DNA of 64,000 nt from Maribacter sp. PR1 (lineage in GTDB: Bacteria; Bacteroidota; Bacteroidia; Flavobacteriales; Flavobacteriaceae): NCBI RefSeq assembly GCF_028464145.1, contig NZ_JAQPCG010000002.1:124001-188000 (forward strand). The letters are read 5' to 3'. Position numbers and translations under genes: made by a program. Below are positions 1-64,000 of this stretch, in pieces (positions within the stretch are counted from its first letter, which is position 1; every line of letters starts with the position of its first letter). The notes beneath the pieces are model-generated. The model was given only the letters and a program-made list of their open reading frames with translations, was not told the origin of the DNA and did no database searches.

Positions 1-286
1 CAGAATATTCACCTGCATTATTAATACGATAGGATTCAACATCCTGTTCATTTAAAAATTTGGTGTATGGATCCAAATCCTCCAACATGTTCTTAATGGC
101 GGTATCCATAAGCTCAGCTGGATTGGTTTCGTCCACATAGTTCATGTTGAGCTCTTTAAAAAGCGTTGTAAAGATTTCTATCTGTTTAGCGATCTCAAAA
201 AAGTCGCTTTTAAAACTACTTCCTGCAACAAGAAAGGTTAGGGCCAGAACGGGAATTATTACTCTCTTTCGTATTATTTTATTCAT
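1..286 (-). CDS. S41 family C-terminal processing peptidase, 5' part only
   Basis: The gene starts at an ATG at 286-284 on the minus strand and runs off the left edge of the window, so only about the first 95 codons are seen. They give a signal sequence (MNKIIRKRVIIPVLALTFLV...) followed by a helical stretch containing MNYVDETNP and then MLEDLDPYTKFL. This succession is typical of the N-terminal segment of tail-specific (Ctp/S41) serine proteases of Bacteroidota, which cleave periplasmic proteins at their C-termini. PDZ and catalytic domains lie outside the window. Its start overlaps the end of rnpA by 8 nt, so the two are probably cotranscribed. Confidence 0.75.
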   Translation of the reverse strand, partial: MNKIIRKRVIIPVLALTFLVAGSSFKSDFFEIAKQIEIFTTLFKELNMNYVDETNPAELMDTAIKNMLEDLDPYTKFLNEQDVESYRINNAGEYS

Positions 287-671
287 GAATCCGGGCATTA
301 AATTTTTCTAAAAGCAGCTTCATTTTGGATTCCACATCCTTAAAAGCCGGCATTTCCTTTCCAAGGTATAAAAATAAAAACGCAAAGTTCTCTTGAGTAT
401 TGTTAAATACCATGCCTTTGTTTAATCGGTAGGACTCCCTTAAAAGTCTTTTTATTCTATTTCGATGAACGGCATTTTTAAAATTCTTTTTAGAAACCGT
501 TACGGCCGCCTTAATCGGAACCTCTTGTTTATCGACCTTTAGGTATATCAATTTTAACGGAAAAACAGATAGATTTCTTCCTTCGGAAAAAAGTTGGCCA
601 ATTAGCGTCTTGCTTTTTAGCTTTTCCTTTTTTCCAAAGGAAAAATTTTCAATCGGGCGAGTTGCCTCCAT
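279..671 (-). CDS. rnpA: Ribonuclease P protein component
   Basis: A 130-residue basic protein that assists the RNase P RNA in cutting tRNA 5' leaders. The RNR signature region is visible (KNAVHRNRIKRLLRESYR), preceded by the usual FGKKEKLKSKTLI beginning and the conserved AAVTVSKKNFK strand. The frame is open up to 707, but I chose the ATG at 671-669 (MEATRP...). The longer start would run 16 nt into the upstream M1 peptidase gene and add a 12-residue tail that the family lacks. It overlaps the S41 protease gene by 8 nt. Confidence 0.93.
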   Translation of the reverse strand: MEATRPIENFSFGKKEKLKSKTLIGQLFSEGRNLSVFPLKLIYLKVDKQEVPIKAAVTVSKKNFKNAVHRNRIKRLLRESYRLNKGMVFNNTQENFAFLFLYLGKEMPAFKDVESKMKLLLEKFNARIHE

Positions 672-691
672 TTTTACAACCGTGTTTTTAC

Positions 692-2548
692 TTATTCGGC
701 TTGCCAAACGTTATTTTCGGCATTTATATCCGCCATTAATTGGGAGGGATCAATCACAATTGCCTCTATGCTATCCATGGGTTTATTAAGTGTAAAATCA
801 TAACTAGGAAATGCCCAAGGCCAATCGGGCAGCACTGTTCTTTCAATTTGAGGATAGGGATTTCCTTTTTCACCGCGCATCATTCTTAGAGGCGCATAGA
901 AAGTTTCCCTAGTTCCATCTTTATAAACGACTAAAATGTCCAAAGGCATGGGCATTTGACCAATTCTGTCCATGGTGATTTTTGTACCCTCTCCTTCCAT
1001 TTCAACGGATTTAATTCCGTAGTCGATGGTGTTAGTGGTTTGGGTCCAATCCGTCAAATACCAATCCAACTCCATTCCCGATACTTTCTCTGCCGTACGT
1101 TTTAAATCATTGGGGACTGGATGCTTAAACTTGAAATCCGCATAATATTTTCGAAGAGTTTCCATGAGTTTGTCCTGCCCAATGATATAACCTAATTGCG
1201 CTAAAAACACAGCACCCTTACTATATGCCGCTATACCGTAAGCAAAGTTTAAATCATATCTGTCCGCATGGGTACTTTGCGGCTGTTCTTTACCAGACAA
1301 AGCTAAATTATAGTAACTCTTATAAGAGTTTTCAAAAGGGTTCTCCTTATTTTGATCACGAATTTCGTTGCTACAAAGTGCGGATATAAAGGATGTAAAT
1401 CCTTCGTCCATCCACTCGTGTTTGGCTTCATTGGTGGCCAAAACATGCTGGAACCAAGAATGTGCCAATTCATGAATCATAGTTCCAACGACGCTTCCAG
1501 GTCTATCCCCGCCCGTAATTAAGGTGGCCATGGCGTACTCCATTCCCCCATCACCACCTTGAATGACGGAATATTGCTCATAGGGATATTCACCAATATT
1601 CTTGCTGAAAAAATTCATGGCTTTCTCTGTCATAGGTTGCACGGCTTTCCAAGTATCTTGGAATTTGGGGTCGTTCTTGTATAGGAAATGTAGCATTGGG
1701 CCGTTATCCATTTTTAGTGTGTCGTGAATATATTCTGGATCTGCCGCCCACATAAAATCATGCACCATAGGAGCTTTAAAATGCCACGTTAGGGTTTTCC
1801 CTTTTTGCTTTTTCACGGTTGTTCCAGGTGCTTCATAACCATGGCCTATTTCTTGCGGGTTTTGTAAATACCCCGTACCGCCAACGATATAGTCCTTGTT
1901 CAATGTCAATTTCACATCAAAATCACCCCAAACACCATGAAACTCTCTGGCGATATATGGGTCCGCATGCCAACCCTCGAAATCATATTCGGCTAGTTTC
2001 GGATACCATTGGCTCATGGATAGGGCAACACCATCATTATTGTTACGGCCAGATCTTCTAATTTGAACAGGAACCTGCCCCTTAAAGGACATTTCAAAAG
2101 TTGTTTTTCCGCCCGGGGGAATTGGTTGTGCCAAGTCCACAACGAGAACAGTGCCTTCCTCATTGTAGCTTACCTTTTGCCCATCTTGGCTTAAGGATAC
2201 TACATGCAAGTATCCAATTTCACTTTCAGACAGGCTGGAAATGCGACTCTTCTTATCCTCTGTAATCATTCTTCTATCCGGGTCCTGAATATTCTGCAAC
2301 CGAATATCCATTTCACTTCCAGGTTGAAACGCATTCAAATACAAGTGATAGTAAACCCTACTTAGCTCATCTGGCGAGTTATTCGAGTATACCAATTTTT
2401 GGGTTCCCGTGTATTGAAAATTATCGACATCCATGTCAACATCCATAGTATAATCCACATGTTGTTGCCAATAATTGGTTTGGTTTTGGGCATGGGAAAA
2501 AACCCCTATGCAAAATAGGGTTATAAACGAAAGAATTAATTTTTTCAT
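692..2548 (-). CDS. M1 family metallopeptidase (secreted aminopeptidase-like)
   Basis: About 618 residues with a signal peptide (MKKLILSFITLFCIGVFSHAQ). The zinc site of M1 gluzincins is present: HELAHSW at about residue 357, with the third ligand Glu in the following NEAKHEWMDEGF segment. The upstream substrate loop reads GGDGGMEYAMAT, a variant of the GxMEN motif. An N-terminal beta-sandwich domain with YHLYLNAF precedes the catalytic domain. It probably trims peptides in the periplasm or at the surface. I chose the ATG at 2548 instead of 2563 because it directly opens the signal peptide. It lies 18 nt after the S8 protease gene, so the two may share a transcript. Confidence 0.9.
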   Translation of the reverse strand: MKKLILSFITLFCIGVFSHAQNQTNYWQQHVDYTMDVDMDVDNFQYTGTQKLVYSNNSPDELSRVYYHLYLNAFQPGSEMDIRLQNIQDPDRRMITEDKKSRISSLSESEIGYLHVVSLSQDGQKVSYNEEGTVLVVDLAQPIPPGGKTTFEMSFKGQVPVQIRRSGRNNNDGVALSMSQWYPKLAEYDFEGWHADPYIAREFHGVWGDFDVKLTLNKDYIVGGTGYLQNPQEIGHGYEAPGTTVKKQKGKTLTWHFKAPMVHDFMWAADPEYIHDTLKMDNGPMLHFLYKNDPKFQDTWKAVQPMTEKAMNFFSKNIGEYPYEQYSVIQGGDGGMEYAMATLITGGDRPGSVVGTMIHELAHSWFQHVLATNEAKHEWMDEGFTSFISALCSNEIRDQNKENPFENSYKSYYNLALSGKEQPQSTHADRYDLNFAYGIAAYSKGAVFLAQLGYIIGQDKLMETLRKYYADFKFKHPVPNDLKRTAEKVSGMELDWYLTDWTQTTNTIDYGIKSVEMEGEGTKITMDRIGQMPMPLDILVVYKDGTRETFYAPLRMMRGEKGNPYPQIERTVLPDWPWAFPSYDFTLNKPMDSIEAIVIDPSQLMADINAENNVWQAE

Positions 2549-2565
2549 GTTATCTATTTTCAAGA

Positions 2566-4197
2566 TTATAGTTCTAGCTGACCATTGCTCACTTTGCTTG
2601 CCATAATTAATGCATTATAAGCATTAACTATTTTTCCCGAGGTAGAAACCTCACTTAAACTAGCGCTTTTGGTATTGTCTCCACCTAAAATCACCTTCGT
2701 TTTTACGGGCAAACCAGAGTTTAAAATAATTTTCTTGACCTGCTTAGCACTTAGGTTTGGATATTGAGAAAAAATTAGTGCAGCTATGCCTGATACTGCT
2801 GGTGCGGCCATGGAAGTTCCTGGAGAGTATTCGTACTCATTATTTGGATAGGTAGAATAAATATCCGTACCAGGAGCAAAAACATCTACGTTAATATTTC
2901 CGTAATTGGAATAGGAGGCAACAAGCTCTGAGCCGTAATTTGGATCAAGAGCTCCGACCGTGATAACGTTGTCCGAAAATTCTGGACCATTGTTAATTTG
3001 GTCATTGGGAAAATTTGGGTTGGCCGGATTGTCCAAATCCGCACCATCGTTCCCTGCAGCATGTACAAAAAGAACATCATTGTCCGCTGCGTACTTAATA
3101 GCGTCATATACCCATTGAGCATTCGGAGAAAACGATTTACCAAAACTACCATTGATTACTTTGGCACCATTGTCTACAGCGTAACGGATACCACGGGCTA
3201 TATCTTTATCATACTCATCACCATTTGGAACGGCCCGTATGCTCATAATTGCCACGTTGTTTGCAACTCCGTTGGCACCTTTGCCATTGTTTCTTTCCGC
3301 TGCGATTATTCCGGCTACATGTGTGCCATGACTTTCGTCGTCGACCCTATTATTCGGGTTTCCGTTGCCATAATCGGTGTCGTTCAAATCATAAGGATTG
3401 TCTCCTACTATTTCCCGACCGTTGAAATCTTTGTTTAGATTATAATTAAGTTGTTCCGTAAAGTAGGTAATCCCTTCGCCCAATTCTTCAATAACTTCAG
3501 GGATGGAGTCCTTAAAACTAAACATTTGAAGAAGTACTGCTTTGTTTTGTTGCATTGCCTCGGTTGATGCTTCAATACCGGCAACATCCGATTTAGTATA
3601 ACTTTCCTTGCCCAGATACTCCTTGACCGCAGCATCGGCATTCTTTACCGCCTGTAAAATCTGTTCATAGCGTTGTTTGTTTTGTTGGGCAGTGTTATAC
3701 TCCTCGTCCAACTTAGCTTTTGCTTTTGCCAAAGCAGTTTGATCACCAATATTCAGCCTAAGCATTCTCACATATTCCAACTGCTCATTATAAGATTCAC
3801 CTAAGAAATTATACCCATGAATATCATCCACGAAACCATTGTTGTCATCATCTTTGTTATTTCCCGGCCTTTCATCCTCATTGGTCCAAATCACACCATC
3901 TAAATCTTCATGGTCTAAATCTATCCCCGAGTCCAGCACTGCAACTATTACCTTTTCGCCTTTTTTGTTTTTTATGATTTCTTCATAAGCTTTATCTACG
4001 CTCATCCCAGGTATAGTATCAGCCACCAAATCTAGATGGCCCCAATGCTGTTTTTCTTTTTCTGTCAGTTCCGAAACCTTTAGGGGAACGGTGTCAATAT
4101 TTTCAACAGGGGTTAGAATTAGTCCACTGCTACCACCGCAGCCCAGGAGGGCGACAAAAGAAAAAGCCAAAAACGATTTAGTCATTCTACGTATCAT
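2566..4197 (-). CDS. S8 family subtilisin-like serine peptidase, lipoprotein
   Basis: A 543-residue subtilase. The catalytic triad is visible: Asp in VAVLDSGID (about residue 89), His in ESHGTHVAGI (about 289) and Ser in GTSMAAPAVSGIA (about 461). The N-terminus (FLAFSFVALLGCGGSS) carries a lipobox, so it is probably anchored in the outer membrane. Between Asp and His there is an unusually long insert of roughly 170-200 residues that is rich in Ala, Lys and Gln and looks helical or coiled-coil. Translation could start at Met1 or Met5; both keep the signal. It is followed by the M1 peptidase gene on the same strand, which suggests a joint proteolytic function. Confidence 0.9.
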   Translation of the reverse strand: MIRRMTKSFLAFSFVALLGCGGSSGLILTPVENIDTVPLKVSELTEKEKQHWGHLDLVADTIPGMSVDKAYEEIIKNKKGEKVIVAVLDSGIDLDHEDLDGVIWTNEDERPGNNKDDDNNGFVDDIHGYNFLGESYNEQLEYVRMLRLNIGDQTALAKAKAKLDEEYNTAQQNKQRYEQILQAVKNADAAVKEYLGKESYTKSDVAGIEASTEAMQQNKAVLLQMFSFKDSIPEVIEELGEGITYFTEQLNYNLNKDFNGREIVGDNPYDLNDTDYGNGNPNNRVDDESHGTHVAGIIAAERNNGKGANGVANNVAIMSIRAVPNGDEYDKDIARGIRYAVDNGAKVINGSFGKSFSPNAQWVYDAIKYAADNDVLFVHAAGNDGADLDNPANPNFPNDQINNGPEFSDNVITVGALDPNYGSELVASYSNYGNINVDVFAPGTDIYSTYPNNEYEYSPGTSMAAPAVSGIAALIFSQYPNLSAKQVKKIILNSGLPVKTKVILGGDNTKSASLSEVSTSGKIVNAYNALIMASKVSNGQLEL

Positions 4198-4224
4198 ATA
4201 TAGTTGTTAAATTATTCTGATTTA

Positions 4225-5088
4225 TTAATTAAAAATTTCGTGGAAAGTAAAAGTTTGATTCAGCCTAACCCCTTTTTCCGTTTTGTTTAAGGTGCAAATT
4301 TGGTTATTTGCATCGTGTTCAAAAAAAAGAAAGTAGTTGTTTTCTACAGCTGTGTTCAAGAACTTTTCCTTTTCGGTCAAGGTTAGTAAAGGCCGGGTGT
4401 CATAACCCATGACATAGGGTAAGGGTATGTGCCCTACTGTTGGAATCAAATCTGCGACAAATACAATGGTCTTCCCCTTATAATTTATTTGGGGCAACAT
4501 CTGTTTTTCTGTATGTCCATCAACAAAATGGATGCCAAAACCCAGATCCGATTTTTTTAAAAAATTATTTTGGCTTATTGAGTCTATAAATTTAAGCCGC
4601 CCACTTTCTTCCATAGGGAACAAATTTTCCGCTAGGAAAGAGGCTTTTTCCCTGGCATTGGGATTTATAGCCCAGTCCCAATGGCTGCTATTGGACCAAT
4701 ATGTGGCATTTTTAAAAGCGGGCTCGTATCCCGTTCTATTCTTATTCCATTGAATGCAGCCACCACAATGGTCAAAGTGCAGGTGGGTCAGAAAAACATC
4801 GGTTACATCATCTCGGTGAAAACCGATTTTATTCAAAGAGTCGTCCAAGGAATAATTTCCCCAGCGGTGGTAATGCCCAAAAAATTTTTCGGATTGTTTA
4901 TTTCCAAGTCCGGCGTCTATAAGAATAAGCCTATCGCCTTCTTCAATTAACAGACTTCTGGCCGCAATATCAATAAGGTTGTTTTCGTCTGCCGGATTTG
5001 TCCTTTGCCAAAGGGATTTCGGCACCACACCGAACATGGCGCCTCCGTCTAATTTAAAATTACCTGTCTCTATGGGGTATAGATTCAT
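4225..5088 (-). CDS. MBL-fold metallo-hydrolase
   Basis: A 287-residue cytoplasmic protein without a signal peptide. The metallo-beta-lactamase zinc motif is THLHFDHCGG (about residue 105), followed by the downstream His in FVDGHTEKQ and Asp in VFVADLIPT. The overall plan resembles the quorum-quenching-lactonase/YtnP-like branch of MBL hydrolases. The substrate cannot be read from the sequence. It lies 27 nt before the S8 protease gene on the same strand and could be the first gene of that run. Confidence 0.85.
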   Translation of the reverse strand: MNLYPIETGNFKLDGGAMFGVVPKSLWQRTNPADENNLIDIAARSLLIEEGDRLILIDAGLGNKQSEKFFGHYHRWGNYSLDDSLNKIGFHRDDVTDVFLTHLHFDHCGGCIQWNKNRTGYEPAFKNATYWSNSSHWDWAINPNAREKASFLAENLFPMEESGRLKFIDSISQNNFLKKSDLGFGIHFVDGHTEKQMLPQINYKGKTIVFVADLIPTVGHIPLPYVMGYDTRPLLTLTEKEKFLNTAVENNYFLFFEHDANNQICTLNKTEKGVRLNQTFTFHEIFN

Positions 5089-5233
5089 TAATCTACTGGA
5101 TAATGGAATAAATCGGGCAAATTAATTAAAATGAATAGGAAAATCGGGATATTTAAGAGTTTTTAACGCTATGGCTAAATTATTAAGAATATGATTTGAA
5201 CGCATTTATTACAAGATCGGCCTTTACATTTTT

Positions 5234-5629
5234 CTATACATCTTTTAGGATTAAATCCTCTAAAGAATGATGGGCCAAAGGCTTGGCCAAATGCTTCTTG
5301 ATTTCATCATAGCTTTCCGAACGAGCCACATCTGCAGAGTTCATGGAAGAACTCAGTACAAACACTGTACATTTTTCCTTTGAACTTTCAGGGAGTTCTT
5401 TATAGTTTTCAATAAACTCGTAACCGTCCATTCCGGGCATACGAATATCTAAAAATATAATATCGGGAAACATGTTTAGGTCTTCTTTTAATCCTATCAA
5501 GTAGTCCAGAGCCTCTTTTCCCGAGGTCTTGGTAACTACTTCTTCAACTAGTTTTGATTTTGAAACAATAGCCTTGTTGATGTAATTGTCTATTTCCGAA
5601 TCATCTATCAATAGTACTTTCATAAACAT
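5234..5629 (-). CDS. Single-domain response regulator (receiver only)
   Basis: 131 residues forming only a receiver domain. The acidic pair is in LLIDDSE, the phospho-acceptor Asp in IIFLDIRMPGMDGYE, and the Lys in HLAKPLAHHS. There is no output domain, so it should relay phosphate or act through protein binding, as CheY-like proteins do. It starts 7 nt downstream of the histidine kinase at 5637-7589, which is almost certainly its partner. Met1 and Met3 are both possible starts. Confidence 0.92.
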   Translation of the reverse strand: MFMKVLLIDDSEIDNYINKAIVSKSKLVEEVVTKTSGKEALDYLIGLKEDLNMFPDIIFLDIRMPGMDGYEFIENYKELPESSKEKCTVFVLSSSMNSADVARSESYDEIKKHLAKPLAHHSLEDLILKDV

Positions 5630-5636
5630 GTATTAA

Positions 5637-7589
5637 TTAATTCTTAGGAGCCATATTGGGTAATTTAATTGTAAAAGTAGACCCCATATTTAGTTCTGAC
5701 TCCAGCGATACCGAACCCCGTAGCTTTTCAAGAATCTCCTGAACTATAAATAATCCAATACCAGAACCCATGACTTTGGCAGTGGCCCTATAGAACATAT
5801 TATAAATTTTGGTCTGACTTTCTTTATCAATACCCATACCATTGTCCTTAATAATTATAGAGGCCTCTTTGCTATTTATGATTACATTGATCCAAATCGA
5901 AGGGCTGCGCTTTTCCAGATCATGATATTTGATGGCATTGGAAATAAAATTATTTAATAGAACAGTTACTCTTCTTTTATCTGAGAAAAAAGGTTCTTTA
6001 TTGTTGATCTCTTTAACCACATTAATACCACTAGTGTTTTTTAGATACCATAAATCTTCTAACGACCTGTCAATTAAGGTACTAAAATTTATTTTCTCTA
6101 TTTTAACATCGAGGTGCTTATTTTGAGAATATTGTATTATTTCTCCGATAAAATCATCTAAGCGAGTAATGGAGTTTTCCATCATGTTAAGATTAACCAA
6201 TTTTTCAGACTCCGACTCCTCTTTTTTCATAATATCTACCAAGCCCAAAAGTGATGTTAGCGGGGCTCTTAACTCATGAGAGGCACTGTATACAAAGCTG
6301 TCTAACTCCGAGTTGGTTTTTTTTAGCTCTCTGTTTTTATTCTCGAGTTTTTTTCTTTCCTCTTTCCTTTCGGAAATATCCCGGACAATACCCAATATAA
6401 CCCCATCATTTAATTTTTTAGCGCTAACCTCACCATAAAAAGAAGATTTGTCCTTGCGCAATAATTGCCTTTCGGAAAGAACGGACTGCCCCAAGTTTAG
6501 TTCTTGAAACCTGATTGGGAGGTTTTCCAACTCTTCATTGGTGGCCAGATTTTTAATATTTTGTTTGAGCAATTCACTTTTTGAATAACCAAACATTTCT
6601 ACCCCACGGATATTGGCATCAATCATATTTCCATTAAAATCCGTTAAAAAAATACCGTCAGAGGCTTGTTCTATAAGTGATTTAAATTTTTGCTCGCTTT
6701 CCCTTAAGAGCAGTGTTTTATCCTCTACCATTTTCTTGAGTTTTATAGGACGTTCCAGTATGGAATTTGTATAAAAACCAGCGAGAATAGAAAGAAAAAC
6801 ACCCAGTATACCTAGGGCGAGGACACCACCAAGAGCAAAGCTCTTATTCGAAATCACATAAAGTTTCCACTCCCCATTGTAATCTGTGATAGAGCGGTTT
6901 AACGCGTTTTCCTGAAGTTTTTTTTGTGAAGAAAAAAATATTTTTTCGGACCCGTCTGGATTAACCTTTGAAAGTTGATAAGAGTACTGACTTTGCTCTA
7001 GGGAATCCAAGGAAATTGCAGATAATAAGGTAGATAACTTTATTACTGCTGCCGCAAAGCCAGAAAACTCATTATTTGTATAAATTGGAGTGCGGCAGAC
7101 AAAACCAGAACCACCTTGTTTTAAATTTATTGGTCCGGCAATATAATATTCACCTTTTTCAATGGTTCTGACCGCCCCAGGTTTTCCCACGGAGTCCATT
7201 AAAATGTTAAAGCCCAAGACTTCATTTTCTTCTATTGGGTAGACATGGGTAATAACTCCAGAACTATCCACAAGCTCAAGTGCGTCAACACTGGTATTCG
7301 TTTTCAACAGTAACTGGGATATATTAGAAAAATCTTGGGGGACACCATAGTTTTCTACTAAAAAGGCCAGACTTTGCGTACTTGAAAACCCTTGGTTCAA
7401 AACATTTTTAATCTCTCTGTCAATGCGGGTGGCTTGTCTACTAACCCCATCTTCCTCGGAACTCTTAAGGATAAGATATCTTTGATAGGCTACAAACGTA
7501 GTTATACTTAGGATTATTAGAAACACCAATAAACCTGGGATTACAGGAGAACTTAGTTTTATTTTTTTTAAAGGGTTTCTCATCACCAT
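5637..7589 (-). CDS. CHASE-PAS sensor histidine kinase
   Basis: 650 residues. Helix 1 lies near residues 16-36. An extracytoplasmic CHASE-type domain follows, with the typical LKQGGSGFVCRTPIY segment. Helix 2 is near 250-275, then a PAS domain (FKSLIEQASDGIFLTDFNG) and a HisKA domain with phospho-acceptor His in SASHELRAPLTSL. The HATPase_c N and G boxes are NNFISNAIKYH and GSGIGLFIV. It senses an unknown external ligand through CHASE and phosphorylates itself. The receiver protein 7 nt downstream is the obvious phosphate acceptor. Confidence 0.92.
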   Translation of the reverse strand: MVMRNPLKKIKLSSPVIPGLLVFLIILSITTFVAYQRYLILKSSEEDGVSRQATRIDREIKNVLNQGFSSTQSLAFLVENYGVPQDFSNISQLLLKTNTSVDALELVDSSGVITHVYPIEENEVLGFNILMDSVGKPGAVRTIEKGEYYIAGPINLKQGGSGFVCRTPIYTNNEFSGFAAAVIKLSTLLSAISLDSLEQSQYSYQLSKVNPDGSEKIFFSSQKKLQENALNRSITDYNGEWKLYVISNKSFALGGVLALGILGVFLSILAGFYTNSILERPIKLKKMVEDKTLLLRESEQKFKSLIEQASDGIFLTDFNGNMIDANIRGVEMFGYSKSELLKQNIKNLATNEELENLPIRFQELNLGQSVLSERQLLRKDKSSFYGEVSAKKLNDGVILGIVRDISERKEERKKLENKNRELKKTNSELDSFVYSASHELRAPLTSLLGLVDIMKKEESESEKLVNLNMMENSITRLDDFIGEIIQYSQNKHLDVKIEKINFSTLIDRSLEDLWYLKNTSGINVVKEINNKEPFFSDKRRVTVLLNNFISNAIKYHDLEKRSPSIWINVIINSKEASIIIKDNGMGIDKESQTKIYNMFYRATAKVMGSGIGLFIVQEILEKLRGSVSLESELNMGSTFTIKLPNMAPKN

Positions 7590-8288
7590 CCGTATTCGGT
7601 TAATACCTCATTAATAGAGGGAATACTCAGTATAGATTCTTTACTATCTATAAAAAGCTACTAATTCTAATCGGTCCAAAGCAGCGTTTGGGACGGTAGT
7701 TAAATTCTTTTTTTTAGGGAAAATCAGTCACAAAAATATAAAAGCATATTGAACTATAGTATTTTTGCTGATAAATTGTAGGTAAAACCTGCAATTACGC
7801 TTGTTGAATTTTCTTTTTGTGCTATTAGGTGAAAATGTTCAGGATTTACTTTAGTGTGGTTTCTTAAAATTCACGATATCTGTATTTTAAAATCATTAAA
7901 AGAAATTTATTCCTCCAGCTACCACGTTAACAACTGCTGTATATTCTTTTTTTTAAAAAAAGTAATTCATCCTAGAGCTGGCCGGCATCATCATTCTGGG
8001 AATAATTATATAAAGGCTGGCTTGGCGTTTTAAATTGCCAGCTTTATTAGCCTTAACCTGTTTTACTCTAAGTAATCTTTCTTTACCCCTGAATTCTTAT
8101 ATTTTTTCTATAATACAACATCATCATAAGGTATAGTTTTTTGTAATGACCAACCGATGAAATCCTTCTGGTTTGTTTTCATTAGTAGCAACATAATAAA
8201 ACCCAATCAAAACCTTGGTTTATCAAAAATATATCATCATTTTGGCAGAATATTAAAAGCCTTTTCTAAGCGCTAACTCCAAATTGAC
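7590..8288. other. 700-bp intergenic region between divergent genes
   Basis: I see no convincing gene. The region is AT-rich and separates the divergent kinase and permease genes, so it must hold both promoters, but I could not fix a convincing pair of promoter boxes. One hairpin stands out: GCTGGC at 8016-8021 pairs with GCCAGC at 8037-8042, flanked by AAAG before and TTTATTA after. Its role is unknown. Confidence 0.6.
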
Positions 8289-10493
8289 TTGAAAAAATTA
8301 GAACGTAGCTTATCTTTAACCTCCGTAGTTGCGATTAGTATTGGTGGTATGTTGGGCAGCGGTATATTTGTTCTTCCCGGAATAGCGGCGGCAAAAACAG
8401 GCTCTTCTGTTTGGTTGGCCTATCTTTTAGCTGCAATATGTATTTTCCCAGCTGCTTTATCAAAGTCCGAGTTGGCAACGGCAATGCCATCATCAGGAGG
8501 AACCTATGTATATATAGAGCGTGCCTTTGGACCACTTTTTGGGACCATTGCAGGCATAGGTCTATGGTTGTCGCTGTTACTTAAAAGTGCTTTTGCCTTA
8601 GTTGGTTTTGGTGCATACCTAGCTATTCTGGTAAATATAGGAACAGGCCTTACCCAATACGTTGCCCTTATTTTCTTGTTGTTAATACTGTTTTTAAATA
8701 TACTAGGTGTAAAAAAAGTAGGAAAGGTTCAAATTGTAATTGTTTCGATAAGCATTTTAAGCCTTGCATTAATTTTACTTTTTGGACTCCCAAGAACTTC
8801 TGCAGAACTTTTAGACCCTTTTTTGCTAAACGGGAATATGGGTTTATTTTCTACTGTAGCATTTGTATATATTTCTTATGCTGGCGTAACTAAGGTTGCC
8901 GCTATTGCTGGTGAAATCAAGAACCCGAGCGTAAACCTACCAAGAGCCATGATTTTATCACTCTTTATTATGACCACAATTTATGTGGTTGTGGCTTTTG
9001 TATTGGTTGGCAACCTTCCATTAGAAGACTTAAAAACGGATATCAAACCTATTTATACGATTGCTAATCTATTGGGCGGTAGTGTTGTTGGTTATATAGC
9101 GGCAGTTGTGGGGGTGATCACCTTAATTTCTATGGCTAATTCCGGTGTACTTGCGGCTTCGAGGTTTCCCTTTGCCATGGCAAGAGATAAATTGTTGCCA
9201 GATTTTATGTCAAGAATACACTCAAAATATTTAACGCCAGTAGTAACTATTGCCATGACATGTTTTTTTATGGCCCTTGTCATTTTGTTTTTAGATGTGG
9301 AAAAAATCGCAAAATTGGCAAGTGCCTTTATGGTTATGATGTTTATTTTGGTCAATGCTTGTGTTGTTGTTTTAAGGGAAACTTCTGCGCAATGGTACGC
9401 CCCACCTTATAGATCGCCGCTATATCCCTTTGTACAGTTATTTGGAATAGGCAGCGGTATAGCCTTGTTGATATTATTGGGCTTGGGGCCTTTAGTAGCC
9501 ATTGCTGCAATACTGGCAATAGGTTTTTTGATATATTTTTATTTTGGAAAAAACGCTACTAGAACGGGTATATTACGAAAATACGGACACAGACCAGCGT
9601 TATATCTTTTTTACAAAAGAAAGGGAAAAGGACAGATAACGTACAGAAATAACCAGACTGAAGCTTTACAGAATTTAGACGGCAAGTTAGCCTCGGATGC
9701 GGGGGTAGTAGTGCCTTTATTGGGCAATGAAACTTCACCGGAAATGTTGGTGGAAATAGCAGCGGCAATCAATAAAAGAGATAAGATACAGACGGTAAAC
9801 ATTACCGAAGTTCCAAACCAAACATTTTTGGATGCCATGGTAGAGGAAAGCCCTATAATAGCTTCATTGGAGCGACGAATTTCCCAGTTGGCAAAATCAA
9901 AAAATATTACCATAGATTTTGAAGCTGCGGTTACCCATGAAATTTCAGACACTATTCATGAACTAAGCAACCAGACTCATTGTGATTGGTTGGTAATGGG
10001 CTGGAATGGCAGGGCTCATAGTGGTATTTTAGTAAGCAACCCAATAGGTTGGTTATTGACCAACATCAATTCTGATTTTGCATTGTTTAAAGATGTTGGG
10101 GTGAGGCACATTGGCAAGGTGCTTCTAGCTCTGAGACCTGGCCGTAAGGATAAAAACTTTATTGCCGTAGCCGATAGAATTTGTACTTTTTATAACGCTT
10201 CACTAACCTTACTTCACATAGTATCAGAAAACATGTGTGAACAAGATGAGAATGCTATGAGGAACAATTCATTGAATTTGCTGAAAAAAGTACCCACGAA
10301 CAGTTCTGTTTTGATAAGTAGAAGTAATGATTCTATCGGTGCTATTTCCAATGTTTCGGCAGGATACGATTTATTGATTTTAGGAACACCACAAAAAGAC
10401 AATTGGCTTAGCGTTTTATTTGGTACAGGTAAGGATAAATACACCGAGAAATCTGCCTGTTCGGTTTTACGACTTACGATGAAAGACCATTAA
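8289..10493 (+). CDS. APC-family amino acid permease with C-terminal universal stress domains
   Basis: 734 residues. The first about 430 form a 12-helix APC transporter with the family signature SIGGMLGSGIFVLPG near the N-terminus. The last about 280 residues resemble two tandem universal stress protein (UspA) domains (CDWLVMGWNG and YDLLILGTPQ are typical strand-loop elements). The fusion suggests transport that is controlled by nucleotide or stress state. The start is TTG at 8289; no ATG lies in a suitable place upstream, and the signature begins only about 17 residues later. It is followed 66 nt downstream by a cation/proton antiporter on the same strand. Confidence 0.88.
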   Translation: MKKLERSLSLTSVVAISIGGMLGSGIFVLPGIAAAKTGSSVWLAYLLAAICIFPAALSKSELATAMPSSGGTYVYIERAFGPLFGTIAGIGLWLSLLLKSAFALVGFGAYLAILVNIGTGLTQYVALIFLLLILFLNILGVKKVGKVQIVIVSISILSLALILLFGLPRTSAELLDPFLLNGNMGLFSTVAFVYISYAGVTKVAAIAGEIKNPSVNLPRAMILSLFIMTTIYVVVAFVLVGNLPLEDLKTDIKPIYTIANLLGGSVVGYIAAVVGVITLISMANSGVLAASRFPFAMARDKLLPDFMSRIHSKYLTPVVTIAMTCFFMALVILFLDVEKIAKLASAFMVMMFILVNACVVVLRETSAQWYAPPYRSPLYPFVQLFGIGSGIALLILLGLGPLVAIAAILAIGFLIYFYFGKNATRTGILRKYGHRPALYLFYKRKGKGQITYRNNQTEALQNLDGKLASDAGVVVPLLGNETSPEMLVEIAAAINKRDKIQTVNITEVPNQTFLDAMVEESPIIASLERRISQLAKSKNITIDFEAAVTHEISDTIHELSNQTHCDWLVMGWNGRAHSGILVSNPIGWLLTNINSDFALFKDVGVRHIGKVLLALRPGRKDKNFIAVADRICTFYNASLTLLHIVSENMCEQDENAMRNNSLNLLKKVPTNSSVLISRSNDSIGAISNVSAGYDLLILGTPQKDNWLSVLFGTGKDKYTEKSACSVLRLTMKDH

Positions 10494-10559
10494 ATTTGAT
10501 TTAAGGCCTATTGTTATAAAGTTTGACTAAAGTCTTATTTTTAACAAAAAAACAAAATA

Positions 10560-12416
10560 ATGCTAGAACTAGCAGGTATTATTATCCTTGGAATTATAGC
10601 ACAATGGGTTGCTTGGCGTTTAAAACTGCCCGCAATATTGCCATTAATTCTAATTGGTTTGTTGGTTGGTCCCTTCTCTACTTTATATACTGAGGATGGT
10701 TCAAAGTTAATAGAACCTGTATGGAACGGGGAAAAGGGTTTATTTCCGGGAGAAGGGCTTTATTATTTTGTTTCGCTTGCCATAAGTATTATTTTGTTCG
10801 AAGGAGGGCTTACATTAAAACGTTCTGAGATAAGAAATGTTGGCCCGGTAATTACCAAACTCATTACATTAGGCAGTATAGTTACTTTTTTTGCCGCTGC
10901 AGTTGCCGCTTATTTTATTTTCGGACTTTCATGGCAAGTATCCTTTTTATTTTCTTCTTTAATTATTGTAACAGGACCAACGGTAATTACACCTATCCTA
11001 AGAAATATTCCTTTGAAAAAAGACCTATCCGCTGTTCTCAAATGGGAGGGAATTCTTATTGATCCAATTGGTGCATTGGCCGCCGTATTGGTTTTTGAGT
11101 TTATAAGTGTTGGCGAAGGGCAGGCGTACACACAGACCGCGCTTATAGAATTTGGAAAAATATTACTTTTTGGATTTACCTTTGGGTTTACCTTTGCCCA
11201 TGCATTGGCCTTTGCAATAAAAAAGAACTTTATCCCCCATTATCTCTTAAACGTTGTTTCACTTTCAGTCGTGTTGTTGGTTTTCGTGGAGTCCGATCTT
11301 TTTGCCCATGAATCCGGATTATTGGCTGTTGTAGTTATGGGCATGGTATTGGGCAACATAGACCTACCCAATATTAAGGAACTTCTATATTTTAAAGAAT
11401 CCCTGAGTATCTTATTGATTTCGATTCTTTTCATAATACTTGCAGCGAATATTGATATGGCAGATCTACAGCTTATATATAACTGGAAAACCGTTGCACT
11501 TTTTGGATCAATAATATTAATAATAAGGCCATTAGGTGTCTTTTTAAGTTCCATGGGCTCTAACCTAAAACTAAATGAAAAACTATTTATTAGTTGGGTA
11601 GGTCCCAGGGGGATAGTGGCTGCCGGTATTGCCTCACTTTTTGGTTCAAAATTGATTTCAAGGGGAGAACCTGGAGCGGAATATATAACCCCTTTGGTTT
11701 TTATGATTGTTCTGGGAACGGTTTTACTGAATGCCACGACAGCTAGGCTTTTTGCTAAAACGGTCGGTGTCTTTCTAAAAAAGTCGGAAGGCATTCTTAT
11801 TTTAGGCGCTTCAAAGGTATCTAGACTAATCGGCGAATATCTACACAAGAATAATAGACATGTAGTTTTAATCGACAATAACCAAACCAATATAAACAAA
11901 GCAAAGAATATTGGATTGGAAGCCTTTGTTGCCAATATTTATTCTGACTCCCTAATAGATAATATAGAACTAAACGATATCGGTTATTTAATGGCTTTAA
12001 CGGGTAACTCGGATATTAACAAGTACGCTATTTCAAAGTTTGAAAAGCAATTTGGCGAAAACGGTTCATTTAGACTTGTAGATGCCGAAGAGATGAACGA
12101 CCCTGAAAACAATCCCAAAGTTGGCCTATTTTCCCATACGGACGATTTTATCAAACTAACAGAAACAGCCAGAAAAAATCCGGTAATCCGTGAGATAAAA
12201 CTAAAAGACACCGAACATTATGAGGGCCTCATAGAAATTACCAAAGCGGACACGGATGTTATCCCTCTATTTCTTAAAATGCCTGATGGTGAAATCAAAA
12301 TAATTTCTGCATTCAGCAAGGATTTCACGGATATACAAGAAAATTCTAAATTGGTATATTTGGGTAAAGCCCTACCTATAGACGAAGAGTCGCGAAGTAA
12401 AGAAATTAAAGCTTAA
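10560..12416 (+). CDS. CPA1-type Na+(K+)/H+ antiporter with TrkA-N domain
   Basis: 618 residues. The first about 385 form a 12-13 helix Na+/H+ exchanger domain; characteristic segments are ILFEGGLTL and the ion-site region TGPTVITPILR, with SWVGPRGIVAAGIASLF further on. A Rossmann-like TrkA-N domain follows (ILILGASKVSRLIGEYL, about 415-520). The C-terminal about 80 residues look like a TrkA-C-type regulator. It exchanges monovalent cations for protons across the inner membrane and is probably gated by nucleotide. It appears to be in an operon with the preceding permease. Confidence 0.9.
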   Translation: MLELAGIIILGIIAQWVAWRLKLPAILPLILIGLLVGPFSTLYTEDGSKLIEPVWNGEKGLFPGEGLYYFVSLAISIILFEGGLTLKRSEIRNVGPVITKLITLGSIVTFFAAAVAAYFIFGLSWQVSFLFSSLIIVTGPTVITPILRNIPLKKDLSAVLKWEGILIDPIGALAAVLVFEFISVGEGQAYTQTALIEFGKILLFGFTFGFTFAHALAFAIKKNFIPHYLLNVVSLSVVLLVFVESDLFAHESGLLAVVVMGMVLGNIDLPNIKELLYFKESLSILLISILFIILAANIDMADLQLIYNWKTVALFGSIILIIRPLGVFLSSMGSNLKLNEKLFISWVGPRGIVAAGIASLFGSKLISRGEPGAEYITPLVFMIVLGTVLLNATTARLFAKTVGVFLKKSEGILILGASKVSRLIGEYLHKNNRHVVLIDNNQTNINKAKNIGLEAFVANIYSDSLIDNIELNDIGYLMALTGNSDINKYAISKFEKQFGENGSFRLVDAEEMNDPENNPKVGLFSHTDDFIKLTETARKNPVIREIKLKDTEHYEGLIEITKADTDVIPLFLKMPDGEIKIISAFSKDFTDIQENSKLVYLGKALPIDEESRSKEIKA

Positions 12417-12449
12417 AAGGTTTTTTACTGTTACGATTTTACGCAGCAA

Positions 12450-14246
12450 TTAGTCATTCAATTTGAGTACCGCCATAAAAGCCTGTTGTGGAATTTCAAC
12501 ATTGCCTACTTGGCGCATTCGCTTTTTACCTTTTTTCTGTTTTTCCAATAACTTACGCTTCCTGGATATATCACCCCCATAACATTTGGCGGTAACATCT
12601 TTTCTAAGGGCCTTGATTGTTTCCCTTGAAATGATCTTGGATCCTATAGCGGCCTGGATAGGAATATCAAACTGCTGTCTTGGTATTAGCTCCTTTAATT
12701 TTTCGCACATTTTTTTTCCAATATTCGCCGCATTGTCAAAATGTATAAGAGCGGATAAAGCATCCACAGGCTGGGCATTCAACAAGATATCCACTCGCAC
12801 CAATTTCGATGCCCTCATGCCTATAGGCGCATAATCAAAGGAGGCATATCCTTTGGAGACGGTTTTTAGTCGGTCATAAAAATCGAAAACTATTTCTGCT
12901 AGCGGCATATCAAAATTCAATTCTACCCGCTCCGTAGTTAAATAGGTTTGGTTGGTAATCTGACCTCTTTTTTCTATACATAAAGACATAACATTACCCA
13001 CAAAATCTGCCTTAGTAATGATTGTAGCCTTAATATAAGGTTCTTCAACGCGATCTATGGTAGAAGGGTCCGGCAAATCACTAGGATTATTTACGATTAG
13101 GGGCGTATCCGGGTCCTTTCTAGTAAAAGCATGATAACTAACGTTAGGCACGGTAGTAATAACCGTCATATCAAATTCTCGCTCCAAACGTTCCTGGATA
13201 ATTTCCATATGTAGCATTCCCAAAAAACCACACCTAAAACCAAAGCCTAGGGCAGCACTACTCTCAGGGGCAAACACTAGTGAGGCGTCATTTAGCTGTA
13301 ATTTTTCCATGGAAGACCTCAATTCTTCAAAGTCCTCGGTATCTACCGGATAAATTCCGGCAAAAACCATAGGTTTAACGTCCTCGAAACCTCCAATAGG
13401 ATTTTTAGTGGGCTCGTTGGCATCGGTAATCGTATCCCCTACTTTTACTTCCCTTGCATCTTTTATTCCTGTAATCAAATAACCTACATCGCCAGTACTA
13501 ATAGCTTGTTTAGGGTGTTGGGTAAGTTTTAATGTACCTATCTCATCGGCAAAATAACTCTTCCCCGTTGCTACAAATTTTATTTTTTGATTTTTTTTGA
13601 TGGCGCCATTAACTACTCTAAAGTAGGTTTCTACACCTCGAAACGGATTATAGACGGAATCAAAAACCAATGCCTGTAGAGGCTCATCTAAGTTACCTTT
13701 TGGTGGAGGTATACGCTCAATAATGGCACTTAATATCTCTTCTATGCCAATTCCGGTTTTTGCACTAGCCGGTATTACCTCTTCAGGTTTGCAACCCAAT
13801 AAATCAACGATATCGTCCGTAACTTCTTCCGGGTTGGCACTTGGTAGGTCTACCTTATTGAGAACTGGAATAATTTCCAAATCATTTTCCAAAGCTAAAT
13901 ATAGGTTGGAGATAGTCTGTGCTTGAATGCTTTGTGCGGCATCCACTACTAAAAGCGCACCTTCACAGGCCGCTATAGATCGGGATACTTCATAGGAAAA
14001 ATCAACGTGCCCAGGAGTGTCGATCAGATTTAGGATATACTTTTCACCCTTGTAGGTATAATCCATCTGAATGGCATGGCTTTTAATTGTAATACCGCGT
14101 TCTCGCTCCAAGTCCATGCTATCCAACAGCTGTTCCTTTTTTTCTCTTTCCGTAACGGAGCCGGTAAAATCCAAAAGCCTGTCGGCCAAAGTACTTTTAC
14201 CATGGTCAATATGGGCAATAATGCAAAAATTTCGAATGTTTTTCAT
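12450..14246 (-). CDS. lepA: Elongation factor 4 (back-translocating ribosomal GTPase)
   Basis: 598 residues, full family length. GTPase motifs are visible: [13 protein letters not shown] (P-loop), DTPGHVDF (G3) and NKVDLP (G4). The LepA-specific C-terminal domain is present, with [13 protein letters not shown] and, further on, [18 protein letters not shown] and [17 protein letters not shown]. It remodels stalled ribosomes under ionic stress. The ATG at 14246 is the standard start ([17 protein letters not shown]). It stands alone and converges with the antiporter gene. Confidence 0.97.
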
Positions 14247-14452
14247 AGCAATATTTGAAAAATAGGGCGAATTAAAACTTTCTATAGTACTAGTTTTAAA
14301 AGCAATTGCAAATATAATCTAATTTAAACGCACATTTTAAATAGGTGGGGTTAAATAAAACTCGAGATTTTAAGTGCTATAAAAAGACCTTTGGGCCTTT
14401 AGTGAAAAATGCCGTAATAATTGTTAGATTTGATGTTCAACCCAGACCTAAA

Positions 14453-16861
14453 GTGAAACCAATACTGCTATTTATCGTAGCCGCACTTATATGTACACCA
14501 GTTGCGTTTTCCCAGTCTTTCCAACTTTCCGGCAAGGTAAAGGACGATGTTGGCGAACCAATTCCATTTGCTTCGGTTTTTTTATTGCAGGCCAAGGACT
14601 CCTCTATGGTCAAAGGGACTTCTGCAGATGAGTTTGGAGCCTTTTTAGTAGAAAACATTACCCCGGGGATTTATTTTTTGAAAGCATCTTATATAGGACA
14701 AACTTCGGGAGCTCTTCCTCTTGATATACGTTCAGATACTAAAATTGGGGCGCTTATAATCCCCCAACAGGCGGAGGAATTGGATGAGGTTATCGTGGTA
14801 TCTGGCAGGCCGAAGGTAGAACGAAAGGTGGACAGAATAGTTTTTAACGTTGAAAATACAGTACTTTCCCAAAGTTCTTCCTGGGACATACTAAGGCAGA
14901 CGCCAGGGGTTATTACCATGCAGGACGAGCTTCAGATTCGAAATCAGCCTGCCGTGGTTTATATTAATGACCGTAAGGTTCAGCTATCCCCGGCAGAGGT
15001 GAGAAGCCTTTTGGAAAATTACCAAGGGCAAAACATTAAATCCATTGAGGTTATCAACAACCCACCGGCAAAATATGATGCCGAAGGAGGAGCGGTTTTG
15101 AATATAGTTACTAACAAGAATATTTCTTTGGGTTACAAAGGAAATATCAACACAAATTATACACAGGGCATATTCCCAAAATTCAATTTTGGCACATCTC
15201 ATTTTTATAAAACAAAAAAATTAAATGTTAATGCGAGTTATTCGTACGCCCCAAGGAAAGATTTTAGAGACGTTAAAAATGAAACAAATTTCATAAATAA
15301 TACAGGAGTTTTTTCCAGATGGGATACCGATTTTGATAGAACCAATAGGTTTAAAACGCATAATGGAGGGCTTACGGTAGATTACGCTTTTAATGACCGA
15401 AATGAAATCAACCTAACATCCAATATGCAAATTTCGCCAGAACGGGAGTATAATAATTTTCAACAAACCCTTATTACCAATGCGGCCGGAGCTTTGGACT
15501 CCACATTGACCACCGAAAGTTTTTTGGACGAGACAAAAAATAATATTTCCGGAGATTTAACCTTTAAACACCGATTCAAGAAAAGCGGTGCCATTTCTTT
15601 CAATGGGCATTATACCAATTTTGATCTAACAAGAACACAACGCGCCAGCTCCAATTATACTTTGCCCTTTAGTAGCTTTATTCGTAACTATAGCTTTTTT
15701 ACCGATGCCAAGCAGGATATAGAAATTATTACCGCTCAGGTAGACTATAACGGTCTATTGGGGACGGTTGGGCTTGAGACCGGGTTAAAGACCTCCCTGA
15801 TCAATTCACAAAGCCAATTGTCATTTTTTACAGAAAATAACGGTCAGGTATTTGTACCCGAGCTATCGGATAATTACTTGTACGATGAGAACGTATATGC
15901 GGCCTATATTAGCGCTTCAAAGGATTGGGAAAAATGGAGCCTAAAAGCGGGAATAAGGGCGGAACACACCCTTAGCTCCGGAAACTCCCTTGCCCTTGCC
16001 CAAGTAAACAACCTTGAGTATTTTGAGCTTTTTCCTTCTGTATATTTATTACACAACATAAATGAGAACCATAGCTTGTCTTTGGATTACTCCAGGAAAC
16101 TGGAAAGACCTAGATATGAGGACTTAAACCCGTTCAGGACATTTATAAATGAGAATATCTTTTATGAAGGCAACCCTAATCTTGTTCCTAATTTCAGCAA
16201 TAATTTCAATCTTAATTATACCCTTAACCAAGAATATTTCTTTGATTTTTACTACCGGGACAATGGTAATTATATTTCTACTTTGTCTTTTCAGGACAAT
16301 GAAAATCAGGTTTTACGGGATGTGACCCAGAACGTCCTAGAAAGCACCTCCTATGGCTTTGATTTTAACTATGGTAAATCCGTGAGTAACAATTGGTATC
16401 TCTACAGCTATATTTCCATATTTCATGAGGATGAGACCTTCTTGGCTTTGGAGAGCGATGCTTTTTCGGCAAAAAATGAGGTTAATGGCTTTTATTTAGA
16501 CCTTACCAATTATTTAACGCTCTCCAAGGACGGTACTTTTAAAGGGGAATTGGGGTTAGTCTATTTATCTGGTTTTTTGTCCGGTTCCTATAAAATGTCC
16601 GAAACGACCAACCTAACCTTCGGGCTCCAGAAATCTTTTTGGAACAGAAGGGCAGAACTAAGCCTTAACTTCAACGATATTTTGGGCAAAGCAAACCCTA
16701 GGTACGCTTCAAGATATTTAAATCAGGACAACGCCTATCTTGCGATTCCGGAAACTCAAAACTTTAGACTTTCCTTCACCTATAACTTTGGGAACTTTAG
16801 GCTTGAGGACAATGAGCGACAAATTGAAAAATCGGAAAGAGACCGTATCGGTTCCGAATAA
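14453..16861 (+). CDS. Outer-membrane beta-barrel (TonB-receptor-like, OMP_b-brl_3) protein
   Basis: About 802 residues if translation begins at the GTG at 14453, which directly opens a signal peptide (KPILLFIVAALICTPVAFSQ). The frame is open to another GTG at 14345, but that would put 36 charged residues before the signal. Order: signal, carboxypeptidase-D regulatory-like domain (FQLSGKVKDD...), plug domain (WDILRQTPGVITM... EVINNPPAKYDAEGG), and a barrel ending in FRLSFTYNFG. The substrate is unknown; this family often handles peptides or glycans. It is a tandem paralogue of the next gene. Confidence 0.85.
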   Translation: MKPILLFIVAALICTPVAFSQSFQLSGKVKDDVGEPIPFASVFLLQAKDSSMVKGTSADEFGAFLVENITPGIYFLKASYIGQTSGALPLDIRSDTKIGALIIPQQAEELDEVIVVSGRPKVERKVDRIVFNVENTVLSQSSSWDILRQTPGVITMQDELQIRNQPAVVYINDRKVQLSPAEVRSLLENYQGQNIKSIEVINNPPAKYDAEGGAVLNIVTNKNISLGYKGNINTNYTQGIFPKFNFGTSHFYKTKKLNVNASYSYAPRKDFRDVKNETNFINNTGVFSRWDTDFDRTNRFKTHNGGLTVDYAFNDRNEINLTSNMQISPEREYNNFQQTLITNAAGALDSTLTTESFLDETKNNISGDLTFKHRFKKSGAISFNGHYTNFDLTRTQRASSNYTLPFSSFIRNYSFFTDAKQDIEIITAQVDYNGLLGTVGLETGLKTSLINSQSQLSFFTENNGQVFVPELSDNYLYDENVYAAYISASKDWEKWSLKAGIRAEHTLSSGNSLALAQVNNLEYFELFPSVYLLHNINENHSLSLDYSRKLERPRYEDLNPFRTFINENIFYEGNPNLVPNFSNNFNLNYTLNQEYFFDFYYRDNGNYISTLSFQDNENQVLRDVTQNVLESTSYGFDFNYGKSVSNNWYLYSYISIFHEDETFLALESDAFSAKNEVNGFYLDLTNYLTLSKDGTFKGELGLVYLSGFLSGSYKMSETTNLTFGLQKSFWNRRAELSLNFNDILGKANPRYASRYLNQDNAYLAIPETQNFRLSFTYNFGNFRLEDNERQIEKSERDRIGSE

Positions 16862-16963
16862 GCAAATAATTCTACCCCTTTATTAGAATTCCTACAAACA
16901 TTTTACACTGTAAGATATTTCCGAACAACTTTGTTTATATTCGCTCACGACTACCATTTACCA

Positions 16964-19372
16964 ATGAACAACGCATTAAGTACGCTTATCTTCTTTTTAC
17001 TACTGACCACTATTACTTTGGCCCAAGATTTCGAGGTTTCGGGAAGGGTAAAAGACCAAAACAACCTGCCTCTCGTTTTTGCCAATGTTTTACTTAAAAA
17101 CAAGGACTCCGTTCTATTGAAAGGATCAGCAACCGATGAAGAAGGGTTGTTCAAGATTGAAAACATAAAGGCGGGAACATACTTATTGTCGGCCAGCTAT
17201 TTGGACAATTTAAGCGAAACACTGGTTTTAACGGTCACTTCGGATGTTTCTTTGGACGATTTGATTATTGAACAAGCGGAGATGGAATTGGATGAGGTCG
17301 AAGTCACATTTAAAAAACCTACTATTGAACAAAAGGCGGACCGATTGGTTTTTAACGTGGTAAACACCTCACTGGCCCAAGGCAATATTTGGGATATTCT
17401 TAAACAGACGCCAGGGGTTATTATCATTAATGATAAAATAAACATAAAAGGCAGTTCCAACATTGGGGTAATGATCAATGGAAAATTGGTGAACATTCCA
17501 CAATCAGATATCGTGAATCTTTTATCCGGAAGTTCGGGAAACAATGTAGAATCTGTAGAAGTCATCTTAAACCCTCCGGCAAAATATAGCGCTGAAGGCG
17601 GGCTTCTACTAAATATCAAAATGAAAAAAAACCTGATAGCCGGGTATAATGGTTCCATTTACAATAGATATACACAAGCAGTGTTTCCTAAACATATGAT
17701 TGGCACGGATCACTTTTTCAAGGGAAAGAAAACGGATTTTACCCTAACCTACAGTTTTAGGCAAAACAAGAATTTGAACCGATTTACGGACGTTACCAAT
17801 TTTTTTGACACGAGTAATACGGTCGATGAGGTCTGGACGACCGAGCAAAAGACCATAAATAGGAGTAAGCAGCATAATATCAGTGGTTTTTTTGACTATC
17901 AAATCAACGATAAGAATAGCCTGAGCTTTTCTACCATCAATTCTTTTTCGGTCCCCGCGAACAGGTTTATCACATCGGAAACTTTAATTGAGGACACGGC
18001 TGGAAATCTGGATTCGAGTTTCTATACAACCAACAATTCGGATTACGATGTTTTTAATACGGCATACTACTTGGATTGGACCCATCGATTTAAAAAGAAG
18101 GGAGAAAATATCACCTTGGCAAGCAATTATACCTATTATGACTACGATAGGGGACAGGACTTGAACACGGATTTTTTTGATACCGATGGTGAAGTAACGG
18201 GAGAAAACGATTTCACAACACATTCTGGCCAAAAAACATCGCTTTATAGTGCTCAGGTGGATTACACCAACCCTATTAAAGAAAACTCCACACTGGAAAC
18301 AGGCCTACGCTATTCTGGTATTAGCTCTGAATCCACCATAACCCAAGAGGGTTTCGACAGAACACAACCAGGAATTAATCCGACCGAGGCCGGGGTGTTC
18401 GACTACAAAGAAAAAATTATGGCCGGTTATGTTAGCTTAAACAATAGTTGGAAGGATTGGCAATTAAATATGGGGCTACGTTCAGAGTACACCAAAACGG
18501 AAGGCGACTTGGATACTTCTGTCAACCCTGTGAAAAATTCGTATCTCGAGTTTTTCCCCTCCGTGTCCTTACAACACAAATTGAGCGACAAACATAACTT
18601 GGCGTTGCGCTATTATAGAAGGATTACCAGACCCACGTATAGTGACCTTAACCCTTTTCAATATTTTCAGAGCAATAATGCCGTCGTAGAAGGAAATCCC
18701 TACTTGAGACCAGCTACAAGAAACTATGTTTCTGTGGAGTATAATTTTGACCGTTCCTACTCCTTGGAAGTGTATTATTTCCATAAAAAGAATGACTTTT
18801 TTGAGCAAGTGGTTCAGGATAATGAAACGAACCTACTTCGTTTTTTGAGCGTTAATTTGGAATCCAATATTACTTATGGCGCAGAGTTTCGGTGGAATAA
18901 GGGGCTTACAAAATTTTGGGATACGTATTTACTTTTAAGTTATTACTATAAGGAAAACGGATTTACGGATATAGATACCGGGGCCATTTTGGATAATAGT
19001 ATATGGACGAGTAATATACGCTTCAATAATTATTTTACACTTTTGAAGGATCGTTCGCTTTATGCCGATGTATTATTTAGATACTCCGCGCCAACCGTAT
19101 TTGGTAATTCCAATAGAGAATCTACCAGTCAACTAACGCTGTCCTTTAGCAAAAGCATTTTAAAAAGAAGGGCATCCATCTCTTTTTCGATCGAAGATGT
19201 GTTTAATGATGGAAATTACTTTTCGACGAGGGATTACCTGAATCAGGACAACAGCTCTTTTTCCAGGCGCGAAACACGTTTATTTTTTGTTGGATTCCGA
19301 TACAAATTCGGGAACAATAGAATTCGGGACAACAAAAAACAAAAAAGTACGGATGAAGGGGAAAGGATTTAA
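16964..19372 (+). CDS. Outer-membrane beta-barrel (TonB-receptor-like, OMP_b-brl_3) protein, tandem paralogue
   Basis: About 802 residues from the ATG at 16964, which begins the signal peptide NNALSTLIFFLLLTTITLAQ. The open frame reaches back to a TTG at 16931, but that adds only non-signal residues. The plan matches the preceding protein: a CarboxypepD-like domain (FEVSGRVKDQN), a plug with WDILKQTPGVIII and EVILNPPAKYSAEGG, and a barrel ending in FVGFRYKFG. The two genes are separated by about 100 nt and look like an old tandem duplication with different substrate specificity. Its stop lies 4 nt from the stop of the convergent small membrane protein. Confidence 0.87.
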   Translation: MNNALSTLIFFLLLTTITLAQDFEVSGRVKDQNNLPLVFANVLLKNKDSVLLKGSATDEEGLFKIENIKAGTYLLSASYLDNLSETLVLTVTSDVSLDDLIIEQAEMELDEVEVTFKKPTIEQKADRLVFNVVNTSLAQGNIWDILKQTPGVIIINDKINIKGSSNIGVMINGKLVNIPQSDIVNLLSGSSGNNVESVEVILNPPAKYSAEGGLLLNIKMKKNLIAGYNGSIYNRYTQAVFPKHMIGTDHFFKGKKTDFTLTYSFRQNKNLNRFTDVTNFFDTSNTVDEVWTTEQKTINRSKQHNISGFFDYQINDKNSLSFSTINSFSVPANRFITSETLIEDTAGNLDSSFYTTNNSDYDVFNTAYYLDWTHRFKKKGENITLASNYTYYDYDRGQDLNTDFFDTDGEVTGENDFTTHSGQKTSLYSAQVDYTNPIKENSTLETGLRYSGISSESTITQEGFDRTQPGINPTEAGVFDYKEKIMAGYVSLNNSWKDWQLNMGLRSEYTKTEGDLDTSVNPVKNSYLEFFPSVSLQHKLSDKHNLALRYYRRITRPTYSDLNPFQYFQSNNAVVEGNPYLRPATRNYVSVEYNFDRSYSLEVYYFHKKNDFFEQVVQDNETNLLRFLSVNLESNITYGAEFRWNKGLTKFWDTYLLLSYYYKENGFTDIDTGAILDNSIWTSNIRFNNYFTLLKDRSLYADVLFRYSAPTVFGNSNRESTSQLTLSFSKSILKRRASISFSIEDVFNDGNYFSTRDYLNQDNSSFSRRETRLFFVGFRYKFGNNRIRDNKKQKSTDEGERI

Positions 19373-19376
19373 TTTT

Positions 19377-19586
19377 CTATCCAAGCATCATGGACCCACA
19401 AACCCCCAAACTTACCAATAGGTAAACACCGGCGAGGATTACCAGAACTTTTCCAGCCTTCTTTTTTTTGTTCGTAATTAGAAGCACTCCAATAATCAGT
19501 AGGAGAACAGCGGGCCCAAACATAATCAATAAAATTAGGATGAATAACCCGTCCAAATTGCCAACTTCCAAGGGAATTATACTCAT
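19377..19586 (-). CDS. Small two-helix membrane protein
   Basis: 69 residues with two hydrophobic segments (about 14-37 and 45-65) separated by a basic loop, TNKKKKAGK. No family is recognised. The start codon overlaps the stop of the radical SAM gene by 4 nt (ATGA type), which shows translational coupling and makes it a genuine gene despite its size. It is the last gene of the operon with the Lgt-like and radical SAM proteins and may be a small membrane partner of them. Confidence 0.65.
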   Translation of the reverse strand: MSIIPLEVGNLDGLFILILLIMFGPAVLLLIIGVLLITNKKKKAGKVLVILAGVYLLVSLGVCGSMMLG

Positions 19587-20977
19587 ACGATTTCGTTTTG
19601 AAGTTCTTTTAACCTATTTACTATATCGTCCCTGTAGAAAAGGTTCATCGTCTCAAATGGGATTATTTTATTGTCCTTATTTACGATATGAACACAGGAT
19701 TTCTTTATGGCCCTTACGTCAAAATTATGGGCATCTATAAACTGCATGATAATGATACGAAAAAGGTTGTCGTATCCAAGTTCCGGGGCATCTATTTCTG
19801 GAAGACAACACATAATGCTTTTTAGGTTTTCCGATGCTTTTTCAACAGAATTACCAGTACTGAAAAGTTCTATCATTTTGCCATGAAGTTGTTCGTCCTG
19901 TTCGTAAATAATAGTGTTTTTCCCTTCGTTCAATAAATCATCTGGATTAATGTAGCGCGTTAATGGGCTAACTTCCTCTCCCAACTTTAGGGCATAGGCC
20001 ATGACCAGGGCATCCGGGTTACAAGGGACGGGAATAAGGTCATCCGGTTCAAAAATAGGAGATTGTTCTAAAATTTTTCTTCGCACCTCTGTAAGCGTGA
20101 TTCTATTTTCGTCGACCTCAAAATTTTCTAAACGTCCCGCTATCTGTGTAGGTTGAAAGGTGACCCCACGCACACATTTTTGCTTTAGGGCAAAATCTAT
20201 GGTCTTTCCCATTTCATGGTCGTTCAATCCTTTTTGCAAAGTAACGACAAGCGTTGTCGAAAGATTTAATTGGTTTAAATGTTCCAAGGCTTGTAGTCGA
20301 ATATCGGCCAGGTCTCCCCCTCTCAAAACTTGTAAAACGATATTGTCCAAAGAATCGAACTGGAGGTAGATTTCAAAGTCTGGGGCATAGGTTGCCAAGC
20401 GTTTGGCAAAGTCATAATCTTTGGCAATTTTAATACCATTGGTATTAACCATCAAATGGCGAATGGGCAGAGTTTTGGCATAGTCCAAAATTTCGAAAAA
20501 CTCAGGATGTAAGGTGGGTTCTCCACCACTTAGTTGCACAACATCGGGTTCCCCCTCGTTTTTTACAATAACATTCAACATTGTTTTTACCTCTTCCAAG
20601 GTTCTATGTCTCCCATATGTTGGCGAAGAACCGGCATAACAGGTAGGGCAGGTAAGGTTGCAGCGATCCGTTAATTCTACAACGGTAAGGCAGGAATGTT
20701 GTTCATGATCTGGGCAAAGTCCGCAATCATAAGGACACCCGTAATGGGTTTTGGTGTTAAAGGATTTGGGATATTCAGAAGCTTTATTATAATTCCGGAT
20801 ATTTTTATAGTACGGAATATCATCTGCAATCAATACTTTGGAACGTCCATGTTTCGGACAGTTTTTTAACATGTACACCTTTTCTTTTTCAAAGATGATT
20901 TTAGCATCGACCCTACGAAGACAGTCTGGACATAGACTTATCGTAAAATCATAGTAGGTGTAATTTTTCTCGTGCAT
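19583..20977 (-). CDS. Radical SAM protein of the MJ0619/tetraether-synthase-like type
   Basis: 464 residues. The radical SAM cluster motif is CNLTCPTC (about residue 107), followed by the SAM-binding QLSGGEPTLHPEF. Before it lie extra cysteines, LCPDCLRRVDAKI near the N-terminus, NCPKHG, and GCPYDCGLCPDHEQHSC; after it come further cysteines (VPCN, MCCLPE, KKSC). This arrangement is known from the MJ0619 methylase and archaeal tetraether lipid synthase group, which make C-C bonds on unactivated carbons. The substrate here is not known. The gene overlaps the upstream Lgt-like gene by 29 nt and the downstream small membrane gene by 4 nt, so the products very likely work together, perhaps on a lipid. 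That role is inference. Confidence 0.85.
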   Translation of the reverse strand: MHEKNYTYYDFTISLCPDCLRRVDAKIIFEKEKVYMLKNCPKHGRSKVLIADDIPYYKNIRNYNKASEYPKSFNTKTHYGCPYDCGLCPDHEQHSCLTVVELTDRCNLTCPTCYAGSSPTYGRHRTLEEVKTMLNVIVKNEGEPDVVQLSGGEPTLHPEFFEILDYAKTLPIRHLMVNTNGIKIAKDYDFAKRLATYAPDFEIYLQFDSLDNIVLQVLRGGDLADIRLQALEHLNQLNLSTTLVVTLQKGLNDHEMGKTIDFALKQKCVRGVTFQPTQIAGRLENFEVDENRITLTEVRRKILEQSPIFEPDDLIPVPCNPDALVMAYALKLGEEVSPLTRYINPDDLLNEGKNTIIYEQDEQLHGKMIELFSTGNSVEKASENLKSIMCCLPEIDAPELGYDNLFRIIIMQFIDAHNFDVRAIKKSCVHIVNKDNKIIPFETMNLFYRDDIVNRLKELQNEIV

Positions 20978-21719
20978 AGGACAATCCTTGTTGGATAAAT
21001 TTATAGTAATAGAGCAAGCAAAGTAAACATAAAATTTGAATGCTGCTTAGGCCAAAAATCTCAAAGGAGTTGGGCTTAAGAAATTCAATATAAAAGCGAA
21101 AACCAAAATAACACACCATGAAAAGCTTAAAATAATCCCCGCTTTTTAAGGGGTACGACTGTTTTTGCAGATTTCTAATCAGTAAAAAAAGAAGTGTTAA
21201 AAAGAATATTTCGTAAAGTGCTATTGGGTGACGATCAAAACCATCACCCAAATCCATTCCCAAAAAGAAATCGGTGATTTTTCCATATGTAAACTCATTT
21301 ATACCCGCCACGAAACACCCCAACCTACCAATAATGATTCCTAGAATTATAGGAAGCGTAAATAAATCGCCAGATGATTTTTGCTCCCCAATAATCTTCT
21401 TTGCCAATTCCACGCCTAGCAACCCCCCGAATAAGCCGCCCATTATGGTCTTATTGTTTAATATCGCTATCCACTCCTGGTTCCAGTGGAGCATTGGGTT
21501 TTCAAAAAAGGCCATTACTCTGGATAAAAAGAGAGCTCCAAAGATGGCGCCAATGATAATGGAAAGGCGGTTATTGGAGGAAATGCTATCGAAGGACCTT
21601 TTGCGGAGAAACAGGTAATATCGGAATGCCACAAAGAAGGCAGTGTACTCTAATATTAAATGAACATTGACTTTGTAACCAAAAAGGAAAGGCTCATATG
21701 GAATGCCAAGAAAAAGCAT
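20949..21719 (-). CDS. Lgt-like (prolipoprotein diacylglyceryl transferase family) membrane protein
   Basis: 256 residues and about seven membrane segments. Two landmarks of the Lgt family are recognisable in altered form: GRLGCFVAGINEFTYG in place of the Lgt GRIGNFxNGE signature, and HPIALYEI in place of HPSQLYE. These residues bind phosphatidylglycerol in Lgt. Conservation of the HPxxLYE element with a diverged signature loop suggests a paralogue, not the housekeeping Lgt. It lies between a TolB-like lipoprotein (1-nt overlap) and a radical SAM enzyme (29-nt overlap). A function in moving or modifying a lipid head group or tail is inferred. Confidence 0.8.
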   Translation of the reverse strand: MLFLGIPYEPFLFGYKVNVHLILEYTAFFVAFRYYLFLRKRSFDSISSNNRLSIIIGAIFGALFLSRVMAFFENPMLHWNQEWIAILNNKTIMGGLFGGLLGVELAKKIIGEQKSSGDLFTLPIILGIIIGRLGCFVAGINEFTYGKITDFFLGMDLGDGFDRHPIALYEIFFLTLLFLLIRNLQKQSYPLKSGDYFKLFMVCYFGFRFYIEFLKPNSFEIFGLSSIQILCLLCLLYYYKFIQQGLSYAREKLHLL

Positions 21720-22861
21720 TATTCCCCTCCTTTGGAAGGCTCAGGTAAAGCTTCCTGCCACTCGGCTATAAATAAGTTTGTATCTCGGGTACCACCATTA
21801 TTTCGGTTACTGGAAAAGGCTAAATATTTACCATCGTTGGAAAATACGGGAAAGGCATCAAAGGTTTCGCCATGGGTAACACGCTCCAAATTCTTACCAT
21901 CAATATCTATAAAATATAGGTTAAAGGGAAATCCCTTTTCAGCTTCAAAATTACTGGAGAACAAAACCTTTTTTCCCGAAGGATGAAAAAACGGACTCCA
22001 ATTGGCGTTACCCAAAAAGGTAAGCTGCTTTAGGTCGCTTCCATCGGCATTACAAATAAAGAGTTCCATTTCCGTGGGTTCTACTAAACCTTCGGCCAAT
22101 AAGTCCTTGTATTTTTTGATAGCCTCCGGAGTTTTAGGTCGGGATGCCCTAAAAATGAGTTTAGTACCATCAGGAGAGAAAAATGCACCTCCATCATAGC
22201 CTAATTCATTGGTAATTTGCTTTACATCGGTGCCGTCCAGATTCATTGTGTACAATTCCAAATCACCGCTACGGGTAGAGGTAAAGACAATTTTATCCCC
22301 TTTTGGAGAAATTGTGGCCTCTGCATCATAACCCGGTTCGTCCGTTAATTGAGCCGTAATATTACCTTGGAGATCGGCTATGAAAATATCGAACGAATCA
22401 TACACGGGCCAAACATAATTTCCGTTTTTTCGCAGAGGAACTTCTGGACATTCCGTATCCACCAAATGGGTAGAGCCATATACGAAGTGTTTGTTGTCCG
22501 GCATAAAATAGGCACAGGTAGTTCGGCCATAACCCGTACTTACCATAGGGGGAATGGAATCGGTTTCCTTAAAACTATCCTCTATGTTCATTAAAAACAT
22601 TTGATCACAGTTAAGTCCCCAGGATTCGTTATTGGATTGAAAAATCATTTGCTTGTCGTCCCAACTCCAATACGCTTCCGCATTATCCCCGCCAAAAGTA
22701 ATTTGCCGAATACTTTTAAAATATTTTTCCTCAGGATAAATCAGAGTGTCGTTACCCGCCATTAGAGAGGTGGTTTCTTCTTGTGGCTGGGGGATGTTCT
22801 TGGTTTCGTTTTTACAACTGGAAACTAGGCAGATAAGGCCAAAAACAAATAGAATTCTCAT
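21719..22861 (-). CDS. TolB-like PD40 beta-propeller lipoprotein
   Basis: About 380 residues. I chose the ATG at 22861 (MRILFVFGLICLVSSCKN), which opens a signal with lipobox LVSSC; the frame also has an ATG at 22882. Several WD40-like PD40 repeats are visible (EAYWSWDDKQMIFQSN, EATISPKGDKIVFTSTRSGD, GAFFSPDGTKLIFRASR, VFSNDGKYLAFSSNRN), giving a six-bladed-type propeller anchored in a membrane. It is the first gene of a four-gene operon with the Lgt-like and radical SAM proteins and could bind their periplasmic product or a partner. Its 5' end almost touches that of the divergent M28 peptidase. Confidence 0.85.
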   Translation of the reverse strand: MRILFVFGLICLVSSCKNETKNIPQPQEETTSLMAGNDTLIYPEEKYFKSIRQITFGGDNAEAYWSWDDKQMIFQSNNESWGLNCDQMFLMNIEDSFKETDSIPPMVSTGYGRTTCAYFMPDNKHFVYGSTHLVDTECPEVPLRKNGNYVWPVYDSFDIFIADLQGNITAQLTDEPGYDAEATISPKGDKIVFTSTRSGDLELYTMNLDGTDVKQITNELGYDGGAFFSPDGTKLIFRASRPKTPEAIKKYKDLLAEGLVEPTEMELFICNADGSDLKQLTFLGNANWSPFFHPSGKKVLFSSNFEAEKGFPFNLYFIDIDGKNLERVTHGETFDAFPVFSNDGKYLAFSSNRNNGGTRDTNLFIAEWQEALPEPSKGGE

Positions 22862-22893
22862 GGAGATGTGTATTTTTGTCAAAAATAAACGCT

Positions 22894-24120
22894 ATGCTAC
22901 GCAATCTAATATTTTTGTTCGTTTTTTTTATAGTGTTAATCTCTTGTAAACAGGATGTCAATAGGAATGTGACCATGCAAGAGGACGTGGCCTATTTGGC
23001 CAGTGACAGCCTACAGGGGCGCGAAACAGGCACACTTTATGAAAAGGAGGCGGCCAATTATCTAGAAAGGAGATTGGAAGAGATTGGGTTGCTTCCAAAA
23101 GGCAATGCAGGCACCTATTTTCAAACTTTTAGTTTTAAACCCAAGACAGACCCGCATTCCGAGGTTCAATTTGTGGGTGGCGATAGTACTATTACTGGTA
23201 CCAACGTTATTGGGTTTATAGATAATAAGGCAGATAAAACCGTGATTATCGGGGCACATTACGACCATTTGGGTATGGGAGGTGAAGGCTCTTTATATGC
23301 AGAAGGAGATGCCATCCACAACGGAGCGGACGACAATGCAAGTGGGGTTAGTGTATTATTAAATTTGGCTGCTAAACTCAGGGATACCGTTACACAACAC
23401 AATTATCTTTTCATGGCTTTTTCCGGTGAAGAAATGGGACTTTTAGGGAGCAATTACTTTTCCAAAAACCCAACTATCGATTTGGCTCAAGTAAATTACA
23501 TGCTCAATATGGATATGGTGGGGAGAATGCGGGAGGACAAGACACTTTCCATTAGTGGAACGGGAACTGCACCTATTTGGGGCCAGGTTTTAAATGTGAA
23601 TAACCCAGGATTTAAGTTGGTGTTGAGCGAATCCGGAATGGGGCCAAGTGATCACACCTCTTTCTATCTACAGGATATTCCCGTACTACACTTTTTTACG
23701 GGACAGCATGAGGATTATCACAAACCATCCGATGATTCCGATAAACTGAATTACAAAGGCATGGAAATGATTCGTGACTTTATTCTTTCTGTGATGTATG
23801 ACCTGGATGATGATGACAAGCTGGCCTTTAGAAAAACAAAAAATGAAAGTGAGGATACGCCTAGGTTTAAAGTAGCCTTGGGCGTTATGCCCGATTACTT
23901 GTTCGATGGAAAAGGCATGCGAATCGATGGTGTTACGGATGGGAAACCAGCTGCTCTTGCCGGACTTCTAAAAGGTGATGTGGTGGTTAAATTAGGAGAC
24001 AGTACGGTCGTGGATATGATGAGTTATATGCGGGCGCTTTCTGTTTTTGATGAAGGTGATGCTACCGAGGTTACCGTAGATAGAAATGGAGAAAAAATAT
24101 CGGCGAACATAACATTTTAA
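22894..24120 (+). CDS. M28 family metallopeptidase with PDZ domain, lipoprotein
   Basis: About 408 residues from the ATG at 22894 (MLRNLIFLFVFFIVLISCKQ, lipobox LISC). The M28 zinc ligands appear in order: GAHYDHLG, GADDNASG, SGEEMGLLGS, NMDMVGR and a final His in VLHFFTGQHEDYHKPSD. A PDZ domain occupies the last about 95 residues (GKPAALAGLLKGDVVVKLG). It is an aminopeptidase-type enzyme acting on peptides in the periplasm. An alternative TTG start at 22876 would overlap the divergent TolB-like gene. Confidence 0.92.
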   Translation: MLRNLIFLFVFFIVLISCKQDVNRNVTMQEDVAYLASDSLQGRETGTLYEKEAANYLERRLEEIGLLPKGNAGTYFQTFSFKPKTDPHSEVQFVGGDSTITGTNVIGFIDNKADKTVIIGAHYDHLGMGGEGSLYAEGDAIHNGADDNASGVSVLLNLAAKLRDTVTQHNYLFMAFSGEEMGLLGSNYFSKNPTIDLAQVNYMLNMDMVGRMREDKTLSISGTGTAPIWGQVLNVNNPGFKLVLSESGMGPSDHTSFYLQDIPVLHFFTGQHEDYHKPSDDSDKLNYKGMEMIRDFILSVMYDLDDDDKLAFRKTKNESEDTPRFKVALGVMPDYLFDGKGMRIDGVTDGKPAALAGLLKGDVVVKLGDSTVVDMMSYMRALSVFDEGDATEVTVDRNGEKISANITF

Positions 24121-24162
24121 AAATAGGTTTACTTTTGTTCCCCTTTAAAAATAGAATATAAT

Positions 24163-25161
24163 ATGCCCAAGATCGGCGACATAGAATTACCGGACTTTCC
24201 TTTGTTACTTGCTCCTATGGAGGACGTGAGTGACCCACCCTTTCGTGCACTTTGTAAGGAACAGGGTGCCGATGTGGTCTACACGGAATTTATTTCTTCA
24301 GAAGGGCTGATTCGTGATGCTGCAAAGAGCGTCATGAAGTTGGACATCTACGAAAAGGAGCGACCCGTGGGCATTCAGATTTTTGGAGCCAATCTGGAAA
24401 GTATGCTGCAGTCCGTAGAAATTGTAGAAAAGTCAAAGCCGGATATCATCGATATCAATTTTGGATGTCCGGTAAAAAAAGTAGTTTCCAAAGGTGCGGG
24501 AGCAGGAATTTTAAAGGATATCGACCTTATGGTCTCCCTGACCGAAGCTATGGCAAAACATACCAAGCTACCCATTACCGTAAAGACGCGATTGGGCTGG
24601 GACGAGGACTCCATCAAAATTGTTGAGGTAGCCGAGCGATTACAGGATGTAGGCTGTAAGGCCATTGCAATTCATGGTAGAACAAGGGCACAGATGTACA
24701 AGGGTAGTGCCAAATGGGAACCGATTGCCGAGGTGAAGAACAACCCTCGCATGCACATTCCTGTTTTTGGCAATGGCGATGTGGATAGCCCGGAGGCAGC
24801 GGTTAGAATGCGGGATGAATATGGATTGGACGGGGCAATGATAGGCAGGGCAAGTATTGGTTATCCTTGGTTTTTCAAGGAAGTAAAACAGTATATTAAG
24901 ACGGGTATACGTATAGCACCGCCTACGATGACCGAAAGAGTTCAAGCGGCTAGGAGGCACTTGGAAATGGCCATTGACTGGAAGGGTGAAAAGTTAGGGG
25001 TTTTTGAGACCAGAAGACATTACACCAATTACTTTAAGGGGATTCCCAATTTTAAGGAATATCGCATGAAAATGGTTACGAGTGATGATGCAGTCGATGT
25101 TTTTGCTGCGTTCGATGAGGTTTTGGAGAAATTTGGGGATTACGAATTTGAGCATGCCTAG
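24163..25161 (+). CDS. dusB: tRNA-dihydrouridine synthase, DusB type
   Basis: 332 residues. A TIM-barrel FMN enzyme that reduces uridines in tRNA. The catalytic cysteine lies in DINFGCPVKKVVSKGAGA (about residue 104); the FMN and tRNA contact segments VKTRLGWD, AIHGRTRAQMYKG and PVFGNGDV follow. The ATG at 24163 gives the usual N-terminus with LLLAPMEDVSDPPFR. Its stop overlaps the stop of the convergent permease gene by 4 nt. A possible promoter -7 element, TACTTTTG, lies at 24130-24137. Confidence 0.96.
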   Translation: MPKIGDIELPDFPLLLAPMEDVSDPPFRALCKEQGADVVYTEFISSEGLIRDAAKSVMKLDIYEKERPVGIQIFGANLESMLQSVEIVEKSKPDIIDINFGCPVKKVVSKGAGAGILKDIDLMVSLTEAMAKHTKLPITVKTRLGWDEDSIKIVEVAERLQDVGCKAIAIHGRTRAQMYKGSAKWEPIAEVKNNPRMHIPVFGNGDVDSPEAAVRMRDEYGLDGAMIGRASIGYPWFFKEVKQYIKTGIRIAPPTMTERVQAARRHLEMAIDWKGEKLGVFETRRHYTNYFKGIPNFKEYRMKMVTSDDAVDVFAAFDEVLEKFGDYEFEHA

Positions 25162-26363
25162 GCGGCAATCAACTTTTTATTGATTCGGCTACTCGCAATT
25201 TTAGAGGCGATGACACCCAAAACAAGAATTGTGGCCAAGACAATTAAGACGTTGAATAGTTTGAACTCTACCGGATAGGCCAAGGAGGGTGTAATTCTTA
25301 ACCATCCGAATGCTATCTGACTCCAAACGAGAATGGAACCCAGCAGCACTCCGATAAACCCGCCGAATCCGGTGACCAAAATCCCTTGCACAAAATAGAT
25401 ATTTCGTAGCTCCCTAATCGTGGTTCCTAAGCTGTAAAGCGTTTTGGAATTCTGCTGCTTGTCCAAAATCATCATGATAATGGCCCCGACCACATTGAAT
25501 AGGGCAATGATCAAAACCAAGGTAAAGATGAGGTAAGTCGCCATATTCTCGGTATTCAGCATTTTGTAAAGGGTACTGTTTAGTTCCTGTCGGTTTTTTA
25601 AGACGATACCTTCTCCTAAAGCATCCATGATTTCAGAGCGGACGCCCTGTTCATCAACTTCATTGTCCAATTTAAAGTTGATACCGGAAATATCATTTTC
25701 CGTTTTTTCCAAAAGGGCCTGGGTCAAGGTAAGGTCTGCAAAAACATATTTGTTGTCCAGATCAGCCTCGACTGCATATACACCACCAATGATAACGGGT
25801 AGTTTATTATATAAAGAACTCACACCCTGCTGAGAGATGGAGCCCTTACCCGGCTTAAAGGCATAAATCTGCATGGGACTTCGATATTGGTTGATGGTCA
25901 CACTGAGAATATTGGCTATTCCCACACCGGAAACTACTTGTTGGTCATTGATGGTCCAATCCCCCAAGTATAAGATGGTATCTGTATTTATTACTTTGAT
26001 ATAGTTAGAGTCGATTCCTTTGATATAGGCAATATGGTTCTTTCCTCGGTGCTCCAGATAAACCTTTTCCTCAATTTCCTTGGAATAGAAAGCCAACCCT
26101 TCAATATTGTTCAAACGCCCTTCTTGCTCTGGGGAAATGGAAAAGAACTTACCGGCAACGGGTAGCGCTTTTAGTTCCGGATCGAACGAATTGGTAAAGG
26201 AAAGGCTGAATGTTTTGAGTCCTGCAAAACCGGAAAGCACAATAAAAAGAGCGGCCGAACCTATTACGATAACCAAAAAGGTTATAAAATTGATAATGTT
26301 CACCGCATTTTGTGTGCTCTTGGAGCGCACATATCTTTTAGCGATATAGAGCGGAAAGTTCAA
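25158..26363 (-). CDS. FtsX/LolC-type ABC transporter permease
   Basis: 401 residues with the MacB/FtsX plan: one N-terminal helix (about 22-45), a large periplasmic domain and three C-terminal helices (about 275-300, 325-350, 370-392). The N-terminal YIAKRYVRSKSTQNAVNIIN is typical of Bacteroidota LolC/LolE-like proteins that release lipoproteins from the inner membrane. The ATPase partner is not next to it. It follows rbfA by 3 nt on the same strand. Confidence 0.87.
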   Translation of the reverse strand: MNFPLYIAKRYVRSKSTQNAVNIINFITFLVIVIGSAALFIVLSGFAGLKTFSLSFTNSFDPELKALPVAGKFFSISPEQEGRLNNIEGLAFYSKEIEEKVYLEHRGKNHIAYIKGIDSNYIKVINTDTILYLGDWTINDQQVVSGVGIANILSVTINQYRSPMQIYAFKPGKGSISQQGVSSLYNKLPVIIGGVYAVEADLDNKYVFADLTLTQALLEKTENDISGINFKLDNEVDEQGVRSEIMDALGEGIVLKNRQELNSTLYKMLNTENMATYLIFTLVLIIALFNVVGAIIMMILDKQQNSKTLYSLGTTIRELRNIYFVQGILVTGFGGFIGVLLGSILVWSQIAFGWLRITPSLAYPVEFKLFNVLIVLATILVLGVIASKIASSRINKKLIAA

Positions 26364-26366
26364 GAA

Positions 26367-26759
26367 TCAGGACTTTTTTCTTTTAGGTAATAAATCCCTG
26401 TTTTCAATGGGGTTCTCTTCCCTTTTCAATGATTTCTCAATTTTTTCGATATAATCCAGGGAATCGTCCAAATAAAATAGCAATTCGGGAACCCTACGTA
26501 ACTGGTTCCGGGTACGCTGGGCCAGTTCATGCTTTATTAAGGGTTGATTGGACTTAATGCCCTCCAATAGTTCTTTGGCTTGCTCTGGGGGGAAAATACT
26601 CACATATACCTTGGCAATGGAAAGGTCGGTTGTAATGGAAACTTTGGAGACTGAAATTAAGGTACTTCTAAGTCCGCCCTCAATGGCGGCTTTTTGCAGT
26701 ATAGCTACTATATCCTTTTGGATTACCCCAGCTATCTTTCGTTGTCTTTGTGTTTCCAT
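26367..26759 (-). CDS. rbfA: Ribosome-binding factor A
   Basis: About 130 residues from the ATG at 26759 (METQRQRKIAGVIQKDI). The open frame extends to 26843, but the added 28 residues are not part of the family and would overlap the divergent gene's leader. Typical RbfA elements are visible: ISVSKVSITTDLSIAKVYVS and LRRVPELLFYLDDSLDY. It binds the 30S precursor and helps mature the 16S 5' end. A TATTTTTG -7-like element lies on the minus strand at 26771-26764, very close to the start codon. Confidence 0.95.
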   Translation of the reverse strand: METQRQRKIAGVIQKDIVAILQKAAIEGGLRSTLISVSKVSITTDLSIAKVYVSIFPPEQAKELLEGIKSNQPLIKHELAQRTRNQLRRVPELLFYLDDSLDYIEKIEKSLKREENPIENRDLLPKRKKS

Positions 26760-26825
26760 ACCGCAAAAATACACAGAATAATGTATCTTGTTCGTATTCT
26801 GGGGCCTCACAAATCTAAAATATCC

Positions 26826-27227
26826 ATGAAAAAAATAGAACACTTGGGAATTGCCGTGAAAAACTTGGAAAATTCCAACGCTTTGTTCGAAAAACTATTG
26901 GGCGAAGGACCTTATAAGGAGGAAAAAGTGGCTTCGGAAGGAGTAAAAACTTCGTTTTTCAAAAATGGCCCCACTAAGATAGAGTTATTGGAGTCCCTGA
27001 ATGAAGAAGGACCCATTGCCAAATTTTTGAAAAGTAAGGGTGAAGGGATTCACCACGTTGCATTTGAGGTGGACGATATTTATGCTGAAATGGAGCGATT
27101 AAAACAGGAGGGGTTTCAGGTATTGGGGGACCGACCTAAAAAGGGAGCGGACAATAAATGGGTGGTGTTCGTGCATCCTAAATCCACCAACGGGGTTTTA
27201 ATAGAGCTTTGCCAAGAAATAGAGTAG
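26826..27227 (+). CDS. mce: Methylmalonyl-CoA epimerase
   Basis: 133 residues from the ATG at 26826 (MKKIEHLGIAVKNLE). A vicinal-oxygen-chelate fold with metal ligands in IEHLGIAV (His), GIHHVAFEVDD (His) and VLIELCQ (Glu). It interconverts the 2R and 2S forms of methylmalonyl-CoA between propionate and succinyl-CoA metabolism. The upstream part of the open frame (from 26694) crosses the divergent rbfA gene and is not coding. It is the last chromosomal gene before the tRNA and the mobile element. Confidence 0.93.
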   Translation: MKKIEHLGIAVKNLENSNALFEKLLGEGPYKEEKVASEGVKTSFFKNGPTKIELLESLNEEGPIAKFLKSKGEGIHHVAFEVDDIYAEMERLKQEGFQVLGDRPKKGADNKWVVFVHPKSTNGVLIELCQEIE

Positions 27228-27317
27228 TTAAAACGGGTCCTTGAGTGTAGTAGAAATGACATCATAAAATTTTGCGGCATATAAAAATAAGTGGTAATAT
27301 TGCATCCGCAATTTGCG

Positions 27318-27391
27318 GGTCCTATAGCTCAGCTGGTTAGAGCACCTGACTCATAATCAGGGGGTCCCTGGTTCGAGCCCAGGTGGGACCA
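27318..27391 (+). tRNA. tRNA with anticodon CAT (elongator Met or Ile2)
   Basis: A 74-nt cloverleaf. The acceptor stem GGTCCTA pairs with TGGGACC and the discriminator is A. The D-arm contains AGCTCAGCTGGTTAGAGC. The anticodon arm is CCTGA-CTCATAA-TCAGG with anticodon CAT, and the T-arm is CCTGG-TTCGAGC-CCAGG. No CCA is encoded. CAT is shared by elongator tRNA-Met and the lysidine-modified tRNA-Ile2; the sequence alone does not let me decide. The 3' half is also the left attachment site of the island, so part of this gene may have come with the element. Confidence 0.93.
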
Positions 27392-27393
27392 CG
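27350..27393. repeat. attL: 44-nt direct repeat in the tRNA 3' half
   Basis: This stretch, from the anticodon loop to just past the tRNA end, is repeated at 52619-52662 with 42 of 44 matches. The first 18 nt (CTCATAATCAGGGGGTCC) are identical and are the likely crossover region. The two mismatches lie opposite each other in the T stem. The tyrosine recombinase gene lies next to the other copy. Confidence 0.85.
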
Positions 27394-27404
27394 TCAACAA
27401 AGAT

Positions 27405-27440
27405 AAACCTTTCAAGCAATTGGGAGGTTTTTCTTTTTTA
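27405..27440 (+). terminator. Rho-independent terminator after the tRNA (element side)
   Basis: AAACCTTTC (27405-27413) can pair with GGGAGGTTT (27422-27430) through nine pairs including two G-T wobbles, followed by a T-rich run. It lies just inside the element, so the island appears to bring its own terminator for the tRNA gene it rebuilds. A different hairpin terminator follows the displaced half-tRNA at the right end. Confidence 0.6.
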
Positions 27441-27443
27441 TAC

Positions 27444-27464
27444 GGGTACAACATAGGTACAACA
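27444..27464. repeat. Left arm-type site: two GGTACAACA copies 11 bp apart
   Basis: Two GGTACAACA units follow each other with an 11-bp period. The same 21-bp block, in the same orientation, occurs at 52483-52503 just upstream of the integrase start. Identical paired short repeats near both ends of an element are the usual form of arm-binding sites of a tyrosine recombinase. Confidence 0.6.
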
Positions 27465-27924
27465 TTTCAGTAACATTCAAATTATTGCTCTTAAACTTTT
27501 ATTATTTGTTTGGTGATTGATAACTGTAAAACAGATTGTTTATTTGAACCTTTTATAAAAGTGAGAAAACTCAATTAATCAAAAATTGGATTTTCGACGA
27601 ATAGGAGGTTATAGGAACGATAGGTTTTTTTTATCTTTTGGCCTGAGAAACAAAGTCTTGCTGAAGGATTAATTAAATGTTGGAATTATTACATCACTAT
27701 TCCAATAAGTCATTTAATCATTATCTTGGGTTATGGGAAAATTACTCAACAGAATGGCCATTTGGATACCCGGGCAAAGTTCCATAATAAAAATGACCAA
27801 CTTCTGAGGCCTAAATACCCCAAATCGCCACATTTGGCTCATAGGATTTAAAACCAAGGTCTGTAAGTAACAATAAGCGTATTCTCCGTAGTAGTATTCT
27901 TTCCACCTTTTGAGATGTGACAGA
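27465..27924. other. Left-end non-coding region of the island
   Basis: About 460 nt between the arm site and the first lipoprotein gene. It is AT-rich and I see no gene or clear repeat in it. It may hold further recombinase or excisionase binding sites and the end of the lipoprotein transcript. Confidence 0.5.
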
Positions 27925-28503
27925 TTATATTTTTGCTTTAATGGTTACGGTTACCTGCACTCGAATTGCAACTTTAAAATAAACTGGATTGCGAGAAAGG
28001 GTTCCAAAATATTGGATTCCAATTGTAGGATATGGACCGTTCAAAAGCGCGCTTTCTATGATACTAAAATCGTCTCTATGGGTAAATAGCAAATTTCTTT
28101 GATCGGCGTCGGCTACGGCAATACCATTTTCAAGACTCGATGATTTTGATTCCATATTTCCCACCATTAAAAAACCGGCACTGACAACCACGGCTTCTTC
28201 ATTACCTTCAAAATCTTTGTAGGTATATCTAATTTCATCTATTTTAATTTTGGTAATCTCGGCATTATCATCTTCAATTAAGGAGGCAATATCTGGGTCG
28301 TTTGCAATGCTATAATACCCCAATTGGGTTTCAACATTTATAGAGTCTTCTGTGGAAGAGACTGCGGACTCTTCCAAAATTTCCAATTCACCATCAAATG
28401 TAATGGTCTCATCGAATTCTTCTTCGATTAATTCTTCAACCAAATCACACCCCATAAATATGAAGGCCAAAGACAGCAACAAAATTGGTTTGAGGTTTTT
28501 CAT
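27925..28503 (-). CDS. Hypothetical lipoprotein, paralogue of the next gene
   Basis: 192 residues. Lipoprotein signal MKNLKPILLLSLAFIFMGCD, then an acidic stretch (LVEELIEEEFDE) and a mature part with no family I recognise. It shares its plan with the product of 28513-29088: the same signal, the same acidic linker, a central IKI(D/N)(E/R)IRY(T/F)YKD(F/V)(E/A)GNE block, and a C-terminal beta-rich end finishing in alternating Thr and hydrophobic residues. The two genes are 9 nt apart and probably cotranscribed. Location is probably the outer membrane. Confidence 0.7.
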   Translation of the reverse strand: MKNLKPILLLSLAFIFMGCDLVEELIEEEFDETITFDGELEILEESAVSSTEDSINVETQLGYYSIANDPDIASLIEDDNAEITKIKIDEIRYTYKDFEGNEEAVVVSAGFLMVGNMESKSSSLENGIAVADADQRNLLFTHRDDFSIIESALLNGPYPTIGIQYFGTLSRNPVYFKVAIRVQVTVTIKAKI

Positions 28504-28512
28504 ATTCTTGAT

Positions 28513-29088
28513 TTAGATTTGAATTTCTAATGTAAGTGTAGCGTCAATAGTAACATCAACTGTAAATTCGATCGGGTTATCAGAAACACTACCTACATAA
28601 TCCAATTGCAGGGTGTTAAAACCTCTAACTTCATTAAGTAATCCATTTATATTGGTAAAATCACCATCAATGACATAAGGATTTGGATTGGTAGCCGCAT
28701 CAGCTAAATTGACTTGGTGTGCCCCAAAAATATCCGGGCTGGTTACGATTAAGGGAATCTGAAATTCTGCTTCAACAAAAGCATTTTCATTACCAGCAAC
28801 ATCTTTGTAGAAATATCGTATCCTGTTAATTTTAATAGCCTTAACTTCAGTTCTGTCATTCTCTTCCCTAAACTCATCTAGCTCAGGTGCATTTGTTAAG
28901 TTTATCACGGCACTTTCCATAAAACCAACCGCCTCTTCGGGATTCCCGGTAGGTTGCACGTCAATATGAATAAAACGATTAAAGGAAACGTTTACATCGT
29001 ATTCCTCATCAACGAGTTCGTCGATTAAATCACATCCCATGAATGCGAAGGCCAAAGACAGCAACAAAATTGGTTTTAGGGTTTTCAT
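28513..29088 (-). CDS. Hypothetical lipoprotein, paralogue of the previous gene
   Basis: About 191 residues from the ATG at 29088 (MKTLKPILLLSLAFAFMGCD). An AGGACC box stands 5-10 nt upstream, so I prefer this start to the one at 29118. The signal region is nearly identical to its neighbour at DNA level while the mature part is strongly diverged, apart from the central IKINRIRYFYKDVAGNE block. No family is recognised. It is divergent from the transglutaminase-like gene, with a perfect 10-bp dyad between them. Confidence 0.7.
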   Translation of the reverse strand: MKTLKPILLLSLAFAFMGCDLIDELVDEEYDVNVSFNRFIHIDVQPTGNPEEAVGFMESAVINLTNAPELDEFREENDRTEVKAIKINRIRYFYKDVAGNENAFVEAEFQIPLIVTSPDIFGAHQVNLADAATNPNPYVIDGDFTNINGLLNEVRGFNTLQLDYVGSVSDNPIEFTVDVTIDATLTLEIQI

Positions 29089-29141
29089 GTGAGGTCCTTT
29101 TTTGAAATATGACCGCAAGCTATTCTTCGTATCCGCTTAAA

Positions 29142-29165
29142 AAAATACCTAGTGTTAGGTATTTT
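29142..29165. promoter_or_regulatory. Perfect 10-bp inverted repeat between divergent genes
   Basis: AAAATACCTA (29142-29151) and TAGGTATTTT (29156-29165) form a perfect palindrome with a 4-nt centre. It lies between two divergent transcription units, where a terminator is not expected, and just upstream of a -7-like box at 29185. An operator for the downstream NarL-type regulator or another repressor is possible. Confidence 0.45.
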
Positions 29166-29184
29166 AAAAACTAAATTCGATTGA

Positions 29185-29192
29185 TAGGTTTG
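29185..29192 (+). promoter_or_regulatory. Candidate -7 element (TAGGTTTG) of the signalling cassette
   Basis: TAGGTTTG matches the Bacteroidota -7 consensus TAnnTTTG and lies 22 nt before the ATG of the transglutaminase-like gene. No clear TTG is found at the -33 distance. Confidence 0.4.
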
Positions 29193-29213
29193 AGGGTCAT
29201 TAAACCATAACCA

Positions 29214-30170
29214 ATGAACATTCAATTACCCAACATGGGAAAAAGGAGAAGTCAAATTATAGTGCTGCTTATTGTTTTTTGTTCAGTTACATCTCATGCC
29301 ACTTTAGCAAAGACCTTAGAGGAATCTTTAGGAGATGTCATAAAAAAAGTACAAGAAATGTATGACCGCGGTGAACCAAACACCGTTATTGCTGCTTACA
29401 TAACTGAAACTGTAGACAACCATATAACCAGCACAAACAACGACGAACTGTTTGAAAACCCTTTAAATTGGTTTAAACTTCTTGGCCAGAGAAATCTAAA
29501 TACCGATTTAGAAAGTGAGGCTTACAACGATGTTGCCAATGTTGCTTGGTCTAATGGGCTTGGCAATTGTGAAGAAAATTCAGCCTTGGTCTACTATATA
29601 TTAAAAAAGGCTGGGGTAAAGGAAAATGTTCGCATTATGAGAACGGAAAGACACAGCTTTACCGTTTGGGACATTCATCCTTCTGCCATAATTGACAAAC
29701 CTTCAACATGGGGCAATAACGCCTTGGTCGTAGACCCTTGGCTAGGTAGGACCACGACCCGCGAAGAAGTAGAGACCGGTAGATGGTTCATGAACAATGA
29801 ACCCGAATCAAAATTAAACGACTTCACCACTTTTACAGACCCTGAAGCTAATTCTTGGAATATAATAAACGCACAATACAATAGGGAGAATAACATAACT
29901 CCCAGACCTGCAAGAGACGTAGATTCTGATGAAGATTGCTTTATAGCCACAGCGGTATATGGTGACCCAAACGCTGAAAACATACAAGTACTAAGAGTGT
30001 TTAGAGACAAAGTTTTAGAGAAAAATGTTTTTGGAAAAGTTTTCGTTGGCACCTACGAAAAAATCGGGCCTGTGTTTGCCTTTTATATAAGAAACGATTA
30101 CCAGCGCAAAGAATGGGTCAAAAGAAATATAGTTGAACCGGCCGTTAGACTTGCAGAAAAACATAATTGA
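29214..30170 (+). CDS. Secreted transglutaminase-like protein with C-terminal CFI-box domain
   Basis: 318 residues with a signal peptide after a basic start (KRRSQIIVLLIVFCSVTSHATLA). A papain/transglutaminase-like triad can be read: Cys in GLGNCEENSALVYYIL (about 123), His in RTERHSFTVWD (about 148) and Asp in LVVDPWLG (about 174). The C-terminal about 75 residues form the CFI-box type domain (DCFIATAVYGDPNAENIQVL then FRDKVL), known as a C-terminal add-on of many secreted proteins. It may cut or cross-link peptides outside the cytoplasm. It heads a tightly packed plus-strand run of six genes that ends with a histidine kinase and regulator. Confidence 0.7.
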   Translation: MNIQLPNMGKRRSQIIVLLIVFCSVTSHATLAKTLEESLGDVIKKVQEMYDRGEPNTVIAAYITETVDNHITSTNNDELFENPLNWFKLLGQRNLNTDLESEAYNDVANVAWSNGLGNCEENSALVYYILKKAGVKENVRIMRTERHSFTVWDIHPSAIIDKPSTWGNNALVVDPWLGRTTTREEVETGRWFMNNEPESKLNDFTTFTDPEANSWNIINAQYNRENNITPRPARDVDSDEDCFIATAVYGDPNAENIQVLRVFRDKVLEKNVFGKVFVGTYEKIGPVFAFYIRNDYQRKEWVKRNIVEPAVRLAEKHN

Positions 30171-30177
30171 CCAAAAT

Positions 30178-30627
30178 ATGAAATTAGCATTACGTATTAT
30201 TTTAATTTTCACACTCTTTGCAAGTATTTATTTAATGCTACCCGCTATTGCAGCATTTAACTCAATAACATCGGACCCCGAGGGGTGGATGGGCGGAATA
30301 AGTGCTGAAGCGACCATGGTATGGTTTGCTGTAATTCTGCTGGGATTTGGATTCTTAGGGTTTGTAACCATACTTGCGTTGATAGGGGCAATATTTGGCC
30401 GATCAAACAGAAAGTCCGCTTTCTGGTTATTTAAATTACCTGGCATTCTTGGTATTATTCTGAGTCTACTGTTGTTTATAGTATTCTATCTATGGGACAT
30501 TGAATGGTCCAAACATTCACGTGTATTTATATTCCTAACCATACCATTTCTTATATATGCCATTTATGGGCATTACATCAGAAAGTCAAACCCCAAAAAA
30601 ACCGCTTCAAATGTTTCAACCAACTGA
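30178..30627 (+). CDS. Hypothetical four-helix membrane protein
   Basis: 149 residues from the ATG at 30178, 7 nt after the stop of the transglutaminase-like gene; the longer frame to 30133 would overlap that gene. Four membrane segments are visible (about 5-28, 43-75, 85-108, 115-135) and the C-terminus is basic. No family is recognised. Tight spacing to both neighbours places it in the operon. Confidence 0.65.
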   Translation: MKLALRIILIFTLFASIYLMLPAIAAFNSITSDPEGWMGGISAEATMVWFAVILLGFGFLGFVTILALIGAIFGRSNRKSAFWLFKLPGILGIILSLLLFIVFYLWDIEWSKHSRVFIFLTIPFLIYAIYGHYIRKSNPKKTASNVSTN

Positions 30628-31372
30628 AGATATTAAACTTAGCATCAAGTCTTGTGAAAACATGAAGGTTGTATGTGAATGGATGGAAAATCGATTTTTT
30701 GGGTTACCACTATTCCATCAAAGTGTAGACATCAAAGTCATTGGACATCAGAGCATTTGTGCTTGCAAGAATGAACAATTAAGTATCCCAAAGAATATTG
30801 AAAAGCTTATCGCAAAACATTTGAAAGAGGATTTCAATCGGATGGTTGATTACATTAATTCGATAGATGGGGAAAAAACTTTTGCTTTACTTCATTTAAA
30901 AGTAAAATTGGAACATAACCTCTTGCGAACGCTCATGGATACCAATTATCCCAATGCATTGAAAAATAAATTTTTCACATTCTTGGCTTGTAATTTTTGC
31001 GCCCCGGTCACGTTGGCCTTAGCCTCGGTTAAAACGAAAAACAACTATGAGTCATTGGCCGTCGGCATAAAGGGAATAAGCCACTATTCAAGTGTATTGA
31101 GATTGAAGTATAGCGAAGACCAAACGTATGATATAAAAGCAGGGCTTGATGTTGCCGTGAATCCCGCTCATCTCGCCAAAAGGTTCTTAAGAACTATGTC
31201 CGGTTTGGTCGACGACAAATCGATTATCAATGAGTATCTGGAAAAGCATTTGAAGCCTGAGAAAGAACAAATTGTGAAAAATTTATGTGCTTATGTCTTT
31301 AACGAAAATAAAATGCCTGAAAAATTATCAGACAATATCTTCAAACCACAAACCACTTTAAGCACAGTCTAA
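30611..31372 (+). CDS. Hypothetical soluble protein
   Basis: About 253 residues from the ATG at 30611 (MFQPTEDIKLSIKS); an in-frame ATG at 30557 would lie well inside the previous gene. There is no signal peptide or membrane segment, and the protein looks alpha/beta and rather Lys-rich. I do not recognise a family. It overlaps the membrane-protein gene by 17 nt and is followed 7 nt later by the START gene, so it is part of the cassette. Confidence 0.6.
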   Translation: MFQPTEDIKLSIKSCENMKVVCEWMENRFFGLPLFHQSVDIKVIGHQSICACKNEQLSIPKNIEKLIAKHLKEDFNRMVDYINSIDGEKTFALLHLKVKLEHNLLRTLMDTNYPNALKNKFFTFLACNFCAPVTLALASVKTKNNYESLAVGIKGISHYSSVLRLKYSEDQTYDIKAGLDVAVNPAHLAKRFLRTMSGLVDDKSIINEYLEKHLKPEKEQIVKNLCAYVFNENKMPEKLSDNIFKPQTTLSTV

Positions 31373-31379
31373 AGAGATC

Positions 31380-31997
31380 ATGTATTACCAAAACCTATTA
31401 ATTTTTATCTGCGCCTTTTTCTTGGGGATTACTTCAGAAACACCTCAATATTATGTAGTAACCGAAGGGGAATATACTTTGGTAAAGCATGTGGACGGAA
31501 TCAAAGTATTCAATAAAAAAAATCCCAAAGATGGATTTATCGAATACCGGGCACAGGTTGAAATTGATGCACATGAAATACAAAAGGTCCTGGATTTTTT
31601 CAAGGATTATAACGAACATACCCATTGGGTCTACAATTGTACCTCATCAATACTTCAAGAAATCGAAGGGCAATCCTACCTATATCAGATTTGTAAATCT
31701 CCATGGCCCTATAAAGACCGAGACTTACATCTTTTGACTAAAACGAGATGGGACGGTAAAAACAAAGCAATAGTGACTTTTGAATCAAAGCCAGAAATGG
31801 CCCCTGAAAATGAACGATTTGTCCGTATTGAAAACTTCAATTCCATATGGGAGGTCGAGAAAACCGAAAAGGGTATTTTGGTATTAGTTGAAGCAAGTTT
31901 TAATCCAAAACTGGGGGCAGGAAACCTCTTTCTAAAATCATACTCGGTCAAAATTCCATTTGAAACACTTAAAAACTTCAGAAAGTATTATCGTTGA
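31380..31997 (+). CDS. START-domain (lipid-binding) protein, exported
   Basis: 205 residues. An N-terminal hydrophobic signal (YYQNLLIFICAFFLGITS) is followed by a START/SRPBCC domain. Typical landmarks are YRAQVEIDAHEI, HTHWVYNC, ICKSPWPYKDRDL (the WP(W)xxRD signature of START domains) and KIPFETLKNFRKYY at the end. Such domains bind lipids or other hydrophobic ligands in a deep pocket. It precedes the histidine kinase with a 4-nt stop/start overlap, which suggests that the ligand may be what the kinase responds to. That link is inference. Confidence 0.82.
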   Translation: MYYQNLLIFICAFFLGITSETPQYYVVTEGEYTLVKHVDGIKVFNKKNPKDGFIEYRAQVEIDAHEIQKVLDFFKDYNEHTHWVYNCTSSILQEIEGQSYLYQICKSPWPYKDRDLHLLTKTRWDGKNKAIVTFESKPEMAPENERFVRIENFNSIWEVEKTEKGILVLVEASFNPKLGAGNLFLKSYSVKIPFETLKNFRKYYR

Positions 31998-33949
31998 AAA
32001 ACAATACCTTTAATGGAATGACCAACAAATACTTACACCTCATATTTTTTATTCTTAGCATTACTTTCTGCAATCTAATTTACGGTCAGAATGCTCAGGT
32101 GGACAGTCTATTGCAATTGTTGGAACAAAGCATTAGCGAAACAAAAAAAGAAAAAATCCATCTTAAATTATCAAAAGTGTTGGAAAGGACTGATATTTCA
32201 AAAAGCAAAGAATATGCGACCCTTGCCCAATCGTCTTCCAATGATTCAATAAAAAGCGAGGCTTTAAATCAAATTGGAAGAGCATTGTTTTACCAGAATA
32301 ACCTGGATTCTGCAGAAGTGAACTTCCAACAATCAATTGATATTCTAAAAAAACTTGGGTATCAAAATCAAGCCGCATCGGTTGGAATTAGTCTAGGGGC
32401 GGTACAGCTAAGGAAGGGTGAATACAAAAATGCGGTGGAAACTTTACTGACTGGAGCAATTTACTTTGAAAGTATAAGTGACAGTATGAATATGGCCAAA
32501 TGTTACAGCAATGTATCCTCTGCATTTGGCGAACTGGGCGATTCAAAAAAAGCTATTGTGTTCGGGGAGAAGGCGCTTTCCATTTTTATCAAAAAAAAGA
32601 TGATTCCATATCAGGTGATAACATTGCCGAACCTGGCCGGTGAATTCTTGAAATTAGGAGATACTACAATGGGAAAAACCTACTTCATGCAAGCTGAAGA
32701 ATTGGCAAAGCAGCGCAATGACAAATTCTCATTGGCACGCATCTACAACAACCTAGGTAATATGTACCTGGAAACAAATACCAAAAAATCAGAAGAGTAT
32801 TTGCTTCTTGCACTGAAGTACAAAAACGAAACCAGGAATAATGATGGTATTGCCATTCTGTACAATAACCTTGGTTATCTCATGCTTCAAAAAAATGACC
32901 CGGAAAAGGCCATATCATATTTGAAAAACGCATTGCCCCATAGCAGTGGAACGAATATTGCTACAACTTATAATAATCTTTCAGATGCCTATATACAAAC
33001 GAAAAATTATCAATCTGCCCTGAAATACACCCAATTGAAGAATAAAGTAAGCGATAGTATTTCGAATATTGAAAACCAAAAAGCGATTGCTGAGATTTCA
33101 ACCAAATATGAAACAGAAAAAAAAGAGAGAGAAATTTTAAATCTTCAAAATAAAAACCTACAGATAGATATTGAAAGGAGACAAAATAGAAATCTGCTAT
33201 ATATAGCTATTGGTCTAATATTTATTGGACTTATTTCTGCCTACGGATTTATCAAAAACTCAAGAAAAAAGAGAGTGATTGCTGAACAGCAAAAAGAATT
33301 AGAACAACAAAAAGTTGAAAAGTTGCTCAAAGAACAGGAACTTGTTGGTATAGATGCCATGCTCGATGGTCAAGAAAAAGAACGCCAACGCATTGCCCAA
33401 GATTTGCATGATAGCCTTGGGGGTAAACTATCTGCCCTAAAACTCTTTGTAGAAAATATGAAAGAGAAAGACGAAGTGTTGTACGAAAAAATAAAATCTG
33501 TATTAGATGATTCCTATAACGATGTTCGAAATATCTCGCACCAAAATCATGTAACCTCAATGATAGACCATGGCCTCATACCTGCAGTAAACAAGGTAGC
33601 TGAACGCTTAAAATCCACTGAAAAATTAAATGTAGAAGTGACCAATATAGATTTAAGGCAAAAAATCAAGACCTTCATTGAGATACAACTTTTCCGAATT
33701 ATTCAAGAATTAATAACCAACACTATCAAACATGCAAAAGCAAAAAATGTAACCATTCAGTTTTCAGAGGAAGAAGATTTGCTTAATGTAGTTTACGAAG
33801 ACGATGGCATTGGTTTTGACATTAACAAACTATCACAAGGTATAGGTTTCTCTAACATTAAAAATAGAATTGAAAAAATAAATGCCGTGATAACTTATGA
33901 TTCGGGCTTTGACAATGGCACAACAGTAATAATCAATGTTCCTCTATGA
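31994..33949 (+). CDS. TPR-containing sensor histidine kinase (HisKA_3 type)
   Basis: 651 residues if it begins at the TTG at 31994 (TTGA overlap with the START stop); an ATG at 32018 that opens the signal TNKYLHLIFFILSITFCNLIYGQ is at least as likely. A periplasmic array of TPR repeats covers about 40-360 (for example ARIYNNLGNMYLETN and AILYNNLGYLMLQKN). After a coiled-coil there is one membrane helix (NLLYIAIGLIFIGLISAYGF), then the HisKA_3 motif with phospho-acceptor His in RIAQDLHDSLGGKLSALK, and HATPase_c (ELITNTIKHAKA, DDGIGFD). It pairs with the NarL-type regulator, whose start overlaps its stop by 4 nt. Confidence 0.92.
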   Translation: MKNNTFNGMTNKYLHLIFFILSITFCNLIYGQNAQVDSLLQLLEQSISETKKEKIHLKLSKVLERTDISKSKEYATLAQSSSNDSIKSEALNQIGRALFYQNNLDSAEVNFQQSIDILKKLGYQNQAASVGISLGAVQLRKGEYKNAVETLLTGAIYFESISDSMNMAKCYSNVSSAFGELGDSKKAIVFGEKALSIFIKKKMIPYQVITLPNLAGEFLKLGDTTMGKTYFMQAEELAKQRNDKFSLARIYNNLGNMYLETNTKKSEEYLLLALKYKNETRNNDGIAILYNNLGYLMLQKNDPEKAISYLKNALPHSSGTNIATTYNNLSDAYIQTKNYQSALKYTQLKNKVSDSISNIENQKAIAEISTKYETEKKEREILNLQNKNLQIDIERRQNRNLLYIAIGLIFIGLISAYGFIKNSRKKRVIAEQQKELEQQKVEKLLKEQELVGIDAMLDGQEKERQRIAQDLHDSLGGKLSALKLFVENMKEKDEVLYEKIKSVLDDSYNDVRNISHQNHVTSMIDHGLIPAVNKVAERLKSTEKLNVEVTNIDLRQKIKTFIEIQLFRIIQELITNTIKHAKAKNVTIQFSEEEDLLNVVYEDDGIGFDINKLSQGIGFSNIKNRIEKINAVITYDSGFDNGTTVIINVPL

Positions 33950-34575
33950 CCGTAAAACTTATTTTAGTTGATGACCATAATCTCTTTGTTGAGGGGCTCC
34001 ACACAATTCTTAATGACCAAATAGGTATTGAAGTCATGGCTAGCGCTGCAAATGGATTGGAGTTATTGGATTTAATGGAAATACACCGTCCAAATATTAT
34101 ATTGACCGATATACGAATGCCCAGAATGGATGGTATAGCAATTGCAAAACTCTTTAAAAAACAATATCCAAAAACCCATATCATTGCCTTGAGCATGTTT
34201 GATCAAGATGATGACGTTTTTGATATGCTTGAGGCCGGCGCCAAAGGTTACGTTGTCAAAAATGCAGAAAGGGATGAATTACTCAGGGCAATTCATGAGG
34301 TTCATAAAGGTAAGTATTATCTAAGCCCAAAATTTGAAGGTATTTACCAAAGATGGCTGGAAAAAGATAAAATCGCAGAGCCAAAATTGACAAGGCGTGA
34401 GCGTCAAATATTACGATTGATCTCAAGAGGAAAAACTAGTCAGCAAATCTCGGAAGAACTGAAATTAAGCAGGTTCACTATTGACACCCACAGAAAAAAC
34501 ATCCACAAAAAATTAGGCACAAAAAGTAATCTGGCCCTAGCCAAACAAGCATATAAAATTTTGGGAATGGATTAA
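33946..34575 (+). CDS. LuxR/NarL-family response regulator
   Basis: 209 residues. The receiver domain has acidic residues in LVDDHN and the phospho-acceptor Asp in NIILTDIRMPRMDGI. The C-terminal GerE/LuxR helix-turn-helix contains LTRRERQILRLISRGKTSQQ and RFTIDTHRKNIHKKLG. An ATGA overlap couples it to the kinase. It is the last gene of the cassette and probably controls it or the divergent lipoprotein genes. Confidence 0.94.
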   Translation: MTVKLILVDDHNLFVEGLHTILNDQIGIEVMASAANGLELLDLMEIHRPNIILTDIRMPRMDGIAIAKLFKKQYPKTHIIALSMFDQDDDVFDMLEAGAKGYVVKNAERDELLRAIHEVHKGKYYLSPKFEGIYQRWLEKDKIAEPKLTRRERQILRLISRGKTSQQISEELKLSRFTIDTHRKNIHKKLGTKSNLALAKQAYKILGMD

Positions 34576-34903
34576 GCTTACTTTTTTTCAAAACCTGGGC
34601 CAAAGGGCCAAATCAGGTTTAATCCCTGTAACGGTCAATGTGTTTTCATCCAAAGTTACCTCAGCTGAGCTGACACCATCATCTTTAGGGTCGATGGCCA
34701 ATGTGCTACTATTAAAATTAATAGGCCCCTGCCTTTTTGTTTGTTGGAAACAATAAAAATCATTTATTGCAGAGCATAACAATTAACCTTTTAAATTAAT
34801 TCGATTTTTATAAGGTTTCAACTTTACACTTAGCTATTTCATCCCTAAAGTATAGATTCTCCTTAACTTTTCTTACAGAATCATTTTATCCCTATCTTGG
34901 AAT
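34576..34903. other. Intergenic region with a possible small remnant ORF
   Basis: A 64-codon minus-strand frame at 34588-34782 has a protein-like end (SSAEVTLDENTLTVTGIKPDL) and might be the tail of a lost secreted protein. It has no promoter-like boxes or recognised family, so I do not call it a gene. The rest is AT-rich without recognisable features. Confidence 0.4.
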
Positions 34904-35584
34904 ATGGAAAAGCTAGGCAACAAGTTGGCAATCTGGTTCAATCGACAAAGGTCAATGCTTAGAAGGGTGGATTCTAAGTTGGGTCACCTTTCCCTTAACC
35001 AGCTTTCAATCCTTATCACAATCCTTTTTGGTCTATTGCCGTTGACATTTTTTTTTATCATTGGCTATAATAATTATTCCGGGGTACAGATTCTTGCAAG
35101 CTATCTTTTCGTTGCTCTGCTTTTTATTCTAGTTCTGTTGGTAGTGATAGGCTGGTTCAAAGCCAAGGAAATTGCGAAGGATGATGTAGAAGGTTTTTCA
35201 TTTGTAAAGCTATCATTTAAAAAAATAGACAAGGGATATTTTGGTTTTAATGACTCCGATATGGAAAATTTAGAGCTTTTGATAAACCTTTTGCCTTCTA
35301 AAGGAAAGGTTACTATTAGGGAAGTGCCAAAAAACAAGCAATCGGGGAATCTTAGGTTTCTTTTCTCATTTTTAGACTATATTATCAAAGATGGCATTCA
35401 AGGACTTGGAAAGGAATCGAGAGACTCACTTTCAAGATTAGTTCAAAAAAGATTTTCTTTCGATGGTTCCGAAATCAACGAGAACACATTTGTATCAAGT
35501 TACTCCAAATGGTCACAGAAAACCAAAGATGGAAACTATAATGATACCAGAAAAGCTATAGCAAAAGCTTTAGGACTTTCTTAA
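34904..35584 (+). CDS. Hypothetical membrane protein with cytoplasmic tail
   Basis: 226 residues. Two adjacent membrane segments (about 30-50 and 57-82) follow a basic N-terminus, and the C-terminal about 140 residues are soluble and rich in Lys and Ser. I do not recognise the family. It stands alone between the signalling cassette and the mobilization backbone, so its assignment to either is open. Confidence 0.6.
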   Translation: MEKLGNKLAIWFNRQRSMLRRVDSKLGHLSLNQLSILITILFGLLPLTFFFIIGYNNYSGVQILASYLFVALLFILVLLVVIGWFKAKEIAKDDVEGFSFVKLSFKKIDKGYFGFNDSDMENLELLINLLPSKGKVTIREVPKNKQSGNLRFLFSFLDYIIKDGIQGLGKESRDSLSRLVQKRFSFDGSEINENTFVSSYSKWSQKTKDGNYNDTRKAIAKALGLS

Positions 35585-35596
35585 TTGTCATTGATT

Positions 35597-35692
35597 TTTG
35601 TACAAATCCCGAAAATAAAAGGCAATAAAAGCGCAATCTTCATTTCTCTATTTTTCACTTGCATCAAGTGATATATGTTTGTCTTGTACAAA
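35597..35692. promoter_or_regulatory. Two TTGTACAA palindromes and a -7 element before the backbone operon
   Basis: TTTGTACAAA lies at 35597-35606 and TTGTACAA at 35684-35691; both centres are the same palindrome, 87 bp apart. Between them TATGTTTG at 35674-35681 fits the Bacteroidota -7 consensus. This arrangement could be an operator pair controlling the HTH/primase genes downstream. Confidence 0.4.
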
Positions 35693-35741
35693 AAAGTAAG
35701 CGGCCGTTTACATATTCTCTAATTCCAAAAGATTAAATGAT

Positions 35742-36038
35742 ATGGAAGAGCAACAGAATGTGTTGACAATACTCAAAGAAATCAAACATATCCTTGGCCA
35801 TCAGAAAAAGGTCATGAATGTGGAGGACCTGGTAGCCTATACCGGACTTTCCAAAAGTAAGATATACAAACTTACCTCGTTAAAGCTCATCCCTATGAGC
35901 AACAATAAACATATTAGACAGATATTTTTTGATAAGGACGCCATCGACAAATGGCTGGTAGGTAACCCCAACCTTTGTGATGAACAACTAGAACAGGAAT
36001 TCAACAAACAGCTTCAACGGAACCGGAAGGACATATAG
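35742..36038 (+). CDS. Excisionase-family helix-turn-helix protein
   Basis: 98 residues. A MerR/Xis-type winged helix is visible (VEDLVAYTGLSKSKIYKLTS, then KHIRQIFFDKDAIDKWL). Proteins of this type sit next to primase and mobilization genes in Bacteroidota elements and act as excisionase or as a transcription factor for the mobilization genes. It is 19 nt upstream of the primase-helicase gene and probably opens that operon. Confidence 0.82.
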   Translation: MEEQQNVLTILKEIKHILGHQKKVMNVEDLVAYTGLSKSKIYKLTSLKLIPMSNNKHIRQIFFDKDAIDKWLVGNPNLCDEQLEQEFNKQLQRNRKDI

Positions 36039-36057
36039 CTAAATCTCTACAGGCATT

Positions 36058-37263
36058 ATGGAAATCATACCCTACATCAGGGTCGGGACCACTTTTTACA
36101 AGCTGGTCAGAATTCCGACCATATCTGGACATTTCAACGAGCAGCTGGTCCCTTGGAACGAGCACATCATCAAGCAGGACCATGGTAAGGACTATCTGGG
36201 CAAGGTACCCAAATATGATGGGTTTGCGTGCATTCCGTGCCATGTCAATTTCAAAAAGGAACACCATGGTTTCTACAATACTTATTCCCCTTTGACGCAT
36301 GAACCGAAAGAGGGATGTATAATAAGGACACGGGGCTTTTTGAAGCATATCTTCGGAAATCAACTGGAGCTGGGACTGGACTATCTGAAACTCCTGTACC
36401 AAAGACCGGTGCAGGTGCTCCCCATCCTCTGTCTGGTATCCACCGAAAGAAACACAGGGAAAAGCACGTTCCTCAAATGGCTCAAGGAAATTTTTGGCAA
36501 CAACCTGACCTATCTGACCAACGACAGCTTTGCAAGCCAGTTCAATGCGGATTGGGCCAACAAACTTTTAATATGCATAGACGAGGTGCTGTTCAACAAG
36601 GAGGAACTCACCGAGCGCATCAAATACCTGAGTACCACCAACCGGAACAAACTGGAGGCCAAGGGAAAGGACAAACGGGAAGTGGAATTCTTTGGTAAAT
36701 TTATACTGTGCAGCAACAACGAGGACAGTTTTATCAAGATCGATGTCCATGAGACCCGGTTCTGGGTGAGGAAGATCCCATCCCTTAAAAAGGAGGACAC
36801 CGATTTTTTGGACCAGTTGGCCCAGGAAGTACCGGCTTTTTTGGATTTCCTTTCAAAAAGGGAATACAGCACAAAACAAAGAACACGAATGTGGTTCACA
36901 GCTAAACAGGTTTATACCCCTGCCCTGAAGAAACTGGTGAACAATAACCGGAACCGGGTAGAGAAGGAATTGGCCAGCTTATTGCTAAGTGCCATGGAAA
37001 AGTTCGAGATGGACTCGGTTGACCTTTGTCCCATCGATGCCCTGCACATGCTCAACCGTACGCGGGTCAAGACCGACCTGACCCAATTGAGGCGGTTGCT
37101 GAAAAAGGATTGGAAGCTGGACAACCAGCCCAATTCCAACAAGTACCAAAAGATTACCATCTGGAACAACGGTGAGATCAATACCGAGGACGCCAAAGGG
37201 AGGTACTTTACCATAAAAAAGGAATTTTTGGTCCAAAATTTTGATGATTTGATGACAGATTGA
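36058..37263 (+). CDS. P4-type primase-helicase family protein (DUF5906-like)
   Basis: 401 residues. A Walker A motif, STERNTGKSTFLKWL (about 128-142), and an acidic Walker B, LLICIDEVLFN, are visible, followed by a sensor-like ILCSNNEDSFIK. This matches the superfamily 3 helicase domain of P4-like and plasmid primases. It probably unwinds DNA at the origin of the element. The iteron cluster lies directly after it and before the TOPRIM gene, and the last repeat unit falls close to its 3' end. Codon use is visibly richer in GC than in the cargo. Confidence 0.82.
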   Translation: MEIIPYIRVGTTFYKLVRIPTISGHFNEQLVPWNEHIIKQDHGKDYLGKVPKYDGFACIPCHVNFKKEHHGFYNTYSPLTHEPKEGCIIRTRGFLKHIFGNQLELGLDYLKLLYQRPVQVLPILCLVSTERNTGKSTFLKWLKEIFGNNLTYLTNDSFASQFNADWANKLLICIDEVLFNKEELTERIKYLSTTNRNKLEAKGKDKREVEFFGKFILCSNNEDSFIKIDVHETRFWVRKIPSLKKEDTDFLDQLAQEVPAFLDFLSKREYSTKQRTRMWFTAKQVYTPALKKLVNNNRNRVEKELASLLLSAMEKFEMDSVDLCPIDALHMLNRTRVKTDLTQLRRLLKKDWKLDNQPNSNKYQKITIWNNGEINTEDAKGRYFTIKKEFLVQNFDDLMTD

Positions 37264-37438
37264 TATAAGCTCAGTGTTTATAAGGGTTTAGGCTGTCATC
37301 ACTTTGTCATCATTCTGTCATCAAAATAAAAAATGATGACAGGGACAATGAAGAAAAAAACAAAAACGATGATACGATGACAAAATGATGACGGAGGAAC
37401 AAGCAGTATTTATAAGGCCTCCCAGAGGTTTGTCATCA
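37250..37438. repeat. Iteron-like cluster of TGTCATCA units, candidate origin
   Basis: TGTCATCA occurs at 37294, 37305 and 37316, exactly 11 bp apart, and again at 37431. The reverse complement TGATGACA occurs at 37250 and 37334, and one-mismatch versions at 37375 and 37386 (again 11 bp apart). The direct triplet with helical-turn spacing, flanked by inverted copies and lying between primase-helicase and TOPRIM genes, is the layout of a replication origin or a Rep autoregulation site. Confidence 0.65.
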
Positions 37439-37468
37439 AATCATCAAAAATCGATTAAAAACAGAACC

Positions 37469-38371
37469 ATGAAAGAAAAAAGATTGGACTGCGAAAAAGC
37501 CCGCAACATTGACATCGTTTCCACGCTGGCCAATTTGGGGCACTTTCCAGTCCGGAAAACGGAAAAAGAAGCTTGGTTCCTCAGTCCATTGCGGAAGGAG
37601 ACCCAAGCCTCTTTCAAGGTATCGTTGAAACAGAACTACTGGATAGATTTCGGGACCTTCGAGGGAGGCAGTACCATTGATTTGGTGATGAAAATGGAGA
37701 ACTGTTCCGTAAAGGAGGCATTGGAACGATTGTCCGGGAACACGGACCATTTTTCTTTTCACCGGCAACCCGTTCCCAATGAAAAGAAAGATGGTGAAAG
37801 CCAAATTGAAATCATCGAGGTAAAGGAAATCGAACACCGGGCCCTGCAAGACTATCTGCAGTCCAGAAAGATCTCGACCAAGACCGCAAGAAAACTTTGC
37901 AAGGAGGTCCACTATGAAATAGGTGGTCGAAAATACTTTGCCATCGGACTGTGGAACAGGTCCGGGGGCTGGGAGCTGCGAAACAGCTATTGGAAGGGGT
38001 CCACCTCGCCAAAGGATGTTTCGATGATGGTGAAGGGATCAAAGAAATTGGCCATTACGGAAGGCATGTTCGATATGCTCACCCTAATTGAGCTGAAACC
38101 GGATATCGGGAACAGCCATGATCTTTTGGTATTAAACACTACGGCCTTCGTAAAACGGATGATCACAGAAATAGGGGAATATGAAAATGTGGAGCTGTTT
38201 CTTGATAGGGACAAAACGGGACTGGGGATGATGGATCTGTTATTGGAAAAATGCCCGAACAGTAGGGATATGTCATTTCTCTATGAGGGTTTTAAGGACA
38301 TGAACGAATGGAAGGTAAAAAGCGGGAAGGATGAAGTTCGGCAACGAATTCAAGATGTGTCATTGTCATGA
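37469..38371 (+). CDS. TOPRIM/CHC2-like primase protein of the mobile element
   Basis: About 300 residues from the ATG at 37469 (MKEKRLDCEKARNIDIV). The open frame begins at 37385, but that start lies inside the iteron repeats and adds residues that do not look like protein. The N-terminal about 85 residues resemble a CHC2-type DNA-binding domain without the full zinc cysteine set (WFLSPLRKETQASF, DFGTFEGGSTIDLV). The C-terminal TOPRIM domain shows LAITEGMFDML and VELFLDRDKTG. It probably primes replication together with the helicase encoded upstream. Confidence 0.82.
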   Translation: MKEKRLDCEKARNIDIVSTLANLGHFPVRKTEKEAWFLSPLRKETQASFKVSLKQNYWIDFGTFEGGSTIDLVMKMENCSVKEALERLSGNTDHFSFHRQPVPNEKKDGESQIEIIEVKEIEHRALQDYLQSRKISTKTARKLCKEVHYEIGGRKYFAIGLWNRSGGWELRNSYWKGSTSPKDVSMMVKGSKKLAITEGMFDMLTLIELKPDIGNSHDLLVLNTTAFVKRMITEIGEYENVELFLDRDKTGLGMMDLLLEKCPNSRDMSFLYEGFKDMNEWKVKSGKDEVRQRIQDVSLS

Positions 38372-38416
38372 CAAATCTTGCTTTGGCTCCCGAAGGTCGC
38401 AAAAGATAAAGTAAAA

Positions 38417-38713
38417 ATGAAAAAAGAGTTCGTCCAGTTCCGATGCTCGGTCTACGAGAAGAAACTGCTAAAGGTAAAGGCCCGTAAGAGCGGCCTTTCC
38501 ATCAGTGAGTACTGCCGACGTGCGGCCTTCGAAGACCGGATAGTGGAGCGGATGACCGACGAACAGATAGAGGCCTATAAGCTATTGGTCAAATACCAGC
38601 GGAATTTCAAATTGATCACCAACATGTTCCGAAAGCGGAACCCCAGATTGGCAGAGGAAACTGCCCAATTGGCCAAGGAGATACGACAACACCTTTTAAG
38701 CTTCAGGAAATGA
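38417..38713 (+). CDS. MobC-like relaxosome accessory protein
   Basis: 98 residues from the ATG at 38417 (MKKEFVQFRCSVYEKK). A ribbon-helix-helix-like N-terminus (KARKSGLSISEYCRRAAF) and a helical C-terminus match MobC/BmgB-type proteins that help the relaxase open oriT. The stop overlaps the relaxase start by 4 nt. The longer frame from 38378 is read from the end of the TOPRIM gene and is not needed. Confidence 0.82.
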   Translation: MKKEFVQFRCSVYEKKLLKVKARKSGLSISEYCRRAAFEDRIVERMTDEQIEAYKLLVKYQRNFKLITNMFRKRNPRLAEETAQLAKEIRQHLLSFRK

Positions 38714-39579
38714 TAGGCATGGGAAAATCCATATCGCACACCGCAGCCTCCATGAGCTACGGAATGAACCAGGAGAAGGAAGCCGAGATCATCCACAGCC
38801 AATATCTGGCCGGGGAGACCCCAAGGGAGATCACCGAGGAGTTCAGGATCATCCAAGAACAGAACGAGCTTTGTAGGAAGAACACGCTCAGCTTTGTGCT
38901 AAGTCCCACCATCGAGGACGGCAGGAAACTGGAAAGGGAACGACTCAAGGAAATGACCGAGCGGTTCCTCAAGGAAATGAACCTCAAACAGCACCAGGCC
39001 GTTGCCTTTGTCCATAGGGACAAGGAACATGTGCACGTCCATCTGTATGCCAACCGGATAAACTTTCAGGGTAAGGCCTACAATGACAGCTTCATCGGAA
39101 AGCGGAGCCAGCAAGTGGCCGAGCGGGTGGCCAGACAGATGGACCTGACCACGGTAAGGGAGGTACAACAGGAAAAACTGTACAGGATACAACATATCCG
39201 CGCTCAAATACAGAAGATCCATGAAAAGGTCATGGGCAAGGAACGGCCAAGGGGTTTTGACCAGTATATCAAATCAATGGAGCAGAACAATGTAAAGGTC
39301 ATCCCGAGCATCAACAGACAGAACCAATTGCAGGGCTTCCGTTTTGAGTACAAAGGAACGAACCTCAAGGGAAGCGAAGTACACCGATCCATGTCCATGG
39401 GAAGGATAGCGGGCCAAATGAACTTTGAAAAGGAAAGGGCACAGCGGATCGCCAAGGACAAAAGCATGGAGCTTTTGGGCAGGGCAGTGAATGTCCCGAC
39501 AAGTCTGACCCAGACCATCATAAAGAAAACCATCAAGCTGGCTATCAAGTTGGTCAGGGACACCGGAATAGGAATCTAA
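38710..39579 (+). CDS. Relaxase/mobilization nuclease (MobA/VirD2 family)
   Basis: 289 residues. The three-histidine metal site of relaxases is clear: HRDKEHVHVHLYANRIN (about 107-123). A candidate catalytic Tyr is Tyr17 in ASMSYGMN. This is the short relaxase of mobilizable Bacteroidota elements. It nicks oriT, which should lie near the mob genes, and leads the strand through a helper conjugation pore. It is translationally coupled to MobC. Confidence 0.92.
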   Translation: MIGMGKSISHTAASMSYGMNQEKEAEIIHSQYLAGETPREITEEFRIIQEQNELCRKNTLSFVLSPTIEDGRKLERERLKEMTERFLKEMNLKQHQAVAFVHRDKEHVHVHLYANRINFQGKAYNDSFIGKRSQQVAERVARQMDLTTVREVQQEKLYRIQHIRAQIQKIHEKVMGKERPRGFDQYIKSMEQNNVKVIPSINRQNQLQGFRFEYKGTNLKGSEVHRSMSMGRIAGQMNFEKERAQRIAKDKSMELLGRAVNVPTSLTQTIIKKTIKLAIKLVRDTGIGI

Positions 39580-39589
39580 ATATAATACT

Positions 39590-40045
39590 ATGGCAAAACT
39601 GGATGAAATAGCGGAACTGTTGACCGAGGAGATCAACGGGTTTGAGAAGAGCATTGGCAGATTGGAAAGGGTACATGAAAATTTGCGGAACCTTCCGTTA
39701 AAACCCGACACCACTGAGATAAATGCGCTTCTAAAAAAATGCGGTAACAATCAAAGAAGGATGGTTGAGGAACAGCTAAGACTGATGCAAAGGATCCTTC
39801 ACAAGGTGGAGCGGTCCATTATGTTACCAAGTTGGGCCATTAAATTTTTATGGGGATTGTTGGTCAGTGTTCTATTGGTCCTTGGTTTTTCGGTCTTTCA
39901 GTTATCAAGGTTATCCAAGAAGGAAGAGGCTGCATTTGGAAAAGGACGGGACAGTACCATGGGACATTTTGAAAGATTCTTTGACGAGAGCCCTCAGGTA
40001 AAGGAGCTCTACCTCAAATGGAGGGAGGAAAATGGCAAAAAGTAG
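39590..40045 (+). CDS. Mob-associated membrane protein
   Basis: 151 residues. A helical, probably coiled-coil N-terminal half, then one membrane helix (FLWGLLVSVLLVLGFSVFQL, about 84-103), then a short charged tail. It begins 10 nt after the relaxase stop and ends the mobilization operon. Similar proteins follow relaxase genes in other Bacteroidota elements; their role is not known to me. Confidence 0.72.
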   Translation: MAKLDEIAELLTEEINGFEKSIGRLERVHENLRNLPLKPDTTEINALLKKCGNNQRRMVEEQLRLMQRILHKVERSIMLPSWAIKFLWGLLVSVLLVLGFSVFQLSRLSKKEEAAFGKGRDSTMGHFERFFDESPQVKELYLKWREENGKK

Positions 40046-40066
40046 GGCAGCGCCCTATCCTATTTT
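40043..40066 (+). terminator. Terminator of the mobilization operon
   Basis: TAGGGC (40043-40048) and GCCCTA (40052-40057) form a perfect 6-bp stem with a 3-nt loop that includes the stop codon of the preceding gene, followed closely by a T run at 40061-40065. Confidence 0.5.
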
Positions 40067-40205
40067 TGATTGACGCTTATCTTCCCGAACACTACAAAAA
40101 TAGGCCAGGGTCCACGCGCTGAAGTTGAGGTAAGGATTTGGGGTAAATTATGTTAAAAAGTGTCTTTAAATAAACCACTAATAGTTCACAAATTATACTT
40201 CAAAT

Positions 40206-40235
40206 TTGTTTCATACGAATCTTTTCGTAACTTTG
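40206..40235 (+). promoter_or_regulatory. Promoter and BlaI-type operator of the blaI/M56 operon
   Basis: TTG at 40206-40208, 19 nt, then TAACTTTG at 40228-40235 fits the Bacteroidota promoter consensus. An inverted repeat TACGA-N6-TCGTA (40214-40229) lies between the boxes and touches the -7 element, so a bound repressor would block the promoter. The same block occurs on the minus strand at 45015-45030 with the same distance to its -7 box. Confidence 0.7.
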
Positions 40236-40250
40236 TTCGACCTAGTTTAA

Positions 40251-40652
40251 ATGACTGATGTAGTGAAAAATACCCCAACAAAATCCGAACTCGAAATCCT
40301 CCAAGTATTGTGGAAACTTGGCCCTTCAACTGTTCGGCAGGTAAACGATGAAGTCAATAAGGAAAGGGATGTAAAGTATACATCCACTTTGAAGCTCATG
40401 CAGATTATGATTGAAAAGGAAATTTTGGAGAGGGATGATAGCCAAATGAAGCATGTGTACAAACCCATTGAAGAAGAGCAAAAAACCAAGGGTCATATGC
40501 TTAATAATTTTGTAAAGAATTTTTATGGAGGATCTGCCAGTAAATTGATTATGCAGCTCACCGGAAACAAAAAAACATCCGAAAAAGAGCTTAGGGAAAT
40601 AAAGGAGATTTTGACCAGATTGGAAGAAGACAACAGTTCTACAGACCGTTGA
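40251..40652 (+). CDS. BlaI/MecI/CopY-family transcriptional repressor
   Basis: 133 residues. The BlaI winged helix is visible (TKSELEILQVLWKLGPSTVRQ, then KYTSTLKLMQIMIEKEILERD). The C-terminal half provides dimerisation. Its partner is the M56 protein 21 nt downstream. Such repressors are cut or released when the membrane M56 peptidase is activated. The dyad that overlaps its promoter is the probable operator, and the copy at 45015 suggests that it also controls the divergent receptor operon. Confidence 0.93.
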   Translation: MTDVVKNTPTKSELEILQVLWKLGPSTVRQVNDEVNKERDVKYTSTLKLMQIMIEKEILERDDSQMKHVYKPIEEEQKTKGHMLNNFVKNFYGGSASKLIMQLTGNKKTSEKELREIKEILTRLEEDNSSTDR

Positions 40653-40673
40653 AAGGTATTTTACAAATAAGAA

Positions 40674-41972
40674 ATGAATCCGGATATAATTCTTAACGCT
40701 ATTTACAAAACCCTTCTTCACTCCTTATGGCAGGGGGGGTTGTTAGCAATTGTTGGCGGTCTGATTATTTTTTTTGGGAAACATCTTAAACCTTCAATTA
40801 AGTATTTGTTGCTCACTTTTTCACTTTTCCTTTTTCTAGGAGGCACAATCTACACCTTCTTAAGCGAATTGAATCAGACCAATCGTTTTCTTTCTGAAAA
40901 GGCATACCCATCCTCAAAAACTTTGCTCGAACCCAGTTTAAAAGGCGAGGAAAATTTATTGGTTTCGGTTGCCGATAAAGTATATACTTTGTACGATTAT
41001 TATTTGGCACATTACGATAGGGTATTCGTATTTATCTGGTTCATTGTTTTATGTTTTAAGGTGGCATTGATGTCTATCGATGTTTTTCATATTCGCAAGC
41101 TTCAAACAACAAAGATCAAACTCGTTGATTCCAAAATTGAAAAAATTCTTTTATCCCTTAATGATAGGTTAAGTCTGAAAAAAAGTATCGGAGTTTTTGA
41201 ATCAGCAATAGCAAAAACACCTTTGGTAATAGGCGCCTTAAAACCAATAATACTTCTTCCTGTGGGGTTGGCAACATCGATGACCATTGAACAAATTGAA
41301 GCAATTATGGCCCACGAAATGGCCCATATCAAGAGAAAGGATTTTTTGGTAAACTTGATCCAATCGGTAATGGAGATTATCTTCTTCTTTAACATACCAG
41401 TACTTTGGGTTACATCTTTGATTCGAAATGAAAGAGAACTATGCTGTGATGATATTGCTATAAACATAACGGGCAACAAAATAATATATGTCAACACGCT
41501 GGTTGAATGTATTGAATACAGACCACCTATCTATGGCATAGCCTTTGCAGGGAACAAAAACTTACTTTTGAAAAGGGTAAAGCGTATTTTGAGCATACAA
41601 AAACCCTCGTTAAACTCTTTTGACAAGCTATTTATTGGCCTATGCCTAGTCTGCGCAATTTTTTTAACAAGTATACTTGGTACGAAACCAACCAACGGAA
41701 GCAACCACTACTTTTTTAGTTCCTTTATTGATGGTTCAAAAGCCTCTAAGGACGTTGACAGGGTAAATTCCAATGCAATAATCGAACAATTAAAAAAATC
41801 AAATATAATTTCTGATTTGGGAAATTTTTCGGTCAAGATTACAAACTATGCTCTTTATGTCAATGGGAATAAACAGAGCGAAACACTTCATAGACAAATA
41901 TTGAAGGACTTTGTAAAGGATTATCAGTATAGACTACACTTCACCACAACCGTAAAAAGCGGATCCGATTAG
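40674..41972 (+). CDS. M56 family (BlaR1-like) membrane metallopeptidase sensor
   Basis: 432 residues. Four membrane segments (about 12-34, 43-63, 114-135, 320-340) and the M56 zinc motif HEMAHIKRKDF (about residue 213), with the extra acidic ligand in NERELCCDDIAI. After the last helix there are only about 95 periplasmic residues, so it has no penicillin-binding sensor domain and is unlikely to sense beta-lactams. Its last 65 residues are homologous to the C-terminus of the lipoprotein encoded at 44527-44973. The likely substrate of its cytoplasmic peptidase is the BlaI-like repressor upstream. Confidence 0.9.
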   Translation: MNPDIILNAIYKTLLHSLWQGGLLAIVGGLIIFFGKHLKPSIKYLLLTFSLFLFLGGTIYTFLSELNQTNRFLSEKAYPSSKTLLEPSLKGEENLLVSVADKVYTLYDYYLAHYDRVFVFIWFIVLCFKVALMSIDVFHIRKLQTTKIKLVDSKIEKILLSLNDRLSLKKSIGVFESAIAKTPLVIGALKPIILLPVGLATSMTIEQIEAIMAHEMAHIKRKDFLVNLIQSVMEIIFFFNIPVLWVTSLIRNERELCCDDIAINITGNKIIYVNTLVECIEYRPPIYGIAFAGNKNLLLKRVKRILSIQKPSLNSFDKLFIGLCLVCAIFLTSILGTKPTNGSNHYFFSSFIDGSKASKDVDRVNSNAIIEQLKKSNIISDLGNFSVKITNYALYVNGNKQSETLHRQILKDFVKDYQYRLHFTTTVKSGSD

Positions 41973-42014
41973 TTTGTACCTTACTATTTATGAATACTAT
42001 TGGTCTAAATCAAA

Positions 42015-44459
42015 TTAGTGCTTAACACGATTCTTTTCATCTTCAGCCCCTTTCGATTGATGTCTTGGTTTGCTTGAAAACTCCTTACCCAACCGAAGAC
42101 GATAGCTTATAAGAATCCTTCGTGTATCCCCTAAATTTTTATATCGGGCATCAGTACTGTCCAGATTTCTAATTTCCCCTCTGTTTATATTTGTATATAG
42201 CAAATCACTTCCGGTAATACTCAAAAAGGACCTTTCACTTAGCTTTTTGGAAATCCCAATATTCAAGGCTCCTTTACTATTATATAAAAATTGCCCACTT
42301 GTTACTTTTGTTCGATAATTGCCATCCAATTGGATAACCCAATCCTTAGGCAGTTCAAAGGAACACAATCCCTGTAAATAACCGTTCGTACCTTTATGTT
42401 CCAATAAGCCATCATAGAAATTGCTTCTAATTCTAACGAAATCCAAAGAGCCATAGAATTGAAACCGAAGCCAATCGGTAACGTCGTAATTACCATCCAA
42501 TGCAAAATTTATTAATTCCGTGCTACCAATATTCCCGGGGCGGCTGAAGTATAAACCATTCTCTATCTCGATAGTCTCATTAACCTGATTCTTGGAATAG
42601 CTATACCCCAAAGTTGCCGTGGTTCTTTTTTTCAGGATATAACTTAGCTCTACCTTGTTGGAAAAAGAAGGAAGCAGAAGTGGGTTTCCCACATAAAATG
42701 TGTACTTGTTCAGAGGTGTAATAAATGGGTTTAGGTCTTGATAATAGGGGCGGTCGATTCTTCTTCCATAATTAATCCTTAATTGATGATTCTCCAAGGA
42801 GTCAATTTTATACAGCGCAAAAAAAGTAGGGAATAGCCCGTCATATGACCTTCTGAAAACCGAGTCGGGTTTTACAACATTACCCAATTGATATCCTTTT
42901 GAGATTGTCTTTTCATATCTAAGTCCCAGTTGTAGACTGAGTTTACTATATTCTTTGCTCAAATTCACATATCCTGCATGAACATGTTCGTCATATAAAA
43001 ATTGATTGGTCTTATCATAATCGGGAATCAAATCAGCTTCTATTTTTGAGAAATAATCGGCCGAATTATCTGTTTCGGTATAGGATGATTTAGTCCCTAT
43101 TGAAAGTATCACGGCATTATTGAATGGATGGGTATAATCGGCCTTTGCGGATGATATTTTTAGTTTAGAACTTAGATTACCGATTAGAACTTCTTGGGAA
43201 GTCAGTTCATCTTGATTGTAATAAGTCCGGTCATCGAAGTTTTGTTCATTCCCGGTTTCATAAATAATATGGTCCAAGTCCACTCCAAGGCTGGGGCCAT
43301 CTTCTCGAAAGTTATGCCTTAAATTTAAATTGATACTAGCATTGCTAAAACTTTCGTCCTCGCCGTTTCTGGTTGTGGTTAAAGAATCCAATACTCCGTT
43401 GGCATCGGTAAAAGTACTAGTTGAATTGGTTGTGCTTTCAGGATGTCTTGATATTCCCCCGACCACTATTCCCCAAGTTGTATTGTCCGTCTGATAAAAA
43501 TCGGCACCTATCGTTGTCGTAAATTGATACCCTTTTCTCCTAATAAACGAGTACTGATCAAAATCTGTAAGCGTGTAACCGACTTCATCCTTGAAATTCC
43601 GATCAACATAAAAATTGACAAATCCATTTCTAGTGCCGTATCCAAAATTGCCGTAAACATTGATTTTATTTTTTCTGAAATTGAAGTTTAGACCGTCCCT
43701 GGTTTCACTGTATTTATGTTGTATAAGACTCAGGTTCAATCCCAAATTGAATCCGACGATGTTATTTCTTTTTGTCTTAATGTTGATAATGCCCGCATTG
43801 CCCGCTGCATCGTATTTTGCCGGCGGGTTCGTCATAATTTCGATAGCTTCCAAGGATGAACTCGGAAGTGAACTAAGGTAGCTAGCCAAATCAGCTCCGG
43901 AGAGGTAGGTAGGTTTATCGTCGATATAAACCGTTACCCCCGGTCTCCCTTTAAGGTTTATCCCACCGTTATCGTCCACCCTTAAGCCAGGTGATTTCTC
44001 CAGTACTTCCAATGCAGAGATGCCTTCATTGCTAATGACGGCATCAACATTAACCACAGTGCGGTCCATCTTTTGTTCTACCAATGGTTTTTTTTGAATT
44101 AGGACGACTTCTTCCAATTCAAGATTTTGATTCTCAACCACAAAATCATCAAGTTCTACATTGGTATTTATGGTGGTTATATGTATTGAATTCGGGAATT
44201 TTGTCATTCTCTCATAGAACGAAAAATATATCTCATAATCCCCAATCCTTATTTCTTCAAACTCGAATTTCCCGTTTATATCGGTTAACTCTATTTTCTC
44301 AATGTCGGTGGAGTCTCCTTGCTCTGATAGGGAAACATAACCCTCCAGTGGTGTGCCGTTTTCATCGACTACCCTGCCCTTTATGGTTTGAGCTTGAACT
44401 GCAACTATTTTTATAAAGTTAAGAACAAGAATTAGAAATACTATTTTTCGATAATCCAT
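42015..44459 (-). CDS. Outer-membrane beta-barrel (TonB-receptor-like, OMP_b-brl_3) protein
   Basis: 814 residues. Signal peptide (IVFLILVLNFIKIVAVQAQ), carboxypeptidase-D-like domain (TIKGRVVDENGTPLEGYVS), plug domain (ALEVLEKSPGLRVDDNGG and GVTVYIDDKPTYLSG), then a barrel that ends with ISYRLRLGKEF plus a short charged tail. It follows the lipoprotein gene at 44527-44973 on the same strand and is likely expressed with it from the promoter near 45010. It converges with the M56 gene. The substrate is unknown. Confidence 0.87.
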   Translation of the reverse strand: MDYRKIVFLILVLNFIKIVAVQAQTIKGRVVDENGTPLEGYVSLSEQGDSTDIEKIELTDINGKFEFEEIRIGDYEIYFSFYERMTKFPNSIHITTINTNVELDDFVVENQNLELEEVVLIQKKPLVEQKMDRTVVNVDAVISNEGISALEVLEKSPGLRVDDNGGINLKGRPGVTVYIDDKPTYLSGADLASYLSSLPSSSLEAIEIMTNPPAKYDAAGNAGIINIKTKRNNIVGFNLGLNLSLIQHKYSETRDGLNFNFRKNKINVYGNFGYGTRNGFVNFYVDRNFKDEVGYTLTDFDQYSFIRRKGYQFTTTIGADFYQTDNTTWGIVVGGISRHPESTTNSTSTFTDANGVLDSLTTTRNGEDESFSNASINLNLRHNFREDGPSLGVDLDHIIYETGNEQNFDDRTYYNQDELTSQEVLIGNLSSKLKISSAKADYTHPFNNAVILSIGTKSSYTETDNSADYFSKIEADLIPDYDKTNQFLYDEHVHAGYVNLSKEYSKLSLQLGLRYEKTISKGYQLGNVVKPDSVFRRSYDGLFPTFFALYKIDSLENHQLRINYGRRIDRPYYQDLNPFITPLNKYTFYVGNPLLLPSFSNKVELSYILKKRTTATLGYSYSKNQVNETIEIENGLYFSRPGNIGSTELINFALDGNYDVTDWLRFQFYGSLDFVRIRSNFYDGLLEHKGTNGYLQGLCSFELPKDWVIQLDGNYRTKVTSGQFLYNSKGALNIGISKKLSERSFLSITGSDLLYTNINRGEIRNLDSTDARYKNLGDTRRILISYRLRLGKEFSSKPRHQSKGAEDEKNRVKH

Positions 44460-44526
44460 AATGGAATTGATTTTAGGGTAAATATTGAAAGGAATGCTTC
44501 ATTTGAATATCAAGACGGCGATAAAA

Positions 44527-44973
44527 TCAATCCGTTGAAACGGTATAGGTAAGTTGTAAGTGCCCTTTAGGATTTTGGACAAAGTTGTCAATGATATGAC
44601 GATGGACTTTATCGGGTTGCCTTTTACCATCAATATGGAGTTCATCGTTGGTGAGTTCAATTTTATAATTCATCGGGTCACTTATCAAATGAAGTTTCTG
44701 TAGATACTCAATAACTTTTTCCCTTGATACCCGTGACATTTCTTGAACTTTGTCCGATGGGTCGGTATTGGTTGTTGACATATACTTTGTTTCAATGTCG
44801 TTTTCAGAAGTATATTTATTTTCCTTGCAGGACATATTGAACGACAGCATAAAAAGAAGTGTGAACGATAGAATGCTGACTAGTTTTGCTGTGAAATTTG
44901 ATTTTGGGCTCCTAATCTTTCCCTTATACCGTGCAAAAAATGAACTGTTATTAAATTCTTGTAGTTTTTTCAT
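44527..44973 (-). CDS. Membrane-anchored protein carrying the M56 sensor-tail domain
   Basis: 148 residues from the ATG at 44973 (MKKLQEFNNSSFFARYKG). A basic cytoplasmic start is followed by one hydrophobic segment ending in FMLSFNMSCKEN, so it is a lipoprotein or single-span protein. The last about 60 residues match the C-terminus of the M56 protein at 40674-41972; shared positions include IxxLxxxxxISD, NxxLxxxGxxQ, HxxIxxxFV and LxxTxTV. A free copy of the sensor domain, controlled by the same operator, could compete with or modulate the M56 sensor. That is inference; the similarity itself can be read directly. Confidence 0.75.
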   Translation of the reverse strand: MKKLQEFNNSSFFARYKGKIRSPKSNFTAKLVSILSFTLLFMLSFNMSCKENKYTSENDIETKYMSTTNTDPSDKVQEMSRVSREKVIEYLQKLHLISDPMNYKIELTNDELHIDGKRQPDKVHRHIIDNFVQNPKGHLQLTYTVSTD

Positions 44974-45008
44974 GATGAATATTTTTAATGATTGTGAAAT
45001 CAATAATT

Positions 45009-45030
45009 CAAAGGTACGATATTTTTCGTA
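45009..45030 (-). promoter_or_regulatory. Second copy of the BlaI-type promoter-operator
   Basis: On the minus strand the -7 element is TACCTTTG (45016-45009), and it is overlapped by TACGA-N6-TCGTA (45030-45015). Relative to the -7 box the dyad has exactly the same position as at 40214-40235. The start codon of the lipoprotein gene is 36 nt downstream of the -7 box. Confidence 0.7.
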
Positions 45031-45224
45031 CGAAAAAAATATTATGATTTAAAAGGGGGTTGAATCATTATCTTCGAAGCAGATTTTCATGAAATTTAAT
45101 TAGGAAATGGAGGTATGGAACTTGGCTTTAATGAACTTATTCTGGGTATAAGCCTATTTTTATAATTCCAATTAGGAATAAAACAGATATTGACGTGCGT
45201 TAAAATTTCTTTTGGAAACAAAAA

Positions 45225-45252
45225 AACCTCAATACATGGCGAGATTGAGGTT
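45225..45252 (-). terminator. Terminator after the XRE regulator gene
   Basis: AACCTCAAT (45225-45233) and ATTGAGGTT (45244-45252) form a perfect 9-bp stem with a 10-nt loop. On the minus strand it is followed by a T run (the A run at 45219-45226), as expected for an intrinsic terminator after 45278-45670. Confidence 0.7.
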
Positions 45253-45277
45253 TGTTAAAATTAAAAGTAGGATACTC

Positions 45278-45670
45278 TTATTTATTCTTTAGAAGTTGTT
45301 CCAAATAACTGACCTTATCCTTTTCAGCTTGAACAAGTCGTTCATAAAGTTCTACAACCTTGTCCAGGGGGTTAAAATTTGGCTGAACATTGATTGCATT
45401 AATAGTAGAACTGTCGTTACTGGTAAAAGTATTTGAAATAATATTAAGAACATTTTCCTCGGAAAAATTCTCAATTCCTTCCTTGGTCACACCCAAGGCC
45501 TTGGCAATCTCCTCCAACTTAGCATCGTCCACCTTCTCGCTGTTCTCTATGTTGGAAACGGCCTGTTGGCTGATGCCCAGTTCCTCGGCCAGGGTCTCCT
45601 GTTTCATGCCCCGTAGTTCCCGGATGCGCCCTATCTTTCTTCCGATATGGTTCTTGGTCTTGGTCTCCAT
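45278..45670 (-). CDS. XRE-family helix-turn-helix regulator
   Basis: 130 residues. An N-terminal Cro/CI-type HTH (IGRIRELRGMKQETLAEELG, then ISQQAVSNIENSE) is followed by a linker and a C-terminal coiled-coil (VVELYERLVQAEKDKVSYLEQ) for oligomerisation. It is divergent from the nucleotidyltransferase/HEPN gene and might regulate it. A TATATTTG box on the minus strand (45682-45675) lies 5 nt upstream of the start codon, so the transcript could be almost leaderless. Confidence 0.88.
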   Translation of the reverse strand: METKTKNHIGRKIGRIRELRGMKQETLAEELGISQQAVSNIENSEKVDDAKLEEIAKALGVTKEGIENFSEENVLNIISNTFTSNDSSTINAINVQPNFNPLDKVVELYERLVQAEKDKVSYLEQLLKNK

Positions 45671-45970
45671 ACCTCAAATATAATGTCTTTCCTACAATAA
45701 TCCGATTGTAAAATACAAAACTGATTCAATAAAATACAAACGTCCGTGGTGGGGTATTTGGAAATGTGGCCTTAATATGATCGCTGATTCTCGAACCCTT
45801 TAAAACACGTTCCCACGACACATTACACAAACATACCGGAAAACTTTGAAAGAGCGGAGGAGCTGTCCGAACTGCTCAATGGCATCCTTAACATCATTAC
45901 CATCGATAGGGCCTTTCTATCCAGAAAACAAAATGAGGGAAATACCGAATATTATTTCCTCACCCTTTTC

Positions 45971-47026
45971 GTGGATGTCAACAATGACCCGTTGCCCAAC
46001 GAAATTCGTTCCCTAGTTGCAAAGAAAGGAAAGAAGCACCCGGATTTCAGGATAAGGGTCTACACGGAGAGCCAATCCGAAACAGGCCTTGAGAGGGGTT
46101 CACTCTATTTCCTGGAACATTGCTGTCTCGGGGAAAATGTCTTCGCCCATCCCGAGGGGGAGAACATCATGGATTTTTCGACAATGGCATACCGGAACCT
46201 CATGAAGAGGGCTTCCCGCTATCACAAATCTGAAATAGCAAAAGTAAATGCCTTTGCCAATACCGCGGACATACTTATCAAGGAAGGGGATTATGCCATT
46301 GCCACCTTCAACATGCACCAGGCCTTCGAACTTTCGTTCAGGTTCATCGAACAGATGTGCATCGGAAAGGGCATGGTGACCCATAGCATCATCAGCCATA
46401 TCAACTATTGCAAACACTACTTTCCCACGCTACAACCCTTTGTGGAACCTTCGGGAACGGACGACAATGAACTATTGTTGCTGTTGGAACATGCCTACAG
46501 CGTTGCCCGTTACGGAAATGAGTTCGAGATCACAAAGCTACAGACCAAGGCCATCCATACCCAAATGAAGGATTTCATCCAAGAAGTAGAGTCCATTTTC
46601 CATAGGCACCTTGATCAGTGCAAGGACCAAATCGATAAGATTGGTAAGGATTTTAAGGAAGCGTTCCCGAAAGTGACCGAAAAAGCAGAAAACAACGAGG
46701 AGGTATCCTTACTCGAACAATTGAAGGAACTGGAAAAAATGCATTTCCATGCCCTGAAGCCCTATATCCCGGAAAGAGGACTCTATAGCACCGCACTCAT
46801 AACGGAGGGATATGAAGAAACCTCCTTTATGATCTCCAATTTGATCAAGGTCTGTATCGTGGCGTTGGAAAATGAATATATCCCTACACGCGCAGTTGCC
46901 CGACCCCACCACAATGTAAGTGAGGTTCTTGGATATATCCTAGATCTTATCCCCCATGATGAAATGGATTTCCTGGACAAGGTCAGAAAACTGCTTTCGG
47001 AACAAAGAGCAGCGACAACCCAATAA
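45971..47026 (+). CDS. Nucleotidyltransferase/HEPN-domain protein with an unusual 5' end
   Basis: 351 residues from the first usual start codon, a GTG at 45971. The central part resembles the HEPN domain (ADILIKEGDYAIATFNMHQ, then AFELSFRFIEQM and THSIISHINYCKHYF), and the N-terminal part looks like the end of a minimal nucleotidyltransferase domain (FRIRVYTESQSETG, GSLYFLEHCC). The frame stays open and protein-like for 52 further codons upstream (HYTNIPENFERAEELSEL...), back to an ACG at 45815 just after the stop at 45785. The true start is therefore uncertain: an ACG start, a lost ATG or a frameshift. MNT/HEPN proteins often act as toxin-antitoxin or defence RNases. It is visibly richer in GC than the IetAS genes downstream. 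Confidence 0.7.
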   Translation: MDVNNDPLPNEIRSLVAKKGKKHPDFRIRVYTESQSETGLERGSLYFLEHCCLGENVFAHPEGENIMDFSTMAYRNLMKRASRYHKSEIAKVNAFANTADILIKEGDYAIATFNMHQAFELSFRFIEQMCIGKGMVTHSIISHINYCKHYFPTLQPFVEPSGTDDNELLLLLEHAYSVARYGNEFEITKLQTKAIHTQMKDFIQEVESIFHRHLDQCKDQIDKIGKDFKEAFPKVTEKAENNEEVSLLEQLKELEKMHFHALKPYIPERGLYSTALITEGYEETSFMISNLIKVCIVALENEYIPTRAVARPHHNVSEVLGYILDLIPHDEMDFLDKVRKLLSEQRAATTQ

Positions 47027-47640
47027 ATCCATTCACATGAAATCAAAGAAGAAAAGGTTAAAGACCTTGGCTGGTCACACAACTTTTATCCTTTGATTAA
47101 GGAGAGTTCTTGGATAAGGTGAACCGGTTAATAGAGCGAATCGAACTTTGAATCTATAATCATGTGGAGTTTTCATTCAGAGAGGTTGATGAAAAACTGC
47201 AATGATTGTGGCATATCAACATAAAGTTTATCTTTCGTACAAATAGAAGATTATTGAGAACAATTACTAATAACCTTATTTTTTACAACAAAGAATTTCA
47301 GCTAAATTCTTTTTGCTTACAGAAACAATATTTTATTAGACTGATTGTAATATTTATAGCGCAAATTAACTGTCTTTGGTTCGTTGTATGTCAACCATAA
47401 AATTTGAATGCTGGTTCTTAAAACATGATAAAATACCTTAGCTAATAATCTAAACCTTCGACCAATTAGGGTTATTGGAGGCCTACGCTGAAGCCAAGTC
47501 TTTCAAGATTAAACATTAGTTTCCGAGCAAGAAATCTTTTATATTTACAAGAAAAGGCTATATTTTATCGTTAGATAAACTAAAGGATAGGTGGTTGTAA
47601 TTTTTAAACTTCTTCTATTTTTGCATCACTTACAGAGGGC
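47027..47640. other. 614-bp AT-rich intergenic region upstream of the AAA+ gene
   Basis: I see no credible gene; a 64-codon frame at 47206-47400 is hydrophobic, low in complexity and without a start context. The end of the region carries the promoter listed separately. Confidence 0.55.
47595..47623 (+). promoter_or_regulatory. Promoter of the AAA+ (IetA-like) gene
   Basis: TTG at 47595-47597, an 18-nt spacer, and TATTTTTG at 47616-47623 fit the Bacteroidota -33/-7 consensus. The ATG follows 17 nt later. Confidence 0.55.
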
Positions 47641-48660
47641 ATGGGACAAATTGATTATATAAAGGAAATTGCAAAATACGGACTGGAGAATGATCAAAAG
47701 AACTTGATGGATTCTCTTCAGAAAATTATTTCCTATTATAAAGATAGTAAGAGAATCAATATGGCCATGCAATTACAGTCACTTGTCAAGCATGCAAAAC
47801 GCGAGTCAGGTCAATTAACAAGAGTAGGGACTAATCATTATTTCAATCAGCAAACTCAAAGGGAAATTGATGAATTGGTCATTGATAAGTTAAGGTCTGA
47901 ATATCGATTAAAAGACTTAGTTATTGATGAAGATATTAAGAGGGAATTAAGTCATTTTATTAGAGAAAATTCGTCAGTTGATTTTTTACAGCAATTCAAT
48001 TTGACCATATCGAATAAGTTGTTATTACATGGACCTTCAGGGTGTGGTAAGACTTTAGCTTCCTATGTGATAGCCGGAGAGTTGAATAAGCCCATGTATA
48101 TTATCAATTTAGGGGCAATTGTCTCTTCTAAACTAGGGGAAACAAGTAAAAATCTAATGAAAATATTCCGAAAAGCGACTCAGGAAAGCTGCATAATTTT
48201 CATTGATGAATTTGATTCAATTGGAAAAGTGAGAGATTATAACCAGGATCATGGTGAAATGAAAAGAGTGGTCAATACAATTCTTCAATTGTTCGATTAT
48301 CTTCCACCTACATCAGTAATTATTGCAGCAACAAATCAACAAAAAATGATTGATGAAGCCTTGGTCCGCAGGTTTGATTTAAATCTAAGATTTGAGTTGC
48401 CCGACACTTTGAAAATAGGGGAATTGATTAATCTGACCCTTAAAAATGGACAATTCCGTTTGCCAAAAGATGTTGATTTGAGCAATATTATTGAGATGTG
48501 TTCAGGTTTAAGCTATTATAGTATTCAGAAAACACTGATCAATGCAATTAAACGCACATTATTTAATCAGATAGATAATAAAAATATTGCCAAAGTTGTG
48601 AATACTAATATCTGGCTAGACTTGATACAACAAGAAAAGAGAACACTTCAAAAGAGCTAA
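47641..48660 (+). CDS. AAA+ ATPase, IetA-like component of an IetAS module
   Basis: 339 residues. A helical N-terminal region of about 100 residues is followed by an AAA+ core with Walker A LLHGPSGCGKTLAS (about 126-139), Walker B CIIFIDEFDSIG (about 183-194), sensor 1 IIAATNQQ and arginine finger ALVRRFDL. Such ATPases paired with a subtilisin-like protease form IetAS, first described on an Agrobacterium Ti plasmid as a stability and incompatibility (toxin-antitoxin-like) pair and later listed among phage-defence systems. In that model the ATPase restrains or directs the protease. Its stop overlaps the stop of the convergent protease gene by 4 nt. Confidence 0.82.
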   Translation: MGQIDYIKEIAKYGLENDQKNLMDSLQKIISYYKDSKRINMAMQLQSLVKHAKRESGQLTRVGTNHYFNQQTQREIDELVIDKLRSEYRLKDLVIDEDIKRELSHFIRENSSVDFLQQFNLTISNKLLLHGPSGCGKTLASYVIAGELNKPMYIINLGAIVSSKLGETSKNLMKIFRKATQESCIIFIDEFDSIGKVRDYNQDHGEMKRVVNTILQLFDYLPPTSVIIAATNQQKMIDEALVRRFDLNLRFELPDTLKIGELINLTLKNGQFRLPKDVDLSNIIEMCSGLSYYSIQKTLINAIKRTLFNQIDNKNIAKVVNTNIWLDLIQQEKRTLQKS

Positions 48661-51062
48661 TTTTCAGTTTCAAGATTTGCTTCTCCGGAAATATCAATTT
48701 CTGGAATGATTGTTAAGTTATTGCATGCAAGCATTTCTTCATATAGATTATGTTCAGTTTCATTTTTGACTTCTTCTGTCACAGTAATTACAATTGAAAA
48801 TGGATGCTCTGCAGTTCTATAGTGATGTAACAACTGAGAGTCTATATTGGACTTGCTTACGCACCGAACGGCAATGGCCATACTGCCATCTAGCCCAACA
48901 ATATCAGATGGTTGCAGGCGGTACTCTTTTTTTTGGACGTTTGAAAACAAAGCATTTTCTAATCCATAATGATCCTCACTCCAAGAAAATCCACTCTTAA
49001 TTTTATAATGATCAGCATTTCTTAAAGCAATATCAGTAACTCGTTTATTTTGAACAAGATTAAATCCTATATGTAAAGGAAGATAAGCTAAATGATTTCC
49101 TCTATCTGGAAGAAACTTAAAGGACATGGTAATATTTATTATTAATTTATTTTCTGCGGTTAACAAATATTCTGGCAGATTGATTGGAATTGCTATTAAT
49201 TGATCATTTCGAATTATTTTTTCCAATACCATTATTATACTATTATCATCCGCCTCTAGACTATGAGCTTTGTTAGGTTTCCCAAACCCCACAAGCTTCT
49301 TAAGCAAAGGGTCTGTTCCAGCAAATTCGGGAAACTTACCACTTTTAAAATAGTCCGAACTATTTATTAATAGGGCCTTAATGGATTGCATATTAAGGCT
49401 TGGATAGGACTTGATTAACTCAGCAGCCATAGATGAAATCAATGGGGTAGATAAACTTGTCCCAGCTGTTTTAGTATAATAGTGCCCCGGGTTCGTTAAA
49501 ACTTCAATTCCTGAATCTGAATGGTGTAGATCCCCTCCTTCGACTACTAAATCCGGTTTGTTTAAATATTTGTTCTTCTGGTGTTTTAATAAAGGTTTAT
49601 TGTTAACGTCCCGATTATAATCATAATGTGATTTTCTGGAATAAAAAGCCGGATGGTCTGCAGATGGGGAGATATCCGTATGGTCATTCTGCTGATAATT
49701 TCCAGCTAAGGAGCCTATTGATAAATTATTTAATGATTCTGAAGGTACACATATATTAGTGTTCTCACAACGATGGACCGGTGAAGTTGAATTAGGACAA
49801 TAAAAAAATGTTGGATAGTCATGGTCTTGATGGTAATCTGTAGTCAATAATTCTTGTAGCGAAACACTATCAAAATTACCTACTGATATAAAAATCAAAA
49901 TATCCAAGCTATGAGACAATTTATCTAATTCATAGGCGAAATATGAGAATGTCTCATTGTAATTCTTTACCAAGGCCATTGTCAAGGACATATTGAAAAT
50001 TCGGACGCCATGCTGATTGTTTGCTTGTCGAATAGCTTTGAGCATTGCAGGGAAATTAATGGCATCCGTATCATGGTGGAGTACTTTTATCGGCAATACT
50101 CGGCATTTCGCTTGGTATTCTTCTTGAACAGTGGCGGGCAATTCACTACCGAAAATGCAAAGTCCCGCGACCAGTGTTCCATGACCAGACTGATCTTGAT
50201 CCGGGTGATCAGTGATGTTAATTGTTGGTAAAATAAGGCCTTCAAATGGTTCAATAGTATTAACACCCGTATCAATGACACCCACAATTGGAAGATTGTC
50301 TATAATAGTGGTTGTAAAACCATAGGACATTCGTAGTTCTCCAAAAGTACCAGGACGAACAGTCAAGGGTCGGGAACTAGTTATGGCCTGTACGACATCA
50401 AAATTGTCAGATATTTCATGAAGCTGCCCTTCAGTTAATTGATGAATAAAATATAAATCACCTGACTGATTAGAATCAAAGTTAATCCGTGCGTCATCGA
50501 GGTACTTATTCAAACGCTCTTGCTGAGTTATGGCAATTTTCTGGCTAGGGCTAACTAAATTAAATATTGCACCCTCGGTGGTTGGTACAATTATTCGATT
50601 ATCAAGGAACTCGAAATGATCAATTAAGGCTATTAAATTAAAATCTTGTTGAGTATAAGGGACATCGGTATCTTGGTTATTGAGATAAGTTAAGTGTTCC
50701 TGAAATTGTTCAAAAGCTCCTTGATCAACTACTTCAAATAAAACTGACTTGTTAAAGGCGTTAAACGCTTGTGGCAATAACCCATACCGAGCATAAAACT
50801 TTTTTCTTAGGTCGTCGTTGTAAGGCACAAAAAAATGAATCCATAATAAATCAATATGAGAGGGGAAATTAATCGTTCGACGTTCATTTCGAGCTCCTAT
50901 AGCCGCATCGTATTGTTGTAAATCTTGATAAAGACCTGCGATTCTTGCTCTATTGATAATTCGTTCTGCATCAGGGTTCTGATTGCTTGAAAAGCCCCGA
51001 GTTTTTTTAAATCCGTTATTCTCCTTTCCTTCATTTTGTAAATATGTATGTCTATTAGGCAT
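48657..51062 (-). CDS. Subtilisin-like serine protease, IetS-like component of an IetAS module
   Basis: 801 residues without a signal peptide, so it is probably cytoplasmic, unlike the exported S8 protease at 2566-4197. The triad is complete: Asp in IVGVIDTGVNTIEPF (about 262), His in QSGHGTLVAGL (about 290) and Ser in GTSLSTPLISSMA (about 532). A 250-residue N-terminal region and a beta-rich C-terminal region flank the protease domain. It is convergent with the AAA+ gene; described IetAS pairs are, as far as I know, codirectional. It lies next to the integrase at the end of the island, a common site for defence cargo. Confidence 0.82.
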   Translation of the reverse strand: MPNRHTYLQNEGKENNGFKKTRGFSSNQNPDAERIINRARIAGLYQDLQQYDAAIGARNERRTINFPSHIDLLWIHFFVPYNDDLRKKFYARYGLLPQAFNAFNKSVLFEVVDQGAFEQFQEHLTYLNNQDTDVPYTQQDFNLIALIDHFEFLDNRIIVPTTEGAIFNLVSPSQKIAITQQERLNKYLDDARINFDSNQSGDLYFIHQLTEGQLHEISDNFDVVQAITSSRPLTVRPGTFGELRMSYGFTTTIIDNLPIVGVIDTGVNTIEPFEGLILPTINITDHPDQDQSGHGTLVAGLCIFGSELPATVQEEYQAKCRVLPIKVLHHDTDAINFPAMLKAIRQANNQHGVRIFNMSLTMALVKNYNETFSYFAYELDKLSHSLDILIFISVGNFDSVSLQELLTTDYHQDHDYPTFFYCPNSTSPVHRCENTNICVPSESLNNLSIGSLAGNYQQNDHTDISPSADHPAFYSRKSHYDYNRDVNNKPLLKHQKNKYLNKPDLVVEGGDLHHSDSGIEVLTNPGHYYTKTAGTSLSTPLISSMAAELIKSYPSLNMQSIKALLINSSDYFKSGKFPEFAGTDPLLKKLVGFGKPNKAHSLEADDNSIIMVLEKIIRNDQLIAIPINLPEYLLTAENKLIINITMSFKFLPDRGNHLAYLPLHIGFNLVQNKRVTDIALRNADHYKIKSGFSWSEDHYGLENALFSNVQKKEYRLQPSDIVGLDGSMAIAVRCVSKSNIDSQLLHHYRTAEHPFSIVITVTEEVKNETEHNLYEEMLACNNLTIIPEIDISGEANLETEN

Positions 51063-51255
51063 ATTCTTGCATCTTTAAATGAATCCAGTTTTATGGCAAT
51101 TTCTAGAGAAAACCGTTAAAATAACTTTCTGCAATTCTAATATTAGGGGAATTGTAGAAGCAGATTTCAAATAATAAAACTAACTAATTCAAGCAATTTT
51201 TCAAATGTTATTTTAATTGACAAAGATGAAAATATTAAATGCTATTTGGAATAAC

Positions 51256-52467
51256 CTATAGTAGAACCTCTATTGCTTTGTCGACAACAGATGAATCCAA
51301 TTCTTTCAAATAGGCTTGGGTTATGGCCATGTTTTGATGACCCAATGATTCGCTGATTACATCTGTTGCAACACCTTTTTGTTTAAGGCAGTTGGCAAAA
51401 CTGTGTCGGGCTACATAACTGGTCACAGATTTTTCAATTTCAGCCAATTCTGCAATAACCTTTAAATCCTTGTTGTAATTTTTAAGAACTTTGGTCTTAC
51501 GGTTCTCTATCTGGTTTGGGGTAAGCTCATCATGGAGCAAAATGGGAAAGACATATTTTGAGCCCAATGAATTTTTGCGATAATAATTCAAGATTTCCTG
51601 AACAGGAGGTAGGATTTTAATAGTGAAATTCCCCTTGGTCTTAGAACGGGTATAGTAGATATTTTCCCCTTTAATGTCCTTCCATTTCAATTTCATCATA
51701 TCGGCAAAGTTCATCCCCCTGGTATAGAAGCTAAAAACAAAATAGTTTTTGCTGTTCACAAGCTCTGGGTTTTCAGAAAGGTCAACATTGATTATTTGTT
51801 TTACCTCTTCAAAGGTAAGGGCCCTTTTGGCACCCCTTCCTTTCAACCTGGAGACTTTGTATGCACGAAAGGGATAAAGGGACTCCTTTACGATATTTCT
51901 TCTGATGGCATGGTTGTACAATGCCCTTATGGAGCGCATCCTTACGCCAATACCGCCATCTGTGCCACCTCGTGAACGCAGATAGGCCTCATACTTTTCA
52001 AGAAAGGCCGGCGTTATATCCGTAAAGGAGAGATCTTTGTCAAACTTTAAATATCTAAGGACTGATTTACTGGTATCGTTGTGGAAACGGGCATTGCCCA
52101 TTCTGCCAGCTAGCTTCAACTCCTCCACTATTTCATCCCAAAAGTCAAAAACATTTCTTCTAATAGGATTGAATGCCAGCCTAAAGTTATGTTCGAATTC
52201 CCTCAAAGAGAAATCGGATTTCTCCATTTCCAACTCAGCAATTACTTTTAAGGCCCTGTCCCGAAATTTTAACAATAACCGATTGTCCTGAATAAAATTG
52301 CTGTGGTTTTTATTAAAGGAACCGGTGCGTTCATTCCACTCTTTTGGAAAGGCATTGTAAATGGTCTTGAAGTATTTAGATCGCCTATCTTTGGTCACAC
52401 GAAGGCATACTGGATAACTTCCATCAGAAAGCTGTTTTTTTCTTAAAACCGTACGTACATTAATCAT
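51256..52467 (-). CDS. Tyrosine recombinase (integrase) of the island
   Basis: About 403 residues from the ATG at 52467 (MINVRTVLRKKQLSDGSYPV); the open frame to 52512 would read through the arm-site repeat. Order: N-terminal arm-binding domain, SAM-like core-binding domain (FLEKYEAYLRSRGGTDGGIG), catalytic domain with Arg in FYTRGMNFADM, Lys in TRSKTKGNF, YVARHSFANC (Tyr in place of the usual His of HxxR), LGHQNMAITQAYL with the second His and the nucleophile Tyr. This is the Bacteroidota phage_int_SAM_5 type. It stands 152 nt from the right attachment site and very probably catalysed the insertion. Confidence 0.94.
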   Translation of the reverse strand: MINVRTVLRKKQLSDGSYPVCLRVTKDRRSKYFKTIYNAFPKEWNERTGSFNKNHSNFIQDNRLLLKFRDRALKVIAELEMEKSDFSLREFEHNFRLAFNPIRRNVFDFWDEIVEELKLAGRMGNARFHNDTSKSVLRYLKFDKDLSFTDITPAFLEKYEAYLRSRGGTDGGIGVRMRSIRALYNHAIRRNIVKESLYPFRAYKVSRLKGRGAKRALTFEEVKQIINVDLSENPELVNSKNYFVFSFYTRGMNFADMMKLKWKDIKGENIYYTRSKTKGNFTIKILPPVQEILNYYRKNSLGSKYVFPILLHDELTPNQIENRKTKVLKNYNKDLKVIAELAEIEKSVTSYVARHSFANCLKQKGVATDVISESLGHQNMAITQAYLKELDSSVVDKAIEVLL

Positions 52468-52482
52468 TTTCAGCGGTGCTTT

Positions 52483-52503
52483 GGGTACAACATAGGTACA
52501 ACA
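52483..52503. repeat. Right arm-type site: two GGTACAACA copies 11 bp apart
   Basis: Identical over 21 bp to 27444-27464 and in the same orientation. It lies between the integrase start codon and the right attachment site, so integrase binding here could also repress its own gene. Confidence 0.6.
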
Positions 52504-52618
52504 AATGGTCATTTAAAGGTAGTATTGATGCTTCTAAATGAAAAGAAAAAATTCATAAAATATTGAAAATCAACACATAAGAAACCAAATGAAAATTTAT
52601 GATAACTAAAAAAAGCTG

Positions 52619-52662
52619 CTCATAATCAGGGGGTCCATGGTTCGAGCCCATGTGGGACCACG
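52619..52662. repeat. attR: displaced tRNA 3' half
   Basis: 42 of 44 nt match 27350-27393. The T stem reads CATGG/CCATG here and CCTGG/CCAGG in the intact tRNA, so both differences preserve pairing. There is no 5' half, so this is not a functional tRNA gene. Confidence 0.85.
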
Positions 52663-52670
52663 GTTTGATA

Positions 52671-52702
52671 AAAAGTCTTCACAATCGTGAGGACTTTTTT
52701 TA
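52671..52702 (+). terminator. Displaced tRNA terminator
   Basis: AGTCTTCAC pairs with GTGAGGACT (one G-T wobble) around a 4-nt loop, followed by seven T. It lies just past attR, where the original terminator of the chromosomal tRNA gene would be expected. Confidence 0.7.
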
Positions 52703-52740
52703 TTTCACTAATTAGCTCAACAAACTAAAAAAACCCTTTC

Positions 52741-52912
52741 ATGCTCCAACTCTTTTGCCTTCAATAATTCCATACCTGTTGAAGAATTTGGTTTTAAAAA
52801 CGTGCCAATCCATCTCATTGGGGTTTTCTGGAATATCCAAGAACTTCGAGTTGTCCTCTGCCTTTAGGTGGGTGCTTAAAAGGGCAGTGATAAAGTGTTG
52901 GTTTACTTAATG
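52741..52912 (-). pseudogene. Remnant of the C-terminus of an alpha/beta hydrolase
   Basis: The minus strand reads VNQHFITALLSTHLKAEDNS and on to DIPENPNEMDWHVFK, which matches the end of the intact hydrolase at 60766-62061 (VNQHFITAFLGTHLKGQDNS, then IPENSNAADWPGFK). After that the matching frame shifts: the SSTGMELLKAKEL end is found one frame over, so a frameshift is present. Homology stops abruptly before VNQ at a stop codon. At DNA level the copies are roughly three quarters identical by eye, so this is an old paralogue remnant rather than a fresh duplication. Confidence 0.8.
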
Positions 52913-53263
52913 TATACTTACTTCTTCTTTTAAGTTGGGGTCTTTAGTTGTTCAGGAGCTCAAGATGAGCTATAGCCCCATAGTGGTAGGCAAGCCTATG
53001 CTTGTTAGTTTAGTCATATCAATATCATTTAGACACCACCTTGAGTAGCGGTAACCAGTACATGATGTAATTCACAATACCTATGATGCCCTAGCAAGAG
53101 CTTTTATGAAAATTATAATGTAAATTTCTATAGTCATGTTTTCTGGTTACTGCTATCTCAAATTTAAGCCTTGTCCTGATGGCGGTGGTGGTTTAAAACT
53201 ATCTTTGAAGATTTCAGCTTGGACAACTCCACTTTGTAGATTGCCTTTCTTTGTGATTTCTTA
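52913..53263. other. Degenerate intergenic region
   Basis: No intact gene is seen. On the minus strand the sequence directly after the SPFH gene's tandem stops stays open in the same frame for 35 codons (EITKKGNLQSGVVQAEIFKD and on to KPPPPSGQG), which looks like protein but has no start codon. Confidence 0.4.
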
Positions 53264-54043
53264 TTATTGATTGGGCTCTATTAGTAAAGGGGTCTTACCG
53301 TCTGTAATAATAATCTTACTGTTCTGAGACCGTGAAAGTTCACGAAAAGCTTCAATGCTTCTTATCTGTATAAGCTCATCGGTAAGCCCTTCGGAAAGAA
53401 TTTTTTGAGCATCTCTTTCACCTTTTGCTTCAATTATTTTCCGGTCTGCTTCTAAGGTTGCCTGCTGTAAAATGAATTCCATTCGCATTGCATCCTGTTC
53501 GGCCTGTAATTTTTGCTCTATAGAACTGGCTAAGCCCATAGGCAATTGAATACTTTTCATTAGTACAGCAATAAGTTCGATGCCATCGGCCTGTTTGGAT
53601 AGGTTATCTTCCATTTTGACCTTGATTTCCTCTTCTATAGTGGCCCTCATCCCCGAATGCATATCCTTTGCATAAAATTTAGCGCAAACATCTGAGGAAG
53701 CGGACCTGAAAACACTCGTGATTATAGATTCATATTCCTGACCTAGGTTTGTCAGTACGGAAGGAATTTTGCTTTGTTCCAAACGATATAGGATGGAAAT
53801 CTCAGATTCCACACTTAGTCCTTCTTTACTAGGCAAGCTCAGAACTAATTTTATATTGCTTGTTTGAGTAGACTCCTTAATTACCTTGCTTACAAAAGGA
53901 TTGTAAAAAACGGTACCTTGGGTAATTACTTCATCGGAAAACTCACCCAATGTCTGCTTAACCCCGGTCTCCCCTGGTCTGATTATCGCACAACTTGTCA
54001 ATAGGAAGACCATTGTTCCCAATATTAAAAATTTCTTTTTCAT
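53264..54043 (-). CDS. SPFH/prohibitin-family lipoprotein
   Basis: 259 residues. Lipoprotein signal KKKFLILGTMVFLLTSCAII, then the SPFH/band-7 domain (GETGVKQTLGEFSDEVITQG, about 25-180), then a helical Ala/Glu-rich segment typical of prohibitin-like proteins (KLQAEQDAMRMEFILQQATL, EADRKIIEAKGERDAQKIL). Such proteins form ring-like membrane scaffolds. The lipid anchor instead of a membrane helix puts it on the periplasmic face. It ends with two stop codons in a row. Confidence 0.9.
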   Translation of the reverse strand: MKKKFLILGTMVFLLTSCAIIRPGETGVKQTLGEFSDEVITQGTVFYNPFVSKVIKESTQTSNIKLVLSLPSKEGLSVESEISILYRLEQSKIPSVLTNLGQEYESIITSVFRSASSDVCAKFYAKDMHSGMRATIEEEIKVKMEDNLSKQADGIELIAVLMKSIQLPMGLASSIEQKLQAEQDAMRMEFILQQATLEADRKIIEAKGERDAQKILSEGLTDELIQIRSIEAFRELSRSQNSKIIITDGKTPLLIEPNQ

Positions 54044-54126
54044 TTTTCTAGTTAATTTTAAATCCTGAATTGATACCCGATTATGTTCTTAATATGGGTT
54101 TTTTGATTCTAGGTCGGTCAATAGGT

Positions 54127-54606
54127 TCATATACTGATACGTGGTCCAAATCCTTGAGGTATGATTTCCGTGCCGGTTAGTTTATATTTTTGGTATCTGG
54201 TGGGATGTAACCAGTCGAACAACGTATCTTCTTTGGGAAACATGGGGTCGTTCAAAGCCAATAAACGCTTCAAATCTTCTTGGGGTTTTCTGTTATCTAT
54301 AGTCATAGGCATTATTCCAACTAAAGAAAGAGTATTTAGATGTTTAGGTAAAAAGTTTATTACCGGCTCTTCGTAAAAGGGCTGAGATATTCCATTATTT
54401 ATTTCTATTTCCCAAACCTGTACCTCTAAGGTGATAAAAAGTTCCACGGTGGCATTAATTTGGCCTTGAGAATCCATTTCCTCTCCATAGGTAGATTCCA
54501 TAGTAAAATTTAATTGCAGTTCCATGTTTGGAGGTGCATTTTGGTGTTGGTCGTGTTGAGCAAGTACTAAAATTGGAAATATCAAAAGTGAAAATATAGT
54601 CTTCAT
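54127..54606 (-). CDS. Hypothetical secreted protein
   Basis: 159 residues with a short signal peptide (KTIFSLLIFPILVLAQ). The mature part begins with a His/Gln-rich stretch (HDQHQNAPP), then alternating beta-strand-like residues. No family is recognised. It lies 83 nt upstream of the SPFH gene on the same strand; a link between them is possible but unproven. Confidence 0.65.
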   Translation of the reverse strand: MKTIFSLLIFPILVLAQHDQHQNAPPNMELQLNFTMESTYGEEMDSQGQINATVELFITLEVQVWEIEINNGISQPFYEEPVINFLPKHLNTLSLVGIMPMTIDNRKPQEDLKRLLALNDPMFPKEDTLFDWLHPTRYQKYKLTGTEIIPQGFGPRISI

Positions 54607-54897
54607 AGTCTCGGATTTTAAAAGATTAATTATTCCTTCTAATTAAAATTACGATATATAAATCATAAATTATTATTTATATATATTATAATAAGTATAA
54701 ATATATTTTATGTATGTAAAACTACATAAGACTTACTATTCTGCCCAGCAATCCCATTATAATTTGGGCTCTAAAAAAGTATGCGATATGCCTTTTGTTT
54801 AATAGGAAAGCAAGATATCCCTTTGGGAATCCGAATAAGAACTGCCAAAAATCACTCCAGTAACTTTCCTTTAGGATTCTGTATCAAATCTGTTGAT
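54607..54897. other. Very AT-rich intergenic segment
   Basis: Between about 54640 and 54720 the sequence is almost entirely A and T. I see no gene here. It may contain the promoter of the secreted-protein gene. Confidence 0.5.
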
Positions 54898-55182
54898 TCA
54901 ATTACCTTTTTTAAGTGCAGGACTTTTAGGCTCAATACCTTTCTTGGTTACTGCTAGTTTGTTATTACCATCTAATTTTGAAACAAAATTCACTTTCATT
55001 TCAGACTTCGTCTCCACATAATCGGTACCTTCATGTGCCCCTCTATTTTCCTTGCGTTCAATGGCGCGCAGAATTGTAGCTTTTGCAGAAAGGGGAGACC
55101 CTTCGAGATCAAAGGCAAGCATTACATCTTCAAAACCTTCTGAATCCAGTCGCACATCCAGATTTTTAGCTGCTGCTTCCAA
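54898..55182 (-). pseudogene. C-terminal remnant resembling a succinate dehydrogenase/fumarate reductase flavoprotein
   Basis: A 94-codon frame with only a TTG for a start. The segment LEGSPLSAKATILRAIERKE followed by NRGAHEGTDY resembles the C-terminal helical domain of SdhA/FrdA proteins, where a region ending in ARKESRGAH(x)REDYP carries the catalytic-site arginine region. Upstream the frame continues for a few protein-like codons (YIYELEAAAKNLDV) and is then lost. The FAD and capping domains are absent, so it cannot be a working enzyme. The family call is from the motif alone. Confidence 0.5.
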
Positions 55183-55474
55183 TTCATAGATATACGAAAA
55201 GAATAAATAGGTCTGTAAAATTAAATTTAGTAAGCTTCAGCTATGTTTGCTGCCATACTTTCTGTATTAAGGCTCATATATGAAGTAGGGTGTCCAGAAA
55301 AAAAGAGGCGCTGAAATGCAATTGTAAATGAGTAAATTAAAAAGTATTCTCAGCTTGTTTTAATGAATATTGTCCAAAAAAATTCAAAGAAAACCGGCAA
55401 AACAAGACATGGCTGTATCGTTTGAAAATGATTAAATTTAAAGAGCTTACTTTTTTAGCGCCTTAAAATTACAA
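55183..55474. other. Intergenic region upstream of the PSD1 operon
   Basis: No gene or clear repeat is seen. It should contain the promoter of the following three-gene operon. Confidence 0.5.
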
Positions 55475-57817
55475 ATGAAATATAAAATTACTTTAATTGT
55501 TGTTCTAGTCGGGCTTTTTGGTTTGCTCTTCGCTTATAAAAAAGGGGCTTTTGAGATACAAAAAGATGAATATACTGTATTGAAACTTCCGGAAACGGTT
55601 GATTACAATTTTCATATCAAACCTATACTCTCGGATAACTGTTATACTTGTCATGGCCCGGATGCCAATAAGCGTAAGGCCGGACTTCGTTTGGACTTGG
55701 AAAAGACGGCGCTATCGGAACTTTCGGAATCCCCGGGGCATTTTGCCATAGTTCCGAAAAATTTGCGCGAAAGTAAGGCGTACCAGTCCATTATTTCTGA
55801 TGACCCCAATCAGTTGATGCCACCGCCCGATTCAAAACTCGCTTTAAATTCGTATGAGAAAAAACTAGTTAAAAAATGGATCCAGCAAGGTGCCAAATTC
55901 GAGAAGCATTGGGCATACCTTACCCCAGAAAAAGCATATTTACCCGAAACCGAATTATCCAATTGGGGGAATAATGAAATTGATGATTTTATTTTAAGGA
56001 AACTGGAAGAAAATAAGCTCAGACCTTCGAAAAAAGCGTCAGACGAAACCTTGATACGTAGAATAAGTCTTGATTTAATTGGACTGCCTCCAGACCCCGA
56101 AACGGTGCAAAAGCTTCTAGCCAACCGATCCAAGGATAATATTGAAAGGATTATCGATGCGTTTTTGGCTTCGCCGGCCTATGGGGAACGCATGACGCAA
56201 TCTTGGTTGGATGTTGCCCGTTATGCGGATTCACACGGCTATCAAGATGATAGTTATCGAACCATGTGGCCTTGGCGAGATTGGGTTATACATGCATTCA
56301 ATAATAATCTTCCCTATGATACATTTCTAACTTGGCAATTGGCGGGCGACCTGTTGCCCAATGCCACCAAAGAACAAATTTTGGCAACAGGTTTTAACCG
56401 TAACCATCCAATTACGCAAGAAGGAGGAGTCATTCAAGAAGAGTACCGTACCAATTATGTGCTGGATCGTACCAATACCTTAGGAAAAGGTATTCTGGGA
56501 CTTACCTTGGAATGTGCGCGTTGTCATGATCATAAGTACGATGCGATATCCCAAGAAAACTATTTTGAAATGTTTGCCTTTTTTAATCAAGTTGATGAAA
56601 AGGGTTTACAGATGGATGCCGTGCAGGCAAAAAATCAAAAATTCTTTGCCGACCCACCTTATATTGAGATTTCGGCCAACGAGACTAAAGACGTACTTTC
56701 CTTTATCAACATGAAGAAAACGCCCAAGATCAATGTAATGGTAATGAATGATTCGGCTCCCAAAACTACCTTTGTATTAAACCGTGGTGAATACGACCAG
56801 CCAACTGATTCGGTTCAACCCAATACACCCGAAACGATTTATAGATTTTCCGATGATTTGCCCAAAAATCGATTAGGGCTTGCACGATGGTTGACCGACA
56901 AAAAAAACCCGTTAACCGCCAGGGTCTATGTCAATCGTATTTGGGGGATGCTTTTTGGTAAAGGTCTTGTTGAGACCTCTGAAGATTTTGGGGTACAAGG
57001 CAGTCTTCCATCCCATCCAAAATTACTCGATTGGTTGGCGGTAGATTTCATGGAACACGATTGGGACATCAAATACTTGCTTAAAAAAATAATGCTTTCC
57101 GCAACGTACCAGCAAAAATCTGAGTTGCGCCCCGATTTGAAAAATAAGGATCCAGAAAACAAATTATTGGCACGAGCACCTCGTTTTAGAATGAGCGGCG
57201 AAATGATACGCGATTATATTTTAACCACAAGCGGGCTTCTCAATAGGGAAATTGGTGGGCCGAGCGTTAAACCCTATCAACCGGCAGGCCTTTGGGAAGA
57301 AACCAATGCCGGAGGTGACCGTGGGGTGTTAACGAAGTATATTCCAGACGAAGGTGACGACCTTTACCGTCGATCTTTATATACTTTTTGGAAAAGGACA
57401 CTGCCACCGCCGAATATGACCATATTCGATGCACCCACCCGTGATTTTTCGGAAGTGCGCCGTCAAAAGACCAACACGCCACTACAGGCCTTGGTTCTTC
57501 AAAACGACGTTCAAATATTAGAAGCTGCTCGGGTAATGGCCCAACGTATAATTAGGGATACGCCGGGAAATCCAGATTATGTAACCGATGTTTTTAGACG
57601 TATTCTCGTTCGTTCGCCGAAAAAAGAGGAATTATTAGCTCTTAATACGTATTACTACAATGCACTGGAAGTGTATCGCAATGCTATTGAAGATGCAAAA
57701 AAATTGGTGATTGTTGGGAATTATAAACAATTGGATGTTGATCCTGCAGAAACAGCGGCCCTAATGCTTACGGCACAGGTAATTTATAATCTTGACGAAA
57801 CCATTACAAAAGAATAG
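55475..57817 (+). CDS. PSCyt1/DUF1549/DUF1553 (PSD1) c-type cytochrome protein
   Basis: 780 residues. An N-terminal membrane anchor (YKITLIVVLVGLFGLLFAYK) is followed by a planctomycete cytochrome domain with a haem motif CYTCH in LSDNCYTCHGPDANKRKAGL (about 52-71). PSCyt2/DUF1549 comes next (DDFILRKLEENKLRPSKKAS, RRISLDLIGLPPDP) and holds another CxxCH in ECARCHDHKYD. The C-terminal DUF1553 begins near LARWLTDKKNPLTARVYVNR. These proteins are abundant in Planctomycetes and occur in some Bacteroidota; they are thought to do redox chemistry outside the cytoplasm, but the substrate is unknown. It overlaps the open frame of the DUF1501 gene and forms an operon with it. Confidence 0.92.
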   Translation: MKYKITLIVVLVGLFGLLFAYKKGAFEIQKDEYTVLKLPETVDYNFHIKPILSDNCYTCHGPDANKRKAGLRLDLEKTALSELSESPGHFAIVPKNLRESKAYQSIISDDPNQLMPPPDSKLALNSYEKKLVKKWIQQGAKFEKHWAYLTPEKAYLPETELSNWGNNEIDDFILRKLEENKLRPSKKASDETLIRRISLDLIGLPPDPETVQKLLANRSKDNIERIIDAFLASPAYGERMTQSWLDVARYADSHGYQDDSYRTMWPWRDWVIHAFNNNLPYDTFLTWQLAGDLLPNATKEQILATGFNRNHPITQEGGVIQEEYRTNYVLDRTNTLGKGILGLTLECARCHDHKYDAISQENYFEMFAFFNQVDEKGLQMDAVQAKNQKFFADPPYIEISANETKDVLSFINMKKTPKINVMVMNDSAPKTTFVLNRGEYDQPTDSVQPNTPETIYRFSDDLPKNRLGLARWLTDKKNPLTARVYVNRIWGMLFGKGLVETSEDFGVQGSLPSHPKLLDWLAVDFMEHDWDIKYLLKKIMLSATYQQKSELRPDLKNKDPENKLLARAPRFRMSGEMIRDYILTTSGLLNREIGGPSVKPYQPAGLWEETNAGGDRGVLTKYIPDEGDDLYRRSLYTFWKRTLPPPNMTIFDAPTRDFSEVRRQKTNTPLQALVLQNDVQILEAARVMAQRIIRDTPGNPDYVTDVFRRILVRSPKKEELLALNTYYYNALEVYRNAIEDAKKLVIVGNYKQLDVDPAETAALMLTAQVIYNLDETITKE

Positions 57818-57821
57818 GACT

Positions 57822-59282
57822 ATGGAAGAAGAAAAAAACAAAAAGGAAAACCCATTAAAAGTCAATAGGCGCCATTTTTTTTCACAAATGAGTGTAGGTA
57901 TTGGCTCCTTGGCCCTAGGCTCTTTACTAATTCCCGATCTTTTCAAAAACGGTCCTACGGAATTGGCTGATCAACCTTTGGGGACACCTCATTTTGCACC
58001 TAAGGCAAAACGAGTTATTTACCTTTTTCAGGCTGGTGCACCTTCGCAATTGGAGACCTTCGATTATAAACCTACCCTACAAAAACGTATGGGCGAAGAC
58101 CTTCCTGAGTCCATTCGCAATGGACAGCGATTGACTGGCATGACCGCCAATCAAGATAAATTTCCATTAATGCCCCCTGCCATAGATTTTCATCAACATG
58201 GACAAAGTGGAACCTGGATCAGTGATTACTTCCCACATATTGCTAAAATAGCGGATGACATTACGGTAGTGCGCAGTATGCACACAGAAGCTATCAATCA
58301 TGACCCTGCCATTACCTTTTTTCAAACAGGCAGCCAGATTTCTGGGCGTCCAAGTATGGGCTCGTGGATGAGTTATGGGCTTGGTAGTGAAAATAAGAAC
58401 CTTCCTTCATTTGTTGTGTTGACCTCCAGAGGGAAGGGCAATAGCCAAGGTTTATATTCAAAACTTTGGTCTAGTGGTTTTCTCGATTCAAAACACCAAG
58501 GGGTATTGCTAAGATCAGGAAAGGACCCCGTCCTCTATTTGAACGATCCCGATGGAATTTCCAGATCGGTAAAGCGTGATTTGCTGAACGAGGTTTCGGA
58601 ACTTAATAAATTGCACCATGTGGAAACAGGGGATGATGAAATAGAATCGCGTATAGCACAATATGAAATGGCATACCGTATGCAAATGTCCGTTCCCGAT
58701 GTAATGGATATTTCCAAGGAACCGGAATCAATTGTGAAACTTTACGGGGAAGATTGCCAGGTGCCGGGAACCTATGCTGCTAATGCCCTCCAAGCAAGAA
58801 GATTGGCAGAGAATGGTGTGCGCTTTATTCAGCTTTATCATCAAGGTTGGGATCAGCATGGTAATTTGCCCAATGAAATGGCCGGGCAGGCGAAAGATGT
58901 CGATCAAGCGTCTGCAGCTTTGGTGATGGATTTAAAACAACGTGGCATGTTGGAGGATACCTTGGTTATATGGGGCGGAGAATTTGGCAGGAGTAATTAC
59001 TGCCAAGGAAAATTTGACCCTTCAAATTACGGTCGTGACCATCACCCTAGGGCTTTCAGTATCTGGATGGCCGGTGGAGGCATCAAACCTGGTTTGAATT
59101 ATGGGAAAACCGATGAATTTGGTTACAACGTCATAGAAAACCCAGTTCATATTAATGATTTTCACGCCACTTTAATGCACGTACTTGGCCTGAACCACGA
59201 ACAACTGACCTATAAATATCAAGGGAGGCGTTTTCGGCTAACGGATGTTGCGGGCAATGTTATTAAAGACCTTTTAGCATAA
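57822..59282 (+). CDS. DUF1501 (sulfatase-fold) protein with Tat signal
   Basis: 486 residues from the ATG at 57822; the frame to 57792 overlaps the previous gene without need. A twin-arginine signal is visible (NRRHFFSQMSVGIGSLALG), so it is exported folded. The alkaline-phosphatase/sulfatase-like fold of DUF1501 is marked by HTEAINHDPAITFFQTG, GWDQHGNL and LVIWGGEFGRSNY. DUF1501 genes regularly follow PSD1 genes and the pair is believed to work together. Its reaction has not been established, as far as I know. Confidence 0.92.
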   Translation: MEEEKNKKENPLKVNRRHFFSQMSVGIGSLALGSLLIPDLFKNGPTELADQPLGTPHFAPKAKRVIYLFQAGAPSQLETFDYKPTLQKRMGEDLPESIRNGQRLTGMTANQDKFPLMPPAIDFHQHGQSGTWISDYFPHIAKIADDITVVRSMHTEAINHDPAITFFQTGSQISGRPSMGSWMSYGLGSENKNLPSFVVLTSRGKGNSQGLYSKLWSSGFLDSKHQGVLLRSGKDPVLYLNDPDGISRSVKRDLLNEVSELNKLHHVETGDDEIESRIAQYEMAYRMQMSVPDVMDISKEPESIVKLYGEDCQVPGTYAANALQARRLAENGVRFIQLYHQGWDQHGNLPNEMAGQAKDVDQASAALVMDLKQRGMLEDTLVIWGGEFGRSNYCQGKFDPSNYGRDHHPRAFSIWMAGGGIKPGLNYGKTDEFGYNVIENPVHINDFHATLMHVLGLNHEQLTYKYQGRRFRLTDVAGNVIKDLLA

Positions 59283-59286
59283 CGCA

Positions 59287-60738
59287 ATGGAATACCGTTC
59301 TAAAAACCGCTGGGTAAATTATCTTGTGTTAGGTCTTTCCGTGTTCCTATTATTTTGCCTGCTTTTTGAGTCGTATATAGAACTTCCTAGATTGGTTTCT
59401 TGGTTGGGCCGTTGGCATCCATTAGTACTTCATTTTCCAATAGTTTTTTTACTTATCTCGATTTTTTTATCGTTAACCGGAAAAAAAGTCTCTACCACGC
59501 TACTTAATATAGCGGTAGTATCCGCATTAATTACTGCTATTTCTGGATTTTTTCTAGGCAAGGATACGCTGATAAAAGGTGATTTACTCCTTTGGCACCA
59601 ATGGCTGGGTGGTTCGGTGGCCTTGCTCTCGGCACTCTGGTATGCCTTGTCAATTTTACAGTTGGGACAAAGCAACTTCACAAAAATCATTCAAGTAGTT
59701 TTAATCGGAGGTATATATTTTACAGGACATTATGGGGGAATGATAACCCATGGCGAGGATTTTTTGGCACTTCCAATAGAGAAACGAAACAAAAAGATAC
59801 CGGATAATCCAGTAATTTATTCAGATGTGGTGACACGGATATTGGACGATAAATGTGTAACATGCCATAATCCAAATAAAAAAAAGGGACAATTGTTGAT
59901 GACAAGCTTCGATGCACTCTTAAAAGGAGGAGAGAGTGGGAACATATTGGTGCCCGGTGATCCTGAAAACAGTCAGCTTATTCAACGGCTACACTTACCT
60001 GCAGACGATGAGGAACATATGCCACCAGAGGGCAAAACACCTTTGAATGAGAATGAGATTTCCATATTGGAACAATGGATTGCCCTAGGAGCTTCAGATA
60101 CCCTTCGCTTGGAACAGCTGAACAAGTCGGAACCTTTGGTAAGCTTAATAAAAGGTCTGATGGAGCCCAATGCTATGGAAAAATGGGCAAAACTACCCAA
60201 AGTAGCGGATAGCACTTTGCAAATACTAGCCTCTGACTATTTGACCATAAAAAGGATGGCCAGCAACTCTAATGCCTTAAGTGTAGATTTTTATCTTCCT
60301 CCAGAATATGATTCCAAGCCTATAACCGACCTTCAACGGGTTGCCAGTAATATTATAGAACTCGATTTAAGCGGCATCCCTATTGGCGAGGAAGAAATAG
60401 CTTTTATTGCCACTTGTTCCAATCTAGAGTGGTTGGAAATTGATAAAACACCGATTTCCGATACCGAGGTAGAAAAACTTGTGAACCTTAAGAATTTGTC
60501 ATTTTTAAAAATCTATGAAACTTCTATTACGGACAATAGTGTTCCTATATTCAAGAGACTTCCTAGCCTAAATAGACTTTATCTTTGGAAAACTTCTATT
60601 ACCGAAAATAGTTTGTCCGATTTACAAAAAGCAAGGCCAAGCCTTTTGGTCAACGATGGTATAGATGAAAAGACGAACGCATTCTTTGTCGCAAAAGATA
60701 CCATTACGAAAACAAAGAACAGTAATCAATTGGAATAG
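59287..60738 (+). CDS. DUF2231 membrane/PSCyt1/leucine-rich repeat protein
   Basis: 483 residues. A four-helix DUF2231-type membrane domain comes first (about 12-165; RWHPLVLHFPIVFLLI is typical). A cytochrome domain follows, with a CVTCH haem site in LDDKCVTCHNPNKKKGQLLM (about 196-215) and a second planctomycete landmark in PADDEEHMPPEGKTPLNENE. The C-terminal part has leucine-rich-repeat-like units (LEWLEIDKTPISDTEVEKL, LSFLKIYETSITDNSVPIF, LNRLYLWKTSITENSLSDL). It follows the DUF1501 gene by 4 nt and could be its membrane electron carrier. The stop lies 27 nt from the convergent hydrolase. Confidence 0.9.
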   Translation: MEYRSKNRWVNYLVLGLSVFLLFCLLFESYIELPRLVSWLGRWHPLVLHFPIVFLLISIFLSLTGKKVSTTLLNIAVVSALITAISGFFLGKDTLIKGDLLLWHQWLGGSVALLSALWYALSILQLGQSNFTKIIQVVLIGGIYFTGHYGGMITHGEDFLALPIEKRNKKIPDNPVIYSDVVTRILDDKCVTCHNPNKKKGQLLMTSFDALLKGGESGNILVPGDPENSQLIQRLHLPADDEEHMPPEGKTPLNENEISILEQWIALGASDTLRLEQLNKSEPLVSLIKGLMEPNAMEKWAKLPKVADSTLQILASDYLTIKRMASNSNALSVDFYLPPEYDSKPITDLQRVASNIIELDLSGIPIGEEEIAFIATCSNLEWLEIDKTPISDTEVEKLVNLKNLSFLKIYETSITDNSVPIFKRLPSLNRLYLWKTSITENSLSDLQKARPSLLVNDGIDEKTNAFFVAKDTITKTKNSNQLE

Positions 60739-60765
60739 CCTTAGTAAATCGCTCTTTTTGTCTTC

Positions 60766-62061
60766 CTATTTCAAGCCCTTAGCTTTCAACAATTCCATTC
60801 CAGTAGAAGAACGGGGTTTAAAACCGGGCCAATCTGCCGCATTGGAATTTTCTGGAATATACAAGAATTTGGAGTTGTCCTGTCCTTTTAGGTGCGTGCC
60901 TAAAAAGGCAGTGATAAAGTGTTGGTTTACATTGTTGATTTTTCGTTGATCCCAAGTGGAATCCGCATAGCGATAATATTCATTGATGTTAAGTCCAGGC
61001 GCCAAAGATGCTGCTGGTGGTGGATTCGGAGCCACATTATGCCTAGCGTTCCTGTAGGTAAGGAGGTATCGGTCCGCGTTGACGGCCCCTTCGTAAATGG
61101 CCTTGATTCCATCTTCGTATCCCGATATGTCATCTTGACTCCCAGCAACGAACAAGGTTGGTTTTTTCAATCCCTTTAAACCTTCCGCATCCCATACCCC
61201 TCGTTCCATACCCCATGGGGCTAAGGCAACTACGGCCTTCACACGTGGATCTATAGATTTTTGGTAACTAGGATTACTGGCAATGAGGCTATTAATAGCC
61301 GTACTACCTCCTGTCATTTGTCCAAAGAAGCCGGCGGCCGCATCACTGTATCCAGCTCCACCTACATTTAAAACGCCATAACCTCCCATAGAATAACCAA
61401 CAATACCCGTATGGTCCACGTCTATAATTTTTCCGAGAGGATGATTAGCTAACCCTTCCATTTCATTTAAAACGAATTTGATGTCCTTGGCCCGATTTAA
61501 TAAGGTGCTGTAAAAGGCATTTGCATCCCTAAACGTAGAATCCGTATGATCTATGGCTACCACTACATACCCTTTTGAAGCTAGGTTCTCGGTCAGATAG
61601 GTCATCAAGTAACGTGAGCCTACATAGCCATGGGAAACAATGACCAATGGAAACTTACCATTAGATGTTTTTGGTTTTGCATCCCGCACGGCCCTTCCCT
61701 TAAAGGTAAAGGGAATTAAAGGGCGCAAAGTATCACCGCGTGTGCCCATCACCTCCTTATAGGTGACTGATATATCCGTGTTAGAAGCGACTTCAGCAGG
61801 ATACCAAACTTCAACAGTTAAAGGTCGGTCATAAAGTGGATCTTCACCTCCTTTAGAATTTAAAATATCAATTTGGTCTTTATGGACAAACTTCAAGGTA
61901 CGTACCCCAATGGTATGTTCGCCACGAGCAGAAAGTTCGGGAGCATCTGGTAATGGATCGCCATAAAGAAAATCTTGCTGTGCGATAATCGCGCTTCCAG
62001 GGCATAGCATAAGAATGAAAATGACCAAAAATGGTAATGAATAGTTTTTTCTACCTTTCAT
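60766..62061 (-). CDS. Secreted alpha/beta hydrolase (dienelactone hydrolase/platelet-activating-factor-hydrolase-like)
   Basis: 431 residues with a signal peptide (NYSLPFLVIFILMLCPGSAI). The nucleophile elbow is IVGYSMGGYGVLN, and the oxyanion-side strand is FPLVIVSHGYVGSRYL. The acid and His are probably VAGSQDDISGYED and YRNARHNVAPN. Its overall plan resembles secreted esterases of the PAF-acetylhydrolase/cutinase-like group. The C-terminal part is duplicated as a remnant at 52741-52912. It is convergent with the PSD1 operon. Confidence 0.87.
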   Translation of the reverse strand: MKGRKNYSLPFLVIFILMLCPGSAIIAQQDFLYGDPLPDAPELSARGEHTIGVRTLKFVHKDQIDILNSKGGEDPLYDRPLTVEVWYPAEVASNTDISVTYKEVMGTRGDTLRPLIPFTFKGRAVRDAKPKTSNGKFPLVIVSHGYVGSRYLMTYLTENLASKGYVVVAIDHTDSTFRDANAFYSTLLNRAKDIKFVLNEMEGLANHPLGKIIDVDHTGIVGYSMGGYGVLNVGGAGYSDAAAGFFGQMTGGSTAINSLIASNPSYQKSIDPRVKAVVALAPWGMERGVWDAEGLKGLKKPTLFVAGSQDDISGYEDGIKAIYEGAVNADRYLLTYRNARHNVAPNPPPAASLAPGLNINEYYRYADSTWDQRKINNVNQHFITAFLGTHLKGQDNSKFLYIPENSNAADWPGFKPRSSTGMELLKAKGLK

Positions 62062-62219
62062 GAACGGAGTTTTAGTTGGGTAATCAAGATACGTAATATT
62101 GTCCGTTGGTCGGTGTGCGTACTAAAATCAATTGTGCAGTCTTTAACGGATATACCTTACAAAATTCAAAAAACAGAAATTAAAGATATTGAAGGTCAAA
62201 GAACAATAAATAGGAGCCT

Positions 62220-62879
62220 ATGAACATGCAGGAAATGAAAAGTACGGTAATGGAAGCTGGCAAGGAAACGATGCAGAAAGTTAATCACTTTGCCAAGTTG
62301 GAACGTTTTATCGCTGCGGTATTGACACTGACACCCTTCATATTGTTTATAGTGGACGATAGTTACACCCAAGGCCTACGGGATAGTATTAGCAATTATG
62401 TGTTTATGGAAAGGAGCTACTGGTTTGGAAGTTTATTGACCTTGGCCGGGGCGCTTTTCATCTTCAATGGTGCGCAACATCTGGGGGTACAACAATTTGC
62501 CCAGATTTCCAAAGCGGAAAGCCGCTTTGGGAAAGGGTATAATATTATCTTTGGTCTGGCTTTGTTCGGGGTGCTCTTTTTTGACCATGAAAATTACACC
62601 ATATTACATTATGTCTTTGCCATTATATTCTTTGTAGGCTGTGCCTTGGCCATGATAGTGACCAGGGAAACTCCGCTGAATACTTGGGGCGATGTTCTTG
62701 GCACCCTTACCCTCCTGTCCCTGGGAGTTCATTTTCTGCTAGAGTATGTTATTTGGAAAAACGATAATCCTTTTTCCCTATTATGGGCAGAGTGGGCAGG
62801 ACTTTTATTGATTGCGGTCTATTTTATTGCAGAGTCCATGCATCGGGATGAACGGGAGAAAAAAGTTGGGATACATTAA
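62220..62879 (+). CDS. Hypothetical six-helix membrane protein
   Basis: 219 residues. Six membrane segments are visible (about 30-45, 65-85, 107-121, 127-146, 155-178, 186-203). A TAGGAG box stands just upstream of the ATG. I do not recognise the family; conserved-looking residues are FDHENYTILHY and the two Glu at the ends of the last helices. It is divergent from the hydrolase gene. Confidence 0.7.
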   Translation: MNMQEMKSTVMEAGKETMQKVNHFAKLERFIAAVLTLTPFILFIVDDSYTQGLRDSISNYVFMERSYWFGSLLTLAGALFIFNGAQHLGVQQFAQISKAESRFGKGYNIIFGLALFGVLFFDHENYTILHYVFAIIFFVGCALAMIVTRETPLNTWGDVLGTLTLLSLGVHFLLEYVIWKNDNPFSLLWAEWAGLLLIAVYFIAESMHRDEREKKVGIH

Positions 62880-62929
62880 CTATATGTAGGTTTAGTTTTT
62901 TATACAAACCCTATAGTTAATCCATAAAC

Positions 62930-63934
62930 TTAGTGCGAATGTTTATGATTGGCGTAGTGTTCCTTTAGCAAGTCCCTGCCAAAATCTCCATCAAAATCCC
63001 GCCATACGGAATGTATATGGTTGGCGTTGTTTTGACTATTGTCAAATTCAATCAGAAAGGTTTTCCCTTGTATGCGGTAGTAATGTGCTTTTCCAAGGGT
63101 TGTGGCCCCCGCCCAAGCAAACAGTAGCTCGTCCATTTCTTCATTGCGGATGCTGCTCATACGATTCATGGCCTGTTCGGCAGGAATTGTGGAGGCATAT
63201 TCGTAAATAAGGTCCATAAGCAATTTTTTCTGTGGGTTGGTTAGGTTACCGACCAATATGCCTTCTGGGGCTAGTTTTTCCGCAGTTGGTTTGTTGTAAC
63301 TCACAATATCGTTATAGGCCTTTTCATTAAAAATGGCCTTCTTTCGCTGTTCCTTGTTGAGCATATTTATAAGTTGTAACCCCAAATCTTCCTCGTTTAC
63401 CAAAGGGCTAAAACCTTTCCGTTCCCCTTCCGAAATCCGTCCAGGGTTGGAACCAAAGAACCTTGGCGTATACGAAACGCTATCCGCTACAGTGGTAAAA
63501 TGTAGCGATATATGATGCCCTGCAAAGGTCCACATCCATACATCATCCTGTGCTGGATTTCCGTAAATGGAAACATAATACCGTTCCGGATCACGATACA
63601 CGGGATCGCCGGAACTGGCCGCCAATACCTTTTCTAAAGCAATGATTTCGGTGGTTTGTTGATACCCGGACGCACTTAGGGACGATTGAAGCAATTGATG
63701 CACCAAGGCTTTTTGGTTGGTACTAAGTTCTTTTAAGGGCAGTCCTTGCCGCTCAAAGGAACTCCAAGGTAAAAAGTGAAAATCATCTCGTGTGTCCGCA
63801 TTGAAATCTTGAACAATGGTTGCTTTTTGTTCTGCTGACAAAGAATTTATAAATCGCTTGGCAATGGTTACATCTTGGGAAAATCCCCAAAAGGGAAAAA
63901 CGGCAACCAACAGTGTAAGGATACTTTTTTTCAT
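62930..63934 (-). CDS. DUF3500 protein, secreted
   Basis: 334 residues with a signal peptide (KKSILTLLVAVFPFWGFSQ). The conserved His-rich pattern of DUF3500 is visible: WSSFERQGLPLKEL, GNPAQDDVWMWTFAGHHISL and, towards the end, HSVWRDFDGDFG. The histidine-rich tail (HYANHKHSH) could bind metal. The biochemical activity of DUF3500 is unknown to me. It is convergent with the membrane protein gene. Confidence 0.87.
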   Translation of the reverse strand: MKKSILTLLVAVFPFWGFSQDVTIAKRFINSLSAEQKATIVQDFNADTRDDFHFLPWSSFERQGLPLKELSTNQKALVHQLLQSSLSASGYQQTTEIIALEKVLAASSGDPVYRDPERYYVSIYGNPAQDDVWMWTFAGHHISLHFTTVADSVSYTPRFFGSNPGRISEGERKGFSPLVNEEDLGLQLINMLNKEQRKKAIFNEKAYNDIVSYNKPTAEKLAPEGILVGNLTNPQKKLLMDLIYEYASTIPAEQAMNRMSSIRNEEMDELLFAWAGATTLGKAHYYRIQGKTFLIEFDNSQNNANHIHSVWRDFDGDFGRDLLKEHYANHKHSH

Positions 63935-64000
63935 CTTACTATGAATTTAAGTTACCTAATGATTAGGTTGTTGTAAGATATTGATTTTTAAATACTTTTA

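Follow-up and report, generated by a model that had tools for sequence, protein, structure and literature searches.

A predicted BlaI-type operator shared by two convergent units that encode a repressor, an M56 protease, an outer-membrane receptor and a sensor-domain protein in Maribacter sp. PR1

The stretch analysed here (hereafter the window) comprises 64,000 nt of the genome of Maribacter sp. PR1 (GCF_028464145.1, contig NZ_JAQPCG010000002.1, positions 124,001-188,000), and the coordinates below are positions within it. Right behind a mobilisation module lies a quartet of genes, arranged in two units, each with a putative promoter that is overlapped by the same inverted repeat. The features, of which promoters and operators are predicted from the sequence, are the following:

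36058..40045, + strand: mobilisation backbone (genes at 36058, 37385 and 38378, relaxase at 38710, DUF6730 at 39590), context rather than part of the switch
40205..40235, + strand: predicted promoter of blaI/M56, TTTG-N19-TAACTTTG, of the -33/-7 type
40214..40229, + strand: predicted operator 1, TACGA-N6-TCGTA (TACGAATCTTTTCGTA), overlapping the -7 box
40251..40652, + strand: blaI, BlaI/MecI-type repressor of 133 aa (PF03965, 85 bits, cut-off 22.6)
40674..41972, + strand: M56 metalloprotease of 432 aa (PF05569, 100.8 bits)
42015..44459, - strand: TonB-receptor-like outer-membrane protein of 814 aa (PF14905, OMP_b-brl_3, 298.5 bits)
44527..44973, - strand: membrane-anchored stand-alone sensor-domain protein of 148 aa, which shares the C-terminal domain of the M56 protein
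45009..45039, - strand: predicted promoter of the small-protein/receptor unit, TTTT-N19-TACCTTTG
45015..45030, - strand: predicted operator 2, TACGA-N6-TCGTA (TACGAAAAATATCGTA), overlapping the -7 box

The blaI/M56 unit runs rightward to 41972 and the small-protein/receptor unit leftward from 44973 to 42015; the two promoters are the outer ends of convergent units, 4.8 kb apart. The first-pass annotation had called the units divergent, which is wrong given the strands and ends of the ORFs. Its name for the 148-aa protein, lipoprotein, is doubtful as well: N-M-S before a cysteine makes a poor lipobox, and this is what precedes the cysteine here. We did not find this four-gene layout at any other locus inspected.

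The -7 boxes lie at 40228-40235 (+) and at 45016-45009 (-) and, as had been read from the sequence before, both overlap the end of their dyad identically. TTTG at 40205-40208 stands 19 nt ahead of the first -7 box, with TTTT at the equivalent place of the second unit, and several relatives have a blaI promoter that can likewise be read as TTTG-N19-TAnCTTTG. The 22-nt alignment proposed for the two promoters, with equal spacing, could be reproduced: it is gapless, with 17 of 22 letters identical, and the five differences leave all four dyad arms intact. The likeness of the two promoters might nevertheless be due to chance. With up to one mismatch the dyad occurs three times in the window, where 0.95 occurrences are expected, and this number is reached in 9 of 100 shuffles, so that the dyad alone is weak evidence inside the window. 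In the whole genome (4,727,315 bases, 4.73 Mb), the exact dyad is found in three places, compared with two for the reversed-pattern control, the third one lying inside a coding sequence read as an aromatic amino-acid ammonia-lyase; the many unrelated copies that had been named as evidence against a common repressor are thus not present in this genome. The stricter pattern of dyad plus -7 box (TACGANNNNNNTCSTANCTTNG) matches exactly two places, which are the two window promoters, and its reversed control none. A coincidence is extremely improbable, as the genome has just two strict matches, these lie 4.8 kb apart, and the genes behind them belong to one operon in other genomes. The proposal of a closed four-gene regulon holds in this genome only for exact matches.

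We place the repressor in the BlaI/MecI family on its match to Penicillinase_R (PF03965), well above the curated cut-off, and on the predicted inverted-repeat operator in its own promoter. It matches PDB chains 1sd4 and 1okr, and its identity to the 30 relatives in our alignment A1 is 45-68% (31 rows with the window protein: the 29 of 46 non-own class matches for which a locus was available, plus one row from a plasmid). CopY/TcrY copper repressors belong to the same superfamily and differ by a cysteine metal site; the window BlaI has no cysteine at all and therefore no CopY-type metal site. For this reason, and with 38.4 bits against the TIGR02698 cut-off of 121.95, we rejected a copper-responsive reading. 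BlaI-type proteins without the copper site are also described in Bizionia, in the accessible part of PMC11213822.

We examined the operator of relatives in two samples. A scan of named genomes gave the best 80 loci, chosen by protein likeness and independently of the operator, and a class sample searched for BlaI relatives covered 395 genomes, 43 of which, own genome included, had a match at E 1e-24. In the named-genome scan, the dyad, allowing one mismatch, lies within 260 bp upstream of blaI in 64 of the 80 best loci (34 of them exact), as against 4 of 1507 random stretches drawn from the same loci with coding DNA allowed; in the class set it lies upstream of blaI in 27 of 29 cases. Many relatives carry two or three tandem copies at their blaI genes, and many of the nearest relatives have promoters resembling TCGTACGAAAAATTTCCTACCTTTG, in which the end of the dyad is part of the -7 box. 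An M56 match stands beside blaI in all of the 80 best loci. When searched in 31 relative genomes, the strict pattern was found in 20 places, with 5 for its reversed control in all 32 genomes. Seventeen are directly before a blaI-M56 pair, one precedes an orphan M56 gene of Dyadobacter psychrophilus (L142), one precedes a PF00144 hydrolase gene just upstream of blaI-M56-receptor in Flavobacterium endophyticum (L133, L075), and the remaining one (L131) is without explanation. Since the pattern ends in TTNG, many blaI promoters of relatives escape it, having TTTA at this end; it has a match in only 16 of the 32 genomes, own included.

Counted without regard to position, the exact dyad is not raised: in 22 class genomes it occurs in 84 places, below the 147 of the reversed control, so that the operator argument rests on where the dyads lie. 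We assigned by hand the 75 of these 84 places that were listed. Among them, 37 belong to blaI genes, including three in genome G625 that lie some 500 bp upstream, five are before unlinked sensor-domain genes (two at L189, one at L198, two at L199), two are before an unlinked receptor gene (L190) and one lies in a thioredoxin-like gene's promoter (L202). The other 30 are unassigned, and seven of these were inspected: five are in coding sequence and two are intergenic, one before an amidohydrolase-family gene and one 500 bp off a RelA/SpoT gene.

One residue of the repressor covaries with one base of the dyad. We compared residue 44, which follows the conserved Y43, with the third base of the half-sites, using one best-scored site per locus in 110 loci, two of which were unread. 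First, M44 goes with A/A (left/right third base) in 4/4 loci, A44 with G/G in 3/3 and S44 with C/G in 7/7. Second, the 94 loci with T44 have C/C in 56 cases, C/G in 21, C/A in one and C/T in one, and 15 have no site of the searched form. Thus, the left half-site base tracks residue 44 in every locus with a site. The right half-site falls within the -7 box; among the 86 site-bearing loci with T or S at residue 44, 30 deviate from TACGA there. This covariation stands for few independent events, since all M loci fall in a single clade and the A loci in two or more. The window BlaI has T44 and therefore fits both dyads with their TAC half-site. Residue 44 aligns with K43 of Staphylococcus aureus BlaI, a position which we take to lie on the recognition helix.

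These data also bear on the idea that another regulator acts at one or both dyads, be it another BlaI paralog or an XRE protein such as that encoded at 45278-45670. The genome does encode three further BlaI proteins, but all have different dyads upstream of their genes, of the AACTA-N6-TAGTT type for two of them (L004 and L005) and CTACA-N2-TGTAG for the third (L006). As the TACGA dyad tracks the clade of the window BlaI across genomes and residue 44 fits, we regard a different regulator as very unlikely.

The second gene of the unit encodes a protease with an M56 domain and an HExxH motif (HEMAH at residue 214), a last hydrophobic segment at 312-340 and a sensor-like C-terminal domain at about 359-424. 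A Penicillinase_R repressor paired with an M56 membrane protease is also seen in BlaI-BlaR1 and MecI-MecR1 of S. aureus and Bacillus licheniformis, in which, according to the accessible text of PMC3305447, operators are common to two units of one divergon (the window likewise has two units), and BlaI-type repressors block promoters and are inactivated once BlaR1 is activated. A classic beta-lactam-inducible bla system would account for both families, and the operator at L075 precedes a serine hydrolase of PF00144 (Beta-lactamase family) in the same cluster. However, no penicillin-binding domain was found in the 432-aa M56 protein (Pfam, E 0.1), nor any SxxK after residue 336, and it scores 107 bits against a BlaR1 model whose cut-off is 400. 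Moreover, the quartet contains no match to a beta-lactamase family, and the domain found in place of the penicillin-binding sensor has no Pfam match. We therefore rejected the beta-lactam reading, which is highly improbable for this locus. The window unit further differs from BlaI-BlaR1 by its operator, TACGA-N6-TCGTA, by an outer-membrane receptor as a frequent third gene in operons of this type, and by the residues at the position of the cleavage pair. The pair N101-F102, given for staphylococcal BlaI in the part of PMC3305447 available to us, is absent from the window BlaI, in which the aligned residues are Q-L, with Q in at least 90% of the 31 A1 rows. Without this scissile pair, the window BlaI may be cut elsewhere or inactivated in some other way.

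The C-terminal domain of the M56 protein recurs in the small protein of the second unit (BLASTP, 27/85 identical, E 1e-14). The latter has a single hydrophobic segment (25-49) followed by the domain, which is the order in M56 as well, and belongs to no Pfam family; the domain itself matches no Pfam model. By iterated profile search we found the domain in 73 ORFs with 89 copies (81 loci plus the window). Most of these are C-terminal in M56 proteins, with one to three copies each, and ten loci have the domain on a separate ORF behind M56; our domain alignment (A3) holds 69 of the 87 copies from outside the window. In the class sample it is present in 15 of 295 genomes, own included, and some of these copies end anti-sigma-like single-pass proteins, as we read L152, L153, L154, L156 and L164. 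The predicted structure has a mean pLDDT of 73.6 and a pTM of 0.57, and a search of the PDB gave no match better than E 0.69, so that we claim no fold for this domain.

The receptor of the second unit has CarboxypepD_reg-like and plug matches under their cut-offs and no STN hit up to E 0.1, and is thus not classed as a FecIR-type receptor. Four paralogs in the same genome share 26-30% identity with it. An ORF resembling the window receptor (E better than 1e-90) lies directly behind M56 in 25 of the 80 best loci (split over two ORFs in L056) and in five of the seven class blaI regions fetched; of the remaining two, one is truncated by the end of its contig. In a tree of 41 rows, restricted to rows above 600 aa and leaving out the two L056 pieces, the window receptor falls inside the clade of these operon receptors, together with those of Mucilaginibacter and Pedobacter (99/98), and two paralogs from the same window are far from it. 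The receptor is therefore orthologous to the operon receptors. The BlaI tree (92 rows, 136 columns) is weakly resolved and puts the window BlaI at an unresolved fork, and four of its five nearest rows by path come from the loci of the nearest receptors; joint descent of BlaI and receptor is likely on these sequences, if not proven. The window thus shares with the blaI-M56-receptor group its clade membership (for M56 as judged by match scores) and its operator, and differs from it in that the receptor gene is not directly behind M56 on the same strand, but convergent, with a predicted operator of its own. At one further locus, L048 of Sediminibacterium, a receptor of the same clade is convergent near the blaI operon, and no dyad was found within 400 bp upstream of it (the best site has 4 mismatches).

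The unlinked receptor L190 (838 aa, E 9e-105) has two dyads upstream, the second 157 bp ahead of its start, and is sister to the operon receptors plus one further receptor (96/92). Both genes of the window's second unit have independent counterparts with the dyad elsewhere, the receptor gene in L190 and the sensor-domain gene in L189, L198 and L199. This matters for the possibility that the second promoter is a fossil, left by an inverted duplication of the blaI promoter with a piece of M56 and the receptor gene, whose inherited dyad would be unregulated or weakly regulated. The promoter at operator 2 does look like a canonical blaI promoter of relatives, with 23 consecutive nt identical to that of Pedobacter sp. 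Leaf41 (L070). In addition, the domain copies of the small protein and of the window M56 are reciprocal best among the copies compared (51 bits vs 39 for the next), as a local duplication predicts, and both proteins have the hydrophobic segment before the domain. In contrast, the match between the small protein's N-terminus and the membrane segment of M56 (4.1 bits, E about 2) is not significant, the arms of the two dyads have all been kept though the two stretches differ at 5 of 22 positions, and unlinked receptor and sensor-domain genes elsewhere retain the dyad too. A duplication origin would also be compatible with working control. We thus consider a mere fossil unlikely.

Taken together, the operator at related blaI genes, the receptor operons and clade, residue 44, the different dyads of the other three BlaI genes and the unlinked genes with dyads support the proposal that one BlaI-type repressor serves both units, and the predicted shared switch is very probably real. 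The best explanation of the locus as a whole, to which we give a probability of about 0.8, is that the four genes form one derepressible BlaI regulon with M56-triggered release. A BlaI dimer bound to TACGA-N6-TCGTA would occupy the spacer together with the first part of the -7 box at both promoters and block RNA polymerase. The active site of M56 would presumably be cytoplasmic as in BlaR1, and its small C-terminal domain periplasmic. A periplasmic or outer-membrane signal read by this domain would activate M56, which would then inactivate BlaI, probably by cleavage. Both units would consequently be switched on, giving repressor and protease as feedback, and the receptor with an exported extra copy of the sensor domain, which might modulate the trigger. 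The receptor, usually the third gene of the operon, is here part of a convergent unit with a predicted operator of its own.

As far as sequences tell, what is new here is a BlaI/BlaR1-type logic with a frequent outer-membrane receptor partner and an unnamed sensor domain. With the operator, the receptor partner, the sensor domain and the residue-base covariation taken together, it should be possible to predict for each genome which genes such repressors control, and the same features point to an outer-membrane function rather than to beta-lactam sensing. In FecA-FecR-FecI, a TonB receptor with an N-terminal STN domain signals through an anti-sigma/sigma pair. The window may share with it a relay from a receptor to an inner-membrane protein with a periplasmic C-terminal domain and on to transcription of the receptor gene, but would use a protease and a repressor instead of anti-sigma and sigma factors, and its receptor has no STN match. 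More tentatively, we can imagine an undescribed relay in which receptor occupancy is sensed by the C-terminal domain of M56 and leads to destruction of BlaI, while the exported copy competes and sets the threshold. The domain could then serve Bacteroidota generally as a periplasmic input module, as it also ends anti-sigma-like proteins, and one residue of the repressor might specify one base of the operator. We see this extended scheme as possible rather than probable.

In the accessible part of PMC8457756, BlaI_0696 and BlaI_1845 of Clostridium thermocellum have regulons made of their own repressor/BlaR1 operons. These are small and autoregulatory like that predicted for the window, which adds a second unit; no outer-membrane receptor is reported in that part of the text. 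Bacteroidota BlaI/M56 pairs have been named after penicillin-resistance regulators (PMC10710014 and PMC5294843, in the parts available), as also happens in a plasmid annotation. We found neither a TACGA-N6-TCGTA BlaI operator nor a blaI-M56-receptor operon described for Bacteroidota in the accessible portions of the open-licence PMC literature. In the portions available to us, tables for Porphyromonas gingivalis contain a BlaI gene and an M56 gene (PMC10470040), and BlaI is among the induced regulator families in Zobellia (PMC5613140); the M56 matches in the available text of PMC12578637 are reagent numbers and irrelevant.

Finally, we considered the surroundings of the quartet. Both Relaxase and DUF6730 of the mobilisation module were matched in Pfam, and the relaxase is present in 35 of 299 family genomes, own included. 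Among 20 further islands of 15-17 kb each (from 19 other genomes, plus a second island of the own genome), all 20 have the relaxase and 19 have DUF6730. At E 1e-5 no blaI, M56 or small-protein gene was found in any of them, and at E 1e-60 no receptor gene. Likewise, the remaining 298 family genomes sampled gave no BlaI at E 1e-22 and no small protein at E 1e-8. Such repressors do occur in the family, since two Flavobacterium loci of the named-genome scan (L071 and L075) encode a BlaI at 61%. Among plasmids (21 records), the best BlaI, from Spirosoma, reaches 52.8%, and of 127 pattern matches in viral contigs none was confirmed. The G+C content is 36.2% in the quartet stretch, compared with 46.3% in the module and 44.3% in the right flank. 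The quartet looks like imported cargo behind the mobilisation module, for which the receptor tree suggests a Sphingobacteriaceae-like source.

The predicted BlaI operator, a TACGA-N6-TCGTA dyad overlapping the -7 box, is also found ahead of other genes. In Dyadobacter psychrophilus, a canonical predicted operator-promoter (L142, G707:C18:1124780) precedes an orphan M56 gene without blaI; the blaI operon is on this contig too, some 655 kb away. In genome G671, the predicted operator-promoter TACGAAATATATCGTACCTTTG (L202:6114) stands upstream of a thioredoxin-like gene (6193-7368), which is a possible further member of the regulon. Also, a PF00144 serine hydrolase gene of Flavobacterium endophyticum (L075:8530-9968) has a canonical predicted operator on one side and blaI-M56-receptor on the other.

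Other elements occur at blaI promoters. In a BlaI subgroup whose recognition helix reads I-Y-T-S, a different conserved promoter element, about ACGTACGTTTTNAATRCATA, precedes the -7 box; elements of this type lie upstream of blaI at loci L096, L099, L101, L103, L105, L107 and L112. For one of the own-genome BlaI paralogs (L004, minus strand), the region upstream of blaI contains AACTA-N6-TAGTT dyads in three tandem copies, which share the 5-N6-5 geometry of the window operator but differ in their letters.

At one Hymenobacter locus, the gene next after M56 encodes a large CBM9/DUF5916 protein in place of the receptor (L089:13136-15709), and other Hymenobacter loci carry ORFs of comparable size at this position. 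Within the window, two adjoining receptors (14468-16795 and 16988-19327) share the barrel family but are only distantly related, and they do not belong to the operon-receptor clade.

The C-terminal sensor domain of M56 also ends single-membrane-span proteins that we read as anti-sigma-like (L152, L153, L154, L156 and L164), and may therefore serve Bacteroidota generally as a periplasmic input module. Finally, the genome of the window holds a second copy of the mobilisation module (L239, G000:C1:813647-814513), and this copy lacks the quartet.
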